64,000 nt of DNA from Candidatus Cloacimonadota bacterium (lineage in GTDB: Bacteria; Cloacimonadota; Cloacimonadia; Cloacimonadales; Cloacimonadaceae): the NCBI GenBank assembly GCA_020532085.1, contig JAJBAV010000014.1, forward strand, positions 1 to 64,000. Direction: 5' to 3'. The notes beneath the pieces are model-generated. The model was not told the origin of the DNA. It worked only from the letters and a program-made list of their open reading frames with translations, and did not search any database. Shown one piece after another: positions 1 through 64,000 of the stretch. Position numbers and translations under genes: made by a program. Each line of letters opens with the position of its first letter. Position 1 is the first letter of the stretch.

Positions 1-2758
1 TCACGGCCGGAGTGGTGGCGCTGGGATTGAAGATCATGTAGGCCTGGGCGGCATAGGCGTTGGGCCAGGTGATGCCGGTCATGCCATAGGTGGTGCTCTG
101 GTCAACGTCCACCAGCACCCAGGGATCGAATGTGAGGCCGAAATCGGCGTAGGTCTCAAAGCCGTCGTTCAGTCCCGGAGGCGGGGGCGGGGTATCGCCC
201 GGGGCGGTCCAGGTCAGATGGACGTCGGAACCGTTGACCGTCGCGGTCAGGTTTTCGGGAGGCAGCAGGTCTTCAGTCGCCGTACCAGTAAGGTTCACAG
301 TATGAACAACCCGGTTGCCCAGATCATCGGTGACGCTCACGGTGGCGGTATGGGTGCCGGCCATGGTGGGGGCGTAATTGACGCTGAAGCCAATGCTTTG
401 AGCGGAAGCCAGGCTGGCCGGCAGGGTGGGCAGATTGGCCAGCGTCAGCATGGGGCTGCCGGAAATGGTGATGGCGGTGATGCCCAGGCTGCCGCCGCCG
501 GTGTTGGTGATGGTGAAGTCCTGGCTGGCGGTTGCGTCCACTTCCACCGTGCCGAAATCGTGGGATTCCGGAGTGATGGTGAAGGTGGGGACCGCGGCAG
601 CCGATTGGATCACAACGTTGTCCACCATGAGGTCGTTGTCACCGTTTCCGGTCACTGACGATTCACCGTAGAAAGCGAAGTATTTCACGCCGCTGAGGCC
701 GGTGAGGGCCACAGTGTAGTTCTGGCCGGTGGCCGGGATGGTATTGAACACGTCGCTGGAACCGGTGTTGTTCCACTCTTTCAGGATGGTGGGGTTGGCC
801 ATGTTGGGGTTGTCCGCCACGATCACCATGAATTTGTCGTCGGCCTGATCGGTGGTGGGAGGCGTGCTGCCGTTCCAAACCATCAAAGCGGCGTCGAATT
901 TCAGTTCGTGGTCTCCCGCGGGAATGTTTATGGGAGGCGTGATCAGCCAACCGTAGCGGGAAGTGCCGTAGATGTTGATCTTGGCGGCGTTGTTGCCGGT
1001 GTCGCCATTGAGCCAGTCATCGCGGAGCCACTGGGCTGTGGTGCCGGTTGGGGTGGGATAGAAGCCGCTCAGCTGGGTCCAGTTGGCCACCGGCCAGTCT
1101 CCTGTAACCGTGCCAAAATCGACGGTCCAGGGGAAGGTGCTGATGGTGGGGTCGGTCCTGGTGGTGAAGCTGAACACTGTGCTGGCAGGGGCTTCGCCGG
1201 TTGTATTGTAGGCAACCACCTTCCAGTAGTAGGTGGTGGCATAGGCCAGCGCGGTAGTCGCGGTGTGGCTGGTTGTGCCCACATCCGCCAGCAGAGTGCT
1301 GGGGTTGGCATTGGTGTCACAATAAACCCTGAATCCTGTGGGAATGCCGCCGGGGCCGGCGTTCCAGCTGAAGGTGGGCCATTCGTTCACGTCCGTGTCC
1401 AGGTCGGCCGGCGCCGTGAGAGTCACCGCTTCGGGAGCCAGGGCGGCCAGTTCCGGACCAAACACATGGTCGATATAGAAGGAAGTGCTGGAAGTGGTTG
1501 AGGAATAGACGTTGAAGCCCAGGAAGTAGTTTCCGGGGGTGATGCCGCTAAGGTCAACCATGTAGTTGTTCCAGTTGCTGTTTTCCGGGAAGGCGATCTC
1601 CGCGCCCACCGGAAGCCAGTCGGTGCCGTTTTGCGAATATTTCAGCTGGATGCGGCCGATCCCGGTGGTAACCGAGGTCCTGGCCCAGAAATCCAGACTG
1701 GAGGTGGCAGTGATATTCAGCATCGGGGTATAGAGCAGGCTGCCGGCGCTGCCAATGTACTCATAGGCGGAAGCCGCGCCGTGGAAGGGAGTGGTGGTGC
1801 TGCGGCTGAAAGCGCTTTCGACGTTGGTCCAGCCCATCGGCGGGAAGGAGGTGTCTTCAAAGCTCTCCGCGATCTGGTTGTCAGACGGGGTTTTGAAGTT
1901 CCACACGGGGCAGTTGGTGGCCGGGCCGTTGGCGTTCACCGGCACGATCTGCCAGTAATAGGTGGTGTTGGGCGCCAGAACCGGGGTGTAGGTGGTACCG
2001 GCCTGGTTTTGCACAAAGGCCGGAGTGGCGCTGGTGCCAAAATAGACGTCGTAGGAAGTGGGCATGCCGCCGCCGCTCTGCCAGGAGAGCGTGGCGTCCG
2101 TGAAGGCCCAGCCGCCCAGGGCGGGATAGATCGCCACCGCAGGGTCCGGAGGAGTGGTCTGGGGCGTCACCAGTTGCAGGTTCGGCCGGTTGTAATACAG
2201 CGTGCCGGTGGCATCAGCCGGAAAGCTGTTGTCCTGATATTTATACACGGCGCGGTAATCCGGAGTGGTGGTGGTATAGCGGAAATTGGGATATCCGGAG
2301 GCATAAACTCCGTCCCAGTTTCTCCACATGATCTCGATGTTGTCGGTGCCGTTCCAGGCAAAGGGGGCGTTGAACATCACGTAGTGCCAGCCGCCGCCGT
2401 TCCAGGTCAGGTCGCCCTGATAGACCAGGGTGAAGAGGGTGCTGTCGGGCAGCGTGTTTTCGGTGGCTTCATAGATGTTGGCGGTGGTGTGCCTAAGGTA
2501 CACCATCTGATTTACAGTGGTATAATTGGCCGGTGTGTTTCCGACTTCATAACCGAGGGCGATCAGGTTGCCGCCGCTCATCAGGCCGGCAGCGTTGATC
2601 TCCGCCGCGGTGTAGATGGTCTTCGACCAGCCATAGTCATAGAACCCGTAGGTGGGTATGTAGTTTTCCGTGCTGGTGCCGGTACCTATGGTGTAGGTAT
2701 CAGCCGCGGCAAAACCGACCATGGCCAGAAGCAGACATAAGAGCAATGTCCTTTTCAT
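1..2758 (-). CDS. Large secreted multidomain protein, 3' end outside window
   Basis: The open frame starts at the ATG at 2758-2756 and runs off the left edge with no stop (at least 919 residues). The N-terminus MKRTLLLCLLLAMVGFAAA is a signal peptide. About residue 298 onward (SFEDTSFPPMGW) resembles a choice-of-anchor J jelly-roll module, followed by an Fn3-like stretch (about 480-530), a second jelly-roll-like module (about 540-700), an ASPM/HYDIN-type immunoglobulin module around residue 723 (HDFGTVEV), and another Fn3-like module near 836. Such proteins are exported cell-surface or extracellular proteins. A C-terminal sorting domain is expected by analogy with other genes here but lies outside the window. 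The specific substrate is not recognisable. Confidence 0.85.
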   Translation of the reverse strand, partial: MKRTLLLCLLLAMVGFAAADTYTIGTGTSTENYIPTYGFYDYGWSKTIYTAAEINAAGLMSGGNLIALGYEVGNTPANYTTVNQMVYLRHTTANIYEATENTLPDSTLFTLVYQGDLTWNGGGWHYVMFNAPFAWNGTDNIEIMWRNWDGVYASGYPNFRYTTTTPDYRAVYKYQDNSFPADATGTLYYNRPNLQLVTPQTTPPDPAVAIYPALGGWAFTDATLSWQSGGGMPTSYDVYFGTSATPAFVQNQAGTTYTPVLAPNTTYYWQIVPVNANGPATNCPVWNFKTPSDNQIAESFEDTSFPPMGWTNVESAFSRSTTTPFHGAASAYEYIGSAGSLLYTPMLNITATSSLDFWARTSVTTGIGRIQLKYSQNGTDWLPVGAEIAFPENSNWNNYMVDLSGITPGNYFLGFNVYSSTTSSTSFYIDHVFGPELAALAPEAVTLTAPADLDTDVNEWPTFSWNAGPGGIPTGFRVYCDTNANPSTLLADVGTTSHTATTALAYATTYYWKVVAYNTTGEAPASTVFSFTTRTDPTISTFPWTVDFGTVTGDWPVANWTQLSGFYPTPTGTTAQWLRDDWLNGDTGNNAAKINIYGTSRYGWLITPPINIPAGDHELKFDAALMVWNGSTPPTTDQADDKFMVIVADNPNMANPTILKEWNNTGSSDVFNTIPATGQNYTVALTGLSGVKYFAFYGESSVTGNGDNDLMVDNVVIQSAAAVPTFTITPESHDFGTVEVDATASQDFTITNTGGGSLGITAITISGSPMLTLANLPTLPASLASAQSIGFSVNYAPTMAGTHTATVSVTDDLGNRVVHTVNLTGTATEDLLPPENLTATVNGSDVHLTWTAPGDTPPPPPGLNDGFETYADFGLTFDPWVLVDVDQSTTYGMTGITWPNAYAAQAYMIFNPSATTPAV

Positions 2759-2891
2759 ACATGTATCTCCTTGTTTATTTGTGATCAATCCTCTTGATGC
2801 AGATGTGATGCCGCCCCACAGTTTTGGGTACGCAAGATGGATTCTGGAGGCTTATCACACGTTTAACCACCCCAAATGGTTGCCAAGCAAA

Positions 2892-2897
2892 TGTCAA
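2892..2897 (-). promoter_or_regulatory. TTGACA box upstream of the giant secreted protein gene
   Basis: TTGACA on the minus strand, followed after 15 bases by TTTG. It lies about 135 bases before the start codon at 2758. It belongs to the recurrent TTGACA/TTT(G/C) pattern described in the findings. Confidence 0.3.
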
Positions 2898-3112
2898 GCA
2901 ATTTCTTTTCTCCGTCCTCCCCAAAAGCTCTGCTGATGACGATTTAAACCGCACAGCCTCATTCAAGGAAACAAGCCGTAAACCCCCTCGCCAGGCGCGA
3001 CTGACCTCAGTATTGGATCCCCATCAACCCCTTGGCATGAAAACAAGGATAATACCCGCCCGGATCCTGAAGAATCCACTTAAAGAATCCAAAGGCCAAA
3101 TCCGCCATCGCT

Positions 3113-3195
3113 CCCAATATCAATACGGTATCAATACGGAATCAATACGGATTTCATCCGTAATGATTCCGTATTGATACCGTATTGATATTGGG
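3113..3195. repeat. Near-perfect palindrome, family 1, copy A
   Basis: Two 40-base arms (3113-3152 and 3156-3195) are complementary at 39 of 40 positions around a TTC loop. Each arm is built from three 11-mer units of the form TATCAATACGG. A second copy at 31288-31380 is identical over about 88 bases, including the single arm mismatch. There is no T-run, so it is not an ordinary terminator. It lies just upstream of the gene at 3292. Confidence 0.9.
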
Positions 3196-3291
3196 GGCCA
3201 GAGGAGGAATTTTAAAGAAACGGCGGGGTGGCAGGAGGGGCGAAATAAATATTGACAAGCAGGGCCGGGTGGAAAGAAGAGTATCATTATT

Positions 3292-3753
3292 ATGGATAGC
3301 AAACTGAAGAAACTGCTGGCAGCCTGCCTGATTTTTGCCGCGCTAAGCTGTGCCTTCGCCCAGGCGAAGCGGGTGCCGACGCGGGCGGTTCTCTATTCCG
3401 CGGTTTTTCCCGGTGGCGGCCAGCTTTACAACCGGGCCTGGCTGAAAGCCGGCCTGGTGATGGGCGTGCAGGGATTCTTCATAGGTTCCGCCATCTATCA
3501 CGGCGGCGAACGCAATTACTGGCGCGACTTGGCCGAAACCACACCGGAACCGTTTTTGCAGGAACAGTATCTGGCCCGCAGCCGCGACTACGGCTACCAG
3601 CTGAACAACGACGTCTGGTGGATCGGCATCACAGCCGGACTTTCCATGCTGGACGCCTATGTGGACGCGCATCTGGCGGATTTTGACAGCGAGAAGGAAA
3701 ACATCCGCCTGCGCTTTTCCGGGGACGCGCTGTTGCTGCAGTACAATTTCTGA
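3292..3753 (+). CDS. DUF5683-like small membrane protein
   Basis: 153 residues. An N-terminal signal peptide or signal anchor (KKLLAACLIFAALSCAFAQ) is followed by a hydrophobic core with AVFPGGGQLYN (about residues 38-48), a motif typical of DUF5683 proteins, and two membrane-associated hydrophobic stretches (LVMGVQGFFIGSAIY and VWWIGITAGLSMLDAYVDAHL). The family is common in FCB-group bacteria and has no established function. TTGACA at 3252-3257 lies only 34 bases before the ATG and no good ribosome binding site is visible, so the 5' leader may be very short. The next gene starts 7 bases after the stop, which suggests co-transcription. Confidence 0.75.
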   Translation: MDSKLKKLLAACLIFAALSCAFAQAKRVPTRAVLYSAVFPGGGQLYNRAWLKAGLVMGVQGFFIGSAIYHGGERNYWRDLAETTPEPFLQEQYLARSRDYGYQLNNDVWWIGITAGLSMLDAYVDAHLADFDSEKENIRLRFSGDALLLQYNF

Positions 3754-3760
3754 GGTGGAG

Positions 3761-4543
3761 ATGAAGCGGATTTGTTTTGCTTTGCTGCTGCTGGCGCTGC
3801 TGGCAACGGCCTCCGGTGAGGCTCTGAGTCCGGAACTCTTCGCGCGGAGGGTGCATGACGAGATCAACGCGCTTCGGGGCAGAAACGGTTTGCCGGCGCT
3901 GCTTTGGCGGGACGACCTGGCCGGCCTGGCCCTTCGCCACAGCCGCAACATGGGCGAGCAGGATTTTTTCAGCCATGAGGATCATGAAGGGCTGCAGGTT
4001 TCGCAGCGGCAGCGGAAATACCTGCCCGAACTGCTGGTGGCGGGGATCGGCGAAAATCTTTACTTCATCGAAAACAGCAGGATGGTCTTCGATCCCAAGG
4101 AGATCGCCCGCGGCTGGATGAATTCGCCCGGCCACAAGGCCAACATCCTCAGCCAGGATTTCACCCACCAAGGGATCGCGGTATATCTGGCCCAGGACAA
4201 ACTATACACCACGCAGGTGCTTGCCGTTCCGGTTCTGAAAAGGCTTTCACCCCTGCCGCGGTCTTTCGCGGCAGGCCGCAGCTATCCGCTGGAATTCGAG
4301 TATCTTGCAGTGGAACCGCGCGAAGGCTTCAACTGCCAACTGGGCACCCCGGACCCCAATACCAAGGTCCAGATCGACCTGCTCACCTACACCCTGGGCT
4401 CCATGCCCCTGCAACCGGAATGGCTGGGCGACAGCCGGCTAATCCTGCCCCTGGAGTTCAAATACGGCCAGGGCCGCTACACCCTGCAACTCGGTTGGGA
4501 CGGCTATTACTACGATAACATGCTGGAGTTCAGGGTAGAGTGA
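3761..4543 (+). CDS. Secreted CAP (SCP/PR-1) domain protein
   Basis: 260 residues. ATG at 3761, preceded by GAGGTGGAG, is preferred over upstream in-frame starts because it gives a clean signal peptide (KRICFALLLLALLATASG). Residues about 25-155 form a CAP/SCP domain: RVHDEINALRGRNGLPAL, the helix with LALRHSRNM, FSHEDHEG, GENLYF and GWMNSPGHKANILS are the family hallmarks, including the conserved His and Glu residues. A C-terminal beta-rich region of about 90 residues follows. CAP proteins are extracellular; bacterial members have no agreed substrate. The 3' end overlaps the convergent xth gene by 14 bases. Confidence 0.85.
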   Translation: MKRICFALLLLALLATASGEALSPELFARRVHDEINALRGRNGLPALLWRDDLAGLALRHSRNMGEQDFFSHEDHEGLQVSQRQRKYLPELLVAGIGENLYFIENSRMVFDPKEIARGWMNSPGHKANILSQDFTHQGIAVYLAQDKLYTTQVLAVPVLKRLSPLPRSFAAGRSYPLEFEYLAVEPREGFNCQLGTPDPNTKVQIDLLTYTLGSMPLQPEWLGDSRLILPLEFKYGQGRYTLQLGWDGYYYDNMLEFRVE

Positions 4544-5303
4544 TCCTCAGGGTAACCGGGCAGTGGTCCGAGCCCATGATGTCGTCGCGAATGTCGGCAT
4601 CCACCACGCGGTGGCGCGCTTCGGCATTCACGAAGAAATAATCGATCCTCCAGCCCACGTTGCGGGGCCGGGCGCCGGCGCGGTAACTCCACCAGGAATA
4701 GCGCCGCGGCTCCGGGTGAAAGAGACGGAAGGTATCCAGCCATCCGGCAGCCACGATCTTGTCCAGCCAGGCCCGTTCGATGGGCAGAAAGCCGCTGGTG
4801 GTCTCGTTTTGTTTGGGATTGGCGAGGTCGATCTCGTGATGGGCGGTGTTATAGTCTCCAGTGACGATCACCATTTTGCCGCCGGCGCGGTCGGCTTCCA
4901 TGCGCAGCAGGCAGGCATCGTAAAAGCGGAGCTTGTAGTCCAGGCGTCCGTCGTTCATCTGGCCGTTGGGAAAATAGATGTTGTAGATGATGAAGCTGTC
5001 ATGCACGCAGCGGACCACGCGGCCTTCGTTGTCGAATTCCGGCTGACCAAGGCCATAAGTCACTTCCAGCGGCTCCGCCTTGGAGAGCACCGCCGTGCCG
5101 GAATAGCCTTTGCGCTCGGCGTGGGACCAGTAAAGTCGGTAGCCTGACAATTCATCAAGTTCCGGCGGGATCTGATGCTCTTGCAGTTTGGTTTCCTGCA
5201 GGCCCAGCCAGTCCGGCTGTTCGCGCCGCACGGTGGCGATGAAATCCTTGTTCAGCACGGCCCGCAGGCCATTCACGTTCCAGGACCAGAGATTCAAATG
5301 CAA
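4530..5303 (-). CDS. xth: Exodeoxyribonuclease III
   Basis: 257 residues, normal length for the family. This is an EEP-fold metal-dependent AP endonuclease and 3'-5' exonuclease for base-excision repair. Visible catalytic motifs are SWNVNGLR (7-14), LQETK with Glu37, Tyr108 in IIYNIYFPNG, GDYN with Asp150 and Asn152, RIDYFFV with Asp221, and the terminal SDHCPV with Asp246-His247. No partner gene is adjacent; it is convergent with the CAP gene and shares its 3' end. Confidence 0.95.
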   Translation of the reverse strand: MHLNLWSWNVNGLRAVLNKDFIATVRREQPDWLGLQETKLQEHQIPPELDELSGYRLYWSHAERKGYSGTAVLSKAEPLEVTYGLGQPEFDNEGRVVRCVHDSFIIYNIYFPNGQMNDGRLDYKLRFYDACLLRMEADRAGGKMVIVTGDYNTAHHEIDLANPKQNETTSGFLPIERAWLDKIVAAGWLDTFRLFHPEPRRYSWWSYRAGARPRNVGWRIDYFFVNAEARHRVVDADIRDDIMGSDHCPVTLRITLP

Positions 5304-5430
5304 ATCGATCCTCCCTCCCGGGTTGTAATTTTCACTTTGGGCAAGCGTTCACCGGGATAGGGCAAGCCTTTTCCGCGGAGGCAAAACTGTCAAGCGGAAA
5401 GGGCGGCGGGGATGGCGGCGTTTTTTGCGC

Positions 5431-5436
5431 TTGACA
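5431..5436 (+). promoter_or_regulatory. TTGACA box upstream of rpmH operon
   Basis: TTGACA 66 bases before the rpmH start codon and oriented towards it. No TATAAT-like -10 is visible at 17 bases spacing; TTTATT lies 24 bases downstream. Probable promoter of the rpmH-to-jag block. Confidence 0.4.
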
Positions 5437-5502
5437 CTTAAAGGGCGCTGAAAAAGATGGTTTATTCAATGAATTTGCCATACATTTTAAGGAGTTAGAT
5501 AC

Positions 5503-5637
5503 ATGAAAAGGACCTACCAGCCCTCCAACCGTTCCCGCAAGAACACCCACGGCTTCCGCAGCCGCATGGCCACCCGCAATGGCCGTAAACTGCTTGCCCG
5601 CCGCCGCGCCAAAGGGAGAAAGACCCTCAGCGTATGA
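5503..5637 (+). CDS. rpmH: 50S ribosomal protein L34 (bL34)
   Basis: 44 residues, the usual length. It begins [20 protein letters not shown] and continues with the basic segment [17 protein letters not shown], which is diagnostic of L34. ATG at 5503 follows AAGGAG. It heads the conserved block rpmH-rnpA-yidD-yidC-jag; dnaA, often upstream in other bacteria, is absent here. Confidence 0.97.
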
Positions 5638-5640
5638 GCC

Positions 5641-5967
5641 ATGCTTCGTAGGATCACGAAGCACAGTGAATACCGGGAGTTCAGCTCCCCCGACCTGTTT
5701 CTGCGGAGCGACCATTTCTATGCCGCGGTGCTGTTTCACCCCCACGAATTTGCCCTGGGCATCACCATCGGAAGAAAAACCGGCAAGGCGCACACGCGCA
5801 ACCTTCTCAAACGCAGGATCAAAGCCTGGGCGCGCCTGCGTGGCGGGGACCTTCCCCGGGGCTGCAAACTCAACCTCATCGCCCGCCCCAAGGCCGGCGG
5901 ACTTGGCTGGAACGAACTTTGCGCGGAACTGGACAAACTGAACGCCCAACTGCGGGCAAGATGCTGA
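5641..5967 (+). CDS. rnpA: Ribonuclease P protein component
   Basis: 108 residues. This is the protein subunit that assists the RNase P RNA in cleaving the 5' leader of precursor tRNAs. The RNR signature is present in altered spacing as RKTGKAHTRNLLKRRIKAW, preceded by ALGITIG. It starts three bases after the rpmH stop, and its stop overlaps the start of yidD (ATGCTGA), which indicates translational coupling. Confidence 0.93.
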   Translation: MLRRITKHSEYREFSSPDLFLRSDHFYAAVLFHPHEFALGITIGRKTGKAHTRNLLKRRIKAWARLRGGDLPRGCKLNLIARPKAGGLGWNELCAELDKLNAQLRARC

Positions 5968-6194
5968 GAACCCTGCTGCGTTTGCCGAATCTGGGCTGCA
6001 TCGGGCTGATCAGATCCTACCGCAAATTCATCTCGCCGCTGCTGCCCAGCGTCTGCCGCTTCCAACCCTCCTGCAGCCAATACAGCCTGCAGGCTTTCCA
6101 GAAGTTCAATTTTTTCAAAGCCCTCGGCCTCTCGGCCTGGCGCGTGCTGCGCTGCAATCCTTTTTGCAAGGGCGGTTACGATCCGCTTCCCTAA
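5961..6194 (+). CDS. yidD: Membrane protein insertion efficiency factor YidD
   Basis: 77 residues from ATG 5961, which overlaps the rnpA stop. The family signature is clear: IRSYRKFISPLLPSVCRFQPSCSQYSLQAF, then LRCNPFCKGGYDPLP. YidD is a small cytoplasmic membrane-associated protein that helps YidC/Sec membrane protein insertion. An upstream in-frame start would add 14 residues lying within rnpA and is not supported. Confidence 0.95.
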   Translation: MLRTLLRLPNLGCIGLIRSYRKFISPLLPSVCRFQPSCSQYSLQAFQKFNFFKALGLSAWRVLRCNPFCKGGYDPLP

Positions 6195-6203
6195 GGAGAA
6201 AAT

Positions 6204-7826
6204 GTGGATAAACGCACTTTTATAGCCCTCTTTGTGGTGGTCATACTCTTTTTCGTCTGGTCAACCTACTTTGGCCCCAAGCCCCAGCCCGCGAGCACAG
6301 CGCAAACCGCTGATTCGCTTGCTGCGGACACCACCAAAACCCCGGCCGCAGTTCAGACCCTGGCCGCCCTGCCGGACAGCCTGCTAAAGGGCGCCGACAG
6401 CCTGAAATCGCTGACCCTGGCCAACGCGAATTTCACGGTGCGCTTCAGCAACCGGGGCGCCAGCATCACTTCCATCGAGCTGAAGAAATTCAGCTGGTCG
6501 GATAAAACCACCCCCGTGGACCTGGTGCCGGAAGACAAGGACCTGGCCGGCATCGCGCTGCTGCAGCACAAGGCCGCCGCGCCGCGGGACCTGAAAACGG
6601 TGACCTGGCACAGCGCGCAGAGCGACACGGCCGGGATCGTTTTCTGGCTGGGCGAGGAAAGCTCCCCGCTGGTGCGCAAGAGCTACCGGCTGGACGACAA
6701 ATACGGCATCCTGCTGGATGTGACGGTGAACAGCCCGGATCCCGTTTACGGCATCGAATACGACTTCAGCGCCGGCATCGCCGACAGCGAAGTGATCAAG
6801 CCCCGGGCCAAAGACCAGGATTACAAGGTGCTGCTCTTCGCGGACAACGTTCCGGTGAAACTCACCCTGCCCAAGATCAGAAAAGAGGCGCCGCCCTCGG
6901 CAGTGTCGTCGTTCAAATGGGCCGCGCTGCGCAGCAAATATTTCAGCATCGCCATCCTCGAAACCGGCAATCCCCTCACCAGCAACTACCATCCCGGCAT
7001 CAGCAAGGAAACGGGCAATCCCAGCCTGATACTGGACTCGCGGGATGCCACCCCCTCCCAAAACTGGGCGCAGAGCTTCCTCATCTATGCCGGACCGGCA
7101 GATCACGACCTGATGAAAAGCTACCCGGAAACCAAGCTGGAACTGATCCCGGACCGCGGTCCCGGCTGGCTGCGCTGGCTGGCCAACGCCATCGCCTGGC
7201 TGCTCAAATTCCTGCACAGCTTCATTCCCAACTACGGCATCGTGATCATCATCTTCTCCTTCATCCTCAAGCTGGTGCTGCATCCCCTCACCAAGAAAAG
7301 CATGGACGCCAACCTAAAAATGCAGCGCATCCAGCCACAGATGCAGGAGATCCAAACCAAGTACAAGAGCGATCCGCAAAAAATGCAGCAGGAAGTGGCC
7401 AAACTCTACAAGGAGGCCGGCACCAACCCGATGTCCGGCTGCCTGCCGCTGCTGCTGCAGATGCCGATCTTCATCGCGCTCTACAACGTGCTGCGCTATG
7501 CCATGGAAATGCGCAACGTGAGCTTTCTGGGGCTGAACCTCTCCGAGCCGGACCCCTGGATCCTGCCCGCCATCATGGCCGTGTTCATGGTCCTGCAAAG
7601 CCTGATGACCCGCCCCTCCAAAGAGTCCCTGGCCAAAATGGACGAAAAACAGCAGGCCATGCAGCAGAGCACCCGGATGATGACCTGGATCATGCCGGTG
7701 ATGCTGTTCTTCATCTTCCGCGGCCTGCCCTCGGGCCTGGTGCTCTACTACACCGTTTTCAACATCCTCAGCGTGGCCCATCAATACTACACGCAAAAAC
7801 GTCTTAAACTAAAGGAAACAACCTGA
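6204..7826 (+). CDS. yidC: Membrane protein insertase YidC
   Basis: 540 residues. A GTG start at 6204 after AAGGAGAA is chosen because the overlapping ATG at 6202 is out of frame. Residues 4-24 form the first membrane helix, followed by a large periplasmic beta domain (about 60-330) as in Gram-negative YidC. The conserved insertase core follows (about 340-535) with IPNYGIVIIIFSFILKLVLHPLT, the cytoplasmic helical hairpin, NPMSGCLPLLLQMPIFIALY and GLPSGLVLYYTVFN. It inserts proteins into the inner membrane alone or with SecYEG. The large periplasmic domain supports a double-membrane cell. Confidence 0.97.
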   Translation: MDKRTFIALFVVVILFFVWSTYFGPKPQPASTAQTADSLAADTTKTPAAVQTLAALPDSLLKGADSLKSLTLANANFTVRFSNRGASITSIELKKFSWSDKTTPVDLVPEDKDLAGIALLQHKAAAPRDLKTVTWHSAQSDTAGIVFWLGEESSPLVRKSYRLDDKYGILLDVTVNSPDPVYGIEYDFSAGIADSEVIKPRAKDQDYKVLLFADNVPVKLTLPKIRKEAPPSAVSSFKWAALRSKYFSIAILETGNPLTSNYHPGISKETGNPSLILDSRDATPSQNWAQSFLIYAGPADHDLMKSYPETKLELIPDRGPGWLRWLANAIAWLLKFLHSFIPNYGIVIIIFSFILKLVLHPLTKKSMDANLKMQRIQPQMQEIQTKYKSDPQKMQQEVAKLYKEAGTNPMSGCLPLLLQMPIFIALYNVLRYAMEMRNVSFLGLNLSEPDPWILPAIMAVFMVLQSLMTRPSKESLAKMDEKQQAMQQSTRMMTWIMPVMLFFIFRGLPSGLVLYYTVFNILSVAHQYYTQKRLKLKETT

Positions 7827-8665
7827 TGACCTCAATCGAGAAAACCGGAACCAGCATCGAAGCCATCATCGCCGCCTTTCGCGACGAACACCGCATCAAA
7901 GACTGGGAACTGAAATACAAGGTCTTGAAACGACCCTCCAAAGGCCTGTTTGGCCTCTTTGGCAGCAAAAGCGCCACGGTGCGCTTCGAGCTGCCCACCC
8001 TGGGCGAACGCGCCGCCAGCCTGCTCAGCCAGTTGCTGGGCAAGATGGGCATTCCCTTCGATCAGGTAAGCAGCAAAACCGAAGGCAAATCCATCTATCT
8101 GGTGATCAAGGGCAGCCAGGACACCGGGCTGCTGATCGGCAAAAACGGCTACATGCTGGAAACCCTGCAATTCTTTGTGAACCGCGTTTATGAAAACGAA
8201 CGCGAACTCGACCGCGTTTATGTGGACGTGGACGGCTACCGCGAACGCCGCGAAGCCCAGTTTCTGCGGCAGTTTCAGCCTCTGATCAAGAAGGTGCGCG
8301 AACAGGGCAAGCCCCAAACCCTGGAACCCATGAACGCCAACGACCGGCGGATCATCCACCGGCACATCGAGCGTGACCGCGGCCTCCGCACCCTCACCAT
8401 CGGCGAAGGCGAGATGAAACGCATCGTGATCTTTTCCGCCAAACAAAAGGAAAGTGAAGCGCTTTCCCAGGCCCAGGGCGGTCAGGACCACAGGCCCCGC
8501 AACCCCAGGCCGGGACACAACGCGCGGCCCAACCTGAACACCCGGCCCGAGCATGCCGTAAAAACCGAGCCGGGCGCCAAACCGGAACAAAACCCGAAAC
8601 CCGGGCAGAAACCCAGGCCCAACCGCCGGCCCCGGCCCAAGGCGAAAACAACCGCCAAGGCATGA
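7826..8665 (+). CDS. jag: KH-R3H RNA-binding protein Jag (KhpB)
   Basis: 279 residues. The start overlaps the yidC stop (TGATG). The N-terminal Jag_N-like segment (about 1-55) is followed by a KH domain with the GKNG loop at residues 105-108 and an R3H domain (about 168-205, RRIIHRHIERDRGLRTLTIGEG). The last 60-70 residues are a basic, Pro/Arg/Asn-rich tail (repeats such as RPRPN, KPEQNPKPGQKPRP), probably disordered and possibly RNA-binding. In other bacteria the protein binds mRNAs and small RNAs and influences cell envelope synthesis. Confidence 0.93.
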   Translation: MTSIEKTGTSIEAIIAAFRDEHRIKDWELKYKVLKRPSKGLFGLFGSKSATVRFELPTLGERAASLLSQLLGKMGIPFDQVSSKTEGKSIYLVIKGSQDTGLLIGKNGYMLETLQFFVNRVYENERELDRVYVDVDGYRERREAQFLRQFQPLIKKVREQGKPQTLEPMNANDRRIIHRHIERDRGLRTLTIGEGEMKRIVIFSAKQKESEALSQAQGGQDHRPRNPRPGHNARPNLNTRPEHAVKTEPGAKPEQNPKPGQKPRPNRRPRPKAKTTAKA

Positions 8666-9465
8666 AACCAGACATCAGCCTGCACCGGATCGACGCAGGC
8701 AACTACTGGACCGACGGCGGCGCCATGCTGGGCGTTTTGCCCCGCGCCATCTGGGAAAAAAGCGTCCAGACCGATGAGCGCCACCGCAAAAACCTGGCCC
8801 TGAACCTGCTGCTGGTTAAAACCCCGGAGCGCGTGATCCTGGTGGATACCGGGCTCGGCAACCGGCTTTCGGAAAAACAGCGCGACATCTACCGCCCCTC
8901 GGCCTTTCTGCTGCCGGCCTCGCTGGCTGAGCTGGGCATCCGCGATGCCGACGTGACCGACGTGGTGCTCACCCATCTGCACTTTGACCACGCCGGCGGC
9001 ATCATCACAGGCTTCGGCGACCACGACGCGCTCACCTTTCCCAAAGCCCGGCACTGGATCCAGCGCCAGGAATGGGAGACCGCCAAAAAACCGGATGGGC
9101 TGAACCGCGCGGCCTACGACTTCGCGCAGCAGCTGGCTCTGCTGGAAACCCGGGGCAAACAGGAACTGGTCGACGGTAACGCCGAGATCGCGCCGGGCGT
9201 GACCCTGACAAAGACCGGCGGCCACACCTGCGGCAGCCAGATCGTCGAGATCGACTCCGCCCGAGGATTTTTCATCTACCCCGCGGACATCATGCCCACC
9301 CTGTTCCACGTTTCACCGGCCGTGACTTCGGCCTACGACGTCTGCCGCGAGGATACCTTCAAGGCCAAGCAATACATTTATTCCCGCCTCAAAGAGCGCA
9401 ACGGCAGCCTGCTGCTGAATCACGACCTGCAGCGCTGGGAACTGCCGGCTGCATCCCTGAAATAG
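8662..9465 (+). CDS. Metallo-beta-lactamase-fold hydrolase
   Basis: 267 residues. It starts with a 4-base overlap with jag. The metal-binding motif HLHFDH (about residues 95-100) is complete, with further ligands visible in GGHTCG, PADIM and LNHD. Overall it resembles the AHL-lactonase/quinoprotein relay branch of the superfamily (LVDTGLG, VLTHLHFDHAGG), but the substrate cannot be read from sequence. It is the last gene of the rpmH block and is followed by a strong bidirectional terminator. Confidence 0.85.
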   Translation: MKPDISLHRIDAGNYWTDGGAMLGVLPRAIWEKSVQTDERHRKNLALNLLLVKTPERVILVDTGLGNRLSEKQRDIYRPSAFLLPASLAELGIRDADVTDVVLTHLHFDHAGGIITGFGDHDALTFPKARHWIQRQEWETAKKPDGLNRAAYDFAQQLALLETRGKQELVDGNAEIAPGVTLTKTGGHTCGSQIVEIDSARGFFIYPADIMPTLFHVSPAVTSAYDVCREDTFKAKQYIYSRLKERNGSLLLNHDLQRWELPAASLK

Positions 9466-9478
9466 CCAATGATAAAAA

Positions 9479-9511
9479 CCCGGGCGGCTTTGACGGCCGC
9501 CCGGTTTTTTT
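9479..9511. terminator. Bidirectional intrinsic terminator
   Basis: GC-rich hairpin (CCGGGCGG paired with CCGCCCGG) flanked by an A-run on the left and a seven-T run on the right. It serves the convergent MBL hydrolase gene and ppnP. Confidence 0.85.
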
Positions 9512-9525
9512 ACATGCTTTCCCGG

Positions 9526-9807
9526 CTACACGTAGAGGCAGTAATAGGCAGTCTGCTCCGGCACCTTGAGCTGGAATTTGTGGTTGGCCGGCACGATGAA
9601 GGTCTCGCCGCCATTGTAGTCCCGCCACTCTTGGGTGTCGGGCAGCAGCACGGTAAGCAGGCCGGAGATCACGGTCATGTGTTCCACCGTGCTGGTCCCG
9701 AACTCGTATTCGCCCGGTTCCATCACTCCCACGGTGGCCTTGCCGTCGGTGTTCGTGAGCGCGATCGACATCACCTGGCTGTCGAAGTATTCGTTTACTT
9801 TGAGCAT
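9526..9807 (-). CDS. ppnP: Pyrimidine/purine nucleoside phosphorylase
   Basis: 93 residues, one cupin domain, full family length. The YaiE/PpnP pattern is evident: VNEYFDSQVMSIAL, GVMEPGEYEFGTSTVEHMTVISG, GETFIVPANHKFQLKV. The enzyme phosphorolyses nucleosides to base plus ribose-1-phosphate for salvage. AAGGGAG precedes the ATG. Monocistronic. Confidence 0.93.
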   Translation of the reverse strand: MLKVNEYFDSQVMSIALTNTDGKATVGVMEPGEYEFGTSTVEHMTVISGLLTVLLPDTQEWRDYNGGETFIVPANHKFQLKVPEQTAYYCLYV

Positions 9808-9932
9808 TTGGTTCTCCCTTTAACAGGTATTTTCTTGCTGAAATCATCCCCGCGGCGGGGCCGCTTTCTGTAAAGGAATATTCTTTCGGGCCAGCTGTTG
9901 GCACCGGGGGAGGAAGCAAGCGAAAAAAGCCC

Positions 9933-9938
9933 TTGACA
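9933..9938 (+). promoter_or_regulatory. TTGACA box of the tRNA cluster promoter
   Basis: TTGACA, 35 bases before the first tRNA base, with TTTCG 16 bases downstream. It fits the recurrent box pair seen upstream of many genes in the window. Confidence 0.5.
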
Positions 9939-9973
9939 AGAAAGGGGCGGCAAATTTCGTGGTACATACCAGA

Positions 9974-10049
<76 letters not shown>

Positions 10050-10096
10050 ATTTTCATATGCCGGCGCTAGTCGCCGGATTTTACGTTAAGACTTGT

Positions 10097-10173
10097 GGCG
10101 GTGTAGCTCAGCTGGTTAGAGCGTCGGAATCATAATCCGCAGGTCCGGGGTTCAAATCCCTGCGCCGCTACCA
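10097..10173 (+). tRNA. tRNA-Met (elongator, CAT)
   Basis: 77 bases with encoded CCA and a full cloverleaf. The CAT anticodon sits in the loop ATCATAA. The stem sequence resembles elongator Met tRNAs rather than the lysidine-modified Ile2 tRNA, but Ile2 is not strictly excluded. The acceptor begins with a G1-U72 pair. Confidence 0.9.
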
Positions 10174-10183
10174 GTTTGTTTTG

Positions 10184-10260
10184 GCGCCAGTAGCTCAGTC
10201 GGATAGAGCAGCAGCCTTCTAAGCTGCGGGTCGGGGGTTCGAATCCCTTCTGGCGTGCCA
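10184..10260 (+). tRNA. tRNA-Arg (TCT)
   Basis: 77 bases, CCA encoded, acceptor GCGCCAG paired with CTGGCGT, discriminator G, anticodon TCT in CTTCTAA. Reads AGA/AGG codons. Confidence 0.95.
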
Positions 10261-10296
10261 GCTTATACACGCATAAATACATCGATCCTTTCCGTG

Positions 10297-10371
10297 GTGG
10301 GTGTAGTTCAATGGCAGAGCACCGGATTGTGGTTCCGGGCGTTGTGGGTTCGACTCCCATCACCCACCCCA
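10297..10371 (+). tRNA. tRNA-His (GTG)
   Basis: 75 bases (76 with the extra G-1 at 10296, which faces discriminator C73, the His identity pair). Anticodon GTG in TTGTGGT, CCA encoded. Last gene of the cluster; the ROK kinase gene begins 10 bases later. Confidence 0.95.
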
Positions 10372-10381
10372 CCCCTTTGAT

Positions 10382-11308
10382 ATGTTAACAAGCGATAAAG
10401 CAACCCTGGGACTGGACATCGGCGGCTCCAGCATCAAATATGGCTGGGGTGACTGTCAAAATGGTTTACAGTCTTTCGGCAAACTCGAGCTGCGGCAAAA
10501 AAACCTCCCTCACCTGCGGGAAACCGTGCGCCAGATCTTGGCTATCTGTCTGGGCGAGATCGGGGAAAATGGACTCAGCGCCGTGGGGATCGGCACTCCC
10601 GGCACCATCGACCTGCGCTCCGGCAGGATCGTGGGCGTGAATCCCAACCTGCCTTTCTGGGTGGACCTCGACCCCCGTGAACTCATCCCCACGCAACTGA
10701 ACCTGCCCGTTTTCTGCGATAACGACGCCAACCTGATGTGCCTGGCGGAAGCCTGGTTGCGGGGAGGGCGGGGCAGCGTGGCCGGGATAACCGTTGGCAG
10801 CGGGATCGGCTGCGGCTTGGTGGTGGACGGCAAGGTCTGGCATGGCGCGCACGGCTTCGCCCTCGAGCTGGGCCACATCACCAGCATCCCCGGCGGAGAA
10901 CCCTGTTCCTGCGGCCGCAAGGGTTGCCTGGAAGCCTACGCCTCCGTGGAGGGGCTGCGGCACCAACTGTTGGCGCTGCCCGGGGCAAGTGACTTCATCA
11001 CCGGGGATTCCAGCCTGCCCGCTCTGCTCGCTTTCAGCCAGGCCAGGCCCGAAGCGGCCGGCATCATCCTTGCGGGCAGGGAAGCTCTGGCCCGCGGGAT
11101 CTCCGACCTGATCGTGATCCTGGACCCCGATACGGTTGTGATCGGCGGCGGCGCCATGGACGGCGGCCTCTATCCCTGGGAGCACCTGGTGGACCGCGTG
11201 AGATGTTTTTTGCCGCCCCTGAACGCGGAGCGCACATCGCTGGAACAGGCCCGCGAGGGTAACCGGGCCGGGGTTTTGGGAGCGGTGATCCTGGCTTCGG
11301 AGAGCTAA
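10382..11308 (+). CDS. ROK-family sugar kinase (glucokinase-like)
   Basis: 308 residues. ATP-binding phosphate-1 loop GLDIGGSSIKYG (about 10-21), catalytic Asp115 in CDNDAN, the ROK hexose-binding ELGH (162-165) and the zinc motif CSCGRKGCLE with Cys175, Cys177 and Cys182. ROK kinases phosphorylate glucose, fructose, ManNAc or related sugars using ATP. GIGTPG and GIGCGLVVDG are consistent with glucokinase, but the sugar is not certain. It directly follows tRNA-His, so it may be read from the tRNA promoter. Confidence 0.88.
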   Translation: MLTSDKATLGLDIGGSSIKYGWGDCQNGLQSFGKLELRQKNLPHLRETVRQILAICLGEIGENGLSAVGIGTPGTIDLRSGRIVGVNPNLPFWVDLDPRELIPTQLNLPVFCDNDANLMCLAEAWLRGGRGSVAGITVGSGIGCGLVVDGKVWHGAHGFALELGHITSIPGGEPCSCGRKGCLEAYASVEGLRHQLLALPGASDFITGDSSLPALLAFSQARPEAAGIILAGREALARGISDLIVILDPDTVVIGGGAMDGGLYPWEHLVDRVRCFLPPLNAERTSLEQAREGNRAGVLGAVILASES

Positions 11309-11369
11309 TCCAAAGATTGGGAACGAAACTTGCTTCAGGATTGGGCATCATCTTTTAGGAGATTCCAAA

Positions 11370-11717
11370 ATGAAAAAGGCAGCTTTGCTCCTGGCGCTGC
11401 TCAGCATTATGATGCTGGCCGCCCTGTCCGCCAAAGACAATAGCGCCCTGGATTCGATCCAGATCAGCCCCAATCCCATGACCAAACATACCGAAATCAC
11501 CCTTGTTTTTGGCCAGGCCACCCCTCTCGGCGTCACCATCGAAACAGCCTCCGGCGCGGTGGTGAAAACGCTGTTCTCAGGCCAGTCCCAAGAATTCATG
11601 GTCCTGCCCTGGGACCGCTGCGGCAATGACGGCAGCTACACACCTGCCGGCGAATACTACGTTGTGGTCGCCGAGGGTCGCTACACCTCCACCAAGAAAA
11701 CGCTTATCCTCAAATGA
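11370..11717 (+). CDS. Secreted stand-alone sorting-type / FlgD-like Ig domain
   Basis: 115 residues. The signal peptide (KKAALLLALLSIMMLAALSA) is followed directly by one beta-sandwich domain of about 90 residues. It starts ISPNPMTKHTEITL and ends YYVVVAEGRYTSTKKTLILK, the pattern seen at the C-termini of the larger secreted proteins at 41321 and 44291. No passenger domain exists. AGGAG lies before the ATG and a terminator follows, so it is a complete gene, not a fragment. Function unknown; it could be an anchor or decoy of the secretion system. Confidence 0.7.
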   Translation: MKKAALLLALLSIMMLAALSAKDNSALDSIQISPNPMTKHTEITLVFGQATPLGVTIETASGAVVKTLFSGQSQEFMVLPWDRCGNDGSYTPAGEYYVVVAEGRYTSTKKTLILK

Positions 11718-12046
11718 CATAATCCATTCAAGAAATCGTGAGAAGACAAAAAAGTCCCTTGGCGGACTTTTTTGTTTTATGGGGCCAAAACCAGTTCCCC
11801 GGCTGGCCTTGACCGCGGCAGAATACTGTTTGGGCCAAAACATCAGCCTCTATCCGAGACGTTTTTTCCGGAGGACGCAAGCAAAAGCTTGACAGATTTT
11901 GAGAGTTGTAAAAGCATCACACCAGTTTGGGAAATTTTGGTTTTTCGCGATGCAAGCGCGAACCACCCCCAGCAGATACAGCGCGGCTTCGCGGTGCGCT
12001 TGGCTTTAGGGCAGCGTTCCCCGGCCGTGGCTGAAATTGGAATTAT
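11718..12046 (+). other. Intergenic region with terminator and TTGACA box
   Basis: It holds the terminator at 11748-11773 and a TTGACA at 11889-11894, 152 bases before the next start. Nothing else is recognisable; the short frames inside are not convincing. Confidence 0.5.
11748..11773 (+). terminator. Intrinsic terminator
   Basis: AAAAAAGTCC paired with GGACTTTTTT around a six-base loop, 30 bases after the stop of the small sorting-domain gene. Symmetric, so it could act on both strands. Confidence 0.85.
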
Positions 12047-13315
12047 ATGAAATTATTCGCAAATGCCGCCCTGCCCACATCCTCGGCCGCCCTGAAAAGG
12101 GTGAATGTGCTCTTTGACGAGACCATCATCAAGATCAGCGCGGACGAGATCGTATCTGAAGACATCACCCAGGTCATCGATCTGCGGGGCAACATCCTAT
12201 TGCCCGGAGCGGTGGACCCCCACAGCCACATCATCACGGAACAGGACCCCGCCAAAAGCCTCGCCCGGGTGAGCAAAGCCGCCCTCTCCGGCGGCTGGAC
12301 CACCCTGGCCGAGCTCAGTTTTCTGAACCCCAGGCCCGTCTTCAACCTGGCCGACCTCAAGCGCCTGCGCGGGCAGATCGACCAGGCCTCCCACGTGGAC
12401 ATGGCGGTGTGGGGCAACGTGGACATCACCGATTATCCCTATCACGCCGAGGCCGCCCAAGAACTCTGGGCCAACGGCGTGGTGGGCATCGCGCTCACGA
12501 ACCCCTCCCCCAATCCCGCGATCCAGGCCCTCAGCTTCACCGAGATCATGGACCTCTTCATGGACATCTATGAATCGGACACCGCCTTCGCCTTTCAGGG
12601 CTACGACAGCGAAACCGCCGCCACCTTCAGCTTTGACGCCCAAAGTGACGCCATCAAGAAACTGCTGCGCCGGATGCAGGAAAACCCCATCCACATCACC
12701 CGCGTGAACGCTTATCCCACCATCGAGTTCATCAACAGCGTGCACAAACGCTCCGATATTTCCTTTGCCATGTGCGTGGCCGACATGATGCTGCTCTTCA
12801 GCCAGATCGACAGCGGCCAGCAGATGGACCTGGTGGACTTTCAGCTGGAACTTTTCGAACTGCTGCGCACCAACAAGATCTATCTGCTCTCCAACAACGT
12901 GGAACCGGCTTCCGTGCCGGCAGGCCTGGACGAAGCTTTCCGCGGCAGTTCGGAAAAATTGCTGCCCTGGAGCTATCTCTGGCTGCTGTCCGAGTTTTGG
13001 AAAAAGCGCAAGATCCCCCTGGCCACCGTGATCAAGATGACCAGCGAAAACGCGGCCAAACGCCTGGGCCTCTACCCCGTCAAGGGCTGCATCGAAGCGG
13101 GATCGGACGCCGATTTCGTGATCTACGACCCCCACGCGACCACCAGCTTCACCGCCCCCGACGGCAGTTCCCACAGCCTGGAAGGGAGCCTCGAATCCGT
13201 CTGGCTGCGCGGCAAAAAAGTGGTGAACAAGGGCAAGGTCGCCCCCGCCACGGGAAAAGCCCTGTCCCGCAGCACCAATCCCAAACGCCGCCACAACAAC
13301 ACCACCTGGATCTAA
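12047..13315 (+). CDS. Dihydroorotase/hydantoinase-like protein, active site degenerate
   Basis: 422 residues with the amidohydrolase layout: N-terminal beta sandwich, LPGAVDPHSHI containing the HxH pair His59/His61, GGWTTLAEL, and the C-terminal GSDADFVIYDPHAT...VWLRGKKVVNKGKV. Several catalytic residues of dihydroorotase are missing: the PHH-type His is replaced in VADMMLL (244-250), the catalytic Asp region reads LSNNVEP (281-287), and no carboxylated Lys is seen near residue 147. It is probably not a dihydroorotase and may be non-enzymatic. The gene is followed after 20 bases by tldE/tldD-like genes, with which it is probably co-transcribed. Confidence 0.75.
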   Translation: MKLFANAALPTSSAALKRVNVLFDETIIKISADEIVSEDITQVIDLRGNILLPGAVDPHSHIITEQDPAKSLARVSKAALSGGWTTLAELSFLNPRPVFNLADLKRLRGQIDQASHVDMAVWGNVDITDYPYHAEAAQELWANGVVGIALTNPSPNPAIQALSFTEIMDLFMDIYESDTAFAFQGYDSETAATFSFDAQSDAIKKLLRRMQENPIHITRVNAYPTIEFINSVHKRSDISFAMCVADMMLLFSQIDSGQQMDLVDFQLELFELLRTNKIYLLSNNVEPASVPAGLDEAFRGSSEKLLPWSYLWLLSEFWKKRKIPLATVIKMTSENAAKRLGLYPVKGCIEAGSDADFVIYDPHATTSFTAPDGSSHSLEGSLESVWLRGKKVVNKGKVAPATGKALSRSTNPKRRHNNTTWI

Positions 13316-13335
13316 CACCTTGTTTAGGAGGATAA

Positions 13336-14661
13336 ATGGATCAGCTTGAATATCTGAAAAGCGTCCTGGATCAGCATCCCGAGCTGCAGTACAGCATCTC
13401 GCAGCGCCATTGGTCCACCGATTTTCTGCGCTTTTACCACAGCGAGACCAACTACAACATCAGCAAGGACAACATCACTCTCGCGGCGGAGCTCTACAAG
13501 GGCAAAAAGTCCTTCAGCTTCGCGATCGAAAACCCTGAACGCGGCAGAACCGATGCCGCCGTGCGCGACGCGCTGGAGGTGATCGACAAACTGCCCGAAG
13601 ATCCCGATTTCGTGGATCTGGAAAACGACCTCACCCTGGCTGAACCGCGCGCGGTGAAAAACAACATCGAAGCCATTCCGCTGGAGCTGAAAACCAGGAT
13701 CCTGGCCAACGTCTCCGCCGCCGCCGCCATGTATGATTTTGACATCTTCGGCACCTTCATCTGCAACCACCAGACCCTCCGGCTGATCAACAGCAACGGG
13801 CTGGACAAGAGCAGCGTGAGTTCGCCCATCTATCTGGAGGTGAAGGCCGTGCACAACAAATCCCAGGTGACCGTGCTGGAAACCTTCGGCGGCGAGGATT
13901 TTGACTTTTTCAACGAACAGGCCTTCACCGAGGACCTGGTGCAAAAGATCCTGTACTGCGCGAACCCGGTGGTGGACGTGGAGCCCGGCCAATACGACGT
14001 TGTGCTGGCCCCGCGCTGCCTGGCGGAATTCACCCAATACCTGGCCTATGGCATGAGCGCCCGCGCCCTGGACCAGCACAGCAGCTGGTTCGAGGGCAAG
14101 CTGGACGAGCAGGTGTTCCCAGCCCACATCAGCATTGTGGACGACCCTTCCGACCCCCGCATGATCCGGGCTGACTACGGCTCCGACGGCCACATCTACC
14201 GCCGCCTGCCCCTGGTGGAAAAAGGCGTGTTCCGCGCCTTCCTCTGCAACAACTACTTCGCCCACAAAACCGGACTGCCCAAAAACGGCAACACCGCTTC
14301 CTGCCTCAAGATCGAGCCCGGCGACAAAACCCTGGAGGAGATGATCGGCGGCATCAAACGCGGGCTGTATATCTCCAGCCTCCACTACATGAACTTCATC
14401 AACCCCCGCGAAACCTCGCTCACCGGCCTCACCCGCGACGGCACCTTCCTGATCGAGAACGGCCGCGTAACCAAGGTGGTGAACAACCTGCGCTTCACCG
14501 AACGCATCGAACGCATCCTGAACAACGTGGTGGAGCTGGAAGACCACTGCGCCACCGTGCCCTTCTCCGGAAACTATGCCAGCTTCGAGATCGAGACGGT
14601 GAAAGCGCCTCACGCCCGGGTGAAGGATTTCAACGTGACATCCTCAACCAAAACCATCTAG
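13336..14661 (+). CDS. TldE/PmbA-family protein (pair 1)
   Basis: 441 residues. It lacks the HExxxH zinc motif of TldD, as TldE/PmbA does, and carries the family C-terminal pattern (NPRETSLTGLTRDGTFLIENGRV, then VNNLRF). TldD and TldE form a heterodimeric protease that degrades unfolded peptides and trims modified peptides; only TldD carries zinc. AGGAGG precedes the ATG. The partner tldD begins 10 bases downstream. Confidence 0.85.
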   Translation: MDQLEYLKSVLDQHPELQYSISQRHWSTDFLRFYHSETNYNISKDNITLAAELYKGKKSFSFAIENPERGRTDAAVRDALEVIDKLPEDPDFVDLENDLTLAEPRAVKNNIEAIPLELKTRILANVSAAAAMYDFDIFGTFICNHQTLRLINSNGLDKSSVSSPIYLEVKAVHNKSQVTVLETFGGEDFDFFNEQAFTEDLVQKILYCANPVVDVEPGQYDVVLAPRCLAEFTQYLAYGMSARALDQHSSWFEGKLDEQVFPAHISIVDDPSDPRMIRADYGSDGHIYRRLPLVEKGVFRAFLCNNYFAHKTGLPKNGNTASCLKIEPGDKTLEEMIGGIKRGLYISSLHYMNFINPRETSLTGLTRDGTFLIENGRVTKVVNNLRFTERIERILNNVVELEDHCATVPFSGNYASFEIETVKAPHARVKDFNVTSSTKTI

Positions 14662-14671
14662 GAGGAACTCC

Positions 14672-16111
14672 ATGGAACTGCTTATCAGACAAACCCTCAA
14701 TAAACTCGCCCTGCCCGAGGTCAGCTTCGCCGATGTGCGCGTAACCCGCACCGACGAGGAAGGGATCTATTTCATGAACGGATTTCTGCGCAACTACGGC
14801 AGCAGCATGGATTCCACCGCCATCGGCATCCGCGTGCTGATCGGCGGCTGCTGGGGCTTTGCCGGATCCCGCGATCTGAGCGGGGCCGCCATCGACCGCC
14901 TGGTGCAAACGGCCGTCTCCAACGCCCGCCAGGGGGCCAATTTCATCCGCGGCAAAGTGGAATTCCCCGCCCTACCAGGCATCCGGGCCGAGTATCACCA
15001 CCAGCCCCAGATCGACCCTTTCAAAATGCCCAAGGAAGAAAAGACCGAATTCCTGCGCCAACTGGCCGAAGCCATCAAACCAGCCGGCAAGATCGTCCAC
15101 TCGATGGTTTCCGCTCAGTTCATGCGCCAGACAAAATACTACGCCAACAGCGAGGGAACCTATTCCCACACTTCATATTACAACACCCTGCCGATGATGG
15201 AGGTGATCGCCTCCGACGGCGGCCAGATCCAGTCCCGAACCTGGCCCGGCCACATGAGTGCCGGCCGCGGCGGCTTTGAGCTCTTCACCCAGCAAAAATT
15301 CGCCGAAAACACCGACCGCATCATGAAAGAGGCCATCGATCTGCTGGACGCGCCCACCATCACGGACGACCGCGCCGACATCATCATCAATAGCGGCCAT
15401 CTGGCCCTGCAGCTGCACGAATCGGTGGGACACGCCACCGAGGCCGACCGCATTTTCGGCATGGAGATCTCCTACGCCGGCAAAACCTTCATCAAACCGG
15501 AAATGCTGGGCTCCTTCCAATACGGCTCGCCGCTGGTGAACATCTACAGCGACAGCACCGACCCCAAGGGCCTCGGCTACCATCCCGTGGACGACGAAGG
15601 CGTGCCCGGCCAGAAAGTGGACATCATCAAGGACGGCATCCTGGTGAACCAGCAAACCTCGCGCCAGATCGCGCAGCTACTGGGACTGCAACCCTCCTCG
15701 AACATGAAGGCCTCCTACGCCGACGATTTCCCCCTCGTGCGCATGACCAATTTCTGCCTCGCCCCCGGCCAGGGCTCCCTGGAAGAACTGATCGCCAGCA
15801 CCGAACACGGCTATCTGCTGGATTTCACCAAAACCTGGAGCATCGACGACAACCGCAACAACTTCCAGTTCACCACCGAGATCGGCTACCGCATCGAGGG
15901 CGGCAAGATCACCGGCATCGTGAAGGAACCCACCTATTTCGGCATCACCAAGGATTTCTGGAACTCCTGCGACGCCGTCTGCGGCCCGGAGGAATGGGGC
16001 TACCACAGCACCTTCCACTGCGGCAAGGGCGAGCCCGGGCAGGTGATGCAGCTCTCCCACGGCGTGGCCCCCGCCCGTTTCAAAAACATCAATGTGAGCG
16101 TGAAGATCTGA
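14672..16111 (+). CDS. tldD: TldD-family zinc metalloprotease (pair 1)
   Basis: 479 residues. The zinc motif HESVGH is at residues 249-254, followed by TEADRI, and a candidate third ligand Cys450 in STFHCGKGEPGQ. The remainder matches TldD (DDEGVPGQKVDIIKDGILV). AGGAGG precedes the ATG. It forms the active subunit with the preceding TldE-like protein. A second, divergent tldD/tldE pair lies at 26973-29692. Confidence 0.9.
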   Translation: MELLIRQTLNKLALPEVSFADVRVTRTDEEGIYFMNGFLRNYGSSMDSTAIGIRVLIGGCWGFAGSRDLSGAAIDRLVQTAVSNARQGANFIRGKVEFPALPGIRAEYHHQPQIDPFKMPKEEKTEFLRQLAEAIKPAGKIVHSMVSAQFMRQTKYYANSEGTYSHTSYYNTLPMMEVIASDGGQIQSRTWPGHMSAGRGGFELFTQQKFAENTDRIMKEAIDLLDAPTITDDRADIIINSGHLALQLHESVGHATEADRIFGMEISYAGKTFIKPEMLGSFQYGSPLVNIYSDSTDPKGLGYHPVDDEGVPGQKVDIIKDGILVNQQTSRQIAQLLGLQPSSNMKASYADDFPLVRMTNFCLAPGQGSLEELIASTEHGYLLDFTKTWSIDDNRNNFQFTTEIGYRIEGGKITGIVKEPTYFGITKDFWNSCDAVCGPEEWGYHSTFHCGKGEPGQVMQLSHGVAPARFKNINVSVKI

Positions 16112-16193
16112 ACCCACCCGCGCCACCCCAAACCAATACAAATCAAGAGCATCCCCGCCGCCAAACCGGCGGCGGAGAGCGCAAGGAGAAAAA

Positions 16194-16559
16194 ATGAAAG
16201 CATTCCAAGTGATCATGTCCCTTTTGATCCTGGCCGCCCTGCTGGTCTCAGGCTACGTCGCCTGGCTGACCTACAAGGACATGCAAAAGAAAGCGGCTCC
16301 GCTGCCCATCGAGGCCTTCGAAGCCCATCTGAAGAAAAACAACCCCAACCCCATCAAGATCCAAGGCTGGTTCTCTGATCAGGATCAGACGAACATTTTG
16401 CTGGAAGTTGTCACTCCGGATACCACCCAAACCCTCCAGGACATGGCAGCGTTTAAAAAACTGCAAACCGCCAAGGGGGAAGAGTGGTATCAAATGGGCC
16501 AGAACGAATGGGTTAAAGTGGATACCACGCCCATGGCCAAACAACCGGCCGCCAAATAG
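16194..16559 (+). CDS. Single-pass membrane protein, unknown function
   Basis: 121 residues. The N-terminal membrane helix (FQVIMSLLILAALLVSGYVAWL, residues 4-25) is followed by a small soluble domain with no motif I recognise (FEAHLKKNNPNPIKIQGWFSD). AAGGAG precedes the ATG. It follows the tldE-tldD pair by 82 bases and is closed by a terminator, so it may be the last gene of that operon. Confidence 0.65.
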   Translation: MKAFQVIMSLLILAALLVSGYVAWLTYKDMQKKAAPLPIEAFEAHLKKNNPNPIKIQGWFSDQDQTNILLEVVTPDTTQTLQDMAAFKKLQTAKGEEWYQMGQNEWVKVDTTPMAKQPAAK

Positions 16560-16603
16560 CCACATCCTTTCTGCCTCAGCTTTGAGGCGAGTTTTCACAA
16601 CCC

Positions 16604-16634
16604 GCCGTCCCCGATCCGGGACGGCAGTTTTTTT
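16604..16634 (+). terminator. Intrinsic terminator
   Basis: GCCGTCCC paired with GGGACGGC around a six-base loop, followed by seven T residues. A smaller hairpin (GCCTCAGCTTTGAGGC, 16573-16588) lies just before it. Confidence 0.85.
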
Positions 16635-16702
16635 ATGATCGATTCGATCCGGCTTGTTGTGGTGTTTTCCCTGCCTGGACTGGTTTTCGGGGTTTGAACC
16701 GC

Positions 16703-16809
16703 CCTTAGCCCCCTCCGATCCGCCTCCCCTTGGCCTCCCGCTGAGTTCCCGCATCTCAGGCGGGAAGTCAACGGGAAGTGAGTGAGAGGTGAATGGGAGG
16801 GGGCTAAGG
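16703..16809. repeat. Large imperfect palindrome, family 2, copy A
   Basis: The outer arms CCTTAGCCCCCTCC and GGGAGGGGGCTAAGG enclose an inner hairpin whose left arm CCTCCCGCTGAGTTCCCGC and loop ending in CAG recur at 47201-47245. Not followed by a T-run. Gene-free. Confidence 0.8.
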
Positions 16810-17125
16810 ACGGAAAGCCAGACTGACCCGTGAACTTCCCGGCCTCTGTCAGCAATAAACCGGTCCACTTCACCCGGCCTCCGTAAATAGTGGGTAACGT
16901 TTTTGCCGATTGTCAAGCGGGTATGACGATGTGCAACCGGGAAAAGGAGAAAGGGTTGGCCCGCAGATCAGAGTGATTTTGCTGGCAGCTGAAACATGCT
17001 TACTCGCATGTGTTTTGGCTGGGTTGGGAACATACCTTTGTTTTCGTGCCCCTGTAACTCTGTTCCTCTGTTTTGATAAAATCCTCTGCTTCTCTCCGAA
17101 TTGATGATCCCCTGGAAACCGGAGC

Positions 17126-18610
17126 TCAATTCCCGGAATAGCGCAGCAGGGTGTTGCAGACCCGCGCGTGCCATTTTTTGGCGTTGGCGATGCTGCTCAC
17201 GTTGTTGCAGATGATCACGAAGGCGTAGAGTTCGCCATCCGCGGCGCGCAGATAGCCGGCCAGGTTGCTCACATCGCGCAGGGTGCCGGTTTTTCCCCAG
17301 AGGCGGCTCTTGCCTTTGAGTTCGGTGAACCTTTTGCGCAAAGTGCCCTCCTCGCCGGGGAAAGCCAGGCTGTTGAGAAAGATGTCGAACCAATCCTGAT
17401 GGCAGGCATGGCTGAGAGTGAGGCCCAGATGCGAGGCGGTGCAACGGTTTTGGCGGGCCAGTCCGGAGCCGTCGGTGATGTGGAAACCGTTTGTCGGGAT
17501 GCCCCTTGCCGCGAGCAATTCCTCCACCCAGACCGCGCCGCTGTCCACACCCGCGCCGATGTTGCAGAGCAGGTTTTCGGCGAGCATGTTGGAGCTGGTT
17601 TTCAGCATCACGCCCAGGATATCGCGCAGCGGGAAAGAGTCGAACCCGAAGAGGACGCCGAGGCTGTCATGCGCGGCGGGATCTTCTTCCAGAGTGGTTT
17701 TTCCCGATATGGCCAGGCCTTTGCGGGAGAGGGTTTTGCGCAGCATCTGCAGTGTGAAGAGGGGCGGATTGCGCACCGCCGCGGTGAGATATTCCGGAGT
17801 GTTGACGCCCAGCTTTCCCTTCAGGGTTACGCTGCGGTTGTCTTTGGAAACCTGCAGCCAGATGCCGGCGGTGCCTTTCTGCGCCACGGTGGTGATCTGA
17901 TTGTTGATCTGGAAATAGTTGTAGCCGTGGCGGGGACTCGCTTTGGCCTTGTTTCCCGCCTTGGAGGAGCCTTTGAGGTCGAAGCGCACCAAATTGGCGT
18001 TGAAAGAGAGGGCGCCCACCCCCGGCGAAAAGCCGTAGGGCAGGTTGTGGGCCTCCCAATGCGGATTGCAGGGATATGTGGGATAAAGGCTGATGTCTCC
18101 GATCAGATCGCCGCTGACCTTTCTGATGCCCCGCGCTTTCAGGGAATCGGCCCAAAGCTCGAAAACCCGGTGGGGCCCCTCCGGATAGAAATCATCCATC
18201 CAGGTGGGATCGCCGCCACCCCTGACCACCAAGTCGCCCCGTAAAACCCCGTCCAGAACGTCGCCGTTGGTGCCGATCAGCGTTTGGAAGCGGTGTTCGG
18301 GACCGAAGGCCGACAGCGCGCCGATGCCGGTGTAAAGCTTTTGCAGCGAGGCGGGCATCAGTTCCTTGTCGGCCCTGTATCCGTAGATCAGGCTGCTGTC
18401 CCCGGGCGCGTAAAAAGCCACCGCGACGCTGGCACCCTTCACCAGCGAAGAGCCCATCAGCTTGTCCAGCGCGGAATCGAGGGCTTGGGCATCCAGGTTT
18501 TGCCCGGATAACACGGCGGACAGAATGGCGAGCAAAGCCAGCAGCAGCCAAGCCTTGAGATATCCGGGGCCAGCCTGAGACCTGTGTCCAACAAGCGATT
18601 TATTGTTCAT
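17126..18610 (-). CDS. dacB: D-alanyl-D-alanine carboxypeptidase/endopeptidase (PBP4 family)
   Basis: 494 residues. A signal peptide or anchor at about 18-36 is followed by a class C penicillin-binding domain with all three active-site motifs: SxxK as SLQK (Ser88, Lys91), SxN as SSN (339-341) and KTG (440-442). The long insert between the first and second motifs and DGSGL (380-384) are typical of PBP4. It acts in the periplasm, trimming or cutting peptidoglycan cross-links. TTGACA lies only 29 bases before the ATG and no Shine-Dalgarno is visible, so the mRNA may be almost leaderless. Confidence 0.93.
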   Translation of the reverse strand: MNNKSLVGHRSQAGPGYLKAWLLLALLAILSAVLSGQNLDAQALDSALDKLMGSSLVKGASVAVAFYAPGDSSLIYGYRADKELMPASLQKLYTGIGALSAFGPEHRFQTLIGTNGDVLDGVLRGDLVVRGGGDPTWMDDFYPEGPHRVFELWADSLKARGIRKVSGDLIGDISLYPTYPCNPHWEAHNLPYGFSPGVGALSFNANLVRFDLKGSSKAGNKAKASPRHGYNYFQINNQITTVAQKGTAGIWLQVSKDNRSVTLKGKLGVNTPEYLTAAVRNPPLFTLQMLRKTLSRKGLAISGKTTLEEDPAAHDSLGVLFGFDSFPLRDILGVMLKTSSNMLAENLLCNIGAGVDSGAVWVEELLAARGIPTNGFHITDGSGLARQNRCTASHLGLTLSHACHQDWFDIFLNSLAFPGEEGTLRKRFTELKGKSRLWGKTGTLRDVSNLAGYLRAADGELYAFVIICNNVSSIANAKKWHARVCNTLLRYSGN

Positions 18611-18639
18611 GCAAACAACCTTGCGGCCACGCCTCAGCC

Positions 18640-18645
18640 TGTCAA
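18640..18645 (-). promoter_or_regulatory. TTGACA box upstream of dacB
   Basis: Minus-strand TTGACA ending 29 bases before the ATG; TTTG lies at 24 bases and directly abuts the start codon. The leader would be nearly absent if this is the promoter. Confidence 0.4.
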
Positions 18646-18656
18646 TCGAAATTTAA

Positions 18657-18938
18657 GGCTCTCTTTCAAACCGAGTGGGTGGAAGCGATCAACCAGCCAG
18701 CAGCCCGGAGGGCGACAGATCATAGCGAGGGAGCGCAGCGCAGCGGAGCCCCTCGATGAACGGACAAATCAACAATTTTAACAGGCCTCCACCCCTCCCC
18801 TGAAACGCAAAACGTTTTGGGGGAGGGGTGGAGGCAATTTCCATTTGTTTTCTCTTGTTTCGTTACGAGGGGCTTACGCACCCTCGCTATCATTCTGCCG
18901 CCCTCACGGGCTGTGTCCACTTCGTTTGAAAGAGAGCC
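18657..18938. repeat. 282 bp nested inverted repeat (MITE-like)
   Basis: Ends GGCTCTCTTTCAAAC and GTTTGAAAGAGAGCC are exact inverted repeats, with continuing complementarity inwards: AGCCCGGAGGGCGACAG against CTGCCGCCCTCACGGGCT, ATAGCGAGGG against CCCTCGCTAT, AGCCCCTCG against CGAGGGGCT, and a central hairpin GCCTCCACCCCTCCCC / GGGGAGGGGTGGAGGC (about 18786-18835). No coding capacity. Target-site duplications are not clear. Confidence 0.8.
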
Positions 18939-19031
18939 AAATCTGCTTTTTCTAGAATGCTCCGTAAACCTCCAGCTGCCTTCAAAGGGAATTGAAGGGA
19001 GCGTATGCCCCGAGGGACCATGCCCCGCAGG

Positions 19032-20312
19032 CTATTCGAAGTAGTAAATGGCTTTGATAGGATCGACGGAAGCGGCTTTCAGAGCGGGATAGAGTCCCGA
19101 GACAAAGCCTGTGGCGAGGGAAAAAAGCAGGCCCACCAGCGCGCCCTGGACAGGCAGATAGAGGGGGAAATCGATCGCCCGGCTGATGAGGCTGAGGGCG
19201 ATCCAGGCCAGCAGAATGCCCAGCAGAGCGCCCAACAGGGCCAGGACCAGGGCTTCGAAGATGAAATAGTAAAAAATGTCCTTTTCCGTGGCGCCCACGC
19301 TTTTGCGGACCCCGATCTCGGTCATGCGTTCCTGGATGGAGATCAGCAGGGTGCTGAACAACCCGATGCCGCCAACGATGAGGGATATGGAGGCGATGGC
19401 GATCAGGGTGATGTTCCACTTTTCCATGTAACCCTCGATCTCGTCGGTGATGGTGAGGATCAGCTGCCCCACGTCCATGAAGCTGAAATTGGGATACATC
19501 CGGTGCCGGGCCAGCAGCAGTTGCCGGGCCTGGGTTTTCAGCTCGCGGAACTCCTTCTCGTCCCTCGCCTGGAGGTAGATCATATGCACGCCCTTGTTGG
19601 TTCCGAAACGGTGGGCGCCATATTTGAGAGGCACATAGACCGCGCTGAGCTCATCCTTGCGTTCCCAGGCGTTGAAGTTCATCCCGCTGCCGCTGGAAAG
19701 CTGGTCATCCTTGAGCACGCCCACCACGCGCAGGCGGTGTTCGCCCAGCTGCAGGATTTGTCCCACCGGATCGGCCTGGCCGTATTGCTCTTGGGCAAAG
19801 TGGAAGCCCAAAACGGCGGCGGGCAGCACGTTGTCGTTTTCATACTGGTTGTAGTAGCGGCCAAAGAGGATGGGATAGGTTTTGTTGGTGAAGAATCCGG
19901 TATCCGCGGCGCGGAGCTGGACCTGCTTGTCTTTGTTTCCAAGTTTTATCACAGCGGAGCTCATGATCATGGCGTAGCTGCTTTTGTGGGGCACGGAGGA
20001 TTTGAGGGCCAGATAGTCGTCGTAGCTGATGGTGTCCACGCTTTGCTCGGCGCGGCGGAGGGCCCGGCGCAGGCTTCTGGGGCCGGAAACCTTGCCCGGC
20101 GAGTCGGCCGAGATCACCACCGACAGATCCCAGCCCATGCCTTCCATATTCTTGCTGATCAGTTGTTTAAGGGCATAGACGCTGGAAAACATGGAAACCA
20201 CGGCCAGCACACCGATCACAATGCCCGTGAGGGTTAGCAGCGAGCGCAGCTTGTGGTTCATGATGCTCTGAAACGCGCTGCGCAAGGCGTCCCAGGCCGG
20301 AACGCGGGTCAT
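19032..20312 (-). CDS. ABC transporter permease, MacB/FtsX type
   Basis: 426 residues from the ATG at 20312, which overlaps the topA stop (ATGA). N-terminal helix after MTRVPAWDALRSAFQSIMNHKLRSLLTLTGIVIGVLAV, a large extracytoplasmic MacB_PCD-like domain (about 45-285), then three helices with the FtsX motif (ISIQERMTEIGVRKSVGATEKDI). Such permeases with a cognate ATPase export lipoproteins, peptides or drugs. No ATPase is adjacent, and the upstream genes are topA and secA. A longer frame upstream lies inside topA and is rejected. Confidence 0.88.
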   Translation of the reverse strand: MTRVPAWDALRSAFQSIMNHKLRSLLTLTGIVIGVLAVVSMFSSVYALKQLISKNMEGMGWDLSVVISADSPGKVSGPRSLRRALRRAEQSVDTISYDDYLALKSSVPHKSSYAMIMSSAVIKLGNKDKQVQLRAADTGFFTNKTYPILFGRYYNQYENDNVLPAAVLGFHFAQEQYGQADPVGQILQLGEHRLRVVGVLKDDQLSSGSGMNFNAWERKDELSAVYVPLKYGAHRFGTNKGVHMIYLQARDEKEFRELKTQARQLLLARHRMYPNFSFMDVGQLILTITDEIEGYMEKWNITLIAIASISLIVGGIGLFSTLLISIQERMTEIGVRKSVGATEKDIFYYFIFEALVLALLGALLGILLAWIALSLISRAIDFPLYLPVQGALVGLLFSLATGFVSGLYPALKAASVDPIKAIYYFE

Positions 20313-22528
20313 TCCATGACGCTTTTGCACTGCGGACATTGCTTGTAGTTGCCTTTGGCCTTGCTGTACTTTTCGTAGATGAAGGGATGGCCGCAGTGGG
20401 GGCAGGCGATGGGCAGCGGTTTGTCGTTCGAAATGTATTTGCAGTCGGGATAGCGGGTGCAGGACCAGAAGGGTTTGCCCTGCTTGCTGCGGCGCTGGGT
20501 GATCTCGCCCTCGTGGCATTCCGGGCAGGTGATGCCGGTGGTTTTGGGGCGGGAAAATTTGCATTTGGGATAGTTGCTGCAGGCGATGAAGACCCCAAAT
20601 TTGCCGCTCTTTTCCACCAGGGGGCTGCCGCATTGGGGGCATTTCTCATCCAGGGTTTTGGGCACCGAGATCACGATCCTGCCCTCGGCGTCGCGGCTGA
20701 AATTCTTGCTGTTGCGGCAGGCCGGGAAGCGGTTGCAGGCCAGGAATTCCCCGCCCTTGGAACGCTTGATCACCATTTTGCCCTCGCCGCAGACTTCGCA
20801 GACGATATCGGTTTCCTGGGTGAAAGCGCTCTTTTCCTTCTTGATGTCCAGCCCCTTGATCAGCTTGGTAAGCTCTTCATAATAGCTTTGCACCAGTTCG
20901 TGCCAGACGGCCTTTTTCTCCTCCACCTCGTCCAGCTTGGTTTCCATTTGGGCGGTGAAGCTCACGTTGAAGATGGCGTCGAAGTTGCCCACCAAGAAGC
21001 GGTTGACGTCGTTGCCCAGGTCGGTGGGAAGGAAGCTTTTCTTTTCCATGCCCACGTATTTGCGCTTTTTGATGGTGCTGATGATGCTGGAATAGGTGGA
21101 GGGCCGGCCGATGCCCTTGGCCTCCAGTTCCTTGATCAGTGAGGCTTCCGTGAAGCGCGGCGGCGGTGAGGTGAAATGCTGCGAACGCTTGAGGGCGTCG
21201 TGTTCCAGTTCGTCGTTTTTGGCGTAGGCAGCGTGGATCTGCGCGCCTTCCACCAGCATCACGTGGGGCCAGGCCTTCATGAAACCCTCCTCCACCACGC
21301 GGTTGCCGCTGGCGGCAAAGAAGGCCTCGCCCAGGCTGATCTTGGCACTTGTGTTTTCCAGCTTCACGGGCCTCATCTGCGTGGCCACAAAGCGTTGCCA
21401 GATGAGGGTGTAGAGCTTGAGCTGCTCTTTGCTGAGGCTGGCGGCGACGCTTTCCGGAGTGTGGAAGGCGTCGGTGGGCCGGATGGCCTCGTGGGCGTCC
21501 TGGGCCGAGGATTTGTTCTTGTAAACCCTGGTGGTGGCGTACAATTCATCCGCGCCGAAGCGCTCCCTGATCAGGTCGCGGCAGTTTTCCACAGCCTCCG
21601 CGGCGATGCGCACGCTGTCTGTGCGCATGTAGGTGATCAGACCGGTGGTTTCGCCCTTGAGGTCAATTCCCTCGTAGAGTTGCTGGGCGATGGACATCGT
21701 TCTGTCCGAAGGAAAGCCCAGCAGTTTGGAGGCTTCCTGCTGCAGGGTGCTGGTGATGAAGGGCGGCTGGGGCTGGAGGTCACGCAGGGTGCGTTTGATC
21801 TCGCTCAGCACGGCTGGGGAGGAGCTTACCCCCTCCGCGATCGCGATGGCTTTGGCCTCGTCCGGGATCTCGAACTTTTTACCCTGCCATTTTTCCAGGC
21901 TGGCCTTGAAGGGAGGAAACTCATCCTTCCAGAAGTTGGCTTCCAACCTCCAGAATTCCCGGGGCACAAATTCCCCGATCTCCTGCTCGCGCTCGCAGAT
22001 CAGGCGCAGCGCCACACTCTGCACGCGGCCGGCGCTGAGGTCCTTGGCGATGACTTTCCACAGCAGGGGCGAAACGGTGTAACCCACGATGCGGTCCAGC
22101 ACCCGCCGGGCCTGCTGGGCGTCCACCTTGGCCATGTCAACTTCGCCGGGCGCGTCGATCGAGGCGGAGATGGCCTTGCCCGTGATCTCGTTGAAAACTA
22201 TGCGGTAAACCGGCTTGCCGGCCAGTTCCTTGGCCAAAACCTTGGCCAGATGCCAGGCTATGGCTTCACCCTCGCGGTCGTGGTCGCTGGCCAGATAGAT
22301 CGCCGGAGCGTCTTTGGCCGCGGCGCGGAGCTCGCCGATGGTCTTCACCTTCTTTTTGTCGATCTCGTAAACCGGCTGGAACTGGTGGTCAACATCCACT
22401 CCCAGATCGTGTTTGGGCAGGTCACGCACGTGGCCCATGGAGGCTTTCACGGAAAACTGGTTGTGCAGGAGCTTGGAAATGGTGCCCGCCTTGGCGGGGG
22501 ATTCAACTATGATCAAACCTTTGTTCAT
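20309..22528 (-). CDS. topA: DNA topoisomerase I
   Basis: 739 residues from ATG 22528, preceded by GAGGAAG; upstream in-frame codons overlap secA and are not used. The TOPRIM domain has Glu9 in IIVESPAK and SDHDREGE (81-88). Active-site Tyr300 is in TGLITYMRTDS. Four C-terminal four-cysteine zinc ribbons follow (CEVCGEG, CPQCGSP, CPECHEG, CPHCGHP, each with a downstream Cys pair). It relaxes negative supercoils. Co-directional with secA (13-base gap) and with the permease (4-base overlap). Confidence 0.96.
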   Translation of the reverse strand: MNKGLIIVESPAKAGTISKLLHNQFSVKASMGHVRDLPKHDLGVDVDHQFQPVYEIDKKKVKTIGELRAAAKDAPAIYLASDHDREGEAIAWHLAKVLAKELAGKPVYRIVFNEITGKAISASIDAPGEVDMAKVDAQQARRVLDRIVGYTVSPLLWKVIAKDLSAGRVQSVALRLICEREQEIGEFVPREFWRLEANFWKDEFPPFKASLEKWQGKKFEIPDEAKAIAIAEGVSSSPAVLSEIKRTLRDLQPQPPFITSTLQQEASKLLGFPSDRTMSIAQQLYEGIDLKGETTGLITYMRTDSVRIAAEAVENCRDLIRERFGADELYATTRVYKNKSSAQDAHEAIRPTDAFHTPESVAASLSKEQLKLYTLIWQRFVATQMRPVKLENTSAKISLGEAFFAASGNRVVEEGFMKAWPHVMLVEGAQIHAAYAKNDELEHDALKRSQHFTSPPPRFTEASLIKELEAKGIGRPSTYSSIISTIKKRKYVGMEKKSFLPTDLGNDVNRFLVGNFDAIFNVSFTAQMETKLDEVEEKKAVWHELVQSYYEELTKLIKGLDIKKEKSAFTQETDIVCEVCGEGKMVIKRSKGGEFLACNRFPACRNSKNFSRDAEGRIVISVPKTLDEKCPQCGSPLVEKSGKFGVFIACSNYPKCKFSRPKTTGITCPECHEGEITQRRSKQGKPFWSCTRYPDCKYISNDKPLPIACPHCGHPFIYEKYSKAKGNYKQCPQCKSVME

Positions 22529-22541
22529 ATCTTCCTCGTAG

Positions 22542-25500
22542 TCATTCGGGATCGGCGAAGCGCCCGCAGCAGTTCTTGTATTTCTTGCCGCTGCCGCAGG
22601 GACAGGGATCGTTGCGCCCCACCTTGGGGGCCACGTGCACGGGACGCGGTTTGGCGCCGCCGCCATCGTAAGGCCCGGAAAACTGCGGCGGCTGGCTGGC
22701 GTTTTGCGAGACCTGCAGGGTCTGGTCCTGGATGAAAGCGCTCATGTCCTCGTGCTGGGTTTTGGCGTTGTTGAGCATGCTGTCCATCTGTTCCTGGGAA
22801 AGGATGTAGGTGGTGAAAACCTTCTTGGTGACGTTGTCCTGGATGCGCGAGATGAGGTTCTCAAAAAGGCCGTAGCTTTCGCGCTTGTATTCGATGAGGG
22901 GATCTTTTTGCGCGTAGGAACGCAGATGCACGCTTTCCTTGAGCAGGTCCATCTCGTGCAGGTGGTCGCGCCATTCGTCATCCACCACTTCCAGCACACT
23001 GCGGCGTTCGATGTCGCGCATCACCTCCTGCCCCACTTGGGCTTCCTTTTTCTCGTATGCCTGCATCACCAGTTCCTGCAAGGTGTCTTCCAGCATGGCC
23101 TGGTTGAGGTGGTCGCTCTGCAGTTCCTCGGGGTCGATGGCCACGTTGAGGTTGTTGCGAAACCAGACGCAGAGCCGGCTCAGGTCCCAATCCTCGGGAT
23201 AGCTGTTGGCCGGGATGTGTTCATTCACCTCGCGGACCACGGACTCGGCCACCATCTCCTGCACCTCGCGCTTCAGGGAATAGCCCTTCAGCACGCTGCG
23301 CCGGTAGGAATAGATCACTTCGCGCTGCTGGTTCATCACCTCGTCGTATTTGATGAGGTTTTTGCGGATCTCGAAGTTGTGCTCCTCCACCCGTTTCTGG
23401 GCCCGCTCCACCGTCTTGGTCATCCAGGGATGGCGGATAGCATCGCCGGATTTGATCCCCATCTTCATCATCATCGGCGCGATGCGGTCGCCGCCGAAGA
23501 GGCGCATCAGGTCGTCTTCCAGCGAAAGGTAGAACCTCGAGGTGCCCGGATCGCCCTGGCGTCCGGCGCGGCCGCGCAGCTGGCGGTCGATGCGGCGGCT
23601 TTCATGGCGTTCGCTGCCGATCACGTGCAGGCCGTCCAGAGGCTGGCCGTAGGGAAACTCGTCGGTGACGGCAAAGTTGATCCCGCGGTAGTTTTCCGTG
23701 CTCTGGGCCACCACTCCGGGGCCCAGTTTGATATCCGTTCCACGGCCGGCCATGTTCGTGGCGATGGTCACCGAGCCCGGCTCACCGGCGGAGGTGATGA
23801 TCTCGGCCTCGCGCTGGTGCTGGCGGGCGTTCAAAACGTTGTGGGGAATGTTGCGCCGGCGCAGCAGCCGGCTGATCGTTTCCGAGACCTCCACGCTCAC
23901 TGTGCCCACCAACACGGGTTTTTTGCGCTCGTGCCAGTAAATGATCTCGTCGATCAGGGCCTGGTACTTTTCGTTCTTGGTCATGTAGATCACGTCCTCG
24001 TGGTCCACGCGGGTCACGGGCACGTTGGTGGGGATGTTCATCACCGGAAGGTTGTAGATCTCGATGAATTCGGCCTCTTCGGTCACCGCGGTGCCGGTCA
24101 TGCCGGACAGCCGCTCGTACATCCGGAAATAGTTTTGCAGCGTGATGGTGGCAAAAGTCTGCGTGCCGGCCTCGATGGTGACGTTTTCCTTGGCCTCCAA
24201 AGCCTGGTGCAGACCGTCTGAAAACCTGCGGCCCGGCATCTGGCGCCCGGTGAATTCATCCACGATGATCACCTTGTTGTCGATCACCACATATTCCTTG
24301 TCGTTTTCGAAGAGGGTGTAGGCCTTGAGCAGTTGGTTGATGTTGTGCAGCTTTTCGCTCTTGTCCATGAAGCGGTTGGTTTCCAGGGTTTTGCGCTTTA
24401 TCTTTTCAGCTTCGGAGAGGCTTTCGTCCTCATCAACCCGGATCAGCACCTCGTCCAGGCTTTCCACCACAAAGAGGTTGTTTTCTTTGCGTGCCAGCAG
24501 TTCACGCCCCTTTTCACAGAGATCCACGCTGTTGTGGCGTTCTTCCACGGCGTAGAACAGCAGCTCGTCAAGTTCATGCATCTTTTTGTCACGCAGGTAG
24601 ATGCCTTCCATGTCGCTGACCAGCTTTTTCAGCCGGCTTTCCTGCATCAGTTTGGCGAAGGCCTTGTTGCGCGGGGCGGCGCGCTGCACGATCAGCAGAT
24701 TGGTGGCCAGGCGATCCGTGTCCGGGGCAGGGTTGTCCTCGCGGGTGTCTTCGCGGATCTCGCTTAAAACCCTCTGCACCATGCTGTTCTGCGCCTGCAC
24801 CAGTTGGTGGATCTGGGGCCGGAGCTCGGGGTAGAAATTCTTGTCCTGGGCGATGGGGCCACTGATGATCAGCGGCGTGCGCGCTTCGTCGATGAGGATG
24901 CTGTCCACCTCGTCCACGATGGCGAAATAGAAGTCGCGCTGCACCAATTGGCGCTGCGAGACAGCCATGTTGTCGCGCAGATAGTCGAAGCCAAATTCGC
25001 TGTTCATACCGTAGGTGACGTCGCAGAGATAGGCTTCCTTGCGCTCTTCAAAGCTCATCCCGGTGGTGATGCATCCCACCCGCATCCCGTGAAAGTTGAA
25101 AATGGGCGACATCCACTCCGCGTCACGCGAGGCCAGATAGTCGTTCACTGTCACCAGATGCACCCCGCGTCCCACCAGCGCGTTCAAAAACAGCGGCAGA
25201 GTGGCCACCAAAGTCTTGCCCTCGCCGGTGGCCATTTCAGCGATCCTGCCGTCGTGCAGGGCCATGCCGCCGATCAACTGAACGTCAAAGGGCACCATGT
25301 CCCACTTCCGCAGATGCCCGCGCACCTCAAATTCCTGCCCCGCGATGCGGCGGCAGGTATCTTTCACCAGCGCGAACACCTCCGGCAGATAGTCGTCCAG
25401 GGTGGCTTTGGTGAGGGCCTTGAGCTGTTTTCTGGTCTCGTCGATGCGGTTGTCGATGCGGTTGCGTTCGCTTTCCTCGCTTTCCTCGCGGAAGCGGTGT

Positions 25501-25706
25501 TCCAGCTCTTCCAGCGCTTCCCGCAGTTCACGCAGCGTGTCCGCGATCTCCCCACGGATGGCTGCCACCCGGTCCCGCAGCTGATCGTCGTCATACTGCT
25601 GCAGGCCCTCGAAGATGAGGTTGATGGCCTGCACCTGCGGCGAATACAGGTTCAGGTCGCGGGTGCCTTTGTCACCGAACATCTTGCGGAGTAATTTTTC
25701 CAGCAT
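22542..25706 (-). CDS. secA: Preprotein translocase ATPase SecA
   Basis: 1054 residues from ATG 25706, which has AAAGGAACC in front; two earlier in-frame codons have weaker context. Walker A MATGEGKT (158-165), [19 protein letters not shown] (265 onward), the helicase 2 domain with NMAGRGTDI and [13 protein letters not shown], and the C-terminal zinc SEC-C motif [15 protein letters not shown] are all present. A charged coiled-coil insertion (about residues 50-100, rich in [18 protein letters not shown]) lengthens NBD1, as in Bacteroidota SecA. It drives protein export through SecYEG. Confidence 0.97.
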
Positions 25707-25802
25707 AAATTGGTTCCTTTTATTCATTTCCGCTGGCCTGAGGCCGGGCCGGCAGAACATCAGTTTTTTGTGGTTGGGTCAGAAAATCGTTTCCCCCGAT
25801 TG

Positions 25803-25808
25803 TGTCAA
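25803..25808 (-). promoter_or_regulatory. TTGACA box upstream of secA
   Basis: Minus-strand TTGACA with TTTTC 16 bases downstream, about 97 bases before the secA start codon. Candidate promoter for secA-topA-permease. Confidence 0.45.
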
Positions 25809-25871
25809 TACTTTAAATGCCTTCCGAAGCCCGAAAGCACCATCGGAAAAAGGACTTCGGCATCTTTTTGC

Positions 25872-25877
25872 TTGACA
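25872..25877 (+). promoter_or_regulatory. TTGACA box upstream of small lipoprotein gene
   Basis: TTGACA with TTTCG 16 bases downstream, 62 bases before the ATG at 25940. Confidence 0.45.
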
Positions 25878-25939
25878 GCCAGACCGCCCGCGGTTTCGGC
25901 TGGGCCAGATAACAATAATACTGACAAAAGGTGCAAACC

Positions 25940-26245
25940 ATGACAGCAAGAATCCTGATCGTCGCCGCCCTTCTGCTGCTGCTGGCGGCCTGTGCTTCCA
26001 ACCAGGACGCCTCCGGGTCCAGCTCCGCGTCCGAATATGGCTATCTGAACCTGGCTGGCAGCATGATAAACCGCGAAGCCTGGGTGGACGGAACCCAGCT
26101 GGGCGTGGATCCCGAAGCCGACAGCAACCGCGTCCGCCTCAAAGCAGGGCCCCACAAACTGGAGTTCCGCTCCTCAAACCGCATTTTGCGGGCCGAAGAC
26201 ATCCTGGTGGAGGCCGGCCAGACCGTCGAAGTTACCGTGCCCTGA
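25940..26245 (+). CDS. Small PEGA-like lipoprotein
   Basis: 101 residues from ATG 25940 (AAAGG nine bases upstream; a GTG three codons earlier overlaps that site). The lipobox LLAAC gives a lipidated Cys at about residue 17. After a short Ser/Ala linker, a single domain of about 65 residues resembles PEGA surface domains: REAWVDGTQLG, VRLKAGPHKLEFRSS, VEAGQTVEVTVP. Likely outer-membrane or periplasmic. Function unknown. Confidence 0.75.
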   Translation: MTARILIVAALLLLLAACASNQDASGSSSASEYGYLNLAGSMINREAWVDGTQLGVDPEADSNRVRLKAGPHKLEFRSSNRILRAEDILVEAGQTVEVTVP

Positions 26246-26254
26246 TAGATTCGG

Positions 26255-26590
26255 GAAACAGAGAAAAAGGTAAAAAGAGCAAAGGGTTTCACGCAGATCA
26301 CACAGATGGCATAGATTGGTTAAACAGGTTCAAACCGGACTGTCATTCCGGGGTAGGGGCCCCGGAATCCAGGCCTGGCGTGAATAGCCAAACCTAAGAC
26401 CGGGCCGGTGCGGGCTCGATGCAGACTGCGTTTGGATCGATGCCCGGCCAAGGCATTATCCGGACCGTCTGGATTCCAGGCCTGACTACGTTATCCCGGA
26501 ATGACGGAGCGCAAAGGTCTTCAGTTGATACAGCCAGAGACAGTGTTCCACCCTTCCACCCCTCCACGAACCAACCTTTTCTCTGTTTTC
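26255..26590. repeat. Inverted-repeat-bounded unit without gene
   Basis: Left arm GAAACAGAGAAAAAGGT (26255-26271) is inverted at 26574-26590 as ACCTTTTCTCTGTTTTC. The arms are purine/pyrimidine-rich like those around the two S23 genes at 36-39 kb, but the interior carries a palindrome instead of an S23 gene. Low sequence complexity limits confidence. Confidence 0.45.
26341..26507. repeat. 167 bp interspersed palindrome (GTCATTCCGGGG type)
   Basis: Ends TGTCATTCCGGG and CCCGGAATGACGG are inverted (11 of 12 bases). Inside, GGAATCCAGGCCTGG mirrors CTGGATTCCAGG near the other end. This end motif recalls palindromic repeats known in many bacterial genomes (from memory). Only one copy in the window. 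Confidence 0.7.
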
Positions 26591-26601
26591 ACCTATTCTG
26601 C

Positions 26602-26635
26602 AAAAAAAGAACCGCCGCCCAAAAAGGACGGCGGC
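26602..26635 (-). terminator. Intrinsic terminator of zinc-ribbon gene
   Basis: Reading the minus strand, GCCGCCGTCC pairs with GGGCGGCGGT around a TTTTT loop and is followed by a run of seven T. It lies 21 bases past the stop of the gene at 26657. Confidence 0.85.
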
Positions 26636-26656
26636 TGTAGCTTAGATCAGGCTAAC

Positions 26657-26833
26657 TCAATAAGAGTCGCGTTGAAATCTGTTGCGGTTATACTGCTGCT
26701 TTTTGGCCTTGCGGCAATCCGGGCAGCGCTGGGGTTCGTTGGTCAAACCCTTTTCCTTGTAAAATTCCTGTTCGCCTTCGGTGAACACGAATTCTTTCGA
26801 GCAGTCTTTGCAAACCAATGTCTTATCTGGCAT
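26657..26833 (-). CDS. Small zinc-ribbon protein (zf-trcl type)
   Basis: 58 residues from the ATG at 26833 with AAAGGAG in front. Upstream in-frame codons add 25 residues with no family resemblance. Two CxxC knuckles (VCKDCSKEF and RCPDCRKAK) form a treble-clef/zinc ribbon typical of the probable zinc-ribbon domain family, with a basic tail QQYNRNRFQRDSY. Presumably nucleic-acid binding; function not established. Monocistronic with own terminator. Confidence 0.85.
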   Translation of the reverse strand: MPDKTLVCKDCSKEFVFTEGEQEFYKEKGLTNEPQRCPDCRKAKKQQYNRNRFQRDSY

Positions 26834-26956
26834 GGCTTTCTCCTTTGTGTTTGGGACATCTGACATTCGGGTTTGAGGCTCTCCCAGAACAAAAAGGAAT
26901 AGGCTCATGGAATGTTAATCCCTGTATGGTGTGCAAAAACTGCCGGGCCGGTATTC

Positions 26957-26962
26957 TGTCAA
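26957..26962 (-). promoter_or_regulatory. TTGACA box upstream of zinc-ribbon gene
   Basis: Minus-strand TTGACA, with TTTTTG beginning 17 bases downstream, about 124 bases before the ATG at 26833. Confidence 0.4.
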
Positions 26963-26972
26963 TCATTATTTT

Positions 26973-28253
26973 TCAGAAAGTGGTTTTATCCACGAAATTG
27001 AAATCATCGATCAACATGGTGGGTATGTAGCTGACCAGGAAGGGCAGTTCCTGTTTGCCCAGGGCCAGGATCCGCCGGGTGGCGTCGTGGGGAATCTCGT
27101 TGAAGCGCAGGTTGTTCACGGCGTTTTTCACCTGTCCGTCTTCAAAGTAGAGCACTCCGTCGCGGGTCATGCCGGTGAATTCCCCGGCCTTGGCGTCCAC
27201 GGTGCGGATATACCAGAAGCGGTTGATGATCAAGCCCCGCGGCACCAGCTTCATCATCTCTTGCTCACTGGCGTCGCCACCGGGGATGTAGTAGTTGAAG
27301 AGGCTTTGCGGCCGGGCGTTCTTTTCTTTGGCCCAGTGCCGGTTTGTGGGCAGGTTTTGCAGCACGCCGCCATCAACCCAGCTGATCTCCGTGTTGGCTA
27401 TGCCTTCGCGGTCGTAGGGCCGGGCATAGAGACGGGGCTCCTTGAGGGTTGAGCGCAGCGAGAATTTTTTTCCGAAGAAGGGCTGGCCCAGCTGGCCGGT
27501 GTAAGGCGTGAAACCTTCATCGCTCTGACGCCGATTCATCATCCAGCCCATATAGAACAGCAGTTCGCCGATCGCGCCGGGACGCAGGATAACAGGGATC
27601 CTGCAGGCGTCGAAATCTTTCATCGTCCGCAGGCTTTCCGCCTGGGCGAGCAGGCGTTCAAACTCCTGTTCCAGCGAGAACGCGCCAAAATCCTTGGCGT
27701 CATAGGAGACCTTGGTTTCCACCGCGTCCTTTTTGAGGGTCATGGAATGCCCGAATTCCGTGTGCGCATCGCTGCCGGAGAAACCGTTTCTGGTGAAGAG
27801 GCAGCTTTCGTGGAGATGCTTTTCGGTCATGCCGGAAACCGTGGCGCCGTAAGCCTTGGCCTTGTCGATGGCCTGGGCCACGATCTCCACCATCTTGGCG
27901 GGCTCGAGGTCGCGGGTGGCCGGATCGCAGTTGTTCACCTCGGGCAGCGTCTGCGCGCCAACGCTGGGCAAGTATTCCGGGTCAGGGCGGTTCAGCCGGG
28001 CGATGTCTTCGGCGGTTTTGATCAGATGCGCGAGGGTGGCCTCATCGTCCTGGTTCACGCTGCAGGAGCCTGTCTGCTGGCCGAAAGCGACCTCCAGGCC
28101 GATCTCCAGCCCGGGCCCCGCGATGTGCTGGGTGATGCCGTTCTGGGCGAAGCGGGTCTCGTGGCTGTCGTGGGAACTGATGCTCAGGCTGTAATCGTCC
28201 GCCTGGCAGTGGCTGCGGATGTATTTCTCGATTTGTTCGAACTGCTTGTTCAT
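26973..28253 (-). CDS. TldE/PmbA-family protein (pair 2)
   Basis: 426 residues. No HExxxH motif. The C-terminal family pattern is present (FWYIRTVDAKAGEFTGMTRDGVLYFEDGQVKNAVNNLRF). Its ATG overlaps the stop of the preceding tldD by four bases (ATGA), so the two are translationally coupled. Gene order is tldD-tldE, the opposite of pair 1 at 13336-16111. It is clearly diverged from pair 1. Confidence 0.88.
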   Translation of the reverse strand: MNKQFEQIEKYIRSHCQADDYSLSISSHDSHETRFAQNGITQHIAGPGLEIGLEVAFGQQTGSCSVNQDDEATLAHLIKTAEDIARLNRPDPEYLPSVGAQTLPEVNNCDPATRDLEPAKMVEIVAQAIDKAKAYGATVSGMTEKHLHESCLFTRNGFSGSDAHTEFGHSMTLKKDAVETKVSYDAKDFGAFSLEQEFERLLAQAESLRTMKDFDACRIPVILRPGAIGELLFYMGWMMNRRQSDEGFTPYTGQLGQPFFGKKFSLRSTLKEPRLYARPYDREGIANTEISWVDGGVLQNLPTNRHWAKEKNARPQSLFNYYIPGGDASEQEMMKLVPRGLIINRFWYIRTVDAKAGEFTGMTRDGVLYFEDGQVKNAVNNLRFNEIPHDATRRILALGKQELPFLVSYIPTMLIDDFNFVDKTTF

Positions 28254-29692
28254 TGGGAACCTCCCACGCGGATGTTGCGAAATCTTGCTGTGGCGGCGCC
28301 GTGCGTCATGCGCGCCGACTGGCTGGGCTGGCCCTTGCCGCAGTTGATCACCCCGAAAGGTCGCCAGTGGCGTTCATCGCAGATGGCGTCGCAGCTGTTC
28401 CAGAATTCCGGGTTGCAGGATTTATAGATCACCTTCTTGACGGGCCGGAACAGCTTGCCGTTCTTGATCTCCCAGAAGAAATCGCCGCCGAACTGGAAGT
28501 TAACGCGGTGTTGGTCGATGGAAAAGCTTCCCTGGCCTTGGATGTAAACCCCGTCCTCGGTATCGGCGATGAGTTCGGACGGGCTTAGTTCCTTGGTGCC
28601 GGGCAGCAGATAGAGGTTGGGGATGCGGTTGATGGGCTGGTCGGAATAATAGGTGGCGCGGTTGCAACCCCGGGAATACTCCAAACCTATCTCCATCGCG
28701 GTGTCGCGGGTGCTGCCGTATTCGTTCAGGATGCCGTCTTTGATGATATGCCATTTCTGGCCGGGCACGCCGTCGTCGTCGAAACCAAGCGTGGCCAGGC
28801 CCTCGCTTAAGGTGTTGTCGCCCACAAAATTGATGATCTCGCTGCCGTAGCGGTAATTTTTCAGCTTTTCCGGGGTGGCAAAGGAAATGCCGGCGTAGTC
28901 AGCTTCCCAGCCCAAAACGCGGTCCAGTTCGGTGGGATGGCCCACGCTTTCGTGCATCGTGAGTCCCAGGTGAATGGGATCCAGGATCAGGGTGCGCCGC
29001 GCTTCCGGACCCAACGGTTCGGCTTTCACCTTGATCAGGGCTTCCTCGGCGATCTGCTTTGCTTTTTCCGTCAGGTTCAGGCTTTCGATCCATTCCCAGC
29101 CGATGGCCTTGCCGCCTTCTTTGAAGCTGCGGCTCTGGCTGTCGCCTTCATGCACCGCGGTGGCAGTGATCATGGGCGTGATCCACTGGGTGTTGGTTTC
29201 CAGCCGCGTGCCCAGGGTGGAGCCAAAGAATTTCTCGTCCCGGTGCATGATCAGGTAAAACATCGCCCGCTTCACCCCTTCAAAGGCCAGCATGCTGCGG
29301 TTGACCTCCAGCATCAATTCCACCTTTTCCTTCATCGGCACGTCGCGCGGGTCGATCTTCACCGGGGTCTCGTAGGTGGCAATGTAGCTGCGTTCCGGGG
29401 CCAGGCGCAGCTTCTTGTTCTTGTTCACGGAAGCGGACAGGGTGGCGATCTCGGCGGCGCGGCGCACTGTCTTGAGGACCGCCTCGTCGCTGAAAACGTT
29501 GGAATGGGCGAAGCCCCAGGCCCCGTCCTTGAAAAAGCGGACCCCGTAGCCGTAAAGCACACTGTTGGATGTGTTTTTCAGGCTCAGGTTCTGCAGATAG
29601 ATCACCTCATCGGTGGTCTTCTGAACGCGGATGTCGGCGTATTCAGCGCCGAGCTGCTCCGCCGCGTTCATGGCCAGATCGAGATATTTCAT
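28250..29692 (-). CDS. tldD: TldD-family zinc metalloprotease (pair 2)
   Basis: 480 residues from the ATG at 29692 (GGGAGG in front). Zinc motif HESVGH at residues 247-252 followed by PTELDRVLG; candidate Cys ligand in VINCGKGQPSQ near the C-terminus. Forms a heterodimer with the overlapping TldE-like product. Homologous to, but not a recent duplicate of, the tldD at 14672. Confidence 0.92.
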   Translation of the reverse strand: MKYLDLAMNAAEQLGAEYADIRVQKTTDEVIYLQNLSLKNTSNSVLYGYGVRFFKDGAWGFAHSNVFSDEAVLKTVRRAAEIATLSASVNKNKKLRLAPERSYIATYETPVKIDPRDVPMKEKVELMLEVNRSMLAFEGVKRAMFYLIMHRDEKFFGSTLGTRLETNTQWITPMITATAVHEGDSQSRSFKEGGKAIGWEWIESLNLTEKAKQIAEEALIKVKAEPLGPEARRTLILDPIHLGLTMHESVGHPTELDRVLGWEADYAGISFATPEKLKNYRYGSEIINFVGDNTLSEGLATLGFDDDGVPGQKWHIIKDGILNEYGSTRDTAMEIGLEYSRGCNRATYYSDQPINRIPNLYLLPGTKELSPSELIADTEDGVYIQGQGSFSIDQHRVNFQFGGDFFWEIKNGKLFRPVKKVIYKSCNPEFWNSCDAICDERHWRPFGVINCGKGQPSQSARMTHGAATARFRNIRVGGSQ

Positions 29693-29781
29693 CAATCCTC
29701 CCAATTGGATTTTGGCTTGGTTGTAACGCCTTCAGACTTTGCAACCTGCCTTCCAATCCAGCAAAAAACCCCGCCTCCGCT

Positions 29782-29787
29782 TGTCAA
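29782..29787 (-). promoter_or_regulatory. TTGACA box upstream of tldD-tldE (pair 2)
   Basis: Minus-strand TTGACA, with TTTTTTG following so that TTTG begins 16 bases downstream. About 90 bases before the start codon. A divergent TTGACA for the HIT gene lies at 29802-29807. Confidence 0.45.
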
Positions 29788-29801
29788 GCCGGAATTTCCC
29801 T

Positions 29802-29807
29802 TTGACA
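29802..29807 (+). promoter_or_regulatory. TTGACA box upstream of HIT gene
   Basis: TTGACA 78 bases before the ATG at 29886; no clear second box. It forms a divergent promoter region with 29782-29787. Confidence 0.35.
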
Positions 29808-29885
29808 GATATGCCCCGCCCTGCCAAGCTATCCCGGTTCGCCAACTAACTGAGAAACAGATATTTAAAGAGGTATCTAAACATT

Positions 29886-30245
29886 ATGGACTGCCCTTTT
29901 TGCGCCATCAGACCGAACCGGGTACTGCTGGAGAACGAACATTTTTTCGCCATCCGGGACATCCACCCCATCTCGGAAGGACATTGCCTCATCATCTCGC
30001 GCCGCCACGCGCGCGATTTCTTTGAGCTCAGCGCTCAGGAAGCCACTTCCCTGCTTGACCTCAGCCTCAAGCTGCGCGAACTGCTGCAGCGCGATCACCA
30101 TCCCGACGGCTTCAAACTGCTGATGAATTGCGGCGCCGCCGCCGGACAGAGCGTTTTTCATTTCCACCTGCACATCATTCCCCGCCACACTGGCGATAGA
30201 AAGAACTTCCGCCGCATCGCGGCTTCGCTGAAAGAGGTGCTGTGA
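29886..30245 (+). CDS. HIT-family nucleotide hydrolase
   Basis: 119 residues. Histidine triad HFHLH at 92-96 followed by IIPR, with CPFC (3-6), HPISEGHCLIISRRHA (27-42) and the GQSVFHFHLH loop. HIT proteins hydrolyse nucleoside phosphoramidates, AMP-lysine or dinucleoside polyphosphates in the cytoplasm. The N-terminal CxxC is typical of the zinc-containing branch. Appears monocistronic. Confidence 0.93.
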   Translation: MDCPFCAIRPNRVLLENEHFFAIRDIHPISEGHCLIISRRHARDFFELSAQEATSLLDLSLKLRELLQRDHHPDGFKLLMNCGAAAGQSVFHFHLHIIPRHTGDRKNFRRIAASLKEVL

Positions 30246-30354
30246 CCCACTTCGTCCTGGCCGCGCCCAACCTTAAATGCCAGCCAGTGGGGACAGGACC
30301 AAACAGCCAGGGTTTACTGCGGGTTTATCCGGCCTCCCAGTCCGAAAAAAAACA

Positions 30355-30360
30355 TTGACA
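30355..30360 (+). promoter_or_regulatory. TTGACA box upstream of LamG protein gene
   Basis: TTGACA followed after 17 bases by TTTATATG, 69 bases before the ATG at 30430. The nearest to a conventional -35/-10 pair in the window. Confidence 0.5.
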
Positions 30361-30429
30361 TGATCTGGCTGAAGCGATTTATATGCCAAATCATCAAATA
30401 AACCCCATAACAACATCTGGAGAACCGTC

Positions 30430-31227
30430 ATGAAGAAAGCGCTAACCATGCTGGCCCTGGCCTGCCTGACCCTGGCAGCCTGGGCCACAGACCTTGTGAT
30501 CGAACAAACGGATGGCACCACCATCCGGATAAACACTTCCGGCATCAGGAGAATGAGCTTCGCGGAATCCGCCCAGGAAACGCAGCAGGACTGGACATAT
30601 GAGGGTTTGCTGGCGCACTGGGCCCTGAACGGAGACACTTTCGACTACAGCGGCGCGGGCCTCAACGCCACCAATGCCGGCGCTAAGCCCTGCGCGGGCA
30701 TTAACGGCAAGGATGGCTGGGCGATGGGCTTTAAGGGAAACGCTGCCAACGGAGATGAGGGAGGCCACATTTTGCTGCCCCATCTGGATCTCGCTGAATA
30801 CAAGCAGCTAACCATCTCCCTGTGGGTTAAGGAAAACGGCATGGAAAACCTGGATGGCGAAGCCTACATCTTTTTCGGCGACCACTTTGAAGGCTGCCTG
30901 GGTATCGCGCATTTCTACGGCAACATTGAATTCCTGGCCAACGAAAATACCATCAAGATTCCCTACCGGCAGGAATATACGGATAACTGGGTGCACTACG
31001 CCCTTACCTCGAAAGACGGCTCCATCACCGGCTATATAAACGGCCAACTGGTTGGCAGCCAAGCCCATGCCCCGCGCGTCGCCGGCAACAACGCCGCCCT
31101 GGGACGCCACTGGTGGGGCAAAACCGGCACCTCCACCCGCTTCACGGGTTGCATCGACGAAGTGCGCATCTACAGCCGCGCCCTTTCCCCTGAGGAACTG
31201 GTCGCCCTGAGCAAAGAGGGCAGATAA
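30430..31227 (+). CDS. Secreted LamG-like (concanavalin-type) domain protein
   Basis: 265 residues. Signal peptide (KKALTMLALACLTLAAWA), a short beta segment (LVIEQTDGTTIRINTSGIRRMSF) like the start of other FCB surface proteins, then a Laminin_G_3-type domain (about 60-260): GLLAHWALNGDTFDYSGAGLNAT, LTISLWVKENG, NWVHYALTSKDGSITGYINGQLVG, FTGCIDEVRIYSRALSPEEL. Such domains bind carbohydrate or protein outside the cell. No sorting domain at the C-terminus. The family 1 palindrome follows the stop by 60 bases. Confidence 0.88.
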   Translation: MKKALTMLALACLTLAAWATDLVIEQTDGTTIRINTSGIRRMSFAESAQETQQDWTYEGLLAHWALNGDTFDYSGAGLNATNAGAKPCAGINGKDGWAMGFKGNAANGDEGGHILLPHLDLAEYKQLTISLWVKENGMENLDGEAYIFFGDHFEGCLGIAHFYGNIEFLANENTIKIPYRQEYTDNWVHYALTSKDGSITGYINGQLVGSQAHAPRVAGNNAALGRHWWGKTGTSTRFTGCIDEVRIYSRALSPEELVALSKEGR

Positions 31228-31591
31228 CCCCGGCAATTCTCCAGCGGTTACCACCATGCCCAGAGTGGATTGAACCAAAAACCCGTTTGGCCCCCAATAT
31301 CAATACGGTATCAATACGGAATCAATACGGATTTCATCCGTAATGATTCCGTATTGATACCGTATTGATATTGGGGGCCATGGTTCAGGGGTGGCGCAAA
31401 CCGATATGCTACTTCACCCCCACGCTGATAGACGCCAAGATAAGCTCTGTCTACGGTTCAGACTTACAACGGCACCCCGCTCCGGCGCCAGCCTTTGGAG
31501 AACAAGCCAAAGCAAAGCCAAAGATCCGCGATACCAATTCCACGCATGTCTTTAGCGCCGCGGATCTCTGGCAAAAACCGCCACTGCTTTC
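31228..31591. other. Convergent intergenic region with family 1 palindrome
   Basis: Contains the palindrome 31288-31380. The following 211 bases show no gene; frames crossing the palindrome are symmetry artefacts. Confidence 0.6.
31288..31380. repeat. Near-perfect palindrome, family 1, copy B
   Basis: Arms of 45 bases (31288-31332 and 31336-31380), one mismatch, loop TTC. Identical to copy A at 3113 over about 88 bases, and with arms extended by five bases (TGGCC/GGCCA). It lies between convergent genes, whereas copy A lies between divergent genes. Confidence 0.92.
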
Positions 31592-34500
31592 TTAAGGCAA
31601 GGTGATGGCGGTCACATAATAAAAGGCTTTGGGCAGGGTCAGGTATTCCGGGTCCCCCCAGAATAATTCGGTTGTGACGTGGATGGCCGTGAAATCGATC
31701 CCGGGATCAAAAGAGCGGTAGATGCGGTAACCGTCTGCGCCGTCAACCGGCAGCCAGTGCAACACACCTTCTGCGTCGATGCTAATATCCGGCGGTGGCA
31801 GATATCCGCCGGCCGTGGTGAAGGTCCAGACCGGCGATACGCTGGTTAATTCAGTAAGAACGTCGGTGATCCGCACGTACCAGTGATAGGCTTCATCATC
31901 CAACAGGTTGGCCTGATTGAACACGAAGATGCCGTCCACCAGCAGTTCGGTCCCCGTTCCGCTGTACACCGGAGGTGCTGGAAAACTCGGATCGATGTCG
32001 CAGAAAACATCGAAGAAGCTCTCCACCCACCAGTCGGGATCGGTCTGCCATTCCAAGTCCACACCCTGGAAGGGCAGATCCTCCGCTCCGTTAAGAGGCG
32101 AAACCAGGATGGGCGGTTCGGGCGGAAGGTATCCCCCGGTGGTGAATTCCCAGACATCCGAGCAGCGGTACCAGTGATCGATCAGGTCGTTGACCCGTAC
32201 ATACCAGTAATAGGCCTCTTCGTCCAGCAGCAGCGGGTGTTCATAGACCCAGCGCGCCACGTAGGGGAACACGGGGATGCCGGGGCCGGTGTAGATGGGC
32301 GGTTCCGGGAAAGCCGGATCGATGGAGACGAAGACGTCGAAGAAGCTGTCCGGCGGATACATGGGCATTTCCCAGACGAACGGGACGTGGCGGGGCGGCA
32401 CTGCTTCCGCCAGATCCGGAGGCGAAACCAGGATCGGAGGAGGGTACACCAGCTGGGTATCCTGGGTTATGAAATCCCAGATGGGGGAATAGTGCTCCTC
32501 CATCGTGCCGGTCAGCGTTAGCCTGATCCGCCAGTAATAAAGGGTGCCCAGCTGCAGTTGCGGGGCATGGCAGTAACGGCGAAGCGGGTTGAGGGGGCTG
32601 ATGAGGCCGGGGCCGCTGTAGATGGGCTCCAAGCCGCTGAAATCCGGATCGATATCCACCCAGACGTCGAAGAAGCTGTCCACCGGCCAATCCTCCCTTC
32701 CTTCATCGGGCGTGCCCCAAACCATGATCAAACCGGCATCCTCCACGCTGGGCTGGTGGTTGGAAGGATAGATGTAAAGGTCGCTGGGCCAGAAGGGATC
32801 GGGCTCGGTCTCGGTGCTGAAATACCATTCCTCCACGAACTCCGCCTCGCCTTCAATGTTGAAGGGAACCACCTTCCAGGTGTAATCATAGCCGTATTCC
32901 AACAACCCGATGGGCAGTTCGTAATCCGGGTCCCGCACATAGGGCACATATACATAGTCGACATTGTCGGCCGGGAAATAGACCTTAAAGCCGTCCGGCT
33001 CTGCGTAGCAGGAATTGGGCAGGTAGGACCACCGCAGAAAACCGGTATTGATGGCCACGTTTTGCGACGCGATGCCGGGAATGGGATTTACTGCGTTGCC
33101 AGGCAGCAGGCTGTACATGGTGAAGGTGATGCTTTGGTTGCCGGACAGAGGCGGGAAGAGCTGGGAACCTGGAACGAAGTAGTAGAAGGGACCTGGCGGA
33201 TAGGGCGTCACCAGGGGCGAAAGGCCGGCCGGCACTTTGAAGTTATGCGAGTTGTTGAGAGGAATGTTGACATGGGTGGGGATGCAGGCTGGAACGCAGC
33301 TTACCCGAGGTGACAGCCAGTAGTTTGAAGGAAATTGCAGGGTGGTGGCCAGGGTCACCGCGAGGTTGTACAAGGCAACTCCCGAAGGCCCTGTCGCGAA
33401 ATAGAAAGTGGGCGAATCCCAGACCTCCGGTCCGCTGGTGTAGCGTACTTTCCAGTAATAGTCCTGCTCCCCGATCAGGGGCGCAAGGTAGAATTCGAAG
33501 CTGTTACCGGTGACGGGGGTGAGGGGTCCCGAGTAGGCAGGCGGATTGGAAAAGCCGGGATCGAGGTCGCAAAAGACATCGAAGAAGCTGTCCGGCACCC
33601 AGCCTGGCTGTTCGAACTGCAGGTTCACGCCGGCGGCGGAAACACCCTGTTCTCCGTCCGCGGGCGATATCAGGACTGGCGGGCCGGGTTGGGATTGGGT
33701 GCTGAAGGTCCAGATCTCCACGTTTTCCGCTTCGCCATATGTGTTGTAGGGGACCACCTTCCAGGTGTAATCCTGGCCGTAAGCCAGGGTGGGGATGGGA
33801 ACCAGATACTCGGTGCGTTTCCCCGTGTAGGGTATGATGGTATAGGGCGTTTGTTCATAAGCGGGAAAATAAACGGCAAAGGCGTCCGGCGTACCGTAAC
33901 CGGTCCATTGGTCAAAATTCCATTTCAGGCAACCGATGTTGATGGAGGCATTGGAGGCAAGGTCAATAGGCACCGGGGTCCCAACTGGCGGGGGCAGCAG
34001 CGTGTTCAGGGTGAAATTGGCGGTCTGGTTACTCTGGATGTTATTGAACTGAATGGGGTAAGGGCTGAAGAAATAGGAAGGGCTGGCGACAGGCAGAGTG
34101 GGTGTGACGATTGGATTCAAACCGTTGTTGACCAGATAGTTATAGGTGGTCCCGAAGGTCATTTTCCTGGTCCAGGGAGCGCAGGCCCCGGTGCAGGTGA
34201 CGTAAGCCCAGGTTCCGGTGTAGCTGGAGTTGTTGGTCAAAGTAACGCTTATGGTGGAACTCGGAACGATGTAAGTGCAGGTAAGGAAGCTGTAAACCTG
34301 GGAGTCAAGCACGTAGTTTTCCACAGGGTGGTGGTAACGCACATACCAGTAATAGGTCTGGGCGTTGAGCAAAGCTGGAACGTAGTAGTGAAAATCCATC
34401 CGGTCCGGATCAAGAAGGCCTGAGAACTGCTCAGGATTGGGGAAATTGGGGTCGATATCCAGGAAGATGTCGAAAAAGCTGTCCACATGGTACTGCCAAT

Positions 34501-34969
34501 CATTCATGTGAAAGACCAGGTCGATCCCCCCGGTCGGGATATCCGTTGCCTGATCGGCGGGATAGATCAGCTGTGGAGGCTCCAAAGGCAGAGGGGCGGT
34601 GAGGAAAAACCACATGTCCGATTCGCTGGACAGCATGGACATCATGTCCGTGACCCGGATCTTCCAGTTATAAGTCTGCAGCGGAAGCAGTTCGGGGGCG
34701 GGGAAATGGAATTCGAAACCGGTGAAAAACTCCATGGCCGGCCCCTCATAGACCGGCGGCTCGGGAAATCCTGGATCGAGGCTGAGGTAAACCTGGAACC
34801 AGTAATCGGGAGTATGGTCCGGCTGCATCCAGACCAGTTCCGTGGCCTGGGGCGGCAGATCGGGCTGCCCGGGCATGGGAGAGATCAACTGGGGAATAAG
34901 GGGTTGGGCGAAAAGAGGGGAAACTGCCAAAAACATCAAGAACGCCAGGCAAATCAGTGCTTTTTTCAT
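31592..34969 (-). CDS. Large secreted repeat protein with Fn3-like and paired 190-residue modules
   Basis: 1125 residues. Signal peptide KKALICLAFLMFLAVSPLFA. Six Fn3-like modules each carry a motif of the type DSFFDVFCDIDPSFPAPP with a following Y(S/T)GPG, at about residues 54, 162, 458, 762, 872 and 981. Each ends in YYWYVR...W.F(T/S)T. Two related modules of about 190 residues (about 235-425 and 535-720), with YFSPYPIQF / YYFVPGSQL and DYTWKVVP(Y/F)N(T/I)xGEAE(N/F)VE, are interleaved with them, so a short-plus-long block was duplicated. There is no canonical sorting domain at the C-terminus. Extracellular, function unknown. Confidence 0.85.
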   Translation of the reverse strand: MKKALICLAFLMFLAVSPLFAQPLIPQLISPMPGQPDLPPQATELVWMQPDHTPDYWFQVYLSLDPGFPEPPVYEGPAMEFFTGFEFHFPAPELLPLQTYNWKIRVTDMMSMLSSESDMWFFLTAPLPLEPPQLIYPADQATDIPTGGIDLVFHMNDWQYHVDSFFDIFLDIDPNFPNPEQFSGLLDPDRMDFHYYVPALLNAQTYYWYVRYHHPVENYVLDSQVYSFLTCTYIVPSSTISVTLTNNSSYTGTWAYVTCTGACAPWTRKMTFGTTYNYLVNNGLNPIVTPTLPVASPSYFFSPYPIQFNNIQSNQTANFTLNTLLPPPVGTPVPIDLASNASINIGCLKWNFDQWTGYGTPDAFAVYFPAYEQTPYTIIPYTGKRTEYLVPIPTLAYGQDYTWKVVPYNTYGEAENVEIWTFSTQSQPGPPVLISPADGEQGVSAAGVNLQFEQPGWVPDSFFDVFCDLDPGFSNPPAYSGPLTPVTGNSFEFYLAPLIGEQDYYWKVRYTSGPEVWDSPTFYFATGPSGVALYNLAVTLATTLQFPSNYWLSPRVSCVPACIPTHVNIPLNNSHNFKVPAGLSPLVTPYPPGPFYYFVPGSQLFPPLSGNQSITFTMYSLLPGNAVNPIPGIASQNVAINTGFLRWSYLPNSCYAEPDGFKVYFPADNVDYVYVPYVRDPDYELPIGLLEYGYDYTWKVVPFNIEGEAEFVEEWYFSTETEPDPFWPSDLYIYPSNHQPSVEDAGLIMVWGTPDEGREDWPVDSFFDVWVDIDPDFSGLEPIYSGPGLISPLNPLRRYCHAPQLQLGTLYYWRIRLTLTGTMEEHYSPIWDFITQDTQLVYPPPILVSPPDLAEAVPPRHVPFVWEMPMYPPDSFFDVFVSIDPAFPEPPIYTGPGIPVFPYVARWVYEHPLLLDEEAYYWYVRVNDLIDHWYRCSDVWEFTTGGYLPPEPPILVSPLNGAEDLPFQGVDLEWQTDPDWWVESFFDVFCDIDPSFPAPPVYSGTGTELLVDGIFVFNQANLLDDEAYHWYVRITDVLTELTSVSPVWTFTTAGGYLPPPDISIDAEGVLHWLPVDGADGYRIYRSFDPGIDFTAIHVTTELFWGDPEYLTLPKAFYYVTAITLP

Positions 34970-35310
34970 GGCGATACCTCCTAGGATCGGAGTTCAAAAA
35001 ACACAATGAAGCATCCTACTTATATCAGGGATACTCTTCTGGGACGGAATACTGAGAAGGTGCTATTCGAAACACCTCTTCCCATTATCACATATAATCT
35101 ATCTCGCGGGCAATTCAAAGTAAATGGAAATTCCTTGTCAAGAGAAATTTGAACAATGTTCGCAATATATTGTGGCGCACAATCCACAGAATAGTGAAAT
35201 ACCCTGTTAGGGAGGGATTTTGTCGAGGTTGAAGCAAAGGTTCTTAGAATGCCAGTTTACAGCAGGTTAATCCGGTAAGGAACAGGTGAAAGGGTGAAAG
35301 GGTGGAAAAC
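34970..35310. other. AT-rich intergenic region
   Basis: Noticeably AT-richer than the flanking genes. It holds a minus-strand TTGACA at 35136-35141 with TTTG 16 bases downstream, a probable promoter for the repeat protein with a leader of roughly 140 bases, and a GTGAAAGG direct repeat at 35286-35302. No gene seen. Confidence 0.5.
35136..35141 (-). promoter_or_regulatory. TTGACA box upstream of the repeat protein gene
   Basis: Minus-strand TTGACA with TACTTTG (TTTG at 16 bases) downstream, 166 bases before the ATG at 34969. Confidence 0.35.
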
Positions 35311-36423
<1,113 letters not shown>

Positions 36424-36430
36424 CTAGAGG

Positions 36431-36992
36431 GATGAAGAGAAATGGAGAAAAAGAGAAAAGGTTGCGCAGGGGTCGAAACCTATTACTCAAAGCTAACAAA
36501 GATCTATCAGGCTTTGCCATTTTTTGCCTTGAGTGCCTTGATCAGATTGATCAGCATCGAGCGGACATGTCTGATCTGGGAAGCATATGTGTCAAAATCC
36601 TGGTAATACTCGAGCTGGTACGCAAGTTCCAACTGGGTTTCAAGCTCGGATAGCGAGCCGTTTGCGATGTTCAGAAAGCGGATGAATTCGGGAGTGCTGT
36701 TACGGCTGTGGCCTTCGGCCATGTTTGAGGGTATGGATACAGCACAGCGCCTCATCTGCGAAGTCATGCCATACAACTCATGTTTTGGAAAACTGCTACT
36801 GAGTTTGTACACCGCAAGTGCAAGCTCCATGCTCTTGATGTATACCTCAAGATTTCTGTAAGAACCCATGTTTTCCACCTTTACTCAAGATTATTCCCAG
36901 AATCTCAGATCTCACGATGCCGGTCATCTCAGCTATTCACCCACAACACCTGAATCAACCGCAACTTTTTCTCTTTTTCCCTTTTTCTCATC
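36431..36992 (-). repeat. Inverted-repeat-bounded unit 1 carrying an S23 gene
   Basis: Left arm 36431-36466 (GATGAAGAGAAATGG... ending GGTTGCG) is complementary to right arm 36960-36992 (CGCAACTTTTTCTC... ending TCTCATC): 25 of 29 aligned bases plus GATG after a three-base offset. The right arm overlaps the rseP stop codon (36988-36990). In the transcript kamD-to-tgt the arms could pair and enclose the S23 reading frame, as intervening sequences do in 23S rRNA. The arms are purine-rich, so chance pairing must be weighed. Confidence 0.5.
36507..36869 (-). CDS. S23-type four-helix-bundle protein, copy 1
   Basis: 120 residues from the ATG at 36869 (chosen because the paralogue at 38354 also starts MGSYR; a GTG three codons earlier exists). 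The family pattern is clear: YRNLEVYIKSMELALAVYKL, FPKHELYGMTSQMRRCAVSIPSNMAEG, EFIRFLNIANGSLSELETQLELA. The family is named after proteins encoded in intervening sequences of 23S rRNA and includes the Avd protein of diversity-generating retroelements. Here it stands between rseP and tgt on the same strand. GC is lower than in its neighbours, which suggests acquisition. Confidence 0.93.
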   Translation of the reverse strand: MGSYRNLEVYIKSMELALAVYKLSSSFPKHELYGMTSQMRRCAVSIPSNMAEGHSRNSTPEFIRFLNIANGSLSELETQLELAYQLEYYQDFDTYASQIRHVRSMLINLIKALKAKNGKA

Positions 36993-38274
36993 TGTTCATA
37001 AAGCGCATGATCTCGCTCGTCACATCCGAATACAGGGCCAATATCATCAGTCCCATCAGGATGACAAATCCGATCGACTGCAGAACAGACTGGACCTTGA
37101 GCGGGATCGGCCGGCGGATGATGCCCTCGATGATGGAGAAGAGGATGAGTCCGCCGTCCAGGATGGGGATGGGCAGCAGATTCATGATCATCAGCATGAG
37201 ACTGATGCCGCCAAAGAAGATCAGCAGGCTGCCGAAGCCGCGCTGCCCTATTTGCTGGCTCATGGTGGCGATCATCACCGGGCCGCCGACGGATTTTCTG
37301 AGTTCGGCGGGGCTGCGCAGCAATTTGCCCAGCATCTGATAGTTCATGGCAATGAAGTTGGCAGTGTTGTAGGCGCCCAGCTTGATAGCCTCGAAAACGT
37401 TGAAGCGGCGGTCGTAACGCACCGGCTGGTATTGCATGATGCCGATGGCTCGGCTGCCGCCGGTGTTGAGGCTGGATTCCAGTTTCAGGCTTTTGGTGAA
37501 ACTGGTTCCGTCCCTCTCGATGGTGAGCAACACATTGTCCCGCGGGGCATTGACAATCACTTCCCGCATCGCGTACCAGTCCGCCACAGCTACCGAATCC
37601 ACCGCCGTGATGCGGTCTCCGGGCTGCAGTTTGGCATGGTAGGCCGCCGTTTTGGGCACCACTTCGCCCACCCGGGTGTCGGCGATGGGATAAACGCTGT
37701 TCAGCAGCGAATCCACATCGGTCGCGGAGATCCGGGCTGTCTTAGTCTCTGAGGTTCTTCTGAAAGTCACGGTGCTCTGCTGCGTTTCAAGCAGGCTTTC
37801 CAAGAATTCACTGAATCCTTGCACCGGCCTGCCGTTAACGCTCAGGATGCTGTCGCCGGGGGCGAAAACCTGTGTCCAGGCGCCTTCGGCGCGGCTGATC
37901 ACGGGATACTGGTCCTGGATGTGAACGGGCAGAATGAAGGAAAGGATGAACAGCATCAAACCCAGCAACAGATTGGCAAAGGGCCCGCTGAACCCAATCA
38001 GCGCCTTTTTCCACCAGGCCAAGCGGAAAAAGGAGTCCGCGGCATCCTTGTCCGGAGCATCCGGATTCTCGCCTCTCATCTTCACGTAGCCGCCCAGCGG
38101 GATCCAGCCTATGCGCCAGATAACTCCGTCACGCTTCCACTCTTTGATCGGCTTGCCGAAGCCGATGGAAAATTTTTCGATCCCAACTCGAAACCAGCGC
38201 GCGACTTTATAATGCCCCAGTTCGTGGATAAAAATCATTGCCCCAAAGGCGAGAATCGTATAGAGGAGAGTCAT
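36988..38274 (-). CDS. rseP: Site-2 zinc metalloprotease RseP
   Basis: 428 residues. HELGH at 17-21 in the first membrane helix, then IPLGGYVKMRGE, FSGPFANLLLG, two PDZ-like regions (about 130-290), and the second catalytic motif NLLPIPILDGG near residue 375. This intramembrane protease cleaves anti-sigma factors or other membrane proteins after a first cut. It lies between two S23 units; its last codons are part of the right arm of unit 1. Confidence 0.95.
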   Translation of the reverse strand: MTLLYTILAFGAMIFIHELGHYKVARWFRVGIEKFSIGFGKPIKEWKRDGVIWRIGWIPLGGYVKMRGENPDAPDKDAADSFFRLAWWKKALIGFSGPFANLLLGLMLFILSFILPVHIQDQYPVISRAEGAWTQVFAPGDSILSVNGRPVQGFSEFLESLLETQQSTVTFRRTSETKTARISATDVDSLLNSVYPIADTRVGEVVPKTAAYHAKLQPGDRITAVDSVAVADWYAMREVIVNAPRDNVLLTIERDGTSFTKSLKLESSLNTGGSRAIGIMQYQPVRYDRRFNVFEAIKLGAYNTANFIAMNYQMLGKLLRSPAELRKSVGGPVMIATMSQQIGQRGFGSLLIFFGGISLMLMIMNLLPIPILDGGLILFSIIEGIIRRPIPLKVQSVLQSIGFVILMGLMILALYSDVTSEIMRFMNR

Positions 38275-38296
38275 GATTTACCTTGTTGTGGGATCA

Positions 38297-38804
38297 ATAG
38301 ATGAAAAGATGAACAGAGGAAAAGATGAACGGGGAAAGTAAGGGTGGAGATTCTCATTTGTTATCCTTAACTGCTTTGGGGTCATTATTTTGGTGATACT
38401 TGATCAGTCCGGTCAGCATTTTTCTAATGTACTTAACGTCTTCCGTATATGATCCGATGTTTTCAATATAGCCTAAACGCGAAGCGATCTCCAATTGCGT
38501 TTCCAACTCTGACAATGATCCGTTGGCGATAAAGAGAAATTGAATGAATTCCTTGCGATTATTCCTGCCTGAACCCTCGGCGATGTTCGAAGGAATGGAC
38601 ACTGCGCATCTTCTGAGCTGAGAACAAATTCCAAACAATTCGTGTTTGGGGAAGGATTCTGTGGCCTTGTAAACCCGGACAACAAAATCCATGCTTTTAT
38701 TATAAAGGTCTAAATCACGGTATGATCCCATTTGTACTCCTGCAAATTTTCCCCATACTCTAGCGTCACTGTTAATCTGTTCATCTGTTAATCTGTTTAT
38801 CTAT
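38297..38804 (-). repeat. Inverted-repeat-bounded unit 2 carrying an S23 gene
   Basis: Left arm 38297-38330 (ATAGATGAAAAGATGAACAG...) is the inverse of right arm 38771-38804 (...CTGTTAATCTGTTTATCTAT), 28 of 34 bases without gaps. The right arm covers the kamE stop codon (38781-38783) and its last seven or so codons. The same arrangement as unit 1: right arm over the end of the upstream gene, left arm shortly before the start of the next (rseP, 38274). Confidence 0.55.
38354..38731 (-). CDS. S23-type four-helix-bundle protein, copy 2
   Basis: 125 residues: MGSYRDLDLYNKSMDFVVRVYKA, FPKHELFGICSQLRRCAVSIPSNIAEGSGRNN, EFIQFLFIANGSLSELETQLEIA. Clearly paralogous to copy 1 but diverged. AT-rich (visibly below the neighbours) and ends in a Lys/Asn-rich tail. 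It lies between kamE and rseP on the same strand inside inverted-repeat unit 2. Confidence 0.93.
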   Translation of the reverse strand: MGSYRDLDLYNKSMDFVVRVYKATESFPKHELFGICSQLRRCAVSIPSNIAEGSGRNNRKEFIQFLFIANGSLSELETQLEIASRLGYIENIGSYTEDVKYIRKMLTGLIKYHQNNDPKAVKDNK

Positions 38805-39539
38805 CTTCCTACCAGCCAGCGTAATAGCTATGAAAGACGCAACATCCGTTGAGTATGTGCCAGTGCCAAATCCCGCATCATATCCCAGTTCGATGGCCAG
38901 TTCGTGCGAGATGCGCGGCCCTCCGCAAATGAACAGCATCTTGTCTCTAAGCTGTTCCGCCTCAGCCAATTCGATGAGCCGGGTGAGGTTTTTGATGTGG
39001 ATGTTCTTCTGGGTGACCACCTGGGAAACGAGGATCACGTCTGCGTTTTCAGCGCGGGCGCGGCGCAGCAGTTCTTCCGATGGCACCTGGGCGCCTAGGT
39101 TGATGGCGTTGAACCACTGATAGCGTTCCAGCCCGTAGCGGTGGTTGTAGCCTTTCATGTTCATGATGGCGTCGATCCCCACGGTGTGGGCGTCGCTTTC
39201 GATGCAAGCGCCAACCACGGTGACCTCGCGGCCGATGTTTTCCCGGATGTAGGCATCTGTGGCCTCCATGTCCATGACCGGGGTTTCCACCACTTTCACC
39301 TTGATGTTGGCGGGATCCACAAAGGCGGAAGTGACGGCGTAGGCGATGAAATGGGTGTAGCCTTCACGCAGGTCGCGGACGCCGCAGATCTCGATCTCTT
39401 CAAAGCCGATGCTTTTCAGAAGCAGGCGCGCGGCTTCCTTGCCAAAGGCGTCCGGGGGCACAGGCAGGCTGAAGGAAAGCTGTATCTTGCCGTCGCCCGA
39501 GGTGTCGCCATAGGGGCGAATCATGGTTTTTTTGCTCAT
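38781..39539 (-). CDS. kamE: Lysine 5,6-aminomutase beta subunit
   Basis: 252 residues. A cobalamin-binding subunit: DAHTVG (DxHxxG) gives the base-on cobalt ligand His118, and Lys129 in MNMKG lies 11 residues later, matching the His/PLP-Lys spacing known for KamE (H133/K144 in the clostridial enzyme). With KamD it moves the terminal amino group of D-lysine or beta-lysine to C5 during lysine fermentation. ATGA overlap with kamD. The C-terminal codons (KIDKQINR) are encoded by the right arm of inverted repeat unit 2. Confidence 0.94.
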   Translation of the reverse strand: MSKKTMIRPYGDTSGDGKIQLSFSLPVPPDAFGKEAARLLLKSIGFEEIEICGVRDLREGYTHFIAYAVTSAFVDPANIKVKVVETPVMDMEATDAYIRENIGREVTVVGACIESDAHTVGIDAIMNMKGYNHRYGLERYQWFNAINLGAQVPSEELLRRARAENADVILVSQVVTQKNIHIKNLTRLIELAEAEQLRDKMLFICGGPRISHELAIELGYDAGFGTGTYSTDVASFIAITLAGRKIDKQINR

Positions 39540-41092
39540 AGTCCCAGCTCCTTGGTCATCTTGTTCAGGAAGGGATTGAAATAGTTTTCGTGCTTGCGGA
39601 AAACTCCGTCGAGGCCCTTGCCGCCTGTCTCGGGACGCTTGATGTCGGCAAACTCGCCTCTGGCCATGGCGGGGAAAAGCCCCTCGGCGGCCACGCCCTC
39701 CAGAAATTCCGCGGCCTCACCCAACACTTGGTTGGCGCGCTGGTTGACAAAGCTGTCCGGAGCCAGGCTGAGGCTGGAACCCAGGTCTTTCACGGCTTTG
39801 AAGACGTACTGCGCGTTTTCGATGGCCAAAGACCTGTCCGCCAGATGGGGAGTGTGGATCGCCTCGGTCATCATGCCCAGCAATTGCACGCCCTGGCCGG
39901 TGAGTTGGCCGATCAAGTTGAACATGGCGTCCATGAGGTGGGTCTTGAAGACGTTGCCGCTGGCGAATTTGGTGGGCGGCATGTACTTGACGGGCGCTTG
40001 GGGAAAAAGTTCGCGGGTTAGCAGCGCGTGGGCGAGCTCAAAAGAAAAGCTGTTCTCCAGTTCCGGATCGATCTCGTGGGCGTGTCCGAGGCCCATCTTT
40101 TCGGGCTTCACACCGCTGAGCAGGGCGAACTGCTCGTTCAAAAGCTGCGAGGCAGTCACGGTGTAGGCCTTTTCCACGGCGTCGGAGGTGGTGAGATAGT
40201 TGTCCTCGCCGGTCTGGATCTCGATGCCGGCAAAGGCATTGATCATGCGGCTGAAATACTGGTCCAGCAAGGTGCGCTGGGGATTGATGTCACGGAAGAG
40301 GATGCCGTACATGGCGTCGTTGAGCATCAGGTCCAGCCGCTCGATGGCGCCCATGGCCGCGATCTCCGGCATGCAAAGCCCGGAAGCGTAATTGGTAAGG
40401 CTGATATAGCGCTGCTCCTTTTCCGATACCTCGTCCAGGGCGGCGCGCATGATCCGGAAGTTCTCCTGAGTGGCATAAGTGCCCCCGAAACCGACGGTGG
40501 TGGCGCCGAAAGGCACATAGTCCAGCAACGATTGCGCGGTGGAGCGGATCACGGCAATGATGTCCGCGCCTTCCGAGGCAGCAGCTTTGGCCTGCAGAGC
40601 GTCTTCGTAAATGTTGCCCGTAGCCACGATCACATAGATGGCCGGAACGCGCCGGGGACCGTAGGTGATAAACATGTTCTCCCGGGTGGCGCGCTGTTTG
40701 GCAATGTGGCAGAGCATGGAGTCAGCCAGGCCTTCCAAAACCCTAAAGATCTCATCCGGAGGGGCTTGGGGCTGTTTGGCAAGGTCAAGATCGCCTTTAG
40801 CAACTGCTTCCGCAACTGACTGGGCGCTTAAGCTTTTGGCCAGCATGGCGTTGGCCACAGGGATGGCGGCGCCTTTGTCCAGGGCCTGAGCGACGCGCAG
40901 ATGGTCCACAACCACGTTGGGAAGAGGCTTCCCGTCTTTCAGGGCGCCGTCGATGCCCATGAGGCGCAGCACGGTGCGTTCGATCGTCAGCGAGGAATAT
41001 CCCTCAAACAGCCAGCCAAAGGCTCCGGCAATGCTGGCGGCGGCCGCGCGGGCCCGCTGTTTGGCGGTCTCGTCGAGAGTGAGTTTGAGCAT
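39536..41092 (-). CDS. kamD: Lysine 5,6-aminomutase alpha subunit
   Basis: 518 residues from the ATG at 41092 (TTGGAGAG in front; a TTG four codons earlier is less likely). The KamD family pattern is clear: RATRENMFITYGPRRVPAIYVIVATGNIYEDALQAKAAA, EGADIIAVIRSTAQSLLDY, GFGGTYATQENFRIMR, GLGHAHEIDPELENSF, TPHLADRSLAIENAQYVF. It forms the TIM-barrel subunit that binds substrate with PLP and adenosylcobalamin. Other lysine-fermentation genes (kdd, kce, kal, kamA) are not in the window. Confidence 0.95.
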   Translation of the reverse strand: MLKLTLDETAKQRARAAAASIAGAFGWLFEGYSSLTIERTVLRLMGIDGALKDGKPLPNVVVDHLRVAQALDKGAAIPVANAMLAKSLSAQSVAEAVAKGDLDLAKQPQAPPDEIFRVLEGLADSMLCHIAKQRATRENMFITYGPRRVPAIYVIVATGNIYEDALQAKAAASEGADIIAVIRSTAQSLLDYVPFGATTVGFGGTYATQENFRIMRAALDEVSEKEQRYISLTNYASGLCMPEIAAMGAIERLDLMLNDAMYGILFRDINPQRTLLDQYFSRMINAFAGIEIQTGEDNYLTTSDAVEKAYTVTASQLLNEQFALLSGVKPEKMGLGHAHEIDPELENSFSFELAHALLTRELFPQAPVKYMPPTKFASGNVFKTHLMDAMFNLIGQLTGQGVQLLGMMTEAIHTPHLADRSLAIENAQYVFKAVKDLGSSLSLAPDSFVNQRANQVLGEAAEFLEGVAAEGLFPAMARGEFADIKRPETGGKGLDGVFRKHENYFNPFLNKMTKELGL

Positions 41093-41320
41093 TAAACTCT
41101 CCAAAGCTATATTATTTCCAAGCTTTCACGATTTTTTCGGCAGGCATATCCGTCAAGGGAAAAGGCGGGGAGCGGCATCGATATCTTTTCCCGGGCCAAG
41201 ATATGAGCATAGTCCCTTCCGATTGATGAGCCTCAAGGTTGGCAGTCAGATAAAAAGCTTGACGGAATTTCAATGCCCAGCAAAATTTGGATGCGCATGT
41301 GATGATGCAAGGGAGGAAGG

Positions 41321-42979
41321 ATGAGAACTCTGAGAGTATCATTATTGGTTGTAATTGCCCTGGGCGCGGCAGCGGTTGTCAGCGCCCAAAGCCCGCAGTG
41401 GCTGTGGGCCCAGCCTGCTGGAGGGGACAACTCGGATCACGCGTATGCCATCACCAGAGACAACACGGGCAATCTATATGTTGCCGGGGATTTCACAATT
41501 CAGGCCAGCTTTGGCAACTTCAACCTCAGCTCAGATCAAGCCGCGGCATTTGTCGCCAGGCTGGACAGCGCCGGAAACTGGATCTGGGCTGTGAGCGCCA
41601 CAGGAAGCGGGGCCTGCTACGCCAGCTCGATAGACTGCGATAGTGTTGGAAATATTTATGTTACGGGCAATTTCCGCAACCAGGTCAACTTTGGCAATCA
41701 CAGCCTTGTCAGTGAGGGCATGCAGGATGTTTTCGTGGCCAAACTGGACGGCTCCGGAAACTGGCTTTGGGCTACCCAGGGAGGAGGAACTGATTCGGAT
41801 TACGGGATGGGGATCGCGGTTGATGACAGCGGTCAGGCCTACGTCACCGGCAGTTTTGGTGACACAGCTGATTTTGGCCAAATTAGCCTGAGCATCAATC
41901 CCGAGGATTGGATCTGCGACATTTTCATCGCCAAGCTGGATGTTAATGGCAACTGGCTCTGGGCAAAACGAGCGGGTGGATCTGACCCCGACAGCGGCAA
42001 CGGAGTCGCGCTGGACGGCTCGGGTAACTGTTATGTCACCGGAGTATTCTACGACGATGTCGCCGACTTTGGCCCCGACATTTTCACTGCCAACCAGTGT
42101 GATTGTCTCTTCATATCCAAGCTGGACAGTGCGGGAAACTGGCTCTGGACCAGACGAGCGGGTGGGATCTGGCCCTGTTACGCCTACGGCAGGGATGTCA
42201 CCGCCGATTCCCAGGGAAACTGCTACGCGACAGGCATGTTCAGCCACATCATCGATTTTGGCCCCACATCCCTCACCTGCCTTGACGAGCAGGACATTTT
42301 CGTCTGCAAACTCGACGCAGCAGGCAACTGGCTGTGGTCAAGACGCGCAGGGGGAACCAGCTACAACGAAGGTCACGGCATTGAGTGCGATCCGGCCGGC
42401 AACTGTTTTGTGGCCGGGTATTTTTACGGCATGGGCGACTTTGGCCCCAATACCCTGTCCAGCGAGGGCTTATCAGACCTGTTCGTTGCGGCTCTGGAAA
42501 GCGGCGGAAACTGGCTCTGGAGCTTACGCGGAGGTGGATATTCATATGATACGGCCCAGGGTATGGCAAGCACTAGCGCTGGCCAGTTGAACATCTGCGG
42601 CAGCTTTTCCGAAACCGCTGTGTTCGGCCCAGATCAGATAATCAGCTCGGGTGGCACGGACGTTTTGGTGTTGGGACTATCAGCTACCACCGGGGTTGCT
42701 GAAGCGTATCAGATCACGGATGATAATATGCTGCGATCTGTTCACCCCAATCCCTGCCAGGCTGGCGCAAGCACGGTGATTAGCTTCGAATTGCCCGCGG
42801 GAACTTCGGGTACTCTGGAAATTTTCAACCTCCGGGGGCAGGGAATCTTGGCCACCAACCACGGTCCCGGCCTGCACAGCTTTGAGTGGGATACCACTTC
42901 TTTACCGCCCGGACTCTATTTTTGCCGGCTTGTCTTCGGTAAGCATCAGACAGTGAAGAAATTAATGCTGTTGCCTTGA
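41321..42979 (+). CDS. SBBP beta-propeller protein with C-terminal sorting domain
   Basis: 552 residues. Signal peptide (VSLLVVIALGAAAVVSA). Residues about 25-455 are repeated SBBP units with the phrase GNWLWA(T/K)(R/Q)(A/G)GG...D..GN.YVTG.F...(V/A)DFG, forming a beta propeller. The C-terminus (about 470-552) is a type 9 sorting-type domain: VHPNPCQAGASTVISFELP, LEIFNLRGQ, GLYFCRLVFGKHQTVKKLMLLP. Likely exported across the outer membrane. GGAGG precedes the ATG. Ligand unknown. Confidence 0.9.
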   Translation: MRTLRVSLLVVIALGAAAVVSAQSPQWLWAQPAGGDNSDHAYAITRDNTGNLYVAGDFTIQASFGNFNLSSDQAAAFVARLDSAGNWIWAVSATGSGACYASSIDCDSVGNIYVTGNFRNQVNFGNHSLVSEGMQDVFVAKLDGSGNWLWATQGGGTDSDYGMGIAVDDSGQAYVTGSFGDTADFGQISLSINPEDWICDIFIAKLDVNGNWLWAKRAGGSDPDSGNGVALDGSGNCYVTGVFYDDVADFGPDIFTANQCDCLFISKLDSAGNWLWTRRAGGIWPCYAYGRDVTADSQGNCYATGMFSHIIDFGPTSLTCLDEQDIFVCKLDAAGNWLWSRRAGGTSYNEGHGIECDPAGNCFVAGYFYGMGDFGPNTLSSEGLSDLFVAALESGGNWLWSLRGGGYSYDTAQGMASTSAGQLNICGSFSETAVFGPDQIISSGGTDVLVLGLSATTGVAEAYQITDDNMLRSVHPNPCQAGASTVISFELPAGTSGTLEIFNLRGQGILATNHGPGLHSFEWDTTSLPPGLYFCRLVFGKHQTVKKLMLLP

Positions 42980-43104
42980 GTGATATGGCAATTCAGCAGA
43001 AGCATGAGGTCTGCCACGATGACAGCTGCAGTGAGAATGTTGTCTTGGCCTGAGCCGATTGAGGGTTATCATTTATAGTAAACATGATAATAAAGGGAAC
43101 AAAC

Positions 43105-43650
43105 ATGAATCAGATCCTGACCATCTTCATCCTGCTTATCATCATGGGTATGGGAGTAAGCTGCCAGGCCCAAATCACACCAAATCCCGTGCAGACGGTT
43201 GATAACGTTGACTTGGAGCGCTATCTGGGCGTCTGGTACCAGCAATCTTTCTTCCCCTTCCGTTTTCAGAGGGCCGATTGCGGCGAACTGGTGACCGCGG
43301 AATATTCCCTGAATCCGAAAGGCAAGATCAACGTGGTGAACACCTGCTACGCCGACAAGGACGGCAGGGAGATCAAGGCCCAGCGCAAAGCCACAGCCTG
43401 GACGGTGGATGAGACCAACGCCAAACTCAAGGTCCAGTTTTTCTGGCCGATCAAGGCGGATTATTGGATCGTTAAACTCGACCAGGCCAACTACAGCTAC
43501 ACCGTGGTCAGCGAATCCACCCGCGAATACCTGTGGATCCTCACCCGCGAAAAGACCGTCGACAGGGTCCTCTACGACGAGATCGTCAACTGGCTGAAAG
43601 ACAACGGCTGGGACACCTCCAAGCTGGTCTTCACCGGCAGCTTTAAATAA
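43105..43650 (+). CDS. Bacterial lipocalin (Blc-like lipoprotein)
   Basis: 181 residues from ATG 43105 (AAGGGA in front; an ATG seven codons earlier has no binding site). Lipobox around VSCQ gives a lipidated Cys. The lipocalin signature is present: VDLERYLGVWYQQSFFPFRF at the start of the barrel and YLWILTREKTVD near the end, with the two conserved Cys in between. Outer-membrane lipocalins bind fatty acids and lysophospholipids and are associated with stress and starvation. Confidence 0.93.
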   Translation: MNQILTIFILLIIMGMGVSCQAQITPNPVQTVDNVDLERYLGVWYQQSFFPFRFQRADCGELVTAEYSLNPKGKINVVNTCYADKDGREIKAQRKATAWTVDETNAKLKVQFFWPIKADYWIVKLDQANYSYTVVSESTREYLWILTREKTVDRVLYDEIVNWLKDNGWDTSKLVFTGSFK

Positions 43651-43673
43651 GCTTTACCCAAACCACAAAAAAC

Positions 43674-43701
43674 ACGGCGCGCACCTTGCGGTACGCGCCG
43701 T
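43674..43701. terminator. Bidirectional terminator hairpin
   Basis: ACGGCGCG pairs with CGCGCCGT. On the minus strand it is followed by a T-run, giving a good terminator for the Hsp20 gene; on the plus strand only TTT follows, so it is weak for the lipocalin gene. Confidence 0.75.
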
Positions 43702-43722
43702 TTACGTTGGTTGGGCACTTGT

Positions 43723-44160
43723 TTATTCGATAACTATTTCTTTCTGCGGGGAGGGTTCTTTCTTGGGGATGAGCAGCTGCAGCACCCCGTCTTCCATCTT
43801 GGCCGAGATCTTCGCCAGATCGGAGTTTTCGGGCAGGAGCAGATTGCGGCGGTAGCTGCCGCTGTAGCGTTCGCAGCGGTACACGGTCCCTTTGGTCTCC
43901 TCTTTGTTCTGTTCGCACTTGGCCTCGATCAGCAGCTGGTTGTCGTGCACCGAGATCTTCACGTTTTCTTTCCTGAAGCCGGGCAGATTGGCCAGGATCT
44001 CGAATTCCTTGTCATGCTCGACGATGTCCATCGCCATGGAGCGGAAATTGTCATCTCCGTTCTCCTCTTCGAAGGCGCGGTTGAAGAAATCGTCGAAAAT
44101 GCTGAGCATGGTGCCCATGGGTCTTAGTTCTTGTCCTTTGCGGTAAGGTACGATCTTCAT
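43723..44160 (-). CDS. Hsp20/alpha-crystallin small heat-shock protein (1)
   Basis: 145 residues. Alpha-crystallin domain (about 40-140): AMDIVEHDKEFEILANLPGFRKENVKISVHDNQLLIEA, YSGSYRRNLLLPENSDLAKISAKMEDGVLQLLIPK, ending with an IxI-type tail (EIVIE). N-terminus SIFDDFFNRAF is typical. ATP-independent holdase chaperone. AGGAGG precedes the start. Monocistronic. Confidence 0.95.
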   Translation of the reverse strand: MKIVPYRKGQELRPMGTMLSIFDDFFNRAFEEENGDDNFRSMAMDIVEHDKEFEILANLPGFRKENVKISVHDNQLLIEAKCEQNKEETKGTVYRCERYSGSYRRNLLLPENSDLAKISAKMEDGVLQLLIPKKEPSPQKEIVIE

Positions 44161-44221
44161 TTTGAACCTCCTTTAAATGAATCTCTAAGGTCAATATAAA
44201 GGTCTTGGCCAAAAAAGCAAG

Positions 44222-44256
44222 AAAAAAATTAGCAGTCCATCGCTTGAACTGCTAAT
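44222..44256 (-). terminator. Intrinsic terminator of M6 protease gene
   Basis: On the minus strand ATTAGCAGT pairs with ACTGCTAAT and is followed by seven T. It lies 35 bases past the stop of the gene at 44291. Confidence 0.85.
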
Positions 44257-44290
44257 TATATTTGGAGGGTCCGCCGCGGAGCGGGCTAAC

Positions 44291-46978
44291 TTACTTTAAC
44301 AATATCATCTTACGGGTTTGGACAAAATCCCCGGAGCGCAGGCGGTAATGGTATATTCCGCTTCCGCAGGACTGGCCCTGGTTGTCCTTGCCGTCCCAAA
44401 CGAGGTCCAGCTGCTGGCCTGCGGGCATTCCCGCGAAGAGGGTGCGAACCAGTCTGCCGCGGATGTCGAAGATCTGCAAAGAGGCTGGCAAGGCGGGGTC
44501 CTTCAGGCTAAAGCTGATGGTGGTGACGGGGTTGAAGGGATTGGGGTAATTCTGCTGGAGCGCATTCACTCTCACAGGAACCGTATTGTCTTCCGCAGCA
44601 GTGCCTTGCCGGGTGGAAAACTGGCTGATCTGGCTGAAGTTGCTGTTGCCGGCCACATTGCCGGCGCTCACCCGCCAATAGTAGGTCCGCCCGGGCTGCA
44701 GGCCGGAAACGTGGTGGCTGGTGGCGGTGAGGTTGGGCAGATCGAATTCCGGATCGACGAACCAGACGCTTTGCGAGATCTGAAGCGTGTAGATGTCGGC
44801 CAGGGGCATGGCGGTCCAGGCAAAATCGAGGTTCCAGGCCTGCTCGACAGCCAGATGTTCCGGGAAGGTAAGCACAGGTGGGGCAGGCAGTTCGGTGATG
44901 TTCCCCGTGGTGAAGCTGAGGTTGAGGCAGAAGGGGCCCGCCCCGATGTCGGCCAGTCCGCACACCCGCCAGTGGTAAGTTTGGAAGGGCGTAAGGCCCT
45001 GCAACTGATAATGGTTGTCCGGGTGATCGATGACGTTGACGAGGAAACTGCTGAAATTGGGATCAGCTGAAACCTGCAGCTGATATCCGGTTACGCCGGG
45101 GGTGGCGGTCCAGGCCAGCAGCGGATTGGTGGGGATATCCGTGGCGCCGTTGGGGGGCCAGGTCCCCTGCGGCACGGCCATTTCACTGGCGATCGCGAAG
45201 GGATGGGTGTTGCTGTCTGTCTGCCCGTTGGAGTTTTGGGTCACCCGCAGGAACACCTGGCTGGAATTGAGCACCGGGATGTTGTTCCAGACATAGGATC
45301 CGGTGTTGGGAGCCGCGACACTCAAGGTGTTCCAGCTGCCTCCGCCGTCAGTGCTGTAATCCAGCGTAACTGTTCCGGAGAGGGTTTTGGCCTTCCAAGT
45401 GAGAATCTTGTTGCTGCCAGAGAACCAGGTTTCGCCACCGCGGGGATAGGTGAGCTGCACATCGGAGATCTTGATCTTGAAAGTGATGGTCTGGCCGGCC
45501 TCACCCACCTCGTAGAGGTTGAGCCCGCCCGGCGCGTTGTTGCTCATGAACCCGCTCGGGACGGTGGCTTCGTTCATTTCGACGCGCCCTTCCTGCTGGG
45601 AAAACTCGGCCATGCTGATGGCACCGTTGGAGGTGGTGTTATTGGCGTGGGGGCGGTAGATGTAAAGCTCGTCCGGCGGTCCGTCGGCATTGCCGCTCTC
45701 GGAAACATCCAAACGATAGACCAGCAGTCCGGTGCCGGGGATGTTGTGATCGTAATTCGCGGAGGGACGGCGGTATTCCAGCAGGTAGTATTCGCCGCTT
45801 TTCCAGCTGGGCACGCGCCAGATGTTGTTCGTGGCGGAGGAGGCCACCGGTGAAAGGCTGTAGGTGCCGGAAGCGCTGATCTCCGGAACGGTGGAGATCC
45901 ACTGCCCGTACTTGTGTTTCATCCACACGCTCATGTGCTGGGGCGGGTTCTGGTCCGAGCACATGATGTCCCAGGCGCTGATGGGGTCGATGCTGGTGTC
46001 GTTATAGCGGTAAAGGTCTGGAGCGCCGAGGCTGTGGAACATTTCGTGGGAAAGCACGCCGGCGCCGGAACCCAGGGTGGAGGTCTCGATCTGGAAATTG
46101 AAGTCCCAGACCTGCTTGCCGTGGATCATGGCGTTCACGGTGTAGAGCACCCAGCGATGGGGCCAGAGCAGTTCGGCCCAGCCTTCCGGCGAGCCCTTGA
46201 TGATGAAGCAGGTGTTGTCCACATAGCCATCGTTGTCGCCGTCGATCACCAGGTCCGTGGGCACCTGGGGCGCGATGGCGTTCACGGCACGCAGCAGCAA
46301 CTGATGTTCGCGCTGGGTGCGTTCATTGTCACCGTTGTAACCTTGGGGATTGGCCGCGCTGTGCGCTTTGAAATAGGCGCGGGGATAGGTGTCTGTGTAG
46401 CAGAGGATGGTGGAGCCGTTCGGGGCCGGATAGAAGGTGGAGTTTACATTCAACTGGTTGTAGGATGCTTCCCAGAAATAGCGTTTCATGGAATTTCCCG
46501 CCGGGTTGTTGAAGATCTCGTCATAAACGCCGATGGGAGTGGCGAAATCGGGGTCATCGGCGAATTTGATGAAGACCACCAGATTGTTGAAGTCGCCTGT
46601 GTGAGGGGATTTGGCGTCGCTGTAATCCCGCATGCCGGGGTAACGCTCATATTTGGCTTCGATCAGCCGGCGGGAAAGGTTGACTCCGGGCTGCAAAGCC
46701 TTGTGCTGCGGGGATCCGCGGCCCACGATCCAGTCCGTGGGCGCCACTTGTTCGCCGTCCTGCCGGGCGTAAACATAGTAGCCGGCGTCATTCTGGACGA
46801 TCGTATAGTTGTCCGCGTCGTGCAGCCAGTTGTGCCATTCGTCCCCGCTGGCCAGGATTTCCAGTTCGCTGCCGTCCGGCTGGGCCACCCGCACCGGGGT
46901 GTTCACCAGCGGCGCGGCGCACAGCGTTCCCAGCGCCAGCAGCGCTGTGAGAAGGGTCAAGATCAGTTTGTTGGCCAT
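44291..46978 (-). CDS. M6-family secreted metalloprotease with sorting domain
   Basis: 895 residues. Signal peptide (about 1-22), propeptide, then the M6/InhA-like catalytic domain with HEMFHSLGAPD at 311-321 (HExxHxxGxxD; the downstream Met-turn is probably in AWDIMC). Two Fn3-like modules follow (about 600-690 and 695-790). The C-terminal domain (about 810-895) reads NYPNPFNPVTTISFSL, LQIFDIRGRLVRTL, SGIYHYRLRSGDFVQTRKMILLK, a type 9 sorting/FlgD-like domain. Predicted extracellular peptidase, suited to a protein- and amino-acid-fermenting life style. Own terminator downstream. Confidence 0.92.
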   Translation of the reverse strand: MANKLILTLLTALLALGTLCAAPLVNTPVRVAQPDGSELEILASGDEWHNWLHDADNYTIVQNDAGYYVYARQDGEQVAPTDWIVGRGSPQHKALQPGVNLSRRLIEAKYERYPGMRDYSDAKSPHTGDFNNLVVFIKFADDPDFATPIGVYDEIFNNPAGNSMKRYFWEASYNQLNVNSTFYPAPNGSTILCYTDTYPRAYFKAHSAANPQGYNGDNERTQREHQLLLRAVNAIAPQVPTDLVIDGDNDGYVDNTCFIIKGSPEGWAELLWPHRWVLYTVNAMIHGKQVWDFNFQIETSTLGSGAGVLSHEMFHSLGAPDLYRYNDTSIDPISAWDIMCSDQNPPQHMSVWMKHKYGQWISTVPEISASGTYSLSPVASSATNNIWRVPSWKSGEYYLLEYRRPSANYDHNIPGTGLLVYRLDVSESGNADGPPDELYIYRPHANNTTSNGAISMAEFSQQEGRVEMNEATVPSGFMSNNAPGGLNLYEVGEAGQTITFKIKISDVQLTYPRGGETWFSGSNKILTWKAKTLSGTVTLDYSTDGGGSWNTLSVAAPNTGSYVWNNIPVLNSSQVFLRVTQNSNGQTDSNTHPFAIASEMAVPQGTWPPNGATDIPTNPLLAWTATPGVTGYQLQVSADPNFSSFLVNVIDHPDNHYQLQGLTPFQTYHWRVCGLADIGAGPFCLNLSFTTGNITELPAPPVLTFPEHLAVEQAWNLDFAWTAMPLADIYTLQISQSVWFVDPEFDLPNLTATSHHVSGLQPGRTYYWRVSAGNVAGNSNFSQISQFSTRQGTAAEDNTVPVRVNALQQNYPNPFNPVTTISFSLKDPALPASLQIFDIRGRLVRTLFAGMPAGQQLDLVWDGKDNQGQSCGSGIYHYRLRSGDFVQTRKMILLK

Positions 46979-47339
46979 GTTTTTTGGTCCTGTATGTCTT
47001 TTTATACTTTGATAAAATAGCGCGAATAACGCTCGAAGCCATCTGCGCCTTTGGTTTCTGATACACTTTTTGTTCCAATGTAGGAATTATTTTGAGAGGT
47101 CAAGCTTGCTCCGCAGCGCGGCTCCGCCAGCCTCGGCCGCCGAGCCTGAAAAAATTGGGCTGGACCCGCCCTTGGCCCCCTCCCATCCGCCTCTTGCCCG
47201 CCTCCCGTTGAGTTCCCGCTGTTCAGGCGGGAACTCAGCGGGAGGCGAAGGGGATGTGACCAGGCTGGGGCTTGGGGCGGAGCCAGCGGGAAACAGCCCT
47301 GATTTACGGTGTCTAAAAGACTGTACGGCAGTAAGTTGC
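46979..47339. other. Intergenic region with family 2 palindrome
   Basis: Between the M6 protease start and the end of the second chromate-transporter gene, it contains the palindrome 47166-47280. No gene is seen. Confidence 0.6.
47166..47280. repeat. Large imperfect palindrome, family 2, copy B
   Basis: An inner hairpin of two 19-base arms (47201-47219 and 47227-47245), 18 of 19 complementary, with the same arm sequence (CCTCCCG.TGAGTTCCCGC) as copy A at 16703. Outer arms (CCGCCCTTGGCCCC against GGGGCTTGGGGCGG) are less regular. Copies A and B differ at many positions, so this is an older family than family 1. Confidence 0.8.
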
Positions 47340-47858
47340 TCAGCCGAAGACCATTCCGAAGGCAGCCGCGCCCAGCATCAGATAGATGGGGTTGGGCCTC
47401 AAGCGCCAGTAGATCGCCAGACTGATAACGAAAACGAGCACTGTGAACCAGTCCGTGATGGCGCTCCGGGCGATGAGGATCATGGCGGCGCCGATGAGGC
47501 CGAGGGTAACCCAGCGCAGTTTTTGAAAGATGTTTTTGAACCAGGGCTGCCGGCGGAGCTTGAGATAGGTGAGGGTGATGAGCAACATCAGGATGAGCGA
47601 GGGCAGGATCACCCCGAAGGTACAGAGCAGGGAGCCCCAAACGCCCGCCTGACGATAGCCGATGAAGGTGGCAGCGTTGATGGCGATTGGGCCCGGGGTC
47701 ATTTGCGAGATCGCCACCACGTCGGTGAATTCACCCTGGGTGAGCCAGGCATGGCGGACCACGGCTTCCTGCTGGATCATGGCCAAAATGGCATAGCCGC
47801 CGCCGAAACTGAACAGGCCGATCTTGAAGAAGACCCAGAACAAACTCAGCAGGCTCAT
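47340..47858 (-). CDS. Chromate transporter family protein, half-size subunit 2
   Basis: 172 residues from the ATG at 47858, which overlaps the stop of the upstream half (ATGA). The CHR family half-domain pattern is present: FKIGLFSFGGGYAILAMIQQEAV, ISQMTPGPIAINAATFIGY, and about five to six hydrophobic helices. Short-chain CHR proteins work as a pair of subunits; the substrate is chromate/sulfate in studied cases but is not proven for most homologues. Confidence 0.9.
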   Translation of the reverse strand: MSLLSLFWVFFKIGLFSFGGGYAILAMIQQEAVVRHAWLTQGEFTDVVAISQMTPGPIAINAATFIGYRQAGVWGSLLCTFGVILPSLILMLLITLTYLKLRRQPWFKNIFQKLRWVTLGLIGAAMILIARSAITDWFTVLVFVISLAIYWRLRPNPIYLMLGAAAFGMVFG

Positions 47859-48403
47859 TCGGGCCTCTGCCTGCCCCAGACTCCCTGGACCACGGAAAAG
47901 GCGATCGCGGCCAGGATCAGCCAGATGGGGCTGAAGCCGAACCATCCCACCAGCACCATCGCGAGGATCGGCACCCAGAAATTGCTGAGCTTGAGTTTGG
48001 CGGAGCGGGTCATCTGGACCAGCGGCACGGCGATGAGGGCCACCAAGGCCGGTTTGAGGGCACGGAAAGCCTTGCGCACCAAGGCCTGGTCCGCATAGTG
48101 GGCAAAGAGTTCGGCGATCAGCATGATGGTGACCAGGGAGGGCAAAACCGTTCCCAGCACCGCTGCCGCCATGCCCCAGCGTCCTCGCACGTGCAGGCCC
48201 ACGTAAACGCTGAGATTGATCGCGATCGGCCCCGGACAGGATTGCGCCGCGGCCAGGCCGTCCAGAAAGTCCTCATCCGTGATCCAGCCTCGTTTTTCCA
48301 CCACTTCCCGACGGATGAGGGGGATCATCGCGTAGGCGCCGCCGATGGTGAACGCGCCAATTTTGAGAAAGGTAAAAAATAGGGAACCGAGGTTTTCAGA
48401 CAC
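47855..48403 (-). CDS. Chromate transporter family protein, half-size subunit 1
   Basis: 182 residues: FLKIGAFTIGGAYAMIPLIRREVV, AAAQSCPGPIAINLSVYVG, and five to six membrane helices. It overlaps ispG by 8 bases at its start and the second half by 4 bases at its end, so the three genes are probably one operon. Two halves face each other in opposite membrane topology in the known model. Confidence 0.9.
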   Translation of the reverse strand: MSENLGSLFFTFLKIGAFTIGGAYAMIPLIRREVVEKRGWITDEDFLDGLAAAQSCPGPIAINLSVYVGLHVRGRWGMAAAVLGTVLPSLVTIMLIAELFAHYADQALVRKAFRALKPALVALIAVPLVQMTRSAKLKLSNFWVPILAMVLVGWFGFSPIWLILAAIAFSVVQGVWGRQRPE

Positions 48404-49463
48404 CCTTCACCCGCTCTTCCACCAAACGCAGAAGTTCTGCCACAAGCTGCCGTTCCGGCACTTTTTTAACGATCTGGCCGCGGGCGAAGAGGAGGCCCTC
48501 GCCGTCGCCGCCGGCGATGCCAAAATCCGCTTCCCGCGCTTCTCCGGGCCCATTCACGGCGCAGCCCATCACGGCGATGGTGAGCGGCAGATCGCCGTAG
48601 GCCTGCAAGGCGTTTTCCACCTCGGTGGCCAGACGGAAGAGATTTACCCTGGTGCGTCCGCAGGTGGGACAGGAAATGATGTTAAGCCCCTGCCGCAAGC
48701 CGAGGTTGCGCAAGATCTGCCTGGCCACGATCACTTCCTGGATGGGATCGGCGGTGAGGGAAACCCGCAGGGTGTCGCCGATGCCTTCGGAGAGCAGGAT
48801 CCCCAAGGCCATGGCGGATTTGACGCTGCCGGCCAGCAGGGTGCCGGATTCCGTGATGCCCAGATGCAGGGGGTAATCCACCGCCTCACTCAAAGCCCGG
48901 TAACTGGCCAGCATCAAAGGCAGTTGGGAGGCTTTCACGGAGATCTTGATGGCATCGAAGTTCAGGTCCTCGAGGATGCGCACATGCTCCAGGGCCGCCT
49001 CCACCATGGCTGCGGCGCTCACACCGTGTTTGGCCACCAGCTCCCGGGGCAGGGAACCGCTGTTCACGCCGATGCGGATGGGCACACCGCGTTCTGAAGC
49101 CACCTTCACCACTTCCTCCACCTTGACGCGGGAGCCTATGTTGCCTGGATTGATCCGGAGTCCGGCGATCCCGGCCTCCAGCGCTTGCAGGGCCAGCTTG
49201 TGGTCGAAATGAATGTCCGCGATCAGGGGCACTTTAGCGCCGCTGACGAGGGTTGGGATGGCGCGGATGTCCTCAGCGCCAGTGACCGCGAAGCGGATGA
49301 TCTGGCAGCCGGAGCTTTCCAAAGCGCTGATCTGGGCCAGCGCGGCAGCCACATTTTGGGTGGGCACGCTGAGCATGCTCTGGATCGAAACAGGGGCGCC
49401 GCCGCCGATCGGGACAGAGCCCAAGTGTATCTGCCGGGTAGGTTTGCGAGTGATGTTTTCCAT
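48396..49463 (-). CDS. ispG: 4-hydroxy-3-methylbut-2-enyl diphosphate synthase
   Basis: 355 residues. Iron-sulfur enzyme of the MEP isoprenoid pathway. [4Fe-4S] ligands Cys265 and Cys268 (SCPTCGR), Cys301 (GCAVNGPGE) and Glu308. N-terminal VPIGGGAPVSIQSML and GLRINPGNIG are typical. This is the short bacterial form. TTGACA lies only 28 bases before the ATG, with TTTTG in between and no Shine-Dalgarno, so a leaderless transcript is possible. Confidence 0.97.
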   Translation of the reverse strand: MENITRKPTRQIHLGSVPIGGGAPVSIQSMLSVPTQNVAAALAQISALESSGCQIIRFAVTGAEDIRAIPTLVSGAKVPLIADIHFDHKLALQALEAGIAGLRINPGNIGSRVKVEEVVKVASERGVPIRIGVNSGSLPRELVAKHGVSAAAMVEAALEHVRILEDLNFDAIKISVKASQLPLMLASYRALSEAVDYPLHLGITESGTLLAGSVKSAMALGILLSEGIGDTLRVSLTADPIQEVIVARQILRNLGLRQGLNIISCPTCGRTRVNLFRLATEVENALQAYGDLPLTIAVMGCAVNGPGEAREADFGIAGGDGEGLLFARGQIVKKVPERQLVAELLRLVEERVKGV

Positions 49464-49491
49464 GTGGCAAAAGCAGGCTGGCCGGGAATTC

Positions 49492-49497
49492 TGTCAA
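49492..49497 (-). promoter_or_regulatory. TTGACA box upstream of ispG
   Basis: Minus-strand TTGACA; TTTTG lies 19 bases downstream and the ATG 28 bases downstream. Back-to-back with the plus-strand box at 49525. Confidence 0.45.
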
Positions 49498-49524
49498 TCT
49501 AATTTCCCCGCCCTCACATAAACC

Positions 49525-49530
49525 TTGACC
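49525..49530 (+). promoter_or_regulatory. TTGACC box upstream of DUF4139 gene
   Basis: TTGACC with TTTTG 14 bases downstream, 79 bases before the GTG start at 49610. A TATAAT at about 49563 has no obvious -35 partner and may be a second promoter. Confidence 0.4.
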
Positions 49531-49609
49531 AAAAAGTTCGGGGATTTTGCATGGTTCGGCAGTATAATATCAGTGAAACCAAAAAAACTGATGCCTTTAG
49601 GAGGTTACA

Positions 49610-50959
49610 GTGTTCATTAGAGTTATCATGCTCCTGATCCTGCTGGTGCTGGCAGGCTTTGCCAGCGCGGAAGACTGGATCACCATCTACAATGACGACC
49701 TTTCCCTGGTGCGCAGCAATTTTGAGCTGGAGCTCAAGGCCGGTCGCCAGGAATACAATTTCGACAACATCACCTCCCGCATCGAAGCGCCCTCCGTGAT
49801 CGTGCATTCCCTCAGCGGCGGAGTGCGGGTCGCGGAACAGAATTATGAATACGACCTGGCCGGCAAATCCCAGATCATCGCCAAATACATCGAGCGCGAG
49901 GTGGAACTGCTCACCAAGGACGATTCGCGGGTGATCGGCACCCTCAAGTTCTATGACGGCAGCAGCTTCGGGATCCTGGAAAAAGGCAGCGACCGGCTCT
50001 TCGTGGTTGCCGACAGCGAAACCCAGGTGATCAAACTGGCGGAACTGCCCTCCAACTTCTACACCAAGCCCACCCTGCACTGGAGCCTGATCGCAGACAA
50101 AGCCGGCAAACATCCCCTCCAGATGACCTACCTGACCGGTGGATTGAGCTGGAACGTCACCTACAACAGCGTTTGGGACGAAAAGACCCTCGCCCTCAAT
50201 TCCTGGGTGACCATCACCAACCAGAGCGGCAAGGCCTTCGACGAAGTGACCCTGAAACTGATCGCGGGCGACGTGAACCGGGTCTATGACGTGTATGGCG
50301 GCTACAAACGCAACATGTACGACGAGATGATGGCGCCGTCGATGGCCATGGATGCCGGAGCGCCCAGCTTCGAGGAAAAGGCCTTCCACGATTTCCACAT
50401 GTACACCCTGGACCAGAAAGTGTCCTTCGCGAACAACCAGACCAAACAGCTGGAACTATATCCACTGCAAAACGTAAAGGCCATCCAGGCTTACGAATAC
50501 AGCACCTGGGGCGGCGGCGTGAACAGCGTGATCAAGTTCAAAAACACCGAGGAAAACGGCATCGGCAAGCCCCTGCCCAAAGGCACCCTCAAGGTCTATA
50601 AGAAAGACAGCGACGGCAATCTGGAATTCATTGGCGAAGACAGCATCAAGCACACCAGCAAGAACGAAGATGTGAAGATCAACACCGGCACCGCCTTCGA
50701 CCTGGTGGCCTCCACCCTGGTGCGCGACCAGCGCGACCTGGGCAAAAACAAAAGCGAGCGCACCATCCAGGTGACCCTGCGCAACAACTCCGCCGAGGCC
50801 AAAACGATCAACGTGCTGCACCAGCTGGGCGGAAACGACAGCATCATCGAAAGCAATTTCACCCACACCCAGGACACCAACCTGAAGGCCACCTTCGAGA
50901 TAGCGGTCCAGCCGGACAAAGAGGTGATCCTCAACTTCACCGTGAGAACCGAATACTGA
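49610..50959 (+). CDS. Secreted DUF4139-domain protein
   Basis: 449 residues. GTG start at 49610 with AGGAGG in front. Signal peptide (FIRVIMLLILLVLAGFASA). The body matches DUF4139 proteins: an N-terminal YNDDLSLVRSNFELEL segment, then WSLIADKAGKHPLQMTYLTGGLSWNVTYNSVWDEKTLALNSWVTITNQSGKAFDEVTLKLIAGDVN, and a C-terminal beta domain (LVASTLVRDQRDLGKNKSERTIQVTLRNNS). Periplasmic or surface; no known biochemical role. Followed after 22 bases by an Hsp20 gene. Confidence 0.88.
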   Translation: MFIRVIMLLILLVLAGFASAEDWITIYNDDLSLVRSNFELELKAGRQEYNFDNITSRIEAPSVIVHSLSGGVRVAEQNYEYDLAGKSQIIAKYIEREVELLTKDDSRVIGTLKFYDGSSFGILEKGSDRLFVVADSETQVIKLAELPSNFYTKPTLHWSLIADKAGKHPLQMTYLTGGLSWNVTYNSVWDEKTLALNSWVTITNQSGKAFDEVTLKLIAGDVNRVYDVYGGYKRNMYDEMMAPSMAMDAGAPSFEEKAFHDFHMYTLDQKVSFANNQTKQLELYPLQNVKAIQAYEYSTWGGGVNSVIKFKNTEENGIGKPLPKGTLKVYKKDSDGNLEFIGEDSIKHTSKNEDVKINTGTAFDLVASTLVRDQRDLGKNKSERTIQVTLRNNSAEAKTINVLHQLGGNDSIIESNFTHTQDTNLKATFEIAVQPDKEVILNFTVRTEY

Positions 50960-50981
50960 CAAACCATTCTGGGGATGGAAA

Positions 50982-51422
50982 ATGCAGGACAAGATACATT
51001 CGAATCTGAACGGCATCCGCCGCGAAATGCTGAAGATCCTGGGCGAAGTTTCCTCGCTCACCCACAGCCCGCTGGCCATTGAGGACGCCATCGACGATTT
51101 CTGGCATCCCAAATGCGATGTTTACCAGACCGACACGCAGTGGGTGGTGCTGGTGGAACTGGCCGGAGTGAACAAGGACGAGATCAGCATCACGGCCAGC
51201 AGCGAGTACCTGCGCATCAGCGGAGCGCGCGAGCTGCATTCCGAGGACGGCCAGACCACCTACCACAGCATGGAGATCGATACCGGCAGATTCGACCGCC
51301 GGATCTTTTTTCCCGATCTCAGCCTGGACAAAGACCATCCCAAGGTGCAATACCTGAACGGGATCCTGCGGATCGCCTTCACCATCCAGGCTTTGGTGGA
51401 AAGGATCATACCCATAGATTGA
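50982..51422 (+). CDS. Hsp20/alpha-crystallin small heat-shock protein (2)
   Basis: 146 residues. Alpha-crystallin core: CDVYQTDTQWVVLVELAGVNKDEISITASSEYLRISGARE, RFDRRIFFPDLSLDKDHPKVQYLNGILRIAFTIQ. More divergent than the copy at 43723: no IxI tail and an ISG-type strand resembling A-type sHsps of the class found next to Lon/AAA proteases (from memory). It sits in an envelope gene row rather than with a chaperone. Confidence 0.85.
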   Translation: MQDKIHSNLNGIRREMLKILGEVSSLTHSPLAIEDAIDDFWHPKCDVYQTDTQWVVLVELAGVNKDEISITASSEYLRISGARELHSEDGQTTYHSMEIDTGRFDRRIFFPDLSLDKDHPKVQYLNGILRIAFTIQALVERIIPID

Positions 51423-51516
51423 AGCCCAAATTCCGGCCGTCCGGCCCAAACCGGGCGGCCGGACCATAAAATGATTTACTGAGCAGACGGACAAACGCCG
51501 TCTGGATGGAGGAAAG

Positions 51517-52518
51517 GTGAAAAGAACTTTGATGTTGGCGCTGGCTTTGGGCGCCTGGCTGCTCTGCGCGGCCACGGGAGTGGAGTCGGTCCGCTCGACT
51601 GATACTTCCAAAACCTCGAACACGGTGAGCATCGAGCTCAGCGACCCCGCCCAATACAGCGTGCAACAACTGCCCGGAGGCAAGGGCGTGCGCCTCACCA
51701 TCAAGAATGTCAGTTCTTTGGGCGGCAGTCCCCAGTATCCGCGCCTGAGCGAAGTGATCGACGTGGTTTCAGCCCGCATGGAAGGCGGCAACGCCGTTAT
51801 CGACATCAAGACCATGGGCGATTACGACATTTCGCACGGCAGCAATTCAGCCCGGGACCGCATCACCGTATCGGTGATCTCCGGTGCAGCAACTCCGTCC
51901 GCGCCCAAACCAGCGGCCGCGCCGGCGTCAATCCCCAAAACGGAGATCCCGCCCTCGGCCATGCCCAAAAAAGTGGGGTTGCCAGACAATGTGAGCAGCC
52001 GTCCCCAACTGCCAGCTCCAGCGCCATCTGATAGAACCCCTGGTTCCGTTCCACCCCAGGAACAGCCCCTGGCACAAACCACCCCGCCACCTCTTGTGCC
52101 CCCGCCCACTACCGAGGAAACAAAAACCGGGGAAGAACAGCTTGAGGCCAAAGCCCTGCCGGAAACTCCGGCGGAAGGTGCTTCCGGGACGGCCACAGAG
52201 CCGGCAAGCGGCGATAAAACAACCAAGGGCAATCTGCCGCTTTGGCTGATCCTCGCTGCGGCGGCCCTGCTCATCCTGCTGGTGGTCCTTAAATATTTTC
52301 TGGCCAAACGGCCGGAAATTGCCGCAGGAACTTCCGAACCAATCCGGGACGAAAAACCCGCTGAGGGCAGGACTTTGCTGCTGGACCCCGAAACCCGGCA
52401 ACGCATGGTGCAGAAGCTGCTGGACCAAGGCTGGTCCTCCAGCGAGATCGCCCGCGAGATGCGTCTGGGCGTTCAGGAAGTGGAAGCCATAGTGGCGAGG
52501 CTCAAAGGCCTGAAATGA
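51517..52518 (+). CDS. Membrane protein: AMIN-like domain, Pro-rich linker, TM helix, C-terminal HTH
   Basis: 333 residues, GTG start with GGAGG in front. Signal peptide (1-20), a periplasmic AMIN-like beta domain (about 35-122: VSIELSDPAQYSVQQLPGGKGVRLTIKN, VISGAA), a Pro/Ala-rich linker (125-235), one membrane helix (241-262), then a cytoplasmic segment with a probable helix-turn-helix (301-330: LLDQGWSSSEIAREMRLGVQEVEAIVARL). The order suggests coupling an envelope-binding domain to a DNA- or protein-binding domain. Function unknown. Its stop overlaps the next start (ATGA). Confidence 0.7.
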   Translation: MKRTLMLALALGAWLLCAATGVESVRSTDTSKTSNTVSIELSDPAQYSVQQLPGGKGVRLTIKNVSSLGGSPQYPRLSEVIDVVSARMEGGNAVIDIKTMGDYDISHGSNSARDRITVSVISGAATPSAPKPAAAPASIPKTEIPPSAMPKKVGLPDNVSSRPQLPAPAPSDRTPGSVPPQEQPLAQTTPPPLVPPPTTEETKTGEEQLEAKALPETPAEGASGTATEPASGDKTTKGNLPLWLILAAAALLILLVVLKYFLAKRPEIAAGTSEPIRDEKPAEGRTLLLDPETRQRMVQKLLDQGWSSSEIAREMRLGVQEVEAIVARLKGLK

Positions 52519-54044
52519 TGAAACGCGCGGTATGGAAAACCGGCTTGGCCAGGCTGGCCCTGCCGCTGTTGCTGGCGCTGGCGGCCAGAGTGAGCCACGC
52601 TCAAACCGTATTCACAAATACCGCCTTCTACCCTGATGTGCGCAGCCAGCTTGTGCCCAGCCCCCTGGCCGAAAATGAAACTTACAGGCTGGATGATCCG
52701 CTTACCCTTGGTTCCGGCGTTCACGTGCCCTTCGAAAGCTGGAAGGCGATCAAGGCCTCGGCGGTGGAGCTCTTCCTGCCTGGTTCACACCATCGTGCTT
52801 TGTTCCAATATGAGTACGCGGATTCCACTTTGAGCTACCGCCTTGAAACCAATTTCTTCACGGGTTGGGATCAGCGCTGGGACCCCGAGGGCGCTTACGG
52901 CCTCCATTCACTGGGCCTGAGGGTCAATTCCACTTTCAACGACAAATTCAGGGCCAGGGGTGTCTATTGGAACGGGAAATTTTACGGCGATAAATCCGCT
53001 GCCAGCCATTCCCCTTTGATCGACGGATCAGGTTCCGCCAGTACCAACAATGTTTATGCCGATAATATCAATGGAGAACTCAGCTATAAAGTAGAGCATT
53101 TCAGCGCATCCCTCGGGCGGGGAAGGTTCCAGATCGGCAATTCGCTATCCGGTTCCATAGTTCTTTCGGACCAGGTGAATGAATACGACTATGTCCTGCT
53201 GGAACAAAGGGTGGGCCAGTTCAGTTTTTCCTGCCTGCACGCGTCCCTGATGGCGGATACCCTGGTGGCTGGCCTGCATCCAGCCAAATATGCCGCCATC
53301 CATCAGCTTACCTGGCAGCCCAAGCCCTCTCTGGATGTGTTTTACGGCGAAACTGTGACCTACGGCAACCGGATCGACCTCAGCTACTTGTTGCCGATCA
53401 TTCACACCCGCGCGGGCAGATACTCGACTGCCGAAGCGGACAACCGTAACATCTACGGCGGAGTCAATTTCAGACCGGCAAATGACCTCACCCTCTACGC
53501 GATGATGCTGCTCGACGAACTGACCGTGCGGAAATTCCTGAGCAATTGGTGGGGCAATAAATACGCCGTCCAGCTTGGCACGGTTTGGAACCTGCCGCTG
53601 CGCTGGCGGAGCGGAAAACCGCGTCTGGGGTTGGAGTTCACTGCCGTCCGGCCCTGGACTTACACCCATTACGCCAACGTATCCATGTATTCCCAGGATG
53701 GCAGGCCGCTGGGTTATGCCAAGGGATCAAACCTCCTGGATGCAACAGCTGAACTGAATTTTCCCCTGCCCTGGAATTCGCGCTGGGACAGCCAGTTTTC
53801 CTGCACCTGGCAGGGCAGCCGGGGTAACGACTGGCGTTTGAACTATCGTGATGAATTTCCGGTTGAGATCATCAATACCGCCCCAGCCTACTGGCTTGAA
53901 GGCAACCTGAGCGTCACTCCCGTCTGGCAAAACACTCTGCGGATCGGGATCATGGCCCACCACGAGTTTCTTTTGGGACACCGCTCCCAGTTTGGCCCCC
54001 AGCCCAGTCACGCGTTTTTCGGCAGTTGGCAGGTATCATTGTAA
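52515..54044 (+). CDS. Outer-membrane beta-barrel protein, Wzi/capsule-assembly-like
   Basis: 509 residues. Signal peptide (ARLALPLLLALAARVSHA). The remainder is aromatic-rich amphipathic strands typical of a barrel: RALFQYEYADSTLSYRLETNFF, LGRGRFQIGNSLSGSIVLSD, LDVFYGETVTYGNRIDLSYLLP, LGLEFTAVRPWTYTHY, ending in FFGSWQVSL with a terminal hydrophobic residue. The overall pattern resembles Wzi-like capsule assembly proteins, where VRPWTYTH-type strands occur; this assignment is tentative. Translationally coupled to the preceding AMIN-HTH gene. Confidence 0.65.
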   Translation: MMKRAVWKTGLARLALPLLLALAARVSHAQTVFTNTAFYPDVRSQLVPSPLAENETYRLDDPLTLGSGVHVPFESWKAIKASAVELFLPGSHHRALFQYEYADSTLSYRLETNFFTGWDQRWDPEGAYGLHSLGLRVNSTFNDKFRARGVYWNGKFYGDKSAASHSPLIDGSGSASTNNVYADNINGELSYKVEHFSASLGRGRFQIGNSLSGSIVLSDQVNEYDYVLLEQRVGQFSFSCLHASLMADTLVAGLHPAKYAAIHQLTWQPKPSLDVFYGETVTYGNRIDLSYLLPIIHTRAGRYSTAEADNRNIYGGVNFRPANDLTLYAMMLLDELTVRKFLSNWWGNKYAVQLGTVWNLPLRWRSGKPRLGLEFTAVRPWTYTHYANVSMYSQDGRPLGYAKGSNLLDATAELNFPLPWNSRWDSQFSCTWQGSRGNDWRLNYRDEFPVEIINTAPAYWLEGNLSVTPVWQNTLRIGIMAHHEFLLGHRSQFGPQPSHAFFGSWQVSL

Positions 54045-54055
54045 GCGAGGAACCC

Positions 54056-54475
54056 ATGCCCATAGTTGACCGTCTGGAATACCCCAAGAAATACAAGCTC
54101 AAAGGCACGCTCCTGCTGCTGGTGGCCCTGGCCGCCCTGGGGGGGATCGTCTATTTGCGGCTGAGCAACGAAGCCCGGGCCAAACGCGTGGTGGTCCACA
54201 GCGTGGGTTTCGGAGAATTCGACACGAATTTCATTCGAATCAACTACGAGATCGAGAACACGGGGCGGAAGGCTGAAGAGGTGGATCTGCTGGCCAAGGT
54301 TTACGACAGCGCCGGCGCAGAGATCGCCAGCATCTTTTTCCGCACGGAGGTAAAAGCCCAAACCCGGGAGTATCAAAGCAAGTATATCGACAAGCTCTAC
54401 CGCCCTCTCCGCAACGGCGAGCAACCTCACAAAGTGACCGTGAACCGCCAGCAACGGGGCTTGCTGGGCTACTGA
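54056..54475 (+). CDS. Single-pass membrane protein, unknown
   Basis: 139 residues from ATG 54056 (GCGAGG in front). A membrane helix (TLLLLVALAALGGIVYL, about 18-34) is followed by an extracytoplasmic beta-sandwich of about 100 residues (VVVHSVGFGEFDTNFIRINYEIENTGRKAEEVDLLAKVYD), similar in outline to LEA14/FxLYD-type domains. Last member of the DUF4139-to-barrel gene row. No recognised function. Confidence 0.65.
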   Translation: MPIVDRLEYPKKYKLKGTLLLLVALAALGGIVYLRLSNEARAKRVVVHSVGFGEFDTNFIRINYEIENTGRKAEEVDLLAKVYDSAGAEIASIFFRTEVKAQTREYQSKYIDKLYRPLRNGEQPHKVTVNRQQRGLLGY

Positions 54476-54524
54476 CCGCGGCCGCCGCGGGGAGGACTTT
54501 GGCAAGGCCGCGCCGGAATCGCGC

Positions 54525-54530
54525 TTGACA
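54525..54530 (+). promoter_or_regulatory. TTGACA box upstream of MFS gene
   Basis: TTGACA 58 bases before the ATG at 54589; no clear second box. Confidence 0.3.
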
Positions 54531-54588
54531 TAAAAACCGCCTCAAACAGATTGCCGCCAATCTTCAAAATCAGGAACAAACACCCCCA

Positions 54589-55857
54589 ATGCGCTTGAAA
54601 AATCTGAATCCCGTGGAACGAAGGACCGCCATCCTGTTGGTACTGGCGGCGCTGTTCAACGGCGTGATCCTTTCCCTGAACCAGACGCAGGACATCATTG
54701 CCCGCAAGGCCCTGCACGCCAAGGATTGGCAGCTGATGCTGATGACCATGATCTGGCCGGTGGCCAATTTCTTTTCGGTCTGGTGGGCGCGGGTGTTTGA
54801 GCGCAGCTGCCACAAACAGCGCTATTTCCTGATCGCCGGCATCATCGGCCGGCTCACCTTGGTTTATGCCATCTGGCTGGTGAGCATGAACGAATATCTG
54901 GTGCTGCTGGGTCTGCTCTTCGCCTCCAATTCGCTCATCGTGCCCGCCCAGAACAGCATTTACCAGCGCAACATCCATCCCAGCCGGCGGGCCAGGGTCT
55001 TCGGCATCATCCAAAGCGTGGGGATAGGGGTTTCTGTCGTGCTCACCTTCATCGCCGGACGTTTGCTTGACGTTCGGGAAGACAGTTTTCGCCTGATTCT
55101 GGTTGTCACCGGGATCGTGGGTTTCGCCAGCGCGGCCATTCTGGCCCTGATCCGCATCCAGGAACCCGTGGTGAAACGCGACTGCCAGAAGCTGAATTGG
55201 AAACAGACCCTGCTGGAGCCGATCGGCGGAACCCTCCGGCTGCTGAAGGAAAACAAGGCTTTTGCCGCTTTCGAGCGCAGCTTTTCCATCTACGGCATGG
55301 GCTTCATCATGATGCAGCCCATCATCCCCATCTATCTGGTGGACAAGCTGCAGCTCACCTACACCGCCAATTTCCTGGCCAAGGGGATCGTCTCCCAGCT
55401 TGGCATGCTGCTGCTTTCACCCCTGATCGGAAAACTGCACGACCGCATGCATCCCTTCCGCTTCATGTCGGCGGCGTTTGGGCTGCTGATGGTCTTTCCG
55501 CTGCTGTTTGTGGCCTCATCCCTGGTGAAGGGTGAATCCGTGCTGCCCGTGGTGATCGTGTTTCTGGCCTATCTGATCTTTGGCATCGCCATGGCCGGCG
55601 TGAACATCACCTGGAACATGGGTTCCATCTACTTCGCGGGCGATTCCGACGCCTCCATCTATCAGAGCGTGCACGTTACCATGACCGGCATCCGCGGCCT
55701 GATCGCGCCTGTGCTGGGATACACGTTGCTGAAGGTTTTCAGCCTTACCATGGTCTTCGTGGTGGCAGCGGGCTTTTTCCTCGCCGCGGCGCTGGTGAGT
55801 TTGCGCGATTACCGCCGCTGGAAGTTTGTCAATCAAGTGGCCACGACCCCACGCTAA
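54589..55857 (+). CDS. MFS transporter
   Basis: 422 residues with about twelve hydrophobic helices in two halves. Loop motifs WWARVFERSCHKQRYFLIAGIIGRL (loop 2-3) and SPLIGKLHDRMHPFRFM (loop 8-9) follow the major-facilitator A-motif pattern (xGxxxDRxxxR) in the second half. The substrate cannot be predicted. Monocistronic; a weak hairpin and T-run near 55950-55980 may end transcription. Confidence 0.85.
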   Translation: MRLKNLNPVERRTAILLVLAALFNGVILSLNQTQDIIARKALHAKDWQLMLMTMIWPVANFFSVWWARVFERSCHKQRYFLIAGIIGRLTLVYAIWLVSMNEYLVLLGLLFASNSLIVPAQNSIYQRNIHPSRRARVFGIIQSVGIGVSVVLTFIAGRLLDVREDSFRLILVVTGIVGFASAAILALIRIQEPVVKRDCQKLNWKQTLLEPIGGTLRLLKENKAFAAFERSFSIYGMGFIMMQPIIPIYLVDKLQLTYTANFLAKGIVSQLGMLLLSPLIGKLHDRMHPFRFMSAAFGLLMVFPLLFVASSLVKGESVLPVVIVFLAYLIFGIAMAGVNITWNMGSIYFAGDSDASIYQSVHVTMTGIRGLIAPVLGYTLLKVFSLTMVFVVAAGFFLAAALVSLRDYRRWKFVNQVATTPR

Positions 55858-55980
55858 AAAAAGTCATCCCGCGCTGAAAAATCCAATCAAAACAAGTTCC
55901 AGGCATGGCGGAGAACGTAGCCTCCGCCGCTTTGGCACAGCCGTTTCACGCCGCTGGGGCAGTTGTTCAGCTTTTTTTTC

Positions 55981-55986
55981 TTGACA
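55981..55986 (+). promoter_or_regulatory. TTGACA box upstream of HU gene
   Basis: TTGACA followed by TATAATTTTG (TTTTG at 17 bases), about 90 bases before the HU start. A second TTGACA lies at 56018-56023, so the gene may have two promoters. Confidence 0.45.
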
Positions 55987-56075
55987 CAAACCTAAGCTTA
56001 TAATTTTGAGTATCTTATTGACAATATCAAACTCGCTTCAGCGATTCATAGCTTACATTATATAAGGAGAAAAAC

Positions 56076-56366
56076 ATGACAAAAGCAGATCTGGTTAAAG
56101 TGATCTCAGAGAATACCGGCATCATCCGCAAAGACGTTGCTGTTGTGGTCGATTCCCTGCTGCAGTCCATCAAGGACAGTCTGGGCAAAGGCCACCACAT
56201 CGAAATCCGTGGTTTTGGCACCTTCCGTCTTAAAACCCGCAAACCCCGCATGGGCCGTAATCCCAAGACCGAAGAGAAAGTACCGGTTCCCGCCAGGACC
56301 GTACCCACCTTCAAGTTTTCCCGCGAATTCAAGACCTCGGTCATCGACCTCAACGTGAAAGAGTAG
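56076..56366 (+). CDS. hup: HU-family DNA-binding protein
   Basis: 96 residues. KADLVKVISENTGIIRKDV, the arm region GFGTFRLKTRKPRMGRNPKTEEKVPVPARTVPTFKFSREFK and overall length define HU/IHF. Nucleoid-associated protein that bends DNA. AAGGAG precedes the ATG. The 29-codon ribosomal protein gene follows after 11 bases. Confidence 0.95.
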   Translation: MTKADLVKVISENTGIIRKDVAVVVDSLLQSIKDSLGKGHHIEIRGFGTFRLKTRKPRMGRNPKTEEKVPVPARTVPTFKFSREFKTSVIDLNVKE

Positions 56367-56377
56367 AGTGAGCCAAA

Positions 56378-56467
56378 ATGCCTTGCGGAAAGAAGAAAAA
56401 AAGACATAAAATCGCCACTCACAAGCGGAAAAAACGCCTGCGTAAGAACCGTCATAAAAAGAAATAA
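56378..56467 (+). CDS. 29-residue AURKAIP1/COX24-domain ribosomal protein (bS22/mS38-like)
   Basis: The product is MPCGKKKKRHKIATHKRK followed by KRLRKNRHKKK, an extremely basic 29-residue peptide. It matches the tiny COX24/AURKAIP1-domain proteins of Bacteroidota (which I recall as MPSGKKRKRHK-type), related to mitochondrial mS38 and mycobacterial bS22 of the small ribosomal subunit. No good ribosome binding site is visible, so it may be coupled to HU. A strong terminator follows six bases after the stop. Too short for most gene finders. Confidence 0.85.
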   Translation: MPCGKKKKRHKIATHKRKKRLRKNRHKKK

Positions 56468-56470
56468 ATT

Positions 56471-57670
56471 GTGGCCACCCTTCGGGGTGGCTTTTTTGGC
56501 TTTGGCTTGAACTTCGAAGACCACAATCTGGAACTGCGCCAGCTGATCCGGGACGCCCTGCGCTCCACTCTGGAGGGAGATTTCTCCGCCCACGCCGATT
56601 ATCCCTATTTTTACACCCGTGCCTTTTACGATATGCGCACCGAGGTGGACGGCCTGCCCCTCTTTCCCCGGGAATTGCCTGAGGTTTTTCTGCGCTGGGC
56701 CGGTCTGGAAGCGGGAAAGCTGATCAGCCCGGAGGAAATCCTGGTGCTGGATCTGGAGACCACAGGATTGGGCCGCGGCCAGACAATTGCCTTCATGATC
56801 GGCCTGGGCTATTACGAGGAGGGGCGCTATGTGGTGGAGCAGCTGTTCCTGCCGGAACCCGAGGCCGAGGCCAACTCTTTCGACCGCCTCATCGAGCTGC
56901 TGGAAAAGAAGTCCGTGCTGATCACCTTCAACGGTAAAACCTTCGACGTTCCCATCCTGGAATCCCGCCTGCTTTACAACCACATCTGGCTGGACCTGCG
57001 CTCCAAACTCCACATTGACCTGCTCCATCTGGCCCGGAGGCTCTGGAAAAACAAGATCCCCTCCTGCGCCTTGGAAACAATCGAGTTCTATATCCTGGGC
57101 TACATCCGCGAAAAGGAGCTGGACATCGAGGGCGGCCTCATACCCCAAACCTATTTTCAGTTCCTCATCAGCGGCGACGCCGAGCTGATGCGCCGCGTTT
57201 TCATCCACAACCAGTTCGACATCCTGCACACGGCCGCGCTCTTCACCCTGATCTGCGACAGCGCGGGCTATCCCCCCGCCCTGGGTTTCGACCACCGCAT
57301 CGACTACCACGCCCTGGCCCGGCTCTACATCAGCCAGGATAGCAGCGAAACGGCCCGTGCCATACTAACCGACCTGCTGGCCCAAAACATCGTCTCCGGC
57401 GATATCGCCTGCGAATTGGGGCTGCTCAACAAAAAGGAGGGTGACCTGGAAGCCGCGGACAGCTGTTTCGCCCTCGCCGCCGCCCTCGACCACCCCGCCG
57501 GAAGGCTGGAATATGCCAAGCTGCTGGAAAAACGCAAGGACTACGACAGCGCCCTGGACCAGGCCCAGGCACTGCTCCACTGGCACCTGGCCCGGCCTCA
57601 GATCAGCGCCAGGCAGGTGGAAGCGCTGGAAAAAAGAGTGCTGCGCCTGCGCAGAAAACTAGAACTCTGA
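56471..57670 (+). CDS. RNase H-like (YprB-type) exonuclease-fold protein with TPR-like C-terminus
   Basis: Up to 399 residues. Residues about 93-260 form an RNase H-like/DnaQ-fold domain of the YprB type: ILVLDLETTGLGRGQTIAFMIGLG (DxE motif), LITFNGKTFDVPILESRL, IDLLHLARRLWK, HNQFDILHTAALF (final Asp). The last 100 residues (LARLYISQDSSETARAIL, LEAADSCFALAAAL) look like TPR helices. Start uncertain: the GTG at 56471 lies in the terminator stem and lacks a binding site; a TTG at 56507 or the ATG at 56630 are alternatives. Role in nucleic-acid metabolism inferred only from the fold. Confidence 0.8.
   Translation: MATLRGGFFGFGLNFEDHNLELRQLIRDALRSTLEGDFSAHADYPYFYTRAFYDMRTEVDGLPLFPRELPEVFLRWAGLEAGKLISPEEILVLDLETTGLGRGQTIAFMIGLGYYEEGRYVVEQLFLPEPEAEANSFDRLIELLEKKSVLITFNGKTFDVPILESRLLYNHIWLDLRSKLHIDLLHLARRLWKNKIPSCALETIEFYILGYIREKELDIEGGLIPQTYFQFLISGDAELMRRVFIHNQFDILHTAALFTLICDSAGYPPALGFDHRIDYHALARLYISQDSSETARAILTDLLAQNIVSGDIACELGLLNKKEGDLEAADSCFALAAALDHPAGRLEYAKLLEKRKDYDSALDQAQALLHWHLARPQISARQVEALEKRVLRLRRKLEL
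56474..56497 (+). terminator. Intrinsic terminator after HU/mini ribosomal protein
   Basis: GCCACCC pairs with GGGGTGGC around TTC and is followed by six T. It lies inside the longest possible reading frame of the next gene, which argues that that gene starts further downstream. Confidence 0.85.
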
Positions 57671-57673
57671 GCC

Positions 57674-57700
57674 AAAAAAAGCGCCACCAAGGGTGACGCC
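57674..57700 (-). terminator. Intrinsic terminator of the M16-to-nfeD operon
   Basis: On the minus strand GCGTCACC pairs with GGTGGCGC (one bulged/mismatched position) around CTT, followed by seven T, 36 bases past the stop of the NfeD gene. Confidence 0.8.
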
Positions 57701-57735
57701 TTATACAAAGGATTAGGGTGCGGAAAAGCCCCGCG

Positions 57736-58182
57736 TTACTCGGAGGGGCTCACGATAAGTTTGTTGCCGTCGATATCTATAACCTTCACCTTGGCATCCA
57801 CTTCGATGGGTTTGGCGTCAGTTGAAACAGCCCCCCACTCTTCCCCGCCGATCTTCACATAACCTTTGCCTTCCGCGGGAATGGCTTTGGTGATGCGGCC
57901 TTCTTTTCCTTTCAAAGCGTAAACGTTGGTTTCCCCGCCTGCGTTGCGCAGCACTCTTTTCCCCACCCTGCGGGTGAAGAGAAAAGCCACAAAGCTGATC
58001 GCCGCGAAGATGATTATCTGCATTGGCACGCTGCCCCCCACCAGATGCAGGAGGCTGAGCAGCCCGGTGGCGATGGCGCCGATGCCCAGCGCGATGAAGA
58101 AGAAGGCGGGATCGAAGATCTCGATGATCACAAAGACGATCCCGAGGATTGTCCACACGTGCCAGGGCTGAATGTTGATCAT
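57736..58182 (-). CDS. NfeD-family membrane protein
   Basis: 148 residues. Two to three N-terminal helices (WTILGIVFVIIEIFDPAFFFIALGIGAIATGLLSLLHL, MQIIIFAAISFVAFLF) and a C-terminal OB-fold domain (GKEGRITKAIPAEGKGYVKIGGEEWGAV...KVKVIDIDGNKLIVSP). This short form lacks the ClpP-like protease. NfeD proteins partner with stomatin/SPFH proteins in membrane quality control; no SPFH gene is adjacent here. Last gene of the minus-strand operon. Confidence 0.92.
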   Translation of the reverse strand: MINIQPWHVWTILGIVFVIIEIFDPAFFFIALGIGAIATGLLSLLHLVGGSVPMQIIIFAAISFVAFLFTRRVGKRVLRNAGGETNVYALKGKEGRITKAIPAEGKGYVKIGGEEWGAVSTDAKPIEVDAKVKVIDIDGNKLIVSPSE

Positions 58183-58196
58183 TGGTTCCCCCAGTT

Positions 58197-59120
58197 TTAC
58201 TTGTTGGTTTCTTCCGGTTTGGGCTCTTCACCGCTCTCGTGGCTGGAACCGCGCTTGTCTTTGTAGATGCGCTTCACTTTGCGCTTGCTGCCGCCATAAC
58301 CATAGCGGGAGGAATAACGGTTCGAGTAATTGCCGTAACCGCCGTATTGGTAGGATCCGCCCATGTTGCTGGCGTTAAAGCCTTTAACGCCCATAAGGGC
58401 CAGCAAATACATGATCAGCTTGGTGCCGTAATAAGCCAGGATCACGGCCACAAAGAGCACCACCAGAGCGCCGAAGAAATTGTAGATGAATTTGCGCACG
58501 GTGGAAACGCTGCTGCCGCCCATGGTGGGAACCATCTGCACGTAGAGCAGGGTGGTGTTCGCCTGGCGCAGCACGTTGACCAGGTTTTCCTGGTCCCGGA
58601 TCTGGCCGATCAAATACTCTTTCCGGTCGGCGATGTTTCCATAGACTTGCCCCACCGCGTCCATCTCCGCCAGTTCTTGCTTTTTGGAGGCCAGGATACC
58701 CTCTTCCGTGATCAGGGACTTGATCACCAAAGCCGAGTCAACAATTTCCTTGTGGCCTTCAATGGTGCCCAGGTCGCCGAATTTCTTAAGTATTTCGGGC
58801 AGTTTGCTCTCCTCGATCTTGAAGATATAGGAACCGTGGCTGCTTTCCCGGGACGTGAGCAGAGGTTTTTCCAGGGAATAGCCACTGATCACGCCGGTCA
58901 TATCCTGCAAGGCGTTTCTGATGTTCAGGCTCCGCACTCGCAACTGGGCCTTGTTGAGGGATTTATAATCGCTGAAAATCTTGTTCGAATCCTTGAACAT
59001 AGACCCGTAATCCGGGCCTTTTTCCTTTTGCATCAAAGCCGCGTAGCCAGCCCATGCCAGAGCGAGGAAGATCACAAAGATCGCCACCGCCCGAAGTCTC
59101 CGTTTAATCGTTTTGTCCAT
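58197..59120 (-). CDS. DUF4349-like membrane protein
   Basis: 307 residues. An N-terminal membrane helix (about 9-29), an extracytoplasmic coiled-coil region typical of DUF4349 (GSYIFKIEESKLPEILKKFGDLGTIEGHKEIVDSALVIKSLI...IRDQENLVNVLRQANTTLLYVQM), a second helix (about 212-236) and a Gly/Tyr/Ser-rich tail (GGSYQYGGYGNYSNRYSSRYGYGG) ending in charged residues. No function is established. It lies 7 bases from recN and 14 from nfeD. Confidence 0.8.
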   Translation of the reverse strand: MDKTIKRRLRAVAIFVIFLALAWAGYAALMQKEKGPDYGSMFKDSNKIFSDYKSLNKAQLRVRSLNIRNALQDMTGVISGYSLEKPLLTSRESSHGSYIFKIEESKLPEILKKFGDLGTIEGHKEIVDSALVIKSLITEEGILASKKQELAEMDAVGQVYGNIADRKEYLIGQIRDQENLVNVLRQANTTLLYVQMVPTMGGSSVSTVRKFIYNFFGALVVLFVAVILAYYGTKLIMYLLALMGVKGFNASNMGGSYQYGGYGNYSNRYSSRYGYGGSKRKVKRIYKDKRGSSHESGEEPKPEETNK

Positions 59121-59127
59121 TATATCC

Positions 59128-60825
59128 TCATGTCTTGTATTTGCTTATCAATTCCCTGGCATGCTCCAGCGAAATGTCCGAAACATTTCCGGACAGCATC
59201 CGGGCCAGTTCTTCCAGCCTTTGTTCTGCCTCCAGCGGCACCATCTGGATCACGTTCCTCTGCTTGCCTGCCTCTTTTTGCAACGCCACCTGCTGGTCGG
59301 CGATGGCGGCGATCTGGGCCAGATGCGTGATGCATATGATCCGGTGCCGCCGTGCCAGGGCGAAAATGAACTGCGCTACGTACTCGGCCGTTTTGCCGCC
59401 GATGCCGGAATCGATCTCGTCCAGGATCATCAGCTTTTCCTCGATCCGCTCGGACAACACCTTTTTGATGGCCAGCAGAATGCGGGATAGTTCACCGCCG
59501 GAAGCAACCGCTGAGAGAGGCTTGAGCTCGCTGCCCCGGTTCGCGCTGAAAAAATACTGGCAGGCGTCCTGACCCTGCTCTGTACAGGAATCAAGATATT
59601 CATGCATTATGATTTTGCCATCTGTCTTTTTGTCAACTCTTATTTTGAAACGCGCGTCGGGGATGGAGAGCAAGCTGATGCTCTCGCGCAACTCCACGGA
59701 GAGTTTTTCCGCCGCGGCCCGGCGGTTGGCGCTGAGCTTGTCCCCACTGGCGCGCAGGGCCTCAAAGTCTTTTTCGGTGGCCTTTTCCAATGCTTTGATG
59801 CGTTCGCTCAGATCGGCGTAGGCATTGATCTGGGCCTCCCGCTCGGCAAATACTTCCAGCAATTCGCCGATGTTCTGGGCTTTGTGCTTGTGCAGCAGGC
59901 TGTTGATGGCGTCCAGCCGTTCGCGGATCGCCTCCAGGCGAGCGGGGTCCGCACTCGCCGACTGGCTGAGGTCGCCCAGGGCCGCGGAGTTTTCCGAAAC
60001 CAGTTCCAAAGAGTCGCGCAGGCCTTGCTCGATATTGGCCAGGCGCGGGTCCAGATGGGAAAAACGGGATAGGGCGGCCAGGCTGGCGTTGAGGCGGCTG
60101 TGTACGCTGTTTTCGCTCTCATAGAGGTCAAAGCAGGCCGCGGCCGCGGTTTCGGCGATCTCCTGGGCGTGGCTGAGCAGTTCGAATTCCTGCTGCAGCT
60201 CGAGGTCCTCACTTTCGCGCAGGGCGGCTTTCTCCAGTTCTTCGAACTGATACTGGTAAAGCTCCCGCAGCTGGCGGTCCTGTTCCGCCTTCGCCTTCAG
60301 GCTTTCCAGTTCTTTGAGGCTCTCGCGCAGGCCTCTGTATTGGGTGGAAAAAGCGCTCAAACAGGCATCGTTTTTGGCATAGAGGTCCAGCAGATGCAGT
60401 TGGTAGGCCGCTGAGAGCAGCCGCTGCTGGTCGCGTTGATGGTGAAAATCGATCATCAGGGGCTTAAGTTCCCGCAGCAGTGATGCCGTCACCTTGCGCC
60501 CGTTGAGGAAATAACTGGATTTCCCGGTGGTGCTCACTTCCCGGGCCAGGATCAGCTCCGGTTCCGGTTCATAGCCCTGCACGGCCAGCCAGTTCCGCAC
60601 TTCCGAGTTTCGGGAAAGGTCAAAGCTGGCCTCCAGATAGATGGGCTGAGCAGGATCGAAGGCTTCCAGGGCAGGGGACGGATCGGCGAAAATGAGAGCC
60701 ACAGAGCCCACCAGGATGGATTTTCCCGCGCCTGTTTCCCCACTCAGGACCGTCATGCCCGGGCCGAAAACCAGCCGCTGTTCGGGCACGAAAAGGTAGT
60801 TGCGGATCTGGATCCCGGTCAGCAT
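59128..60825 (-). CDS. recN: DNA repair protein RecN
   Basis: 565 residues. SMC-like ATPase: Walker A GETGAGKS (29-36), long central coiled coils (about 150-370), signature VASGGELSRILLAIK, Walker B LMILDEIDSGIGG and the C-terminal QVALQKEAG. It acts in double-strand break repair. Starts immediately after the nadK stop. Confidence 0.96.
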   Translation of the reverse strand: MLTGIQIRNYLFVPEQRLVFGPGMTVLSGETGAGKSILVGSVALIFADPSPALEAFDPAQPIYLEASFDLSRNSEVRNWLAVQGYEPEPELILAREVSTTGKSSYFLNGRKVTASLLRELKPLMIDFHHQRDQQRLLSAAYQLHLLDLYAKNDACLSAFSTQYRGLRESLKELESLKAKAEQDRQLRELYQYQFEELEKAALRESEDLELQQEFELLSHAQEIAETAAAACFDLYESENSVHSRLNASLAALSRFSHLDPRLANIEQGLRDSLELVSENSAALGDLSQSASADPARLEAIRERLDAINSLLHKHKAQNIGELLEVFAEREAQINAYADLSERIKALEKATEKDFEALRASGDKLSANRRAAAEKLSVELRESISLLSIPDARFKIRVDKKTDGKIIMHEYLDSCTEQGQDACQYFFSANRGSELKPLSAVASGGELSRILLAIKKVLSERIEEKLMILDEIDSGIGGKTAEYVAQFIFALARRHRIICITHLAQIAAIADQQVALQKEAGKQRNVIQMVPLEAEQRLEELARMLSGNVSDISLEHARELISKYKT

Positions 60826-61683
60826 CTATTTCCCCAGGTGCATCTTGCGCCGCAGGATCTGATAGAAAGTGCGGTTGGAGAGCTTCACGAACTGAACCTG
60901 CTGTTTGGCCGCGGTGATCAACACTTCGTCGTTATCCTGCAGCGGACTGCAGTTCTCGCCGTCCAGTTGCAGCGCCGCCGGCTCCTCCAGACCGTGAACC
61001 CGCATCAGGATCCGGTCACTGGCGGAGAAGACCATCGGCCTGATGGTGAGCAGATGCGGATTGAGCGGGCTCAGCACGATGGCTCGCAGTTCCGGGGCGA
61101 GGATGGGACCTCCAGCCGCCAGAGAATAGGCTGTGGAACCCGTGGGGGTGCTGGCCACCACTCCGTCGCAGCGAGTGTCGAAGACAAAACGCCCGCCGCT
61201 GAAAATGCGCACCCGGATCAAGCGCGGGGTGTCCGCTTTATGGATCACCGCGTCGTTCAGCGCCAGGCCCTTGAAGATGATCTCGCCCCCTCTCCACAGC
61301 TGGCATTGGACCAGCATTCTGGGCAACAGGCGGTATTTCCCTTTGATCAGGTCGCGGATGGAGTTGTCCAGTTCCGCCAAAGTGGTTTCGGAAAGAAAGC
61401 CCAGCCAGCCCAAATTGATTCCCAGAAGAGGCGCGCCGGAACTCAGGGCCAAATCCTTGGCCCGCAAAATGGTGCCGTCGCCGCCGAAGACCAGGATGCA
61501 GTCGGGCTTCTTCGCGGTCTGCCCCGCCGGGTCCAGCAGGCTGAAGCCCTTGGGCAGCAGTTCACGTTGCGCGCTGATCCCGTAAAAGCGGACCCCGTGT
61601 TCAGCCGCCAAAGCTTCCAGCCGGCTGAAGATGGCCTGTTTGTCCGTGAAGGCGGGATTGATGAATACGGCAATGTTTTTCAT
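60826..61683 (-). CDS. nadK: NAD kinase
   Basis: 285 residues. GGDGT at 67-71, LGINLGWLGFLSE, NDAVIHK, DGVVASTPTGSTAYSLAAGGPI are all hallmark segments. It phosphorylates NAD to NADP. It overlaps rsgA by four bases and abuts recN, an arrangement (nadK-recN) common in bacteria. Confidence 0.97.
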   Translation of the reverse strand: MKNIAVFINPAFTDKQAIFSRLEALAAEHGVRFYGISAQRELLPKGFSLLDPAGQTAKKPDCILVFGGDGTILRAKDLALSSGAPLLGINLGWLGFLSETTLAELDNSIRDLIKGKYRLLPRMLVQCQLWRGGEIIFKGLALNDAVIHKADTPRLIRVRIFSGGRFVFDTRCDGVVASTPTGSTAYSLAAGGPILAPELRAIVLSPLNPHLLTIRPMVFSASDRILMRVHGLEEPAALQLDGENCSPLQDNDEVLITAAKQQVQFVKLSNRTFYQILRRKMHLGK

Positions 61684-62750
61684 GTCAGCGAGTCCAGTAG
61701 CCTCAGATACGATTCATAGCGTTCCAGCGGGATCCGCCCCTCCGCATGGGCTGCCAGAACGGCGCAGTCATCCTCGTGGGTGTGGGTGCAATCCCGGAAC
61801 CGGCAGTTCACCGCCAGATCGCTGAAGCCCGGAAACACCTTCGGGATCTCGCTTTTGGCGTCGCGGTGCAGATTCACTGTCTTGATCCCAGGAGTATCCA
61901 GCAGATGGCCGCCGAAGCTCCAGGGCTTCAGGACCGCCTGCGTGGTGGTGTGCCTCCCTTTTTCGTTGAAATCGCTCACCTCGGCGGTGCGCAGTTCCAA
62001 CCCTGGTTCCAGCCAGTTGATCAGGGAACTTTTCCCCGTGCCGGATTGCCCGGAAAACACACTGTCCCTGTCTTTCAGCAAGGCCCTCAGTTCCTCCATT
62101 CCCTCGCCGCTCACCACAGAACTGCAGAGCAACGGATATCCGGACTCCCGGTAGTAGCCAACTGTTTCCTCCAGCTCCGCGCGGTCTTCGCAGAGGTCGA
62201 TCTTGTTGATCACGATCACCGGCTGAATGTTCTGAAGGGCGGCGATGCAGACGTAGCGGTCGATCAGCCCCGGTTTGATCAGCGGCATCCGCCAGGAAGC
62301 CGTGATCACCACCTGGTCGATGTTGGCGGCCACGATGATCTCTTTCTGGAAGCTGCCTTCGGCATAGCGGGAGAGTGTGTTCACGCGGGGCAGGATATTT
62401 TCGATGCGGAAGTGCGGATCGCCTGAAATGTCCAGCTCCACGCGATCGCCCACGGCGGAAAGAGCTTTGCTGGCGTAGGAAAACTGCTTCAGCCGGCCGG
62501 ACAGGGTGGCCGTGTAGAGCTTGTTTTCCGCCTCCACCAGATAGCTGTAGTTGGTCTTCACTTCCAGGATCCGCCCGGGGATCAGCTGAGTGCCCCGCTT
62601 GTATTTGTGGTGCTGCTTCTCCGCGGTGCGCAGAGTCTTGTAGTGGGCCGTTTCCCGCACGTCGTCCAAACCGTCAAGGTCCGGCACTTGCACGTTCTTC
62701 AGCCGTTCCCCCGCCTGGGGCTGCTGTTTTTTCCTGTCCTTTTGCTTCAT
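61680..62750 (-). CDS. rsgA: Ribosome small subunit-dependent GTPase A
   Basis: 356 residues. OB fold (about 55-120), then a circularly permuted GTPase: NKID (G4, 182-185) precedes GQSGTGKS (G1, 234-241) and DTPGI (G3). C-terminal zinc site CRFRDCTHTHEDDC. It matures the 30S subunit. It starts four bases after the stop of the M16 peptidase gene. Confidence 0.97.
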   Translation of the reverse strand: MKQKDRKKQQPQAGERLKNVQVPDLDGLDDVRETAHYKTLRTAEKQHHKYKRGTQLIPGRILEVKTNYSYLVEAENKLYTATLSGRLKQFSYASKALSAVGDRVELDISGDPHFRIENILPRVNTLSRYAEGSFQKEIIVAANIDQVVITASWRMPLIKPGLIDRYVCIAALQNIQPVIVINKIDLCEDRAELEETVGYYRESGYPLLCSSVVSGEGMEELRALLKDRDSVFSGQSGTGKSSLINWLEPGLELRTAEVSDFNEKGRHTTTQAVLKPWSFGGHLLDTPGIKTVNLHRDAKSEIPKVFPGFSDLAVNCRFRDCTHTHEDDCAVLAAHAEGRIPLERYESYLRLLDSLT

Positions 62751-62754
62751 TGCC

Positions 62755-64000
62755 TCAGCTGAAGACTGGTGTCAGCCTGTCGAACAGCGTTTCCGCCTCT
62801 TTGAGCTTCACTTCGTTGCCAAACACGCAGTAGTGGTTGCGCGTCATGATGGCCTCCACCATGTCGGCATAGGCGCGGATGTCCTCGATCCTGGTGGAGA
62901 GAACCTCGTCGCGGATCTGCTGGCGGTCTTCCTGGGTGAAACCCGTGATGTAGTCGATATCGGCCAGAGCGCCCTTGTTTTCAGGCGTTTGCGGATAGTC
63001 CAGGCTGGAGATGTCGCCGATGATGTACTTCTCCATTTCCCGGCGGTTGCAATCGAAAGAGCGGATGAACTGCGGTACCCTGTCGTAAACCTCGAGGGTC
63101 TCACGCAGGTTGGGATCGCGATAAGAGCAGAAATACATGTTCCCGTAGATGGAGAAATCGCTGAAAGCGCCGTAAGCGCCGCCTTTTTCGCGGATCTCGC
63201 GGTGCAGGAACTCGTTGGAGAGGATGCTGTTCAGCACGCGCAGCTTGCCAGAGTAGGAGTAGCCCTTGCGGAAGTAGTTGCCGCCTTTCACGCAATACTG
63301 CACCTGCACCGGGGCCAGGATGGCCTCGTTGAGGTCGCTGGCGTGGAAATGGCGTTCCACCGGGGCGTATTCGTCGGCGGAGATATCCTCCACAACAGGC
63401 CGCAGCTGCTCCAGGGCTGCCGTGATCCCGGCCGCGTCTGATGTGAGGCTGATCAGCAGGTTCCTGCGGGAGAAGAAATTATCGCGCGCCCAAGCCAGAT
63501 CGGCCGCTATGGTTTCTATTTCCGTGTCCAGTTTGCCGGCCAGTTCGTTCAGGAAATGGTAGTATTCCAACCCCCCCGTCATGTCGCTGTAGCGGTGCAG
63601 CTGGCTGAAGGGCGCCAGCATGCGGTTGATCGCCACACTGTGCCCGGTGTGAAAGAGCATGGCCTCCAGCTTGGATTTGCCTTCCCGGATCAGCAGCTTC
63701 AGCCGCTCGTGGTCGGTGAAAACCGGACGCAGGGCCAGTTCGGCCGCCAGTTCCATCAGCTTGTCGGATTTGCCGGTCACCGCCTTGCCCGCCAAAACCA
63801 GCTTCGGCAGCACCTCGTCGGGGTCTTGGTAGCTGTTGCGCAGCATCAGGCCCGTCCTGATGCCCCCGGTATGGATGTTGATCTCGTTGGAAAGGTCGGC
63901 GTAGCCGTGGTCGCGGCTGTCCACCTGGCCCACAAGCTGGGTGTAGAGGGCGATCCAGGGCAGATCTTCCACCTCGGCGTGGCTGAGATCGAAATAGGCC
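62755..64000 (-). CDS. M16C (PreP/Cym1-like) zinc peptidase, 5' part outside window
   Basis: 415 codons without a stop up to the right edge; the frame continues past 64000, so only the C-terminal half is present. Matches the presequence-protease branch of M16: LPWIALYTQLVGQVDSRDHGYADLSNEINIHTGGI, the R-Y-type region SYSGKLRVLNSILSNEFLHREIREKGGAYGAF and SFDCNRREMEKYIIGDISSLDYP. The zinc motif HxxEH would be in the missing N-terminal half. Likely intracellular or periplasmic oligopeptide degradation. First visible gene of the minus-strand operon. Confidence 0.9.
   Translation of the reverse strand, partial: AYFDLSHAEVEDLPWIALYTQLVGQVDSRDHGYADLSNEINIHTGGIRTGLMLRNSYQDPDEVLPKLVLAGKAVTGKSDKLMELAAELALRPVFTDHERLKLLIREGKSKLEAMLFHTGHSVAINRMLAPFSQLHRYSDMTGGLEYYHFLNELAGKLDTEIETIAADLAWARDNFFSRRNLLISLTSDAAGITAALEQLRPVVEDISADEYAPVERHFHASDLNEAILAPVQVQYCVKGGNYFRKGYSYSGKLRVLNSILSNEFLHREIREKGGAYGAFSDFSIYGNMYFCSYRDPNLRETLEVYDRVPQFIRSFDCNRREMEKYIIGDISSLDYPQTPENKGALADIDYITGFTQEDRQQIRDEVLSTRIEDIRAYADMVEAIMTRNHYCVFGNEVKLKEAETLFDRLTPVFS

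What the first reader, a model, noticed from the sequence alone, without database searches (positions are those of the whole stretch)
38297..38804. S23 gene inside an inverted-repeat unit that overlaps the kamE stop codon
Seen: a 34-base arm at 38297-38330 is inverted at 38771-38804 (28 of 34, no gaps). The S23 gene (38354-38731) lies between them. The right arm includes the last codons and the stop of kamE; the left arm precedes rseP. All genes are on the same strand. Known: S23 proteins are classically encoded in intervening sequences of 23S rRNA, whose ends pair and are cut by RNase III. Inference: this is the same architecture placed in an mRNA, possibly a mobile element that targets gene ends, cutting the kamE-rseP transcript at the stem. 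I know of no description of such mRNA intervening sequences.
Basis: partly seen in the sequence, partly recalled or inferred. Interest (0 to 1): 0.7.

Follow-up and report, generated by a model that had tools for sequence, protein, structure and literature searches.

The report
Mobile S23 gene boxed by hairpin arms
A small gene (S23) sits between two matching, mirror-image repeat arms and behaves like a tiny mobile element that has slipped into the few bases between two genes of an operon; the same design recurs across bacteria with ever-different arm sequences and also around a second, unrelated gene, and I found no description of it.

Summary
The arms 38297-38330 / 38771-38804 match at 28 of 34 positions; the best of 950 random windows reached 23. 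A second S23 unit lies one gene away (36434-36992, between rseP and tgt), and all four S23 genes of this genome are boxed by inverted arms, each with its own repeat sequence. Across 121 S23 loci from many phyla, 77% have paired arms against 2.5% of random windows and 4.8% of arms swapped between loci. Arms are arrays of 7-9-nt units, locus-specific, G-rich and C-poor read inwards. The units are mobile: empty kamE-rseP junctions exist in relatives, near-identical cyanobacterial plasmids show presence/absence with 3-5 bp direct duplications, and a transposed copy carries its arms. They insert at gene ends, into gaps of about 20 nt, nearly always in the sense direction (121 sense, 2 antisense). 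S23 is under purifying selection. A second unrelated family, GxxExxY (PD-(D/E)XK), has the same boxed architecture (79% of 33 loci). No transposase or reverse transcriptase lies in the unit, so how it moves is open.

The parts
38292..38330 (-). 3' arm of unit A in transcript orientation (left arm on the + strand), just upstream of rseP
38354..38731 (-). S23 gene A (23S_rRNA_IVP, four-helix bundle), 125 aa
   Evidence: PF05635 129.5 bits; TIGR02436
38769..38804 (-). 5' arm of unit A in transcript orientation (right arm on the + strand); holds the last codons and stop of kamE
38781..39539 (-). kamE (lysine 5,6-aminomutase beta), upstream cistron whose C-terminus is now arm-encoded (..DKQINR*)
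   Evidence: relatives end differently
36988..38274 (-). rseP, cistron downstream of unit A and upstream of unit B
   Evidence: TIGR00054
36960..36992 (-). 5' arm of unit B (right arm on +), overlaps the end of rseP
36507..36878 (-). S23 gene B, 123 aa, 57% identical to S23 A
36434..36466 (-). 3' arm of unit B (left arm on +), just upstream of tgt
35311..36420 (-). tgt, cistron downstream of unit B
   Evidence: TIGR00430

Best explanation
The S23 gene is the single gene of a small mobile unit (0.4-0.7 kb): 5' array of 7-9-nt repeats, S23 ORF, inverted copy of the array. SHOWN: the unit comes and goes at fixed junctions, makes 3-5 bp direct duplications where close relatives can be compared, carries its arms when it moves, decays in some hosts, and sits in the sense direction between the stop codon of one cistron and the start of the next. 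SHOWN: the protein is under purifying selection, and the two arms of one locus match each other while differing from other loci. INFERRED: the unit lives off read-through transcription of the host operon, which would explain the 121:2 sense bias, because a hairpin alone would work in either direction. INFERRED: in the transcript the arms pair into a stem of about 30 bp that closes a loop with the S23 ORF, as in the rRNA intervening sequences, and double-strand RNases such as RNase III may separate it from its neighbours. INFERRED: S23, a four-helix protein related to the retroelement accessory protein Avd, binds the arm hairpin of its own unit and helps it spread, with cutting and copying enzymes supplied in trans.
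For: Paired arms at 77% of 121 S23 loci against 2.5% random windows and 4.8% swapped arms; 79% in the same class against 5% for ParE genes of the same class. Arms of 7, 14 or 8-9 nt period, inward strand 30% G and 11% C, G>C in 92%. Empty kamE-rseP junctions in most relatives and a decayed S23 remnant in G004. Plasmid presence/absence with direct duplications GTAAT, CTA or TTCTA, and ATG. Two S23 copies on different contigs of one genome share a 612-bp block, arms included, with unrelated flanks. Sense orientation 121:2 among co-directional flanks, consistent in three separate samples. Upstream stop inside or within 20 nt of the 5' arm in 80 of 95 loci; reconstructed native gap median 20 nt. 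dN/dS 0.05-0.30 in eight informative comparisons. Orthologous rseP-tgt units of four species change both arms together. S23 matches Avd models weakly (E 1e-5 to 1e-6, below cut-off). RNase III is encoded.
Against: No excess of G-U over A-C mismatches (243 against 309), so no sign that pairing is selected in the sense RNA. The whole 541-nt transcript is no more stable than shuffles (z 0.6). About a quarter of S23 loci show no arms at this threshold. No RNA data were available. Nothing shows that S23 itself moves the unit. Reverse transcriptase is absent from the S23-bearing genomes G008 and G019, both about 99% complete. Some dS values are saturated, and one very close pair (L214/L223) gives 0.87 on too few changes to mean much.
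Confidence: 0.65

Rival explanations
1. A DNA-level, MITE-like transposon: the arms are terminal inverted repeats handled by a transposase in trans, S23 is a cargo or accessory gene, and RNA pairing is incidental. The sense bias arises because antisense copies are not expressed or are purged.
For: Short direct duplications; arms carried by transposed copies; no G-U excess; the same boxes around an unrelated PD-(D/E)XK gene; solo hairpins without an ORF.
Against: Arm sequences differ at almost every locus, even within one genome, which no sequence-specific transposase would be expected to tolerate. Strong sense bias and purifying selection on S23.
Confidence: 0.3
2. A true mRNA intervening sequence: the main role of the arms is to form a stem that RNase III cuts, freeing the S23 mRNA and splitting the operon transcript harmlessly between cistrons.
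For: Arm duplexes stronger than shuffles; sense orientation between cistrons; the Coxiella 23S IVS with S23 is cut by RNase III (PMC4990558); RNase III encoded.
Against: No G-U excess; no whole-unit stability; a hairpin would be cut in either orientation, so cutting alone does not explain the sense bias.
Confidence: 0.3
3. Retro-mobility: S23 acts like Avd, presents the unit's RNA to a reverse transcriptase in trans, and cDNA is inserted at operon junctions.
For: Weak but consistent S23-Avd similarity; sense bias and operon location.
Against: S23-bearing near-complete genomes without any RVT_1 domain (G008, G019).
Confidence: 0.12
4. Arms are ordinary intergenic tandem repeats near which S23 genes happen to lie, with no joint mobility.
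For: Heptamer repeats are known to be abundant between genes in several genomes (PMC4692102, PMC4679880).
Against: Locus-specific pairing of the two arms; insert boundaries coincide with the arms in filled/empty pairs; the long-loop inverted repeats with clearly periodic arms in 464 kb of this genome enclose S23 or GxxExxY.
Confidence: 0.03

Closest known systems
23S rRNA intervening sequence (IVS) with S23 ORF (Leptospira, Coxiella; PMC4990558)
   Same: S23 ORF enclosed by complementary ends; sporadic, selfish-looking; similar length (428 nt in Coxiella)
   Different: Located between protein genes, not in a helix of 23S rRNA; arms are hypervariable tandem arrays; RNase III excision not shown
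G-rich heptamer repeats of Xanthomonas and Nostoc (PMC4692102) and cyanobacterial STRR repeats (the latter from my own knowledge)
   Same: 7-nt tandem units, G-rich, often as inverted pairs, between co-directional genes and close behind the upstream ORF
   Different: Described as repeats or quadruplex formers without any link to S23, GxxExxY or insertion units
REPIN/RAYT and MITE systems (own knowledge; REPINs also PMC3116915 abstract)
   Same: Short mobile inverted-repeat units, some without a gene, possibly served in trans
   Different: No Y1 or other transposase in the unit; arm sequence not conserved between copies
Avd of diversity-generating retroelements
   Same: Related four-helix fold, weak profile matches
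   Different: Below the curated cut-offs; no reverse transcriptase at these loci
GxxExxY proteins (PF13366, PD-(D/E)XK)
   Same: Boxed by inverted periodic arms, sense, in operons
   Different: Unrelated protein; arms of 9-10 nt period where periodic, without G-over-C bias

Membership tests
23S rRNA intervening sequence (IVS) | S23/IVP family ORF | tested here: met
   PF05635 129.5 and 128.2 bits; PDB relatives 2gsc, 2rld
23S rRNA intervening sequence (IVS) | complementary ends enclosing the ORF | tested here: met
23S rRNA intervening sequence (IVS) | location inside a 23S (or 16S) rRNA gene | tested here: not met
   flanked by kamE, rseP and tgt; Rfam finds only tRNAs in the window
23S rRNA intervening sequence (IVS) | excision from the transcript by RNase III | not testable with these tools
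   RNase III gene present, no RNA data
Insertion sequence / transposon | presence/absence with target-site duplication | tested here: met
   3-5 bp duplications at three plasmid sites; not shown for the window's own unit
Insertion sequence / transposon | conserved terminal inverted repeats shared by copies | tested here: not met
   arms locus-specific, shared only by close copies
Insertion sequence / transposon | encoded transposase | tested here: not met
   only S23 in the unit
Diversity-generating retroelement accessory protein Avd | Avd profile above cut-off and adjacent reverse transcriptase | tested here: not met
   26.4 bits against 40 and 29.1 against 80; the two RVT_1 hits of this genome lie on other contigs

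The most novel reading that the evidence does not exclude
A widespread, undescribed class of bacterial mobile units: one small ORF (S23 or GxxExxY) boxed by self-matching, fast-changing tandem-repeat arms, inserting in the sense direction at stop/start junctions of operons without a recognisable transposase, of which the rRNA intervening sequences are a special case.
Probability: 0.5. Interest if true: 0.85.

Novelty: new variant of a known kind. Interest (0 to 1): 0.75.

Why it matters
S23 ('four helix bundle') and GxxExxY genes are common in bacterial genomes with no known function, and the intergenic 7-10-nt repeats have been a separate puzzle. Joining them gives both a testable role: ends and gene of one mobile unit. 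It also turns the decades-old question of what rRNA intervening sequences are, and whether S23 mobilises them, into an experiment in culturable hosts such as cyanobacteria, and shows how operons can be invaded at their junctions without breaking genes.

Tried and rejected
Whole-transcript folding gave no signal beyond shuffles. The G-U against A-C mismatch test for RNA-level selection was negative, slightly in the opposite direction. The reverse-transcriptase idea lost support because near-complete S23-bearing genomes lack RVT_1. The idea that arms are copied from the target sequence (suggested by G011 against G009) was dropped: transposed copies carry their arms and cyanobacterial units keep TCAGGAG arms at several sites. 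Site D (L226/L232) gave no clean duplication: the insert lies inside the last codons of the upstream gene with some bases lost. No S23 match in 50,697 phage records. Paper searches found no link between S23 or GxxExxY and repeat arms; one was too broad to be useful. A search for Xanthomonas S23 flanks could not be run.

Full report
What is there. Dinucleotide shuffles of the two arms never reach the observed alignment score (0 of 2000), and the RNA duplex is stronger than 499 of 500 shuffles. The S23 gene (PF05635) lies between them, kamE ends inside one arm and rseP starts beyond the other. The whole-transcript fold pairs the arms but is not more stable than shuffles.

A second unit next door and two elsewhere. 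The genome has four S23 genes. The second lies between rseP and tgt in this window; its arms (36434-36466 / 36960-36992, 28 of 33) are AGAAAAAG-like and overlap the end of rseP. The other two (L003, L004) have GAGTGCG-like and GTTTAGAGG-like arms. So all four are boxed, each with a different repeat sequence.

Generality. In 121 distinct S23 loci (this class plus 80 loci fetched by name from Bacteroidota, Pseudomonadota, Planctomycetota, Acidobacteriota, candidate phyla and others), flank pairing passes the threshold in 77%, against 4.8% when the 5' flank of one locus is compared with the 3' flank of another, and 2.5% in random windows of the same loci. ParE toxin genes from genomes of the same class give 5% (19 loci). 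Where arms exist and are clearly periodic their unit is 7 (or 14), 8 or 9 nt; about 30% of arms show no clear period. Read inwards they are 30% G and 11% C, with G above C in 92%.

Mobility. In most relatives kamE and rseP are directly joined or overlap; G009, G008 and G020 carry S23 units there with other arms, and G004 has a decayed S23 remnant. Clean cases come from cyanobacterial plasmids. At one site Trichormus and Scytonema plasmids have the unit, while Aulosira, Nostoc carneum and Tolypothrix plasmids, about 97% identical in the flanks, have the uninterrupted sequence, with GTAAT (holding the upstream stop codon TAA) repeated on both sides of the insert. At a second site three filled and two empty plasmids show CTA or TTCTA repeated, again at the stop codon; the exact length is ambiguous because some bases could belong to the ends of the unit. 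At a third, ATG is repeated at a stop/start overlap. The Nostoc ATCC 53789 plasmids a and c carry S23 units in different gaps of the same operon, so each is the empty site of the other. In genome G119 two S23 genes on different contigs share a 612-bp block that ends beyond the arms, with unrelated flanks. The unit thus moves with its arms.

Where and how it sits. Of 134 loci with both neighbours found, 121 have both neighbours in the direction of S23 and only 2 have both opposite; the bias holds in this class, in the other phyla and in the cyanobacterial plasmids. A baseline of adjacent gene pairs in the same loci is 85% same-strand, so operon location as such is only mildly enriched, but the sense direction of S23 within it is extreme. 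The upstream stop codon lies within the 5' arm or at most 20 nt before it in 80 of 95 loci, and the reconstructed gap before insertion has a median of 20 nt. Gene positions here rest on a longest-ORF rule, not on curated annotation.

The arms change together. Orthologous units at rseP-tgt in four species have arms of AGAAAAAG type (G000, G007) or GGGAAAAG/GGGCAAAAG type (G008, G010), on both sides in each case; pairing between the two types is mostly weaker than within them. Mismatches within arms are not enriched for G-U pairs (243 against 309 of A-C type), so nothing points to selection on pairing in the sense RNA; copying between arms at the DNA level would also explain the pattern. S23 itself is conserved: dN/dS 0.05-0.30 in eight informative comparisons.

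A second boxed gene. A blind scan of 464 kb of this genome for inverted repeats found that the other long-loop units with periodic arms enclose GxxExxY proteins (PF13366). In 33 GxxExxY loci, 79% have paired arms (1.8% in random windows, 10.7% swapped), and 27 of 29 have both neighbours in the same direction. The architecture is therefore not a property of S23 alone.

Mechanism. Shown: a mobile boxed unit, inserted at operon junctions in the sense direction, with a functional protein. Inferred: expression by read-through from the host operon; arm pairing in RNA; possible cutting by RNase III, which the genome encodes; binding of the arms by S23, which is distantly similar to Avd. Open: the enzyme that moves it. 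A reverse transcriptase is not required in every host.

Literature. Coxiella's IVS holds an S23 ORF, is excised by RNase III, and its origin as a mobile element was already suspected (PMC4990558). G-rich heptamers with 70-75 inverted pairs per genome, between co-directional genes and close behind the upstream ORF, are described in Xanthomonas without any link to S23 (PMC4692102); TAACTGA heptamers in Beggiatoaceae likewise (PMC4679880). I found no paper joining these. The library holds only openly licensed papers, so prior description elsewhere cannot be excluded.

Noticed in passing
L267:10726-11402, L268:11681-12158, L268:13764-14464, L268:15392-15884 (own genome, contig 1): GxxExxY (PD-(D/E)XK) genes boxed by inverted arms of 9-10 nt period, same architecture as the S23 units.
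   Followed up: partly
L028 (G034), L222 (Nostoc ATCC 53789 plasmid c), L269:12091-12284 and 14169-14359, L270:7226-7325: Periodic inverted arms with no ORF between them; L222 sits at a site where a sister plasmid holds an S23 unit, so these may be derivatives that lost the gene.
   Followed up: partly
window 3109-3197 and 31287-31379; also L267, L271, L274, L281, L283, L285: A near-identical palindrome (TCAATACGGTATCAATACGGAATCA, loop about 20 nt) in many copies, REP-like and distinct from the boxed units.
   Followed up: no
L271, L275, L279, L280: Dispersed repeat AGACGGAAGGCGGTGGCTTCAGCCACCGT in direct and inverted copies.
   Followed up: no
L182 and L183 (G119): This S23 family has longer, non-periodic inverted ends outside the heptad arms (TTTAAACAGAGATTCC and AAATATATATTCAA against their inverted partners), unlike most units.
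   Followed up: no
window 36460-36470 / 36955-36965; L006, L007, L011: A CTGCGC or TTGCG motif recurs at the inner edge of the arms in several units of this genus.
   Followed up: no
L213 and L230 (plasmids of Pseudanabaena galeata and Anabaena sp. 90): S23 units sit between cas6 and cas4 of CRISPR loci in two different genera.
   Followed up: no
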